33,278 nucleotides of DNA, from NCBI GenBank assembly GCA_019115045.1, contig DXEI01000134.1:1-33278 (forward strand), written 5' to 3'. This DNA comes from Candidatus Gemmiger excrementipullorum. Its GTDB lineage: Bacteria > Bacillota > Clostridia > Oscillospirales > Ruminococcaceae. Numbering within the stretch: position 1 is the first letter of the stretch; each line of letters starts with the position of its first letter. The notes under the pieces were generated by a model. It worked only from the letters and a program-made list of their open reading frames with translations. It did no database searches and had not been told where the DNA came from. Below are positions 1-33,278 of the stretch, piece by piece. A program made the position numbers and the translations under genes.

Positions 1-42
1 ACCCTCGTACACGCCCTGCAGATACGCATTTTTGATCGACAT
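1..42 (-). CDS. 5' end of a truncated gene (MSIKNAYLQGVYEG...), possibly an NADP-type glutamate dehydrogenase
   Basis: Minus-strand ATG at 40-42 preceded by AAAGGAGA about 9 nt upstream; only 14 codons visible. The N-terminus resembles GdhA-type proteins from memory; product is weakly supported. Confidence 0.4.
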   Translation of the reverse strand, partial: MSIKNAYLQGVYEG

Positions 43-83
43 GTGGGACACTCTCCTTTATATAAATTTCGAACACCGCCTTT

Positions 84-112
84 ATCCTACCACGCGATGC
101 GTAGTTTTTCAA
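84..112 (-). promoter_or_regulatory. Candidate sigma70-type promoter for the truncated gene
   Basis: Minus strand TTGAAA (107-112), N17, TAGGAT (84-89), with TGG directly before the -10 (extended -10). Confidence 0.5.
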
Positions 113-210
113 GATTTTTGCAGTAACTTTCATAAAGTTTGTGCGCATTTCGGCAGCAGATGTCCCCACGCTATGGACAGCTTGTGCAATTTTACAATAT
201 TTAAGAAAGT

Positions 211-1665
211 TCACGGCAGCATCTGCACCGGCGTGTAGTCGGTGCTGCCCTGCAAAAAGGCGTCGATGGCGATGAGGCCGTAGTCATAGTCGGCGACATA
301 GGGCTCTTTCTCGCGCAGCGGCAGCAGAAAGCGCCCGTCGTCGGTCACGGCGGCGGCAAACATCGTGCGGTCCACCGGGGCAGCGGCCTCGATCGTCTGC
401 GCCACGGCGTACCGCTCGCCGCTTTGCCGGTCAAGCACCCACGCCGTATTGGGGGCCTCGGGTGTTTCGGCGGCGCTCTCCAGCCAGAGCCAGCGGCCCT
501 CCTGCGCGGCGGCGCCGGGCAGGGCGCGCGCTTCGGCGTCCAAAATATTCCCATTGGCCCCGGCAATGTCCTGCCACTGGCCGGTGGCCGTATCGTAGAC
601 GCGCAGCCCAATGCGCGTCAGCACCCCCGCGCCGTCGCGCTGCATCGTGGCAAAATACAGCCAGCCGCCCGCCTGGCCGCGGAACCCGGTGTCGGACACG
701 ATCATCCGGTCGACCAGCAGCGGGGTGCGCACGCCGGTGGCGGGGTCCAGCAGGTAGTAGGCATAGTACCCGTTTTGCAGCGCGGCGTCGTAGGCTTCCC
801 GGTTTTGGTCGGGGTCGGGCAGCGGCGCGTCGGTGAGGAACTGATCGACCAGCAGGTTTTGCCCCATCACGCCGCAGGGCCATTCGTTTTCTTGCAGCGG
901 AAATTCCGTCACGCTGCCATCGGCCAGCGATACGCGGTAGCCGGTGCGCGCCCCCATCGTGAGCGCACCGCTGCTGTAACCGTACAGCGCCGCACCGTCG
1001 CACCAGCGCAGGATGGAATCCGAGCCAAGGTTTTGCGAGAGTTCTAGGATGTGCTTGGCCGCGCCGCCCCCGGTAATGACCATCAGGCTGGCGGGGTCTG
1101 TGGAGGAGCGATACACCGCGCGCTGCCAGGCCAGGTATTCCTCCGGCGTTTGGCCAAAGGTCTGCGCGTCCTCGGCCAGTGTGCCGGCCAGGTTGGTCTC
1201 GTAGTATTCCTCCCAGGTGGCGGGCATGTACTCGCCCGCCCACTGTTTATACACATAGACGGCGTCCCCGGCGGCAAACAACTTATAATGGTGCCGGATG
1301 CCGGGGAAGTACGCCGGGCAGTCCTCTGACGCATGATCGCAGCCCGGCACGCTGCACAGCACGCGCTGCTCGGCGGCGGCGTAGTCGATGACGGTGACCA
1401 GGCCGTGGTCGTTTTGCCACAGCATCTGGTAGCCGCAGTCCCCGGCATTGAACAGGCACGTTTGGGCGCCGTCCTCGGCCAGGGCGTACAGCTCCCCTGC
1501 CACGGCGGGCAGGGCGGCGGTCTCTTGCGCCGGGGCGGTCCCGGCGGTCTGGGCGCTCTCGGCGGTTTGTCCGTTTTGGGGCGCGTCCGCAGTCTGCGCC
1601 GGGGCGCAGGCGGCCAGCGCCAGCGCGGCGGCCAGCGCCAAAACAACGGGTATGCGGGTTTTCAT
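211..1665 (-). CDS. Lipoprotein, paralogue of the adjacent 1697-3160 gene
   Basis: 484 aa; signal peptide with lipobox (LALAAC); C-X4-C-X-H-X4-C motif (CSVPGCDHASEDC); ends IDAFLQGSTDYTPVQMLP as in the neighbour. Confidence 0.85.
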   Translation of the reverse strand: MKTRIPVVLALAAALALAACAPAQTADAPQNGQTAESAQTAGTAPAQETAALPAVAGELYALAEDGAQTCLFNAGDCGYQMLWQNDHGLVTVIDYAAAEQRVLCSVPGCDHASEDCPAYFPGIRHHYKLFAAGDAVYVYKQWAGEYMPATWEEYYETNLAGTLAEDAQTFGQTPEEYLAWQRAVYRSSTDPASLMVITGGGAAKHILELSQNLGSDSILRWCDGAALYGYSSGALTMGARTGYRVSLADGSVTEFPLQENEWPCGVMGQNLLVDQFLTDAPLPDPDQNREAYDAALQNGYYAYYLLDPATGVRTPLLVDRMIVSDTGFRGQAGGWLYFATMQRDGAGVLTRIGLRVYDTATGQWQDIAGANGNILDAEARALPGAAAQEGRWLWLESAAETPEAPNTAWVLDRQSGERYAVAQTIEAAAPVDRTMFAAAVTDDGRFLLPLREKEPYVADYDYGLIAIDAFLQGSTDYTPVQMLP

Positions 1666-1696
1666 GGGGTGCCCTCCTTATCGCGGCGGGGTGTGG

Positions 1697-3160
1697 TCAA
1701 GCGAGCATCTGCACCGGCGTGTAGGCGGTGCTGCCCTGCAAAAAGGCGTCGATGCCGATGAGGCTGTAGTCGTACAGTTCTCCCTCGCCCCGGTACGCGG
1801 TGCGCACCAAAAACCGGCCGTCATCGGTCTGGGCCAGCGGGTACACAGCCTGCGGCCCGTAAGGGGCGTCCGCCAGCTTTTGCTGCACGGCGGTCAGCGT
1901 GCCGGTACGGATGTCTAACACCCAGGTGAGATCCTCGGTCCAGCCGCTGGAACCCGTAAACCACAGGTAGGGCGCCGTGCAGGCGGCGCTGGACGCCGGG
2001 CAGGCCGCATCCGGGTGCCGCAGGGTCATACTGGCGTCGGGCAGGGGGCGCAGCAGGTCCCGCCAGGTCCCGGCTGCCGGGTCGTAGGCGCAAAAGGCGC
2101 GGTCCAGGGCTGTGCCGTCGTCTTGGAGTTCCTGCTCCTCAAAAACCAGTTCACCGTTCAGCAGGCCGCAAAAGCCGTTGTCCTCGTAGAGGGAAGCATC
2201 GCGCGGGCGTTCCAGCACTTTGCTGCGCATGCCGGTGGCCGGGTCCAGCCAGTCGTATTCCACCACAGCGTTTTGCATGGCGGCGTCGTAGGCTTCCCAG
2301 TTTTGGCCAGGGTCGGGCAGCGGCGCGTCGGCCACGGGGCGGCTGGTCAGCAGCCGGCCGCCCTGCGCGCCGACGATCTTCTCGTACTGCATGAGCGGGA
2401 AGGTCGTCACGCTGCCGTCGGCCAGCGCGATGCGGTACCCGGCCGAGTTGCCGGTGGGCAGCGCGTCGTAGGCATAGCCGTACAGCGCCGCGCCGTCGCA
2501 CCAGCGCATGGTGGTGCTTGCCAGGTCCTGCGTGCAGGTCAACTCCCGGCGGGACGTGCCGCCGCCCTCGATGACATACAGCCCCGCCGGGGCGCTTTGC
2601 TCGGCATAGCGGCCGCGGCAGTAGGCCAGCAGTTCCTCGTCGGTCAATGTCTCCCACCCCTGGGGGCGTTCCTGCAATTTGGGGGCCACGACCTCGGCGT
2701 AATAATCATCCCAACTTCCCTCATAGTGCATCGTGACTACCGGGCGGTAGACGTACAGCGTCTCGCCCACGGTGAACACACACAGTTCCCGCCCCTTGCC
2801 GGGGAAATACGCCGGGCAGGCGTCGGTATCGTGCCCGCAGCCCGGCACGCGGCAGACGACGCGCTGTTCGGCGGTGGCGTAGTCGATCTCAGTCAGCAGG
2901 CAGTAGCCCAAATGGTAGGTGGGGTCCAGCATATAGTAGGCGTCGCCCGCATTAAAAACGGGCTCTGTGGCGTTCCACGCTTCCACTGTAAAAAACGCCC
3001 CGGCCGGTCCGGCCGTTTGCGGTTCGGGGGCGGTCTCTTGCGCCGGGGCGGTCTCGGCGGTTTGTTCGTTTTGGGGCGCGTCCGCGGTGTGCGCCGGGGC
3101 GCAGGCGGCCAGCGCCAGCGCGGCGGCCAGCGCCAAAACAACGGGTAGGCGGGTTTTCAT
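1697..3160 (-). CDS. Lipoprotein, tandem paralogue
   Basis: 487 aa; nearly identical signal peptide; CRVPGCGHDTDAC motif with the same spacing; C-terminus IDAFLQGSTAYTPVQMLA. Confidence 0.85.
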   Translation of the reverse strand: MKTRLPVVLALAAALALAACAPAHTADAPQNEQTAETAPAQETAPEPQTAGPAGAFFTVEAWNATEPVFNAGDAYYMLDPTYHLGYCLLTEIDYATAEQRVVCRVPGCGHDTDACPAYFPGKGRELCVFTVGETLYVYRPVVTMHYEGSWDDYYAEVVAPKLQERPQGWETLTDEELLAYCRGRYAEQSAPAGLYVIEGGGTSRRELTCTQDLASTTMRWCDGAALYGYAYDALPTGNSAGYRIALADGSVTTFPLMQYEKIVGAQGGRLLTSRPVADAPLPDPGQNWEAYDAAMQNAVVEYDWLDPATGMRSKVLERPRDASLYEDNGFCGLLNGELVFEEQELQDDGTALDRAFCAYDPAAGTWRDLLRPLPDASMTLRHPDAACPASSAACTAPYLWFTGSSGWTEDLTWVLDIRTGTLTAVQQKLADAPYGPQAVYPLAQTDDGRFLVRTAYRGEGELYDYSLIGIDAFLQGSTAYTPVQMLA

Positions 3161-3173
3161 AGGGCGTCCTTTC

Positions 3174-4169
3174 TTATGGGGTCTCGGGCGGGGTCTCGGG
3201 CACGGCGCGGGGCAGTTCCTCCGCCGTGCAGGGCTGTAACGTCAGCGAGTATACCCACCGCGTGTGGGCCGTTTCGCCGCCGCTTACCGAGCCGGTCATG
3301 GTGGTGTACGGGTAGAGCGACGCGGTGATGAGCGCCGCGCCGTTTTGGCTGTAGAGCGCGTGGGGATACAGGCTGTCCTGCGGGACGGCCCAGTCGCCCA
3401 GGGCGGCCAGGCCCGCCTGTTCGGCAAAGGCGTGCAGGGCGGCTTCGTCGGGCGTTGGCGGGGCGGTGCCGTCGGCGGCCGCGTCCACCTCGCCCGTTGC
3501 GGCGGCCTGCAAGGCAGCCTCTGCGGCGGCCTCCAGGGCGGCCTGCTGCGTGGCCAGGCCGCCAAAATAGTCGTATGGGGCCGAGAGCCAGATGTCCACC
3601 ACCGCGCCGGTGCGGCTGTCCATCGTCAGGCTGCAGGCGGTGTACAGCGTGCCGGTCTCGTCCAGCGCAAAACGCTTGAGCGTGATGAACCCCAAACTGT
3701 CGGTGGCGTAGTAGGGCATTTCCAGCCAGTACTGCGTGCCGTCGTAGTCGGTGTACGGGCCGGTCTCGGCCCAGTCGCAGGCCCAGGCGGCCCAGGCGGG
3801 GGCCAGGGCCCCGCTGGCGGCCAGGTCTTGCAGCACGGCGTCCATGGTATCGCGGTAGACGCTGCTTGCCGTCATGCCGCCGATGTCGCTGCGCGCGCCG
3901 ACGTACAGCATACGGTCCTGCGCGGCGTCGCCCTGCGGCAGGGGCGTGTAGGCGCTCTGGCTTTGCGCGGCGCGCTCTGTAAGCTGGCGCAGCAGGTAGT
4001 AGTCGTCGCCGCTGGGCACCGGCGCGGTGTAGGGGTCCTGCACGGCGGCGGTGCGGCCCAGCGCCGCGGCGTCGGCCGCCGCCAAAAACACGGCCGGGGC
4101 CGCCGCGCACACCAGCACGGCCAGCGCGCACAGCGCGCCCGCCAGGCGCGGATGCTGCCACAGTTTCAT
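3174..4169 (-). CDS. Membrane-anchored extracytoplasmic protein of unknown function, coupled to the histidine kinase
   Basis: 331 aa; one N-terminal hydrophobic segment; start overlaps the kinase stop in an ATGA arrangement (4166-4169). Confidence 0.8.
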   Translation of the reverse strand: MKLWQHPRLAGALCALAVLVCAAAPAVFLAAADAAALGRTAAVQDPYTAPVPSGDDYYLLRQLTERAAQSQSAYTPLPQGDAAQDRMLYVGARSDIGGMTASSVYRDTMDAVLQDLAASGALAPAWAAWACDWAETGPYTDYDGTQYWLEMPYYATDSLGFITLKRFALDETGTLYTACSLTMDSRTGAVVDIWLSAPYDYFGGLATQQAALEAAAEAALQAAATGEVDAAADGTAPPTPDEAALHAFAEQAGLAALGDWAVPQDSLYPHALYSQNGAALITASLYPYTTMTGSVSGGETAHTRWVYSLTLQPCTAEELPRAVPETPPETP

Positions 4170-5515
4170 GCTTCGCCACCCCCTTTGGGCAGGGTGACGC
4201 GCACGGTGGTGCCCTGCCCCTGCCGGCTCTCAATTTCCAGCGTGCCGCCGTGGGCCGCCGCGATGCGCTGGCACAGCGCCAGCCCCAGCCCGCTGCCGCC
4301 CTGTTTGCGCGCGCGGGATTTATCGACCATATAAAACGGCTCGGTCACGCGGGGGATTTCTTGCGGCGGGATGCCGCAGCCGCAGTCGGTGACGGATACC
4401 GTGACGCTGCCACCCTGCTGCGTGCAGGCGATGGCGATGGGCGCGCCCGGCGCGCTGGCCTTGACGGCGTTTTGCACCAGGTTGTAAAACAGGTCCAGCA
4501 GCAGGTCGGCGTCGCCCTGCACCGTGCAGCGCCCCGGCGGCGTTTGCAGGTTGGCCCCCGGGCAGGCGGCGCGCAGCCGCGGCCACAGCGCGGCCAGGTC
4601 CAGCGGGTGAAGCTGCAGGTCCTCGCCGCCCAGGGCCAGCAGCGCCAGCAGTTTCTGGCTCAAATCTTCCAGGCGGCGGCCCTCATGGTAGATGGCGCCG
4701 GCGGCCTCGCGCTGTTCGTCGGGGTCGCCCTGCGCGGCGCGCAGCATGTCGGCGTAGCCGATGATGCTGGTCATGGGGGTTTTGAGTTCATGGGTGAACG
4801 CGCCCATAAAATCCTCGCGCTGCTGCACGCTGTGTTCCAGCGCGGCGATCTTTTCCTGCACGGCGTCGGCCATCTGGTCAAAGCTGCGGCTGACCTGCTC
4901 GATCTCGTCGCCGGTATGCAGCGCCGTGCGGTGGGCGTAGTCGCCCCCGGCAATGCGCGCGCTGGCCGCCGTGAGCACCCGCAGCGGGCGGGTGACCTGC
5001 CGCGCCAGCAGTGCCAGCACGGCCGCGCCGCCCGCCAGCACGACGGCCTCCAGCCCCAGGAAACGGCGCAGGCTGGCGTCGCGCTCGCGGTAGAGGCCGG
5101 TGAGGTCGAACGCGCTGACCAGGTGCACCCCGCCCTGCAGATCGCTGCCGTACAGCGCATAGACCGCGCCGCCGTCGCGCACGGTGCGCGCGGTGGCGTT
5201 TGGCAGCGGGGCGTCCCACGCCAGCGGCAGCGCGCTGTACACAAGGTCCTGCCCGCGCCAGACGGCGGCCATGCGGCCGTGCGCGCGCACCAGGGCGGCC
5301 AGCGCGGCATCGCCGGTGTCGTCGCCGCGGCGCTGCAGGTCCAGAATTTCGGTTTGCAGCAATGTGCAGGCCTGCGCGTGGGCGGCGGCGTTGGCGTGGT
5401 CGACGCGCTGGCGCTGCGCGGCAAAATCGCTGTACAGTAAGTAGCACCCGCCCACGCCGAACGACGCGCTGAGCACGAGCAGCAGCAGGCAGATGAGTTT
5501 TTGGGCAAAGCGCAT
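4166..5515 (-). CDS. HAMP-containing sensor histidine kinase
   Basis: HAMP-like segment, H-box (FTHELKTPMTSIIGYADML), N box (FYNLVQNAVKA), G boxes (GSGLGLALCQRI). Start set at MRFAQK with AAGGAGG upstream; the ORF track extends to 5551. Confidence 0.93.
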   Translation of the reverse strand: MRFAQKLICLLLLVLSASFGVGGCYLLYSDFAAQRQRVDHANAAAHAQACTLLQTEILDLQRRGDDTGDAALAALVRAHGRMAAVWRGQDLVYSALPLAWDAPLPNATARTVRDGGAVYALYGSDLQGGVHLVSAFDLTGLYRERDASLRRFLGLEAVVLAGGAAVLALLARQVTRPLRVLTAASARIAGGDYAHRTALHTGDEIEQVSRSFDQMADAVQEKIAALEHSVQQREDFMGAFTHELKTPMTSIIGYADMLRAAQGDPDEQREAAGAIYHEGRRLEDLSQKLLALLALGGEDLQLHPLDLAALWPRLRAACPGANLQTPPGRCTVQGDADLLLDLFYNLVQNAVKASAPGAPIAIACTQQGGSVTVSVTDCGCGIPPQEIPRVTEPFYMVDKSRARKQGGSGLGLALCQRIAAAHGGTLEIESRQGQGTTVRVTLPKGGGEA

Positions 5516-5552
5516 AAGGGGGCCTCCTTGTTTTTTTGGGGGGCGGGTCAAA

Positions 5553-5590
5553 TCGAAAATGAAAAATGAAAAATGAAAAAATAAAAATTA
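5553..5590. repeat. Short AT-rich tandem repeat (GAAAAAT, 7-bp unit)
   Basis: Plus strand gaaaatgaaaaatgaaaaatgaaaaaataaaaatt, just upstream of the kinase start in an otherwise GC-rich region. Confidence 0.7.
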
Positions 5591-5625
5591 TGGTGCTGCG
5601 CCCGCAGGCGCGTCTCGGAGCGCAA

Positions 5626-5680
5626 CCGGGCCGCAAGGCCCGGCTCTTGGAGCAGAGAGGATCGGCGGCCCCGGGCCGCC
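5626..5680. repeat. Two adjacent GC-rich inverted repeats
   Basis: CCGGGCC-gcaa-GGCCCGG (5626-5643) and GGCGGCC-ccg-GGCCGCC (5664-5680). Confidence 0.65.
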
Positions 5681-5799
5681 TAAAAATCGGGTTTGCGGCG
5701 CAATAAAGCACAGCGGTTACCCGGCGTTTGCCTTGCATTGCAGGGCGGCGGGAACGAGCGATTTCCCCGCAAACCCCGCGCGGCCGTTCCCCCCTGCCG

Positions 5800-5823
5800 G
5801 GAGGCATATATGCCGCCCCTACG
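5800..5823 (-). repeat. REP-like element: GTAG foot plus palindrome
   Basis: Minus strand GTAGGGGCGGCATATATGCCTCCC; palindromic core GGCATATATGCC. Confidence 0.55.
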
Positions 5824-5877
5824 CATGGGGGAAGCGCGTACACAAACCCAAAACGTTATCGTAAGGCAAACGGGCAC

Positions 5878-5901
5878 GGGCCGCATGCATGCGGCCCCTA
5901 C
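5878..5901 (-). repeat. REP-like element: GTAG foot plus perfect 20-bp palindrome
   Basis: GGGCCGCATGCATGCGGCCC (5878-5897) followed on the plus strand by CTAC, i.e. GTAG 5' of the hairpin on the minus strand. Confidence 0.6.
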
Positions 5902-5956
5902 AGACCTACCGGGAACAACAGGCAAATGGGTAAAGCAAAAGTTTGCCGCAGACCGG

Positions 5957-5978
5957 CCCGCCCGCGAACGCGGGCGGG
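5957..5978. repeat. Inverted repeat CCCGCCCGCG-aa-CGCGGGCGGG
   Basis: 10-bp perfect arms, 2-nt loop. Confidence 0.7.
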
Positions 5979-6100
5979 GTTTCAGAACGGGAGCCCGGAT
6001 GAGCCTTTCCGGTAGGAAAGAAACGGTATTGTAACAGAGAGCATTTGCCTTGTGAGAAACGCAAACCGTCTCGGGCGACCCCCTTGAAGCCCCGGGGTTT

Positions 6101-6126
6101 CCAAAGGGGCCCGCAGGCCCCTTTGG
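6101..6126. repeat. Inverted repeat CCAAAGGGGCC-cgca-GGCCCCTTTGG
   Basis: 11-bp perfect arms, 4-nt loop. Confidence 0.75.
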
Positions 6127-6161
6127 CCGTGCCCCGCGCCTCGGAATTAGCGGCGGCTTTT

Positions 6162-6195
6162 TCGCTTCCTTTTTGGCCGGTCAAAAAGGAAGCGA
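6162..6195. repeat. Inverted repeat TCGCTTCCTTTTTG-gccggt-CAAAAAGGAAGCGA
   Basis: 14-bp perfect arms, 6-nt loop. Confidence 0.8.
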
Positions 6196-6283
6196 GAATG
6201 GCGAGCAAGAAAACCAAATCTTATAGAGACGAACCGGGAGCAGCAACGTTACCCAAAAACATTCTCATAATGCAGACGGCCAC

Positions 6284-6308
6284 GGCGGGCGTGAACGCCC
6301 GCCCTACA
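6284..6308 (-). repeat. REP-like element: GTAG foot plus hairpin
   Basis: GGCGGGCGT-ga-ACGCCCGCC (6284-6303) followed by CCTAC on the plus strand (GTAGG on the minus strand). Confidence 0.6.
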
Positions 6309-6341
6309 GGATGAGGGAAAGGGGCGGCCAAACCGGCGGCC

Positions 6342-6998
6342 TTACTCCTTTTTCAGGCGGTAGCCGATGCGGTAGACCGTCTCGATGTGATCATACCAGT
6401 GCAGTTTGCGGCGCAGCCGCATGATGTGCAAGTCCAGCGTGCGGGTGTCGGTCTCGGCGCGGTCGCCGCCCCAGACGCGCTCATACAGCGTGTCGCGGTA
6501 GAGCGCCGCGCCGCGGTTGCGCATGAGCTGTTCCAGCAGCAAAAACTCGTTGGGCGTCAAGTCGACCGGCGCGCCGTTTTGCAGCACCGTGTGCGCGCCG
6601 GAGTCCAGCACGACGTCGAACGCCTGCATGACGCTGCCGCGCCCGTTGCGGCGCAGTACGCTTTCGACCCGGGCCAACAGTTCCTCGACCGCAAAGGGCT
6701 TGACGATGTAGTCGTCGGCGCCGCGGCGCAGCCCCTCGACCCGGTCCTTGACGGTGCCCTTGGCCGTGATAAAGATGACCGGCACGCCCTGCGGGCGCAG
6801 GTAGTCCAGCAGGTCGTAACCGTCCAGGCCCGGCAGCATGATGTCCAGCAGCGCCAGGTCGTAGTCGTTTTGTTCAATGCGGTCGGCGGCGGTCTTGCCG
6901 TCGTTGGCCACCGTGCAGCGGTAGCCCGCGCGGGTCAGGTTGATCTCGATCAGGCGGGAGATCAGCGGTTCATCCTCCACGATCAATACGCGTGTCAT
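6342..6998 (-). CDS. OmpR/PhoB-family response regulator
   Basis: 218 aa; receiver domain (VLIVEDEPLI, LLDIMLPGLDGYDLL, ITAKG, VKPF) and C-terminal winged helix (DTRTLDLHIMRLRRKL...VYRIGYRL). Confidence 0.95.
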   Translation of the reverse strand: MTRVLIVEDEPLISRLIEINLTRAGYRCTVANDGKTAADRIEQNDYDLALLDIMLPGLDGYDLLDYLRPQGVPVIFITAKGTVKDRVEGLRRGADDYIVKPFAVEELLARVESVLRRNGRGSVMQAFDVVLDSGAHTVLQNGAPVDLTPNEFLLLEQLMRNRGAALYRDTLYERVWGGDRAETDTRTLDLHIMRLRRKLHWYDHIETVYRIGYRLKKE

Positions 6999-7034
6999 AG
7001 GCAGTTCCTCTCTTTGCGCCCAGCATACCAGGGG

Positions 7035-7066
7035 GTTGTATCGTAGTTGTAACAGGGTTCGTTGTA
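7035..7066. promoter_or_regulatory. GTTGTA direct repeats, candidate OmpR-type binding site
   Basis: GTTGTA at 7035-7040 and 7046-7051 (11 bp start to start) and at 7061-7066, between the response regulator and the GH3 gene. Confidence 0.45.
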
Positions 7067-7083
7067 AATTTTCACAATTTCCT

Positions 7084-7112
7084 TTATTTTACCACAGCCC
7101 GCGTGGTATACT
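7084..7112 (+). promoter_or_regulatory. Candidate promoter of the GH3 gene
   Basis: TATACT at 7107-7112 preceded by TGG (extended -10); weak -35 (TTATTT at 7084-7089). Confidence 0.45.
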
Positions 7113-7152
7113 GTAGCCAAAGCCATAAATTTACAAAAGGAGGCACCCTGCC

Positions 7153-9408
7153 ATGCCTGCTACCGTAGAAGAACTGGTACATAGCCTGACGCTGGAAGAA
7201 AAGGCGGGGCTGTGCTCCGGCCAGGGGCCGTGGCACACCAAAGCCGTCGCGCGGCTGGGTATCCCGGCCATGATGGTATCCGACGGGCCGCACGGTCTGC
7301 GCGCCCAGCGCCCCGGGGCCGAGGGCCCCAACGACAGCGTCGAGGCCGTCTGCTACCCCGCCGGCTGCGCGGCCGCCGCCAGCTTTGACCCCGCGCTGAC
7401 CCGGCGCCTGGGCGCGGCCGTCGCGCGCGAGGCGCAGGCTGCCGGCGTCGGCGTCGTGCTGGGGCCGGCCATCAACATCAAGCGCAGCCCGCTGTGCGGC
7501 CGCAACTTTGAATATTACAGCGAGGACCCGTTTTTGGCCGGCGAGCTGGCGGCGGGGTTCATCCGCGGCGCACAGGGCGAGGGTGTGGGCGCCTGCCCCA
7601 AGCACTTTGCCGCCAACAACCAGGAGACCCGCCGCCTGAGCGTCGACGACCGCATCGACGAGCGCACGCTGCACGAAATTTACCTGCCGCCGTTTGAGAC
7701 CGCCGTGCGCGACGCGCAGCCCTGGTGCGTGATGAGCAGCTACAACCGCGTAAACGGCGTCTACGCCAGCGAAAACCCGCTGCTGCTGGACGAAATTTTG
7801 CGCGGGCAGTGGGGCTTTACCGGGTTCGTGATGTCGGACTGGGGCGCGGTCAGCGACCGCGTGCGCGCCCTGGCCGCCGGGCTGGACCTGGAGATGCCGG
7901 GTTCCGGCGGCGTCAACGACGCCAAGATCGCAGCCGCCGTGCGCAGCGGCGCGCTGGACGAAGCGCTGCTGGACAAAGCCGTGGCGCGCATTTTGAACAT
8001 CGTGCTGCGCGCCGCCGACCTGGCCCGCCCCGCCCCTGCCGACCGCGAAGCCGGGCACGCGCTGGCCGTGCGCCTGGCCAAAGAGAGCGCCGTGCTATTG
8101 CAAAACCTGGGCGCGCTGCCGCTGCGCGAGGGGCAGAAGGTGGCGTACATCGGCGCGCTGGCCGCGCAGCCGCGCTACCAGGGCGGCGGGTCCAGCCATG
8201 TGAACACCCGCGGGGCCGTGGGCGCGCTGCAGGCCGCGCAGCGCCGCCACCGCAACGTGCGCTATGTCGAGGGGTTCCCCGCCGCGCTGGACCAGCGCGA
8301 CGAGGCCGAGTTTCTGCGCGCTGTGGCGGCGGCCGAGGAAGCCGACGCCGCCGTGATCTTTGCCGGGCTGCCCGAGAGTTTTGAGAGCGAGGGCGCCGAC
8401 CGCCGCCACATGCGGCTGCCGGACTGCCAGAACAACCTGATCGCCCGCGTGGCGGCCGTGCAGAAAAACACCGTGGTGGTGCTGCACACCGGCGCGCCGG
8501 TGGAATGCCCCTGGGCGGGGGATGTTTCGGCCATTTTGTGCATGTACTTAGCGGGCGAGGGCGTGGGCGAAGCCGCCGACGCGCTGCTGTGGGGCGACGC
8601 CAACCCCGCCGGCCACCTGCCCGAGACCTGGCCCCTGCGGCTGGAGGATACGCCCTGTTACCTGGATTTCCCCGGCGACGGCATGACCGCCGACTACCGC
8701 GAGGGCGTCTTTGTGGGCTACCGCTGGTACGACGCGCGCCGTATGCCGGTGCGCTGGCCGTTTGGCCACGGGCTGAGCTATACCGGCTTTGTGTACCGCG
8801 ACGCGGCGCTGGACCGCGCCGTTTTGGCCGACGACGGCTGCGTGACGGTGCGCGTACAGGTCAAAAACAGCGGCGCGGTGCGCGGGGCCGAGGTCGTGCA
8901 GCTGTATGTCAGCGACGGTACCGGCGCGCCGGTGCCCGGCGGCCGCGTGCCGCAGGCGCTGCGCGGGTTCCAGAAAGTGGAACTGGCCCCCGGCCAGGCG
9001 TGCGAGGTCACCTTTACGCTGACGCCGCGCGACCTGGCCCACTACGACGCCGCGCTGCACGGCTGGTACGCCGCGCCCGGCCGGTATGAGCTGCGCATCG
9101 GCCGTTCCAGCCGGGACATCCGCCAGACGCTGGAACTGCGCTACGAGACGGCGCGCCGCCCGCCGCTGGCCATTGACGAGAACACACCGCTGGGCGTGCT
9201 GCTGGCCGACGGCCGCACGGCCCCCGTGATCCGCCGGGTGATGGCCGAGCACGGCGTGGTGGAGGGCGACGCCGGCGACGGCCTGATGCCGCCCGAGGCG
9301 ATGGCCGCCATGCTGGACGCCTCGCCGCTGCGCGGCATGGTGCAGTACCGCGACGAGGAACTGGCCCCGCTGCTGGCCGCGCTGCGCGAAGCCGCGGCGC
9401 AAAGCTGA
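7153..9408 (+). CDS. Glycoside hydrolase family 3 beta-glucosidase
   Basis: 751 aa; N-terminal GH3 (GIPAMMVSDGPHGLR, KHFAANNQE, FVMSDWGAV nucleophile region), (A/S) domain and C-terminal fibronectin III-like part; AGGAGG upstream. Confidence 0.93.
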   Translation: MPATVEELVHSLTLEEKAGLCSGQGPWHTKAVARLGIPAMMVSDGPHGLRAQRPGAEGPNDSVEAVCYPAGCAAAASFDPALTRRLGAAVAREAQAAGVGVVLGPAINIKRSPLCGRNFEYYSEDPFLAGELAAGFIRGAQGEGVGACPKHFAANNQETRRLSVDDRIDERTLHEIYLPPFETAVRDAQPWCVMSSYNRVNGVYASENPLLLDEILRGQWGFTGFVMSDWGAVSDRVRALAAGLDLEMPGSGGVNDAKIAAAVRSGALDEALLDKAVARILNIVLRAADLARPAPADREAGHALAVRLAKESAVLLQNLGALPLREGQKVAYIGALAAQPRYQGGGSSHVNTRGAVGALQAAQRRHRNVRYVEGFPAALDQRDEAEFLRAVAAAEEADAAVIFAGLPESFESEGADRRHMRLPDCQNNLIARVAAVQKNTVVVLHTGAPVECPWAGDVSAILCMYLAGEGVGEAADALLWGDANPAGHLPETWPLRLEDTPCYLDFPGDGMTADYREGVFVGYRWYDARRMPVRWPFGHGLSYTGFVYRDAALDRAVLADDGCVTVRVQVKNSGAVRGAEVVQLYVSDGTGAPVPGGRVPQALRGFQKVELAPGQACEVTFTLTPRDLAHYDAALHGWYAAPGRYELRIGRSSRDIRQTLELRYETARRPPLAIDENTPLGVLLADGRTAPVIRRVMAEHGVVEGDAGDGLMPPEAMAAMLDASPLRGMVQYRDEELAPLLAALREAAAQS

Positions 9409-9440
9409 GCGGCCCCCCTTATTTGCACACAGACAAAGCA

Positions 9441-9475
9441 ACGCCCCGTGCCGGCCGGCACGGGGCGTTTGGGTT
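9441..9475. terminator. Bidirectional intrinsic terminator between GH3 and tlpA-like genes
   Basis: ACGCCCCGTGCCGG / CCGGCACGGGGCGT (9441-9468), perfect 28-bp palindrome followed by a T-rich tract, between convergent genes. Confidence 0.75.
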
Positions 9476-9486
9476 TTGTGGGGGCA

Positions 9487-10110
9487 TCACGCGGCGGGGC
9501 GGATCATGTCGAGACCCTGCTGCAGCGTCTGTTCATTGATCGCGCCCTGCGCCCAGGCGACGAGGTTGCCCTCGGCGTCGAGGAAGTAGGTCGTGGGCAG
9601 CGCCGTGACGCCGTAGGTCATCGCGGCGTCGAGGTCGAGGTCGAACAACACGGGGAAGGTGTAGCCTTCTTCCTCCAGCAGCGCTTCGGCGTCGGCCTGC
9701 GTCTCGCGCCCACCCGTCATGTTGACGAGCAGGAACTGCACGCCGTCCTCCTGCTCATACGCCTGCTGGAAGGCCGGCATCTCGCTTTTGCAGGGGCCGC
9801 ACCAGCTGGCCCAGAAGTTGAGCACCAGCGGCTTGCCGAAATAGTCCGAAAGCTGCACGGCGTTGCCGTCGGCGTCGTAGGCCGTAAAGTCCGGCGCGGC
9901 GGTGCGCTGCGCCTCGGCGTCCTCCGCCGTTTGCTGCGTATCGCCGCTGTCGGCGGTGCTTTCGGCGGTGTCGGCGGGCACCGGCGTGGACTCGACGGCC
10001 AGCTGGTCGGGCGCGTACTGGCTGCCCAGGCGGTCATACAGCAGGTAGGCCCCCGCCAGCACGATGGCGAACGCCAGCACCAGCAATACCAATGTTTTGC
10101 GGTCTTTCAT
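9487..10110 (-). CDS. TlpA/ResA-like thioredoxin-fold protein, membrane anchored
   Basis: 207 aa from MKDRKTL (SD AGGAGG upstream); WASWCGPCKSEMP active site. ORF track start at 10203 looks overextended. Confidence 0.9.
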   Translation of the reverse strand: MKDRKTLVLLVLAFAIVLAGAYLLYDRLGSQYAPDQLAVESTPVPADTAESTADSGDTQQTAEDAEAQRTAAPDFTAYDADGNAVQLSDYFGKPLVLNFWASWCGPCKSEMPAFQQAYEQEDGVQFLLVNMTGGRETQADAEALLEEEGYTFPVLFDLDLDAAMTYGVTALPTTYFLDAEGNLVAWAQGAINEQTLQQGLDMIRPAA

Positions 10111-10124
10111 GGTGACCTCCTTTA

Positions 10125-10784
10125 TCAGCTGAGCAGGTTGAGGAAGCGGCCCATCAGGCCGGTGGCCATCAGCACGCCCACGACGATGAGAAAGACGCCG
10201 CACACGCGGTTGAGGACCCCGTAATGACGCTTGACCCAGTCAAACGCCGTCTTGAGGCGGTCGATGAGCACGGCGCTGAGCACGAACGGCACGCCCAGCC
10301 CCAGCGAGTAGGCCAGCAGCATCGCCATGCCCACCAGCACATGCCCCTGCTGGGACGCCAGCGCCAGCGCCGAACCGAGGAACGCCCCGACGCAGGGCGT
10401 CCACCCCAGCGAGAACACGACGCCGAACAGCACCGCCGCGCCAAAGCCCATCTGGGTGTCGACCGTGCGGCTGCTGCCGCGGAACAGCGTGAGCTGGATG
10501 ACGCCGAGGTAGCAAAGGCCGAAGAAGATGACCACCGCGCCGCAGACGATGTTGACGGCCGTGTGGTACTGCTGCAGCAGCTGCCCGGCGGTGCCGGCCA
10601 GCGCGCCCATAAGCACAAAGACGACGGTGAACCCGGCCACAAAGCCCAGCGCGCCCGCCAGCGTTTTGCGGGTGCTGCGCTCGCCCCCGCCCGCAAAGTA
10701 GCTGAGGTAGACCGGCAGCATCGGCAGCAGGCAGGGCGAAAGGAAGGTGATGACGCCTTCCAAAAAAGCGATGAAATACTGCAT
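10125..10784 (-). CDS. CcdA-type cytochrome c biogenesis / thiol-disulfide transmembrane protein
   Basis: 219 aa, six-TM type; FLSPCLLPMLPVYLSYFAG and GWTPCVGAFLGSAL motifs. Confidence 0.92.
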   Translation of the reverse strand: MQYFIAFLEGVITFLSPCLLPMLPVYLSYFAGGGERSTRKTLAGALGFVAGFTVVFVLMGALAGTAGQLLQQYHTAVNIVCGAVVIFFGLCYLGVIQLTLFRGSSRTVDTQMGFGAAVLFGVVFSLGWTPCVGAFLGSALALASQQGHVLVGMAMLLAYSLGLGVPFVLSAVLIDRLKTAFDWVKRHYGVLNRVCGVFLIVVGVLMATGLMGRFLNLLS

Positions 10785-10871
10785 AGCACGCTCCTGTAGG
10801 GTTTGCCTTAGTATACCCCGGCGCCGCGCGCTGTGTCGGTGACTTTGTCACGCTGGCGGCGGGGCGCTCTT

Positions 10872-10901
10872 ATCCTACCACAGCAGGGGCCTTTGTGGCA
10901 A
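10872..10901 (-). promoter_or_regulatory. Candidate promoter for the ccdA-tlpA pair
   Basis: Minus strand TTGCCA, N18, TAGGAT (10872-10877), TGG before the -10; a second possible -10 TATACT at 10810-10815. Confidence 0.4.
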
Positions 10902-10903
10902 GC

Positions 10904-10939
10904 AAAAAACGCCGCGCGCTTTGCGGTAAAGCGTGCGGC
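10904..10939 (-). terminator. Terminator of the ATP synthase operon
   Basis: Minus strand GCCGCACGCTTT-accgc-AAAGCGCGCGGC followed by GTTTTTT. Confidence 0.75.
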
Positions 10940-10960
10940 GGGGCTTGTGGTTTTATTGGC

Positions 10961-11377
10961 TCAGCGCGCGCCGCGGCGGCGGCGCACGGCCGAAAGCCGC
11001 GCCGTGGCGCGCGCCAGGGCAGCCTTGCTGCGGTAATACTCGCGCTGGCTGCCGTGCTGGCGCAGGCGTTCCTCGGCACGGGACTTGGCGCGCTGGGCGC
11101 GGGCCTCGTCGATCTCCTCGGGGCGTTCGGCGGTGGAGACAAGCACCACGGCGTAGTCCGACATGATCTCGGCAAAGCCGTGGGTGACGATGACGCTGGT
11201 CCACACGCCGTCCACCTTGTAGCGGGTCTCGCCCGGTTCAATGGCGGCGACCACCGGCTCGTGCCCGGCCTCGACGCCGTAGCTGCCGTCGGTGGCGGGC
11301 AGGATCAGACTTTCGACCTGGCCGGTAAAAAACGGCCCGGTGGGGGTGACGATCTCCAGCAAAAAGGTGTTGGCCAT
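10961..11377 (-). CDS. atpC: F1Fo ATP synthase subunit epsilon
   Basis: 138 aa; F1 epsilon N-terminal pattern (LEIVTPTGPFFTGQVESLILPATDGSYGV); immediately downstream of atpD. Confidence 0.93.
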   Translation of the reverse strand: MANTFLLEIVTPTGPFFTGQVESLILPATDGSYGVEAGHEPVVAAIEPGETRYKVDGVWTSVIVTHGFAEIMSDYAVVLVSTAERPEEIDEARAQRAKSRAEERLRQHGSQREYYRSKAALARATARLSAVRRRRGAR

Positions 11378-12808
<1,431 letters not shown>

Positions 12809-13705
12809 TCATTCGGCCCCGGCAGCGGCGTCGCCGCCCTGCGCGCCGGCCACGATCTCGGTGATCTCCTGCGTGATGGCGGCCTGGCGGGCGCGGTTAT
12901 ACTCCAGCGAAAGCTGTTTGAGCAGGCTGCGGGCGTTCTCTGTGGCGGTGTCCATGGCCGTCATGCGGGCGTTCTGCTCGGAGCAGAAGGACTCCACCAT
13001 CGCGCCGAACAGCGCGCCCTTGAGGTAGACGGGCACGATGTGGTTGAGCACCTCGGCGGCGGAGGGCATATACGTCACCTCGCGCCGGATGCCGCCGTCG
13101 GCCCGCGGCCGCGGCTGCCAGGGGAAGGCGTCGCGGTCCAGCGGCAGCAGCTTGAGGATCTTGGGCTGCAGCTGCAGCGGGGTGACGAGCTCGGTATACA
13201 CAACGTACACCTCGTCCAGGCGGCCTTTGCGGAAATGTTCCACAAACAGGTCCGCGATCTCCCGCGCGCGGGGGGGCGTGGGGTCCTGCGCGGTGTACAT
13301 GAACTCGACGTCGACGGTGACGCCCTTGTGGCGGAAGTAGCTGCGGCCCGTCTGCCCGACGAGGAACAGCGTGGGGTCGTCAAATTTTTGCATATGCTCC
13401 TCGGCCAGGCGCAGCACGTTGTGGTTGTAGGCGCCGGCCAGGCCTTTGTCGCCGGTGATGATGATGAACCCCGCCTTGTGGGGTTTGCCGGGGCGGCGGT
13501 CAAAGTAGATATGCTCGACATCCTGCGTGCGGTGCAAAATGTCCGAGATCGTCTGCGTCGTCTTGACAAAATAGGGCTGCACGTTGGTCAGCTGTTCGCG
13601 GGCTTTGCGCAGCTTGGAGGAAGAGATCAGGTACATCGCGTTGGTGATCTTGAGCGTCTGCTGGACGCTGTCGATATGGTTGCGGATCTCTTTTATGCTG
13701 TCCAT
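12809..13705 (-). CDS. atpG: F1Fo ATP synthase subunit gamma
   Basis: 298 aa; [32 protein letters not shown]...; C-terminal [20 protein letters not shown]. Confidence 0.97.
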
Positions 13706-15738
13706 TGCGCGCTCACCTGCTTTTTGTAGCCGTCCAGCGTGGTGCGGATCTGCTCGGTCACGGGGCCGGGCAGCGTGCCGCTGGCCGTGATGCCGGCCAT
13801 AAGGTCGGGCTGTTCGCGCTCGAGCAGGTCGACAAAGTCGTTGGCAAAGCCGCGCACCTGCTCCACCGGGACGTCGGCCAGCAGGCCGCTGGTGGCGATG
13901 TAGAGCACGACCGCCTGCCGTGCGGCCGACATCGGCGCGCTGCGCGGCTGGCGCAGCAGGGCCATCATGCGCTTGCCGTGGTCCAGCGCTTTGCGGGTGC
14001 CGGCGTCGAGGTCGGAGCTGAACTGGGTGAACACCTCCAGCTCACGGTAGCGGGCCAGGTCGATGCGCAGCGTGCCGGCCGTCTTTTTGATGGCCGGGAT
14101 CTGCGCCGCGCCGCCCACACGCGACACCGACAACCCGACGTTGACCGCCGGGCGCTGGCCGGAATGGAACAGCCCGCTTTCGAGGTAGATCTGGCCGTCG
14201 GTGATGGAGATAACATTGGTGGGGATATAGGCCGAAACGTCGCCGGCCTGCGTCTCGACGATGGGCAGCGCCGTCATGGAGCCGCCGCCATACTCCTGCG
14301 TGACGCGGCAGGCGCGCTCCAGCAGGCGGCTGTGCAGGTAGAACACGTCGCCGGGGTAGGCCTCGCGCCCGGGGCTGCGCTGCAGCAGCAGCGACAGCGT
14401 GCGGTAGGCCACCGCATGTTTGGAAAGGTCGTCGTAGACGATGAGCACGTCCTTGCCGTGGGCCATGAAATACTCGCCCATAGCGGCGCCCGCATAGGGC
14501 GCGACGTACTGCAGGGGCGCGCCCTCGGCCGCCGTGGCCGAGACCAGGATGGTGTACGCCAGCGCGCCGTGCTGGCGCAGCGTCTCGCGCAGGCGGGCGA
14601 CGGTGGACTCCTTTTGGCCGATGGCAACGTAGATGCAGATCATATCCTGGCCCTTCTGGTTCAGGATGGCGTCGACGGCGATGGCCGTCTTGCCGGTCTG
14701 GCGGTCGCCGATGATAAGCTCGCGCTGGCCGCGGCCGATGGGCACCATGGCGTCGATGGCCAGGATGCCGGTCTGCATGGGCTGGTTGACGGGCTCGCGG
14801 CTGATGACGCCGGGGGCCTCGTGCTCGATGGGGTAGCGCTCGCTGGTCTGGACGGGGCCCAGGCCGTCGATGGGGCGGCCCAGGGCGTCGACGGTGCGGC
14901 CGATGAGGGCGTCGCCCACCGGCACGTCGGCCGGGCGGCCGGTGCGGCGGCAGAGGCTGCCTTCCTCCAGGCCGTCCTGGCTGCCCAGCAGGATGACGCC
15001 GGTGTACTCGCGCCGGAGGTCCAGCACGATGCCGGCGGCGCCGTTTGCAAACTCGACACGCTCGCCGTAGACGGCGTGCTGCATGCCGCTGACGGTGGCG
15101 ATGCCGTCGCCGACCGACAGCACACGCCCGGTCTCGACGGTATCGGCGGCGTCCTCGCGCCGGATGGCCGCTTGGATGCGGTCCTGCATCGCTTCCAGCC
15201 CGGCGTCCGCGCCGGCGGCGGGGTCGTCCCGCAGGCCGCGGGCCAGGCGCTCCAGCCGGCTTTTGACGCTGTAGTCATAGGTCAGGCCGTTGACGTCCAG
15301 CACAAAGCCGCCCAGGATGGCGGGGTCGATGTGGATGTCCAGCACGGCGTTGTCTGCGCCGCACAGCTTGCAGGCCGCTTTGCAGATGGTCTGCTGCGTG
15401 GCTTCGTCGGGCTGGCGGGCACAGGTGACCCGGCAGGCCACGCCGCCTTGGGCCGCCAGCGCCAGGCGGGAAAATTCCGCCAGGATGGCGGGCAGGTCGG
15501 CCAGCGCATCGGCGTCGGCCAGGATGTTCAAAAAGGCTTTCAACGCGTCGCAGCCCGCCAGCATGGGGGCGTCGGCCAGCAGCTGCTGTTTTTCCGCCGG
15601 GGTGGCCGCCGGGCTTGTCAGGGCGTTCCAGCGGGCGGTATCGGCCAGCAGGGCGTCGCCCGCGGCGCGCACGGCCGGGGCGTCGCTGCCGGCAGCCTCC
15701 AGCAGGGCGGCGGCATAACGCTGGGTCATCTCGCTCAT
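13693..15738 (-). CDS. Fused F1Fo ATP synthase delta-alpha protein
   Basis: 681 aa uninterrupted ORF: residues 1 to about 170 are OSCP/delta-like ([11 protein letters not shown]..., [28 protein letters not shown]), residues about 184-681 are a full alpha subunit ([63 protein letters not shown]). Confidence 0.95.
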
Positions 15739-16232
15739 TGCGCGTTCCCCACTTTCTGCAGGAATTCCTCGGCCAATGCGCGGTCGTCGTCGGTGTCCAG
15801 GCGCTTGGCGGCGATCTCGGCGGCGGCCAACACGGCCAGCTGCGCCACCTCGCCGCGGGCGGCGCGCAGCATCTCGCCGCGCTCCGCCTCAATGCGGCGG
15901 GCGGCGTCCTCGGCGCGCTGCTTGGCGTCGGCGTCGGCCTCGGCCAGGCGGTCGGCGTAGGCTGCGTCGGCGCGCTGTTTGGCGTCGGCCATCAGCTGGG
16001 CGGCCTCCTGCCGGGCGCCGGCGAGCTTTTGCTCATACTCGGCCTGGGCCTGCTGCGCCCGGGCGTTGGCGGCCTCGGCTTCGGCGATCTGCTGTTGGAT
16101 CAGCTGTTCGCGCTGCGCCAGCACGGCGTTGACGCGCCCGAACAGAAATTTGCGGAAAAAGAAGTACAGCACCAGCAGGTTGATGATGGTGCATATGATG
16201 GTCACGGGCTGGAAATCCAGCATGCCGCACAC
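15735..16232 (-). CDS. atpF: F1Fo ATP synthase subunit b
   Basis: 165 aa; one N-terminal TM then long Ala/Gln/Glu-rich coiled coil; stop overlaps start of the fused delta-alpha gene. Confidence 0.95.
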
Positions 16233-16261
16233 CTCCTTACAAAGTGGTCAAAAAGCGGCCG

Positions 16262-16480
16262 TTAGCCCACAAAGACGATGATGAGCGCGGTGATAAAGCC
16301 AAAGATGGCGGTGCCTTCGGCCATGGCGGCGCCCAGCAGCAGCGTGCTGGTGATCTTGCCGGAAGCCTCCGGCTGGCGGGCGATGGCGTCGTTGGCGTGG
16401 GCAGTGGCGATGCCGATGCCGATGCCGGCGCCGATGCCGGTGAGAACTGCGATGCCTGCGGCGATGATTCCGATATCCAT
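16262..16480 (-). CDS. atpE: F1Fo ATP synthase subunit c
   Basis: 72 aa; GAGIGIG motif, ARQPEA loop, AAMAEGTAIF with the ion-binding Glu. Confidence 0.97.
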   Translation of the reverse strand: MDIGIIAAGIAVLTGIGAGIGIGIATAHANDAIARQPEASGKITSTLLLGAAMAEGTAIFGFITALIIVFVG

Positions 16481-16532
16481 GAGATGTTTCCTCCTGTTTT
16501 GTCAAATGGTCAAATGGTGATAAGGTAAGGGG

Positions 16533-17231
16533 TCAGGCTTCTTCCTGCTTGATGCCTTCGCCGGTGAAAAGCGCGGTCAAAAACACAAAGACGATGGTCT
16601 GGATGATGCCGTCGAACAGATCAAAGTAGATGCCAAAGACGGCGGGCACGACGGCGGGCACCAGGTACTTGATCATCTCCATGATGATGTAGGAGCCCAG
16701 CACGTTGCCGAACAGACGCATGCACAGCGCCAGCGGTCGGATGGCGACTTCCATCAGGTTGATGGGCGTCAGCAGCGGCATGGGCTGTGCAAAGCGCTTG
16801 AGGCCGCCGCCCAGGCCGTTGTAGCGGAACTGCGCGCCGTAGATCAGCGCCATGCTCATAAGCGCCAGCGCCGTGGTGACGCTGATGTCCTTGGTGGGGG
16901 AGCTCAGCCCAAAGATGCCGATGATGTTGGCCAGCGCGATGTAGATGGCCACCGTGCCCAGATACGGCGCGAACGGCCGCCAGTGCGGGCCGATGGAGTC
17001 CTTGACGAAGCCGTTTAAGAACTGGACGGCGCTTTCCAGCACGACCTGGGGTTTGCCGGGCTGGCGCACTTTGAGGTCACGGGTGGCCAGCAGCGTAAAC
17101 ACCATGCACGCCGCCATGATGACCCAGCTGACGACGAGCGACGACGCGATGGGGATGCCGCCGAACAGCGGGATGGTGAACGCGGTCTCGTTTTCCAGCG
17201 CCTCCAGCAGGGCTTGTTTAAAACCTTCCAA
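16533..17231 (-). CDS. atpB: F1Fo ATP synthase subunit a
   Basis: 232 aa; FGLSSPTKDISVTTALAL, MRLFGNVLGSYI motifs; TTG start with GAGGTGA upstream. Confidence 0.96.
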   Translation of the reverse strand: MEGFKQALLEALENETAFTIPLFGGIPIASSLVVSWVIMAACMVFTLLATRDLKVRQPGKPQVVLESAVQFLNGFVKDSIGPHWRPFAPYLGTVAIYIALANIIGIFGLSSPTKDISVTTALALMSMALIYGAQFRYNGLGGGLKRFAQPMPLLTPINLMEVAIRPLALCMRLFGNVLGSYIIMEMIKYLVPAVVPAVFGIYFDLFDGIIQTIVFVFLTALFTGEGIKQEEA

Positions 17232-17256
17232 GCAATTTCACCTCGTTTCGTCCCCT

Positions 17257-17285
17257 ATCTTACCGCCGGGGCGCGCGCGTGATAA
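17257..17285 (-). promoter_or_regulatory. Candidate promoter of the atp operon
   Basis: Minus strand TTATCA, N17, TAAGAT. Confidence 0.35.
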
Positions 17286-17313
17286 GGCTTACGAACATAA
17301 AAAAAGCAAAACC

Positions 17314-17361
17314 GTGCAAACCGCCGCAATTTATTTGCACTTTTGCACAACCTTTGTGCAA
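17314..17361. promoter_or_regulatory. Cluster of four TTTGCAC-type half-sites in the atp / citA-like divergent region
   Basis: GTGCAAA 17314-17320, TTTGCAC 17334-17340, and inverted repeat TTGCACAA-cct-TTGTGCAA 17343-17361. Confidence 0.55.
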
Positions 17362-17363
17362 CA

Positions 17364-17392
17364 TTGACGATTTTGCCCCCAGGTGGTATCAT
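17364..17392 (+). promoter_or_regulatory. Promoter of the CitA/DcuS-type kinase gene
   Basis: TTGACG, N17, TATCAT with TGG before the -10. Confidence 0.65.
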
Positions 17393-17433
17393 AACCGCAA
17401 ACAGGGCGTTTTACGCGCAGAAAGGGGGCCGCC

Positions 17434-19059
17434 ATGGCGCACAAGACCGCCGGACAGACGCTGTACCAGCAGATCCGCCGTGTGAGCGTGCTGGGCATTT
17501 TGGTGGCGATGATCCTGGCCACCGGCGCCGGGCTGTGGCTGAGCCTTGCGCAGGAGCAGCGCATGCGCGACGACACGCTGACCGCCGCCGTGCAGGCCGC
17601 GGCCTATGCGCTGGCCCTGGACGGGCACAGCGACGCGCAGCAGCTGCAGGAATACACCCTGCGCACGGTGGAGGGCATCGAGGGCGTCGACCTGTTTGCC
17701 GTGTACGACGCGCAGGGCCGGCCGGTGTACTATGCCGACATCGTATCGGGCCAGGCCGGCAGCGCAGAGCTGCCGGCGCTGGACGCCGAACTGTGCCGCC
17801 GCCTGGCCCAAAGCAGCGAGGTGCTGCTGGACGACGCCGAGACCCCGCTGGGCGCCGACCACTGCGCCGTGACCGCCGTGCGCGGTGCAAACGGCACGGT
17901 GACCGGCTACGTGCTGGCCGGGCTGTATTTGCGGTCCATCCGCACGATGGCGCTGCGCACACTTGGGGTGTTTGTGGGCATCGGCCTGGCGGCGCTGGGC
18001 GTCGGCACGCTGCTGAGTTTGCAGCTGGCCCGCCGCATCAAAAGCGGGCTGCTGGGGTATGAGCCGGACGCTTTCCGCGATTTGTTTTTGCGCCGCATGG
18101 AGCTGCTGGACGCCCTGGACGAGGGGCTGCTGGCCATCGACCGCGACGCGCACATTTTGTACATCAACCGCGCGGCGGCCGAGATGCTCTCGTTTGACAA
18201 AGACGCCGTGCTGGGCCGCCCGCTGGCCGAGGTGTACCCCCAGTCCACCATCCCGCAGGTGCTGCGCACCCAAAAGGCTGAGTACAACGTCAGCCTGGAA
18301 TCGCTGCGCCATGTGCGCATTTTGTCCGACCGGATGCCGGTCTGGCGCGACGGGCGCATCGTGGGGGCGGTGGCGATCTTCCGCAACCGCACCGAGGTCG
18401 CCCGCCTGGCCCGCGAGCTGACCGGCGTGCAGCACATCGTGGAAGCGATGCGCGCCTACACCCACGAGTTCATGAACAAGCTGCATGTGATCCTGGGGCT
18501 GCTGCAGCTGGGCGAAGCGCAGCGGGCCGAGGAATACGTTTTGCAGCTGACCCAGACGCGGGCGCTTTCGACGCGGCAGATCTCCGCCTGCATCGCCGAG
18601 CCGTCGGTGGCGGCGCTGCTGATCGGCAAAAGCTGCCGCGCGGCCGAGCTGGGCGTGCGCCTGACGCTGGACCCTGCCAGCCATCTGGGCGCCGACCCGC
18701 GCTGCCTGCCGGCCCCGGCCATGATCACGGTGCTGGGCAATTTGATCGAGAATGCGTTCGACGCCTTTGCCCAGACACCCGGCCGCACACTGCACGAGGT
18801 GAGCGTTTCGGTGCGCGAGGGCGAACAGGGGCTGATTTTAAGCGTCGACGACAACGCCTGCGGCATGAGCGACGAGGTGCGCCGCCACCTGTTTGAACGG
18901 GGCGCGACCTCCAAGGGCAAGGGGCACGGCACCGGGCTGTACCTCGTCAAGCAGATCGTGGACGCCTACCACGGCGACATCCGGGTGGAGTCGACGCGCG
19001 GGGTGGGCAGTTCGTTCGTCATCACCTTCCGCCCCGGCGCCGACGCGCCGGAGGCGTAA
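17434..19059 (+). CDS. CitA/DcuS-family sensor histidine kinase
   Basis: 541 aa; two TMs flanking an extracytoplasmic domain, PAS domain, ANRAYTHEF-like H-box (AMRAYTHEFMNKLHVILGLLQLG), NLIENAFDA, GHGTGLYLVKQIV. Confidence 0.92.
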   Translation: MAHKTAGQTLYQQIRRVSVLGILVAMILATGAGLWLSLAQEQRMRDDTLTAAVQAAAYALALDGHSDAQQLQEYTLRTVEGIEGVDLFAVYDAQGRPVYYADIVSGQAGSAELPALDAELCRRLAQSSEVLLDDAETPLGADHCAVTAVRGANGTVTGYVLAGLYLRSIRTMALRTLGVFVGIGLAALGVGTLLSLQLARRIKSGLLGYEPDAFRDLFLRRMELLDALDEGLLAIDRDAHILYINRAAAEMLSFDKDAVLGRPLAEVYPQSTIPQVLRTQKAEYNVSLESLRHVRILSDRMPVWRDGRIVGAVAIFRNRTEVARLARELTGVQHIVEAMRAYTHEFMNKLHVILGLLQLGEAQRAEEYVLQLTQTRALSTRQISACIAEPSVAALLIGKSCRAAELGVRLTLDPASHLGADPRCLPAPAMITVLGNLIENAFDAFAQTPGRTLHEVSVSVREGEQGLILSVDDNACGMSDEVRRHLFERGATSKGKGHGTGLYLVKQIVDAYHGDIRVESTRGVGSSFVITFRPGADAPEA

Positions 19060-19081
19060 CGCACCTGTAAGGAGGGACGCT

Positions 19082-19744
19082 TTGTATACTGTTGTCATCG
19101 TGGAGGACGACCCCATGATCGCCGAGCTCAACCGCCGCTATATCGAGCGCGACGGCCGTTTTGCGGTGGCGCACACCTTTGCGCAGCCGCGCCCCGCGCT
19201 GGACTGGCTGCGCCGCAACGCCGCCGATTTGGTGATTTTGGATTTTTACATGCCGCAGATGAACGGCCTGGAACTGCTGCAGAGCATCCGCGCCGCGGGC
19301 GTGGCGGCCGACGTCATTATGGTGACGGCCGCCAACGACGCCGCCACCGTGGAGGCGCTGACCCGCCTGGGCGTGGTGGACTACCTGGTCAAGCCGTTTG
19401 CCTACGAGCGGTTCTGCCGCGCGCTGGACGCTTTCTGCCGCCGCCGCAGCGCCATGCAGGGCGGCAGCCTGGACCAGGACGCGCTGGACAGCCTGCTGCA
19501 CACCGCGCCCCCGGCCGCGCTGCCCAAGGGCCTGCAGCCCCAAACGCAGGAGCGCGTGCTGGCCTGCCTGCGCGCCGCGCCGCCGCACGGCTATACCAGC
19601 GAGGAAGTGGCCGAGGCGGCCGGCATCTCGGTGGTGACGGCGCGGCGCTACCTGGCCTACCTGGCGCAGCAGGGCCTGGTGGCGAGCACGATGAACTACG
19701 GCACCGGCGGCCGCCCCAGTTTGATCTACCGCCTGGCGGACTGA
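19082..19744 (+). CDS. CitB/DcuR-family response regulator
   Basis: 220 aa from a TTG start with AAGGAGGG upstream; YTVVIVEDDPMIAELNRRYIE, LDFYMPQMNGLELL, VDYLVKPFAYERF, C-terminal HTH. ORF track start at 18893 is overextended. Confidence 0.9.
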   Translation: MYTVVIVEDDPMIAELNRRYIERDGRFAVAHTFAQPRPALDWLRRNAADLVILDFYMPQMNGLELLQSIRAAGVAADVIMVTAANDAATVEALTRLGVVDYLVKPFAYERFCRALDAFCRRRSAMQGGSLDQDALDSLLHTAPPAALPKGLQPQTQERVLACLRAAPPHGYTSEEVAEAAGISVVTARRYLAYLAQQGLVASTMNYGTGGRPSLIYRLAD

Positions 19745-19756
19745 CCCGCGCGGCGG

Positions 19757-19785
19757 TTGACACCGCGCCGCGCAAGGGGTATAAT
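19757..19785 (+). promoter_or_regulatory. Perfect consensus sigma70-type promoter upstream of the GtrA-like gene
   Basis: TTGACA (19757-19762), N17, TATAAT (19780-19785). Confidence 0.8.
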
Positions 19786-19839
19786 AACACTGTTTTACGT
19801 GGTTTTTGCCTGTTTTTGTAGGGAAGAAGGTCCTCTGCT

Positions 19840-20250
19840 TTGTCCTTTGCCAACCTGGCCGCCGTGCGCAAGTTCGGCAAGTTTTCGGTTTCGTCGCTGT
19901 CCTCCAGCGTGGTGGACCTGGCGGCGTTCACGCTGCTGTGCAACGCGCTGCGCCCCCACCTGCCCGCCGGGGCGCTGATCCTTACGGCCACGGTGGCGGC
20001 GCGGGTGCTGTCGTCGCTGTGCAACTACCTGATCAACTACTTTTTTGTCTTCCACAGCCGCGCCGCGCACGGGCGCTCGGCCGGGCTGTACGCCGTCATC
20101 ACGGTGCTGAAAACGCTGGCCAGCGCGCTGCTGGTGGCGGGCCTGGCCGCGCTGCTGCCCGCCGGCACGCCGGAACTGGCGCTGAAGATCCCCGTGGATG
20201 TGGCGCTGTTTTTTGCCAACTACCTGCTGCAAAAAGCTTTTGTGTACTAA
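19840..20250 (+). CDS. GtrA-like family membrane protein
   Basis: 136 aa, about four TMs; KFGKFSVSSLSSSVVDLAAFTLL...ARVLSSLCNYLINYFFVF...ANYLLQKAFVY pattern; TTG start. Confidence 0.85.
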   Translation: MSFANLAAVRKFGKFSVSSLSSSVVDLAAFTLLCNALRPHLPAGALILTATVAARVLSSLCNYLINYFFVFHSRAAHGRSAGLYAVITVLKTLASALLVAGLAALLPAGTPELALKIPVDVALFFANYLLQKAFVY

Positions 20251-20263
20251 CTGCGCATACAAC

Positions 20264-20301
20264 AAAAACCCGCCCCGTGCTTTGGCACGGGGCGGGTTTT
20301 T
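20264..20301. terminator. Bidirectional terminator between the GtrA-like and permease genes
   Basis: AAAAACCCGCCCCGTGC-tttg-GCACGGGGCGGGTTTTT. Confidence 0.85.
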
Positions 20302-20314
20302 CGTATATCAAAGT

Positions 20315-21439
20315 TTAGCGGTTGAGCAGCCAGTACAGCGCCAGCAGCAGCGCCAGCATGCCGGCGTTGCACGCCGTGAACCAGCCCAGGTAGGCGCTGC
20401 GGCGGCCGGGGCTGTTTTGCGCCACCAGTTTGTAGGAGATGAGGCTGGCCATCGACGCGATGAGCGTGCCCAGCCCGCCGAGGTTGCACCCGACGATGAG
20501 GGCGGGCCAGTCCGCCGTAAAGCCGGAGAGCAGCAGCGCCGCCGGCACGTTGCTGATGACCTGGCTGGCCAGCACCGCCACCGGCACCACATGCCCGGCC
20601 AGGATGCCGGCCAGAAACTCCCGGAAGGCCGGCACCGCCCCCAGGTTGCCGATGAACACAAAAAACGCCGCAAAGGTGCCCAGCAGCGCGTAGTCCACAG
20701 CCGCCAGCACGCGGCGGTCATAGAACAGCAAAAACACGGCCACCACACCCAGCACCGCCAGCGTGGGCACAACGTCGAACAGCGCCAGCAGGCACAGCGC
20801 GAACCCGGCCGCATAGACGGCCAGCGTGCGCGGCGGAGCGAGCTGGCTTTGCACGCTGACGGGGGCGATGGGCGCCGAATCGCACCGGAAGATCAGCACC
20901 GCCAGGCAGATGGCCGACGCCAGCACATAGGGCAGCATAAGCCCCACCAGCGCGCCGAACGACATGCCGGAACGGGTGTAGAGGTAGAGGTTTTGCGGGT
21001 TGCCCATGGGCGTGAGCATGCTGCCAAGGTTGGCCGCCGCCGTCTGCAGCACGACGAGCGGCACGACGAGCCAGTCCTGCCCGGCCATGTGCAGCACGAT
21101 GAGCGCAAACGGCACAAAGGTGATGAGCGAGACGTCGTTGGTGATGACCATGCTGCACACAAACGGCAAAAACACCAGCGCAAACAGCAGCTTGCGCGTG
21201 GTGTTGGTGTAGCGCAGCAGGCGGTTGCCCAGCCACACGAACAGCCCCGCATGCTGGAAGCCTTTCATGACCGCCATCAGGCTGAACAGCATGGCCAGGG
21301 TGTCCCAGTCGATGTAGCCAAAGTAGGCCGCGCTGGGCGGTTCCAGTGCCATGGACGCCACAGCCAGAACGGCGGCGACGCAGAGCACGGCCTCCTGTTT
21401 GCAAAAGGCGGCGGCGCGCCGCAGCAAGGTTGGTTTCAT
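20315..21439 (-). CDS. SLC13/ArsB (ion transporter superfamily) permease
   Basis: 374 aa from MKPTLLRR; SMVITNDVSLITFVPFALIVL and AANLGSMLTPMGNPQNLYLY motifs. ORF track start at 21631 is overextended. Confidence 0.85.
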   Translation of the reverse strand: MKPTLLRRAAAFCKQEAVLCVAAVLAVASMALEPPSAAYFGYIDWDTLAMLFSLMAVMKGFQHAGLFVWLGNRLLRYTNTTRKLLFALVFLPFVCSMVITNDVSLITFVPFALIVLHMAGQDWLVVPLVVLQTAAANLGSMLTPMGNPQNLYLYTRSGMSFGALVGLMLPYVLASAICLAVLIFRCDSAPIAPVSVQSQLAPPRTLAVYAAGFALCLLALFDVVPTLAVLGVVAVFLLFYDRRVLAAVDYALLGTFAAFFVFIGNLGAVPAFREFLAGILAGHVVPVAVLASQVISNVPAALLLSGFTADWPALIVGCNLGGLGTLIASMASLISYKLVAQNSPGRRSAYLGWFTACNAGMLALLLALYWLLNR

Positions 21440-21464
21440 CGTCCTCTCCCCTTTCCCTGCCGGG

Positions 21465-22280
21465 TCACAGGTCCAGCGCCACGCCGCTGTGCAGCGCGCG
21501 CAGCTGCGCCCCCAGGATCTGCTGCAAACGCTCCTGCGCGGGGCGGCCGGTGCAGTGGCCGGTGTAGAACTGCGTGTGGCGGTAGGCTTGCAGCGCGCGG
21601 CCGGTGTCCTCAATGACCTGCCATTCCGCATCGGTATACGGCTCGGCTTTTTTCATGTGGAAGCCGCTGACGACGACGTCGGGGTCGGCGCCGAACAGCG
21701 CGCGGTAGCGGTCCAGGATGTTGAAGATGCCGTTGTGCGCGCAGCCCGAAAGCAGGATATGCCGCACCCCCTGCGTGACGACCAGGCATTGTTCGTGCGC
21801 AAAATCATCCTGCCGCAGCACGCCGCCCGGCCCGGCGGCGCGCAGTTCCAAATTGCTTTGCGGCCAGAAGCGCCGCCCCGTGACGCCGGCGAACAGAAAC
21901 AGCTCGTCGTCCAGGCGGCAGTCGCCGTCCAGCAGGCGGACGCCGGGCAGCTGCAGGATGGCTTTGTCGATGCCGATGTAGCGCGCGCCGTGGTAAAAGT
22001 CCTGCCCGGCGCCGCGCTGCATGTAAATGGCCGCCTGCGGGGCCAGCTGCGCCATGCGCAGCAGCCCGCCCGCGTGGTCGTAGTGGCCGTGGCTGAGCAC
22101 GACGGTATCCACCCGGCCCAGGTCCAGCCCCAGCGCGGCGGCGTTGGCGGCAAAGGCGTCCGACGCGCCGGTGTCCAGCAGCAGGGTGTGGCGCGCGGTC
22201 TCGATATACAGGCTCAAACCGTGCTCATGGGCGCAGCCCGGTGCGCCGGGGGTGTTTTCGATCAGGGTGATGATGCGCAT
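21465..22280 (-). CDS. MBL-fold metallohydrolase
   Basis: 271 aa from MRIITLIEN; VVLSHGHYDHAGGL metal motif, LLSGCAHNGIFNIL, SGFHMKKAEPYTD. Confidence 0.88.
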   Translation of the reverse strand: MRIITLIENTPGAPGCAHEHGLSLYIETARHTLLLDTGASDAFAANAAALGLDLGRVDTVVLSHGHYDHAGGLLRMAQLAPQAAIYMQRGAGQDFYHGARYIGIDKAILQLPGVRLLDGDCRLDDELFLFAGVTGRRFWPQSNLELRAAGPGGVLRQDDFAHEQCLVVTQGVRHILLSGCAHNGIFNILDRYRALFGADPDVVVSGFHMKKAEPYTDAEWQVIEDTGRALQAYRHTQFYTGHCTGRPAQERLQQILGAQLRALHSGVALDL

Positions 22281-22440
22281 GGAAGTCCCCTTTCTGCGCG
22301 TCGCTTCGCAGTTTTTTCGGCCCTTGTGTCTGCATGCCCGCTGGGCTTTACGCGCAGCGTTTTTCCCAGTATAGCACAAACGGCGGCAAAGCGAAAGGCA
22401 GCCCCCGCCCGGCCGGATGGGAAAAGCGGCCAACACAAAA

Positions 22441-22465
22441 GCGGCGCAGCCGAACGCTGCGCCGC
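22441..22465 (-). terminator. Terminator downstream of the 22490-23338 lipoprotein
   Basis: GCGGCGCAGC-cgaac-GCTGCGCCGC, followed by TTTTGTG on the minus strand. Confidence 0.7.
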
Positions 22466-22489
22466 CTGTTTGCGGGGTACGGTACCGGA

Positions 22490-23338
22490 TCAGCCGGTGA
22501 CGGTCACGCTGGTGATGTGGGGGTTGACGCCCTCGTACCAGTAGAGGAAACCCTCACAGTCGATGGTCTGGCCGATCTCCAGCGCCTCGACGGCCTTGTA
22601 GACGTCGGTGGAGCTGTCGCAGAGGTAGCTCTCGACCAGGAACTGGTAGGTCTCGCCGTTGTACTCGACATTGAAGTAGACGTCGTCGCCCTGGGTGCCG
22701 GAACCGTCGTAATTGTACAGGAAGGCGTACTCGGTCTCATCGCCCTCGATGGTGCTGGGGGCGATGGTCAGGCCGGTGAAGGTGACTTTCTGGTTCTGGC
22801 GGCTCTCGAGTTCATCGGTGCCCAGCAGCTCGGTCACATCGACCGGTTCGGCCACGTAGGTGTCGCCGGCGATGATCTCCTCGAGCTGGCCGTCCATGAT
22901 CTCGACCTCGCCGGACCACTCGGCCTTATAGCCGCTGACACGGATCTTGGTGCCCTCGGTCATCTGGTCGTACTCTTCCTGGGTGCAGGCCATGTCGTAG
23001 GCAAAGTAGGCGCCGTCCTCACCCTGCAGGTAGACGGTCGCGGTGCCCTGCTCGGCATAGTAGCTCTGCTTGGCCTGGACGTAGGACTCGATGGTGACGG
23101 CATCGTCGACGGCGGCGGCCATGTACTCGTCGTAGGTCATCACGGCGGCGGGGGCAGCCTCCTCGGCGGTGGCGTCCTCGGAAGCGGCTTCCTCAGAGGC
23201 AGCCTCGGAAACGGCAGCCTCCGACGAGGCGGCCTCGGACTCGCTGGCGGCTTCGCTGGAAGACGCAGCGCCGCCCGCGCAGGCAGTGGCCGAGAGCGCC
23301 AGGCCCGCGGCGAGCAGCAAAGACAAAAACTTTTTCAT
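22490..23338 (-). CDS. Lipoprotein with Ala/Ser/Glu-rich linker
   Basis: 282 aa; lipobox LSATACAGG; low-complexity segment SSSEAASESEAASSEAAVSEAASEEAASED; globular C-terminal part of unknown function (possibly OB-fold-like). Confidence 0.85.
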   Translation of the reverse strand: MKKFLSLLLAAGLALSATACAGGAASSSEAASESEAASSEAAVSEAASEEAASEDATAEEAAPAAVMTYDEYMAAAVDDAVTIESYVQAKQSYYAEQGTATVYLQGEDGAYFAYDMACTQEEYDQMTEGTKIRVSGYKAEWSGEVEIMDGQLEEIIAGDTYVAEPVDVTELLGTDELESRQNQKVTFTGLTIAPSTIEGDETEYAFLYNYDGSGTQGDDVYFNVEYNGETYQFLVESYLCDSSTDVYKAVEALEIGQTIDCEGFLYWYEGVNPHITSVTVTG

Positions 23339-23441
23339 CGTTTCTTTCCCTCCTTGGGTGGTAGACCCTGCGGACGGCCCGCGGGGACGCCCTTATTATA
23401 CCGCACCCCGCCGAAAAAAAGCAACCGGAACGCGGGTTTTC

Positions 23442-25052
23442 TTACCGTTTTTTAACCTTTTTGCGCGCGCGCAGGCGCTGCGCGGCCACATAGGCAAGGA
23501 TGCCCGCCCAGGCCGCCGCCAGCGCGCCCAGCAATGCCACGGCGGTGCCGGGCAGCGGGCCGAGGTCGGCCTTGGCCGCGCCGTTCGAGGCGACCGAGTC
23601 GAGATGGTAAAGCGCGGCGGTGTCGGTATACAGCTGGTCGATGAACGCATCGTCGACCTGCTGGCTGCGGCGCACGCCCTTGGTCACATCCTCGATGAGC
23701 TGGCCGGCGGCGTTGCGCAAACTGGCCGAGCCGTTGAACACCGGCGTGATGAAGGTGTTTTCGAGGTTCCCCAGCAGCAGCTGCGCGGCTTTGATCTTGA
23801 CGTCGTAGTAGGTGTCGTCGTCCTGCCCGGCGCGGGCCAGGTAGTCCCGGTAGGCCGGCGTGGCCTGCGCCTTGGTGGTCACGGGGACGTAGCCTTCGGT
23901 CTGGGAGTAGGCGATCTGCACCTCGTCGGTGAGCAGGTACTGGGCAAACAGCCAGGAGGCCAATACCTCCTGCGGGTCGTCCTTATTGAAGATGCACACC
24001 GACGGCCCCTGGCTGATCATCTGCGGGTGGTCGGGGTCGAACTGCGGCACCGGGTAGACGGCAGTCTCAAAGGGGATGATCTCGTCGGGGTCGATGTCCA
24101 CCAGCGGGGCGTCGCTGCCCATCCAGGTAGCCCCGGCGGTGGAATCCACCGCGAAGATGCACTGCCCTGCGTTCAGGAAGTTGGCCGGGTAGCCGGAAAT
24201 TTTAAAGGTCGAGAACGCCCCGTTTTCCGTATGGCCGGCAATGTCCAGCAGCAGCGCTTTGGTGGTGTCGTTGAACAGCTGGATGTCCCCCGCGGCGGTG
24301 GAGTACCCGGCGTCCAGCTGGCGCAGCATCTGGATCATCATGTTGTCGGTGGACTTGTACAGGAAGGGGATCAGCACCTCCTGCCCGTTGACGGCATAGA
24401 CGCCGTCCGCGCCCTTGGTGGCGGCCGCCGCCTCGGACACTTCCCAAATAAAATCCCAGGTCAGCGTATCCTCGGGCAGGGTGAAGCCGAGCGATTCGAC
24501 CATGTCCTTGTTGACGTAGCACGCCTCGGTCGAGCGCATGTAGGGCAGCGCGTAGTAGTGGCCGTTCAGGCGGCCCTCGGCCAAAAACTGCGGCACGATC
24601 TCGCCCTGCGCGGGGCCGTCGAACGCCAGCGCGCTGCCGCCCAGGCCGTACTTTGCGTCGGCCAGCAGGTCGTCCAGCGGCACCACGACGTTGTCGCCGG
24701 TCAGGTAGGTGGCGATGTGGTCGGGGTAGGTGATGCAGACGTTGGGGGTGGTGCCGGTGGCGATGTTGGTGATGACGTCGTTGTAGATATCGCCGTAGTC
24801 GGTGTACAGGCGCAGCGTCACCGTGATGTTGGGGTACAGCGCCTCAAAGTCTGCAATGGCCTGCTTGTAAATTTCGGTCTGGCGGATGTTGGTATCGTTT
24901 TTGGCCCAGAAGGTGATCTCATAGTCCCGGGCCGCGTCAAAGGCGGCGGGCACCGTGAAGGCCGCCTGTTCGCGGCTGCCGTGGCAGCCGGTCAGCAGCA
25001 GCGCCCCGGCCAGGGCCGCCGCGGCAAGCGCGGCTGGCAAGCGGTGTTTCAT
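23442..25052 (-). CDS. ABC transporter extracellular substrate-binding protein (family 1, sugar type)
   Basis: 536 aa from MKHRLPAAL; lipobox LLLTGCHG; SBP pattern (ITFWAKNDTN...FEALYPNITVTL...); additional C-terminal TM plus RLRARKKVKKR. Confidence 0.9.
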   Translation of the reverse strand: MKHRLPAALAAAALAGALLLTGCHGSREQAAFTVPAAFDAARDYEITFWAKNDTNIRQTEIYKQAIADFEALYPNITVTLRLYTDYGDIYNDVITNIATGTTPNVCITYPDHIATYLTGDNVVVPLDDLLADAKYGLGGSALAFDGPAQGEIVPQFLAEGRLNGHYYALPYMRSTEACYVNKDMVESLGFTLPEDTLTWDFIWEVSEAAAATKGADGVYAVNGQEVLIPFLYKSTDNMMIQMLRQLDAGYSTAAGDIQLFNDTTKALLLDIAGHTENGAFSTFKISGYPANFLNAGQCIFAVDSTAGATWMGSDAPLVDIDPDEIIPFETAVYPVPQFDPDHPQMISQGPSVCIFNKDDPQEVLASWLFAQYLLTDEVQIAYSQTEGYVPVTTKAQATPAYRDYLARAGQDDDTYYDVKIKAAQLLLGNLENTFITPVFNGSASLRNAAGQLIEDVTKGVRRSQQVDDAFIDQLYTDTAALYHLDSVASNGAAKADLGPLPGTAVALLGALAAAWAGILAYVAAQRLRARKKVKKR

Positions 25053-25921
25053 CCCTTGGTGCCCCCTCTCGATACGCCTTCCATGATCTTGTTGCGGAAC
25101 GCCAGGAACAGTAAGATCAGCGGCACCGAGATGACGACGACCGCCGCCATCATGGCGGGGACGTTCTCGCGCCCGAAGCCGTTTTCGCGGATCTCCTGGA
25201 TGCCGTTGGACACAAGGTAGTACGCCGGGTCGTCGGTGATGAGCCGCGGCCAGACGTAGGAGTTCCAGCACTCGATCAGCTTTAAGATGGTGATGGTGAC
25301 GATGGTGGGCCGGCAGATGGGGATCATGACCTTCCACAGGTATTTGAGGTCGGAGGTACCGTCCACCTTGGCGGCGCGGTAGAGCTCGTCGGGCACCTGC
25401 TCAAAATTCTCCTTGAGCAGGTAGATGTAAAACACCGAGGTGATGGACGGTAAGATCAGCCCGGGGAAGGTGTTGCGCAGGTCCCAGTTGGTGATGGTGA
25501 CAAAGTTGGTGATGACGACGAGCTCGGTGGGGATCATCATCATCGAGAGGAACAGCCCGAACAAAAGATCCTTGCCGGCAAAGCGCAGCCGCGCAAAGGC
25601 GTAGGCCGCCAGCGTGCTGACCACCACCATGACGGCCGTGGTCACGACCGAGAAGATCAGCGTGTTGAGCAGGTAGCCGCCCAGCGGCACGGCGGTAAAG
25701 GCATTGCGGTAGTTTTCCAGCGTGGGCGAAAGGGTAAAGAACACCGGCAGATGCTCGGAGTTATACGCCCCGTAGCTTTTGAGCGAGGTGAGCACCATCC
25801 AGTAAAACGGGAACAGCACCACAACGGCCCAGAAGCTCAAAAACAGGTAGGTCAGCGCTTTGCGCAAATTCTCGCGCCGGCGCAGGGTCTGCTGCTTTTT
25901 TTCGTATTCGCTTGCGTTCAC
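25049..25921 (-). CDS. ABC transporter permease (MalG/UgpE-like)
   Basis: 290 aa; TM pattern and EAA loop (ELYRAAKVDGTSDLKYLWKVMIPICRPTI). Confidence 0.93.
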   Translation of the reverse strand: MNASEYEKKQQTLRRRENLRKALTYLFLSFWAVVVLFPFYWMVLTSLKSYGAYNSEHLPVFFTLSPTLENYRNAFTAVPLGGYLLNTLIFSVVTTAVMVVVSTLAAYAFARLRFAGKDLLFGLFLSMMMIPTELVVITNFVTITNWDLRNTFPGLILPSITSVFYIYLLKENFEQVPDELYRAAKVDGTSDLKYLWKVMIPICRPTIVTITILKLIECWNSYVWPRLITDDPAYYLVSNGIQEIRENGFGRENVPAMMAAVVVISVPLILLFLAFRNKIMEGVSRGGTKG

Positions 25922-26826
25922 AGCGCGGCGCCCCCTTCCCCGCCGTCACGGCGGCGCGTGACGAGCAGATTGATGCAGGTGATGGTGAGCACGATGACGA
26001 ACAGCAAAATGGCCGCCGCCGATGCGTAGGACGGGTAGCCGCCGCTGTCGCCATAGAGCATATCGTACACATAGCCGACGATGGTGTTCATGCCGGCGGC
26101 GTTGAGGTCGGTGCCAAACAGCGCCACCGCGTCGCTGTACGCCTTGAACGCGCCGATGAAGCCGGTAATGACAAGGTAGACGATCATGGGCGAGATCATG
26201 GGCAATGTGATGCGGAAGAAAATGCGCGTGCGGCTGGTGCCGTCCACCCGGGCGGCCTTGTAGTATTCGTCGTTGACCGAGGCCAGCGCGCTGGTGAGCA
26301 CCAGAATTTTAAACGGCAGCACGACCCAGATGGTATAAAAGCAGAGCACGAACATCTTGGCCCAGTGGGGGCCGTTGATGAAGTCGATGGGCCCGGCGCC
26401 AAACCAGCTTAGCATCAGGTTGACCAGGCCGTCGGTATACTCGGTACGCTGGAACAGCACCATGAAGACAAGGCCCACAGCCAGCGTGTTGGTGACGTAG
26501 GGCAGAAAGTAGATGGTCTGGTACAACTGGCGCAGCGGCCGGATGGAGGACAGCGCCGTCGAGATGACGAGCGCCAGCACCGTCGACAGCGGCACCGTGA
26601 TGGCGACGAGCACAAAGGTGTTTTGCACCGCCTGCAAAAAGTAGGGGTCGTGCAAAACGTAGGCATAGTTGTACAGCCCCACGCCCTGGTAAGTCTGCGA
26701 AGCGAAATTGAAGCATTCTTCTACCGAGTAGACGGCCACGTCCAGCAGGGGGTAGACCAAAAACGCCCCCAGCAGCACGATGGACGGCAGCAGGTAGAGC
26801 CATGCCTTTTTGGTATTGCGGTCCAT
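25918..26826 (-). CDS. ABC transporter permease (MalF/UgpA-like)
   Basis: 302 aa; EAA loop (EYYKAARVDGTSRTRIFFRITLPMISPMI). Confidence 0.93.
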   Translation of the reverse strand: MDRNTKKAWLYLLPSIVLLGAFLVYPLLDVAVYSVEECFNFASQTYQGVGLYNYAYVLHDPYFLQAVQNTFVLVAITVPLSTVLALVISTALSSIRPLRQLYQTIYFLPYVTNTLAVGLVFMVLFQRTEYTDGLVNLMLSWFGAGPIDFINGPHWAKMFVLCFYTIWVVLPFKILVLTSALASVNDEYYKAARVDGTSRTRIFFRITLPMISPMIVYLVITGFIGAFKAYSDAVALFGTDLNAAGMNTIVGYVYDMLYGDSGGYPSYASAAAILLFVIVLTITCINLLVTRRRDGGEGGAAL

Positions 26827-26838
26827 GCCGTCGCCTCC

Positions 26839-27951
26839 TTACGCGCCCTGCCCTGCGCCAAAACGCAGGCGCTGCTCACTGCTGCGGTCAAACAGGAAGG
26901 TTTTTTCCGGTCGCAGGGCGAACCGCACGCTGCCCTGCGCACCGTCCACCTCATGCTCCGAGCGCAGGATCACCCGCAGCGTGTCGCCCTGGCAGGCGGG
27001 GTGGGTACAGACGATGCTGGCGTCGCGGCCCAGCACCTCGACGCGGGAAAGCCCGCACGCCACGGGGCCTTCGGGGTCGGGCACAAAACCCTCGGGCCGG
27101 ATGCCGGCCCACACTTCGCCGTCCGGCGCACCGGGCACGGCCAGCGCTTTCTGCCCGGCCAGGTACAGCATGCCACCCTTTACCTCGCCGGCAAAGACAT
27201 TGATGGGCGGCGTGCCCAGGAACTTGGCCACAAACAGGTTGGCCGGGTCGTCGTAGACCTGCTGCGGCGCGCCCTGCTGCATCAACACGCCCTCTTTCAT
27301 GACCACGATGAAGTCCGAGATGCTCATGGCTTCCTCCTGGTCGTGGGTGACGAACAGCGTCGTGATGCCGGTGGTTTTTTGGATCTTGCAGATCTCCTCG
27401 CGCGTTTGCAGACGCAGGCGCGCGTCGAGGTTGGAAAGCGGCTCGTCCAGCAGCAGCACGCGCGGCGTCTTGACCAGCGCGCGGGCGATGGCCACCCGCT
27501 GCTGCTGCCCGCCCGAAAGCTCGCGCGGGCGGCGGTCGAGCAGCTCTTCGATCTGCACAAGCTGCGCGGCCTGCAGCGCTTTTTCCCGCATCTGGGCGCG
27601 GGTGGGGCGCTGGCTGCCTTTGAGGTTTTCGAGCGGGAAAAGGATGTTTTGCAGCACGGTCAGGTGTGGGTAGAGCGCATAGTTTTGGAACACCATGCCG
27701 ACGCCGCGCAGCTCCGGCGGGAGGTCGGTGACGTCCTCCTCCCCAAACAGGATGCGGCCGGCGGTAGGCTTTTCCAGCCCGCAGATCATGTTGAGCGTGG
27801 TGGACTTGCCGCAGCCCGAGGGCCCCAGCAGCCCCACGAGCTTGCCGTCGGGCACGGTAAAGGTCAGGTCCTGCACGGCGGTGACTTCGCCCTTGGCTTT
27901 TTTGCCGCGGGCCGGGAACCGCTTGGTCAGGTTTTGCAGTTGGATGTTCAT
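26839..27951 (-). CDS. ABC transporter ATP-binding protein (MalK/UgpC/MsmX-like)
   Basis: 370 aa from MNIQLQNL with GGGGAG upstream; Walker A GPSGCGKST, LSGGQQQR, LLLDEPLSNLD, C-terminal TOBE-like region. Confidence 0.93.
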   Translation of the reverse strand: MNIQLQNLTKRFPARGKKAKGEVTAVQDLTFTVPDGKLVGLLGPSGCGKSTTLNMICGLEKPTAGRILFGEEDVTDLPPELRGVGMVFQNYALYPHLTVLQNILFPLENLKGSQRPTRAQMREKALQAAQLVQIEELLDRRPRELSGGQQQRVAIARALVKTPRVLLLDEPLSNLDARLRLQTREEICKIQKTTGITTLFVTHDQEEAMSISDFIVVMKEGVLMQQGAPQQVYDDPANLFVAKFLGTPPINVFAGEVKGGMLYLAGQKALAVPGAPDGEVWAGIRPEGFVPDPEGPVACGLSRVEVLGRDASIVCTHPACQGDTLRVILRSEHEVDGAQGSVRFALRPEKTFLFDRSSEQRLRFGAGQGA

Positions 27952-27988
27952 GGGCGGCATCTCCCCTGTTTTTACAGTATACATGCTT

Positions 27989-28017
27989 ATTATACAGGCA
28001 TTGGCGCGCCGCCACAA
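27989..28017 (-). promoter_or_regulatory. Candidate promoter of the ABC importer operon
   Basis: Minus strand TTGTGG, N17, TATAAT. Confidence 0.55.
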
Positions 28018-28066
28018 GCCTTTGCGGCGCAGAAATGCCGCCGTAAGCCAAAAACGCGCCCGCCCC

Positions 28067-28095
28067 GCAGCGTGTCGAGAAACTCGACACGCTGC
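28067..28095. repeat. 13-bp perfect inverted repeat in the divergent intergenic region
   Basis: GCAGCGTGTCGAG-aaa-CTCGACACGCTGC. Confidence 0.9.
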
Positions 28096-28235
28096 AAAGG
28101 GGGCAGACTGCCAATTTCTGCGCCCGTTTTTTGGGCAGTTTGCCCCTTGCCGCCCTGCGGGCCGCCGCGGTACACTGTTTGGTAAGGGGCGGGCCGCATG
28201 GCCCCGCCCGCGATGTGCAAACAAAGGAGGACGCG

Positions 28236-28964
28236 ATGAAACACCCATTTGCCCTGGCGCTGGCCGCCGCCCTGCTGGCCGCGCTGCTGGCCGGCTGCAG
28301 CGGCGCGCCGCAAAGCGCTGCACCCGAACCGGAGGAGGCTTCCTCTGCCGCAGAGGAAACCGCACCGGAACCGACCCCGGAGCCCACGCCGGAGCCCACC
28401 CCGGAACCCACGCCGGAGCCGGAATACACCCCCGGTGAGCGCACCGAGACCGGCTACACCAACGCCGCGCTGGGCTTACAGTTTACGCTGCCCGCCAACA
28501 TGGTGATGGCCAGCGACGAAGAGATCGACGCCCTGATGGCCGCCGGGGCCGAAGCCATGTACGAGGACCCCGAGACCGGCGAACAGATGCTGGACTACGC
28601 GCAGCTGACGACGGTGTATGAGATGGTGGCCGTGGACGTGACCAACGGCAGCAACGTCGTGATCATCTGCGAGAAACTGCCGCTGGAAGCCATGACGGAA
28701 GAACAGTACATCGAAGCGCTCCGCGCGCAGATGGCGCAGACCACCGTGGAGGCCGACCTGGGCGAGCCGGAACCCGCCGCCTTAGGCGGCGTGGACTTTA
28801 CGGCGCTGAACTACACCGTCGCTTCCAACGGGGTGGAGACCGGCCAGACGATGCTGGTGCACAAACAGGGCGGCCGTATGTACGCCATCGCCATCAGCTA
28901 CCAGCTGCCCGAACAGCGCGACGCCATCCTGGAGGCGTTCAGCGCCCTGCCCGCCGAGGTCTGA
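28236..28964 (+). CDS. Lipoprotein with (PEPT)n linker
   Basis: 242 aa; AAAGGAGG upstream; lipobox LLAGCSG; APEPTPEPTPEPTPEPTPEPE linker then a globular domain. Confidence 0.88.
   Translation: MKHPFALALAAALLAALLAGCSGAPQSAAPEPEEASSAAEETAPEPTPEPTPEPTPEPTPEPEYTPGERTETGYTNAALGLQFTLPANMVMASDEEIDALMAAGAEAMYEDPETGEQMLDYAQLTTVYEMVAVDVTNGSNVVIICEKLPLEAMTEEQYIEALRAQMAQTTVEADLGEPEPAALGGVDFTALNYTVASNGVETGQTMLVHKQGGRMYAIAISYQLPEQRDAILEAFSALPAEV
28365..28424 (+). repeat. 12-bp tandem repeat encoding PEPT linker
   Basis: Five imperfect copies of CCGGAGCCCACC. Confidence 0.75.
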
Positions 28965-28988
28965 CCCCCGGCCCCACTATAGCAAACG

Positions 28989-29027
28989 CCCGCCCCGCCG
29001 GCATCGTAAAGATGCCGGCGGGGCGGG
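28989..29027. terminator. Bidirectional terminator between convergent genes
   Basis: CCCGCCCCGCCGGCATC-gtaaa-GATGCCGGCGGGGCGGG, 17-bp perfect arms. Confidence 0.75.
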
Positions 29028-29053
29028 TCTTGTTGGGCGGGTTTGGGCGGCGC

Positions 29054-30292
29054 TCAGCCGCGGTCGGCCCAAAACGGGCCGTTGAAGACATAGGTGTCCA
29101 GGCGGCGCAGCGCCTCCTGCACGCGGGAAAGCGGCAGCGCCAGGTTCATGCGGATGGCGCAGGGGCCGTGGAACATCCGCCCGTCCTGCCAGGCGACGCC
29201 GACGTCCCACCCGGCGTGCAGCACCTCGTCCAGGGTGCGGCCGTGCTGCGCGCACCAGCGCGTGCAGTCCAAAAACAGCATGTAGGTGCCCTGGGGCTTG
29301 GCAACGTCGACGCCGTCGAAATGCGCGGCGATGTACGCGCACGCCGTATTGACATTTTCGCTGAGCACCGCGCACAATTCGTCCACCCAGCGGTAGCCCG
29401 CCGGCTGGTACGCGCCGAGCAGCGCGTGCATCGAGAGGACGTTCATCTCGTTATAATGCGGTTTGCTGCCCTTGGCGCGCACGCGGTCGCGCAGCGCGGC
29501 GTCGTAGATGATATGGTAGCTGCCCACCAGCCCTGCGAGGTTGAAGGTCTTGCTGGGAGCGTACAGCGCCACGGTGCGGCGGCGCGCGTCGGCGCTGACG
29601 CTCTGCGTGGGGATGTGCCGGTGGCCGTTGAGCAGGATGTCGGACCAGATCTCGTCCGAGATGACCAGGCAGTCGTTGGCGCGGTACACCTCCATCGCCT
29701 GTTCCAGCTCCCACCGCTCCCACACGCGGCCGCAGGGGTTGTGGGGCGAGCAGAAGACCGCCACATGGATGTGGTGTTGCTTGAGCTTGGCGTCCATGTC
29801 GGCAAAGTCCATGCGCCAGACGCCGGCGTCGTCCCGCTGCAGCGGCGAGTGCACGATGCGGTAGCCGTTATTTTGCAGCGAACTCGTGAACCCGATGTAG
29901 GTGGGGCTGTGCAGCAGCACGGCGTCGCCGGGCGCGGCAAAGGCCGTCAGCGCCGAGACCACGCCCCCCAGCACGCCGTTTTCGTAGCCGATGCAGTCCC
30001 GCGTGAGCAGGGCCGGGTCGGCGCCGTTGCGGCGCACCTGCCATTGCCGGATGGCCTCATAGTAGGCGTCGGGCGGCGAAAAATAGCCGAACAGCGGGTG
30101 CTGCGCGCGCTCGATGAGCGCCTGCGGCACCGTGGGCACCGTGGCAAAGTTCATATCGGCCACCCACATGGGGATGGCGTCAAACCCGGGTTTGGGCGCG
30201 GCGGGGGCAAACCCGCCGGGCTGGCCCAGCGCGTCGACGGCCAGGGCGTCCCGGCCGCGGCGGTCGATCAGGGTGGTAAAATCAAATTCCAT
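29054..30292 (-). CDS. MalY/PatB-family PLP-dependent aminotransferase / C-S lyase
   Basis: 412 aa from MEFDFTTLIDRRG; MWVADMNFATVPTVPQAL, SPHNPCGRVW, YAPSKTFNLAGLVGSYHII (PLP Lys). Confidence 0.92.
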   Translation of the reverse strand: MEFDFTTLIDRRGRDALAVDALGQPGGFAPAAPKPGFDAIPMWVADMNFATVPTVPQALIERAQHPLFGYFSPPDAYYEAIRQWQVRRNGADPALLTRDCIGYENGVLGGVVSALTAFAAPGDAVLLHSPTYIGFTSSLQNNGYRIVHSPLQRDDAGVWRMDFADMDAKLKQHHIHVAVFCSPHNPCGRVWERWELEQAMEVYRANDCLVISDEIWSDILLNGHRHIPTQSVSADARRRTVALYAPSKTFNLAGLVGSYHIIYDAALRDRVRAKGSKPHYNEMNVLSMHALLGAYQPAGYRWVDELCAVLSENVNTACAYIAAHFDGVDVAKPQGTYMLFLDCTRWCAQHGRTLDEVLHAGWDVGVAWQDGRMFHGPCAIRMNLALPLSRVQEALRRLDTYVFNGPFWADRG

Positions 30293-30406
30293 AGCGTTGT
30301 GCAGTCCTTTCCGGCGGGGCATGCCTGTGGCGCGCCGCTGCGCTTTTGGTACAGCCCCATTATACCACACCGCGACGCGCCGCGGTAGGCCCCCGATACG
30401 CCGCGA

Positions 30407-30434
30407 GACGGCCGACCCGAAGGTCGGCCGCCTC
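30407..30434 (-). terminator. Hairpin downstream of the cupin gene with a UUCG tetraloop on the minus strand
   Basis: Minus strand CGGCCGACC-TTCG-GGTCGGCCG; no clear T-run. Confidence 0.5.
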
Positions 30435-30455
30435 GTCTGCCTTGTTGGGGAGGAT

Positions 30456-30827
30456 TCAGGCGTCTGCGCGTTTGTCATACAGGATCAGGGCGATCATCTC
30501 GACCGGCTCATTGCCGACGGCCTCGATGCCGTGGCCCTGGCCCGCGCCGGTAAACGTCACGTCGCCGGCCGTCACGGTGCGCACCGTGCCGTTGTCGTTG
30601 AAGCGCGCCGTGCCGCTGAGGATGTAGTAGGTCTCGGACTCATGCTCATGCACATGGTAGCCGATGGCCGACCCCGGGAACACCGTCGTGTGCCCGAACA
30701 CGCGGCCGGCCTCATACATTTCCTCCGGCCCGTTGAGCAGGCTGCGCACCAGGATCTCCCCCTTGCCATGGAAGGGGCTGGGTTTGCGGTCATAGATCTT
30801 TTCTTCGCAGCTGCGAACCATCCGCAT
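30456..30827 (-). CDS. Small cupin-domain protein
   Basis: 123 aa; GYHVHEHESETYYILSGTARFNDNG cupin metal-site motif. Confidence 0.92.
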   Translation of the reverse strand: MRMVRSCEEKIYDRKPSPFHGKGEILVRSLLNGPEEMYEAGRVFGHTTVFPGSAIGYHVHEHESETYYILSGTARFNDNGTVRTVTAGDVTFTGAGQGHGIEAVGNEPVEMIALILYDKRADA

Positions 30828-30863
30828 CTCCTCCTTTCCTGCGTACTGTGCGGGTACGGCGCA

Positions 30864-31832
30864 TCAGACGTTATGCTTTTTGGCCATGTCGTTGAAATCG
30901 TTCTCGATGCCGATGTAGTAGTTCAGGCCCATATCGATCCACTGGTCCATCTCGACCTTGGGCATGCCGCCCATGTCGTGCTCGTCGTGGAACACCGTGT
31001 TGCGGGCGGCCAGCGTCTCTTTGCCGTAGACGTACATGCCGTACATCGACGCTTTTTCAAACACATGGCAGGTGACGTAGTTGAAGCCGTAGGGGATGAC
31101 GTCGTTGAGGTCGATGTCGGGCTTGCCGTTCTTGCTCATGACGTCGGGCCACATCTTCCAGCCGGGGACCGCCTCGCTGACTTTCTTGGCTTCCTCGATG
31201 GTCTTGAGGCCGATGATCAGCGTCATGACGTCGACGCCCATCTCTTTGGCCATCGCTTCGGCCGCCTGGCAGCGGGCGATGGCCTCGTCCAGGCCGTATT
31301 CCAGCTTGCACTCGGTGCGGGCGATGACCAGGAAATCGGTGCCCTTGGCGGCTTCCAGGCTGGCGGCCACCTTGGCCAGCCAGTTCTCGCGCGAGACGAC
31401 CTCGTGCTTGATGTCGCCGTCCTTGTAGCCGCTCATCATCTGGAAGCCCCAGCGGTTCCAGCAGCGGATGCCGGTGGTGTCGTCGATGGTGCAGCCCTTG
31501 GCGCCGGCGTTGATGAGCCGCTTGACCAGCCGCCAGGCGGCCAGCGGCGTCTCGCCAAAGCCGTCGTCGGCGTCGACGATGACCGGCAGCGAGGAATAGT
31601 TGCAGATGCGCTCGGTGCACTGGACAAGGTCGTCGGCCGTGATCAGGCCGATGTCGGGCAGGCCGGCCACGCTCTCGGCCAGCTGGCCGCCGCTGAGCAT
31701 GACGGCTTTATAGCCGCACAGCTCGGCCGCGCGGGTGGTGCGGCAGTCCCACACGCAGGGGGCAAAGATCTGCTCCTGCTGGACGAGGTCTTTGAAGGAC
31801 GGGGTCGGTTTTTTGGTGTATTCGGGGCGCAT
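30864..31832 (-). CDS. Isocitrate lyase / phosphoenolpyruvate mutase superfamily protein
   Basis: 322 aa; VIVDADDGFGE and GAKGCTIDDT metal-site motifs, DFLVIARTE. Confidence 0.85.
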   Translation of the reverse strand: MRPEYTKKPTPSFKDLVQQEQIFAPCVWDCRTTRAAELCGYKAVMLSGGQLAESVAGLPDIGLITADDLVQCTERICNYSSLPVIVDADDGFGETPLAAWRLVKRLINAGAKGCTIDDTTGIRCWNRWGFQMMSGYKDGDIKHEVVSRENWLAKVAASLEAAKGTDFLVIARTECKLEYGLDEAIARCQAAEAMAKEMGVDVMTLIIGLKTIEEAKKVSEAVPGWKMWPDVMSKNGKPDIDLNDVIPYGFNYVTCHVFEKASMYGMYVYGKETLAARNTVFHDEHDMGGMPKVEMDQWIDMGLNYYIGIENDFNDMAKKHNV

Positions 31833-31896
31833 AAAAATACCTGCCTTTCTGTTGGGTGTTGTTTGGTAAGGTAAGGGGGCCGTGTGCCGCGCGGGC

Positions 31897-33210
31897 TCAG
31901 GCCGCGATGGGGTACAGGATGTTGCCCATGATGACGCTCAGGGCCAGGGCCATCAGCGTGATGACGACGGTGACGACGAACAGGTGCTTGTAGCCGTCCT
32001 TGTAGGAGACGCCACAGATCTGCAGCACCGCCACGATGCCGCCGCTGTGGGGCAGGCTGTCGAGGCCGACCGACGCGATGACGCCGACACGGTGCAGGAT
32101 GGCGGGGTCGACGCCCATGGCCATAAAGGGTTCTGCCAGCACCGACAGCGTGGTGGCCAGGCCGCCCATGCCGGAGGCGTTGAGGCCGCACAGCAGCGTG
32201 GTGGCAACGCCAAAGATGATGAGCGGGTTGAACCCGGCCGTGCTGAAGTTGAGGATGGCGTCGACGATGCGGTCAAAGCCGGGGGCCGCCTTGATGACGG
32301 AACCGATGGCCACGATGGCCGAGGCGTTGACGGTGACCTGGGCCGCGCCGGAGACCGACTCCGTCAGCAGGGGCAGCACGCCGTGGACGTTTTTGTAGCA
32401 CAGGATCATACACAGCACGATGCCGGACAGCAGCGCGACCGAGATGTCCTGCTTGAGGACGTTGAGCACCACCGCCACGCAGATGATGGGCAGCACCGCC
32501 AGGATCACGTTGGGCAGCTTGCCCTCCTTCTCCAGCTGGTCGGCCTGGTCCAGCACCTTGTTGGTGTTCTCGTCGGCCTCAAACGTGTAGCCGTTGTTCT
32601 GGGCTTTTTTGACCTCCCACATCAGGTAGAGCAGGATGAGCACCAGCGTGAAGATGCCGCAGACGATACCGACGACGGGCGCCGCCATGGCGTCGGTGGG
32701 CAGGTAGGAGGACGGGATGATGTTTTGCACCTGCGGGTTGCCGGGCAGCATGGTGACCCAGGTAAAGATACCGGCGCCGATGGTGGCGGGCATCAGGTAG
32801 CGGGGCATGTTGGCCTGCTTAAAGACCGCCAGCGTGATGGGATACAGCGCGAAGCAGGAGACGAAGGACGAAACGCCGCCGTACGTCAGCAGGCCGCCGG
32901 CGATGACGATGGCCGGGATGGCGAACCGCGTGCCCACCCTGCCGATGATAAAGGAGGCGATGGAGCGCGCCGCACCGGTGATGTCCATGACTTTGGAGAG
33001 GATGGTGCCCAGCAGCAGCATCAGGAAGGAAGACTGCACAAAGCCGGCAAAGCCGGTCATGTAGTCGCCCACGACGGTGTCCACCACCGGCATGCCGCTG
33101 AACAGCGCCACAAAGATCACGCTGACCAGCGCCGCATACACGACGGGAACTTTTTTCAGCGTCAGGACCAGCAGCAGCGCCAGCCCCAACAGAATGACGA
33201 TCATATCCAT
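31897..33210 (-). CDS. GntP-family permease
   Basis: 437 aa, about 12 TMs; GLNASGMGGLATTLSVLAEPFM, ASVGLDSLPHSGGIVAVL. Confidence 0.85.
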   Translation of the reverse strand: MDMIVILLGLALLLVLTLKKVPVVYAALVSVIFVALFSGMPVVDTVVGDYMTGFAGFVQSSFLMLLLGTILSKVMDITGAARSIASFIIGRVGTRFAIPAIVIAGGLLTYGGVSSFVSCFALYPITLAVFKQANMPRYLMPATIGAGIFTWVTMLPGNPQVQNIIPSSYLPTDAMAAPVVGIVCGIFTLVLILLYLMWEVKKAQNNGYTFEADENTNKVLDQADQLEKEGKLPNVILAVLPIICVAVVLNVLKQDISVALLSGIVLCMILCYKNVHGVLPLLTESVSGAAQVTVNASAIVAIGSVIKAAPGFDRIVDAILNFSTAGFNPLIIFGVATTLLCGLNASGMGGLATTLSVLAEPFMAMGVDPAILHRVGVIASVGLDSLPHSGGIVAVLQICGVSYKDGYKHLFVVTVVITLMALALSVIMGNILYPIAA

Positions 33211-33278
33211 GATAAGATCATTCCCCCAATTTGTTTTTTGGTTTTGCGGCTTGGAACTTCCGGGCGCCGGGGGCGCCG

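Follow-up and report, generated by a model that had tools for sequence, protein, structure and literature searches.

Hairpins between two genes of one operon

Three short hairpins, each with the tetranucleotide GTAG at its foot, lie between a response-regulator gene and a sensor-kinase gene in a species of Gemmiger. What are these hairpins, and how did they come to separate two genes of one operon? The window (the whole stretch of DNA analysed, 33,278 nucleotides) comes from a 2.18-Mb assembly of 157 contigs, referred to here as G000. A first-pass annotation, made from the letters of the window, had described three minus-strand hairpins with GTAG feet, the last two with common outer flanks, and had read them as REP elements mobilised by a RAYT enzyme. 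Hairpins and flanks are present as described. The reading that we prefer, with a probability of about 0.93, is that the hairpins are REPs of the GTAG superfamily and a piece of a composite BIME, an insertion founded by a RAYT and reshuffled by recombination or template switching. The features of the locus are as follows.

5552-6341 (ends approximate): the whole REP island, a mosaic element between the response-regulator and sensor-kinase genes
6342-6998, minus strand: response-regulator gene, the upstream gene of the operon
4166-5515, minus strand: sensor histidine kinase gene; it lies downstream of the island and its start is taken as an ATG near 5515
5799-5822, minus strand: REP hairpin 1 (B position), GTAGGGGCGGCATATATGCCTCCC, GTAG foot, one stem mismatch, RNA fold -9.9 kcal/mol
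5878-5901, minus strand: REP hairpin 2 (A type), GTAGGGGCCGCATGCATGCGGCCC, GTAG foot, RNA fold -15.7 kcal/mol
6284-6307, minus strand: REP hairpin 3 (C type), GTAGGGCGGGCGTTCACGCCCGCC, GTAG foot, RNA fold -17.0 kcal/mol
5957-5979, minus strand: fourth hairpin, footless and GC-rich, about 79 bp beyond the A hairpin, at one end of the 290-bp repeat
5723-5751, minus strand: junction of CCGCCGCCCTG with CAATGCAAGGCAAACGCC, recognised by comparison with intact arrays
5956-6240, minus strand: dispersed repeat, about 290 bp long, lodged between the C and A hairpins
5596-5646, minus strand: second dispersed palindromic repeat, whose copies elsewhere in the same genome lie inside the loops of C-type REP hairpins

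In all three footed hairpins the GTAG stands immediately 5' of a short palindrome, as in REPs of the GTAG superfamily. Hairpin 1 is a B/B' hybrid, with GGGGCGGC as its left arm and GCCTCCC as its right arm. Hairpin 2 lies upstream of it on the minus strand at a distance of exactly 79 bp, the step of the arrays found throughout the genome (see below). The footless hairpin at 5957-5979 would be a worn or replaced array position. At 5723-5751 the outer flanks that surround a facing C>/<C pair in intact arrays are joined and the pair itself is absent, possibly the scar of an excision or deletion that removed the central hairpin pair. Pieces of the 290-bp repeat, 84-94% identical, occur in other REP islands of both this genome and its sister species, G014. 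The window thus holds a worn piece of a REP array, broken up by another dispersed repeat. The first-pass annotation was silent on the 79-bp spacing, the footless hairpin, the scar-like junction and the 290-bp repeat. Can the window alone settle what the hairpins are? In a loose scan of the 33 kb for a foot plus a stem, first-order Markov controls yield 0-4 such sites; the window by itself is therefore not conclusive and the argument must rest on the genome.

A repeat family in the genome

The genome-wide pattern search that the annotation had proposed gives a clear answer. The genome contains 97 exact matches to GTAGGGNNNGCATRNATGCNNCCC, which covers the A and B stems (the first two types in the window), and 100 to GTAGGGCGGGNNNNNNNNCCCGCC, which covers the C stems (the third type), and the backward control patterns of both have no match in it. 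This copy number is decisive for a repeat family of about 200 near-identical hairpins, dispersed in many copies through the host genome as REPs are. Among named genomes, many Gemmiger records contain an exact B-type 24-mer. GTAGGG hairpins number 58 in 300 kb of unselected G014 sequence and 0-2 in third-order Markov controls; none of the 58 lies inside a predicted gene, though 82% of the sequence is coding. The REP copies of the window are likewise intergenic, so that the extragenic character of REP elements and the intergenic enrichment foreseen by the annotation are both found. Islands also avoid divergent intergenic regions: 16 lie in unidirectional and 8 in convergent settings and none in divergent ones, against a background of 111, 35 and 47 (p = 0.003).

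How are the copies spread along the chromosome? An unselected 211-kb sample of the window's own genome has a single GTAGGG hairpin, within a gene, and the repeats are therefore regionally clustered and not evenly spread. The complete genome G026 has 28 C-type copies, and every one falls at 2.47-2.95 Mb of 2.99 Mb, one sixth of the chromosome; 19 lie in the 75 kb (2.682-2.756 Mb) around a RAYT gene at 2.708 Mb. Preferential production of REPs near rayt has been reported previously (Nunvar et al. 2010, PMC2817692). Coarse GC skew places the G026 terminus near 1.15 Mb and the region around 2.7 Mb is probably also near the origin, so that effects of the RAYT and of the origin are inseparable in this clustering.

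Outside the genus, MAGs from remote groups (Thermoanaerobaculales, Dehalococcoidia, Melainabacteria, Zymogenaceae and Melioribacter; loci L134, L135, L141-L143, L150-L152 and L168) also contain the exact 24-mer GTAGGGGCGGCATACATGCCGCCC, suggesting a convergent or shared RAYT specificity.

An insertion into a tightly spaced gene pair

Was the island gained at this operon, or lost elsewhere? Four relatives (G001, G004, G019 and G020), with response regulators 90-91% identical to that of the window, have an empty site: the kinase ATG follows the response-regulator stop codon by 4 bp, and a GGAG ribosome-binding site lies within the end of the response-regulator gene. The gap is about 790 bp in the window genome and about 930 bp in G014, whose response regulator is 99% identical, and both inserts bear REPs. 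The two have parts in common and differ in hairpin content, and G014 has one further insert of its own. In the window the kinase ATG near 5515 has its own AAGGAGG site just ahead of it. This comparison of orthologous loci, another check that the annotation had called for, shows that the island is an insertion which split a tightly spaced response regulator/kinase pair after divergence from the relatives with about 90% identical response regulators.

Might the hairpins instead be conserved RNA structures of the operon, such as a regulatory RNA, a terminator or processing sites, and not mobile repeats at all? They are strong, they lie between two co-oriented genes and they are probably transcribed. 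However, identical sequences stand at many unrelated loci, an Rfam search returned no family above threshold, the coding strand of the operon has no T-tract terminator, and the hairpins are not conserved at the operon, the island being wholly absent in relatives. An origin as RNA structures is thus highly improbable. The island is probably co-transcribed with the operon, and one may speculate that its hairpins, once in the mRNA, set the ratio of response-regulator to kinase expression.

The RAYT gene between gyrB and gyrA

If the hairpins are REPs, is there an enzyme to move them? A profile built from six RAYT-like proteins, all from relatives, finds one RAYT (TnpA-REP) gene in the window's own genome (E 3.2e-52).

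L061 1468-1965 (G000:C79): RAYT gene of the window's genome, between gyrB and gyrA, intact, 159 residues

The gene is flanked by GTAGGGCGGGCGTTGACGCCCGCC on the plus strand and, beyond it, by GTAGGGCGGGCGTTCACGCCCGCC on the minus strand (L061/L194), an inverted pair of which the second member is identical to hairpin 3 of the window. The transposase search proposed at the outset has therefore led to a cognate RAYT between inverted copies of the repeat in the same genome, an arrangement expected of REPs; its direct flanks carry C-type hairpins only. The protein has the motifs MPDHLHM and RYIENNP, that is, an HUH pair and a tyrosine, and H78, H80 and Y140, which correspond to the HUH pair and catalytic tyrosine of the Y1 transposases, are invariant in alignment A1. 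The tyrosine aligns with DYIYINP of E. coli TnpArep (PDB 4er8), the best PDB match of the family profile (E 2.3e-8). NF047646 (REP_Tyr_transpos) is the sole significant NCBIfam match, with E 1.3e-18 and 67.2 bits against a curated cut-off of 80. Against Pfam Y1_Tnp the protein scores 22.7 bits, just under the cut-off of 23, and the PF01797 (Y1_Tnp) search of the genome had no match, a false negative exposed by the profile from relatives. Since Y1_Tnp misses such RAYTs, claims of absence that rest on it are unsafe. The top-scoring Y1_Tnp loci of relatives (L023-L030) were rejected as RAYTs, having no adjacent GTAGGG hairpin, and are probably IS200-type TnpA genes.

The same position is occupied in 10 of 30 Gemmiger genomes (L061, L056, L033, L053, L055, L057, L059, L051, L216 and L220), with stem types that vary between species; the other Gemmiger genomes have no RAYT there, and their gyrB-gyrA gap goes down to 15 bp. 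The gyrB-gyrA RAYT is present in all eight genomes that carry two or more A/B-type repeats (Fisher p = 7.7e-6, 30 Gemmiger genomes). RAYTs of other Gemmiger species have inverted pairs of their own stem type beside or within them. REPs of E. coli are gyrase-binding sites, which makes the position of the gene within the gyrase operon suggestive.

The genome's own RAYT would be the enzyme that mobilised the hairpins. Points against the preferred reading are the C-type hairpins alone in its direct flanks, the NCBIfam score below the curated cut-off, the regional clustering of the repeats and, in the comparison with G014, arrays that mostly stand at the same sites. By analogy with known TnpA-REP biochemistry, the enzyme would recognise the GTAG foot and the hairpin on single-stranded DNA, then cut and rejoin it, spreading REPs or REP pairs. 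In this model RAYT action would be needed for the founding insertions.

Several RAYT genes of relatives carry cognate REP copies, mostly inverted pairs, in frame inside their coding sequence at two conserved places (L053 at 1615 and 1814, L051, L052, L055, L057, L058, L059 and L062), where they encode peptides such as VGRGLDPAV and GSRPRPT. Such insertions are no novelty, having been published for TnpA-REP subclass 2.4 (PMC6006769). In G018, twelve tandem same-strand REPs (GTAGGGCGGGATGCCC...ATCCCGCC) with a 31-bp step lie directly downstream of a RAYT (L058 1989-2365).

Arrays with a 79-bp step

The foot-bearing hairpins turn out to be parts of larger mosaic arrays, or BIMEs, a refinement of the original reading. 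At the loci examined in the two sister genomes, same-strand neighbours within 400 bp of each other form 151 pairs, of which 140 are 77-83 bp apart, with a mode of 79 (68 cases). The most complete array reads C>A>B>C> followed by its mirror <C<B<A<C, and the two facing C hairpins are most often 80 bp apart, foot to foot, with an AT-rich centre between them. Regular spacing, mosaic clusters and inverted orientation are together the marks of BIMEs. Array ends vary and partial arrays are common. A CRISPR array was considered and rejected on the structure of the repeats: the palindromic stems are of three types, the orientation is mirrored and the spacers are related across loci.

Is the island then a MITE, or a non-autonomous transposon of another kind, several hundred bp long, moving as a unit with ends of its own and carrying the hairpins inside it? 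The fixed order and step, the mirrored halves and an array that stands in opposite orientation in the sister species at one orthologous site (L012/L042; G000:C115 and G014:C5 about 4973) would suit such an element. Against it, array ends vary and partial arrays are frequent, single REP pairs exist beside RAYTs, and neither a constant terminal repeat nor a target duplication is seen, all of which makes a MITE unlikely.

What could hold the step constant? G013 keeps 79-83 bp in nearly all adjacent same-strand pairs, with different stems at the B position (GGCCTGCAGGCC and GGCGTGTACGCC) and dissimilar spacers. The step could be functional, as G000, G014 and G013 keep 79-83 bp despite their differing stems and spacers: the arrays might be phased platforms to which gyrase, a nucleoid protein or the RAYT binds, or might result from a RAYT reaction that has a fixed single-strand step, and the RAYT in the gyrase operon would in that case mark a functional tie of REP arrays to supercoiling. 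We regard a functional step as quite unlikely. The few steps seen elsewhere, about 66 bp in G017 and about 60 bp in G006 and G027, indicate that the array step is lineage-specific.

Mosaic growth

How did the arrays reach their present form? Within a class, mean identity is 83-98% for hairpins and 52-77% for spacers. In a set of 89 distinct 24-mers, pairing is kept almost without exception at each of the eight stem positions, most of which use several pair types. Stems are conserved or compensated and spacers diverge, which agrees with the annotation's remark on varying stems above a constant foot, here the GTAGGG that is kept throughout. A transition bias in spacer drift found no support (ts/tv 0.7-1.45).

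Of the orthologous G000/G014 arrays one pair is near-identical with a conversion-like tract, and some arrays are fused via one common footless palindrome. A second short palindromic repeat sits inside the loops of C hairpins at seven loci, listed here with the window copy.

L002 1303, L005, L006, L008, L015, L016, L021; window 5596-5646: second palindromic repeat, with core GAGCCGGGCCTTGCGGCCCGGTTGCGCTCCG or a relative of it

Insertion into REPs in this manner resembles that of some insertion sequences elsewhere, which have REPs as targets. The conversion tract, the inversion between sister species, the fused arrays, the nested repeats and the hybrid hairpin 1 support a reading of mosaic growth, and suggest that present diversity arose mainly through recombination or template switching at palindromes. 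After insertion, such events would reshuffle stems and spacers into mosaics.

A stronger form of this idea ascribes the growth of the 79-bp arrays mainly to replication slippage and to ectopic recombination between palindromes, and confines RAYT activity to the distant past. The conversion-like tract, the fused arrays and the B/B' stem all speak for it, as does the comparison with the sister species, in which most of the arrays compared occupy the same (orthologous) sites and recent movement is therefore rare or absent. On the other hand, the gyrB-gyrA RAYT is kept in 10 Gemmiger genomes and stems are far more alike than spacers. Growth mainly without the enzyme is a serious but tentative alternative, somewhat short of even odds. 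Under the preferred reading, a RAYT-founded insertion reshuffled afterwards, the identification as REP elements draws on copy number, a RAYT gene in the same genome and empty sites.

Comparison with known systems

The gut Oscillospirales (Gemmiger) gain a documented REP/RAYT system, with its cognate pair, its copy number, its empty sites and the architecture of its arrays. From species to species the stem type changes but the RAYT locus remains gyrB-gyrA, and the genus is therefore a natural comparison set for how RAYT specificity follows REP sequence. The array architecture (three stem types, a constant 79-bp step and mirrored halves) is worth a specialist note. No account of REPs in Gemmiger or Faecalibacterium came up in the literature searched, which is weak evidence of absence.

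How does the system compare with those already described? The GTAG-superfamily REPs of Di Nocera et al. (2013, PMC3733652) agree with those of Gemmiger in their GTAG foot, set immediately 5' to a GC-rich palindrome, in their high copy number and extragenic location, in having inverted neighbours, in their association with RAYT genes and in a preference for unidirectional and convergent intergenic regions. The main text names no Firmicutes or Clostridia hosts, and in the sections consulted a constant 79-bp step with three stem types does not appear. The RAYT/REP pairs and BIMEs of Nunvar et al. (2010, PMC2817692), for which E. coli TnpA-REP (PDB 4er8) serves as the comparison structure, share a RAYT gene between two inverted REPs, regular REP spacing, hybrid BIMEs composed of more than one REP type, compensatory changes in the stems and a concentration of new REPs near the rayt gene. 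Classical BIMEs alternate in orientation, whereas those of Gemmiger have runs of three to four same-strand REPs with different stems, mirrored around an AT-rich centre. Stems built on three G-C pairs and forms with a double foot are shared with TnpA-REP subclass 2.4 (Quentin et al. 2018, PMC6006769), as are in-frame cognate REPs within the RAYT gene, which several Gemmiger relatives have. The RAYT of the window's genome differs in having no internal REP, and relatives with two internal REPs have one before the HUH motif, whereas the published insertions generally lie between HUH and Y. The REPINs of Pseudomonas fluorescens SBW25 (Bertels and Rainey 2011, PMC3116915) are likewise inverted REP pairs with a family-specific spacing (71 or 110 bp), form higher-order tandem clusters and show evidence of excision; the Gemmiger arrays differ in joining three stem types at one common step. 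The locus thus fits a known class, that of REPs, RAYTs and BIMEs, with a new Gemmiger family and a new form of array, mirrored, of three stem types and with a fixed step.
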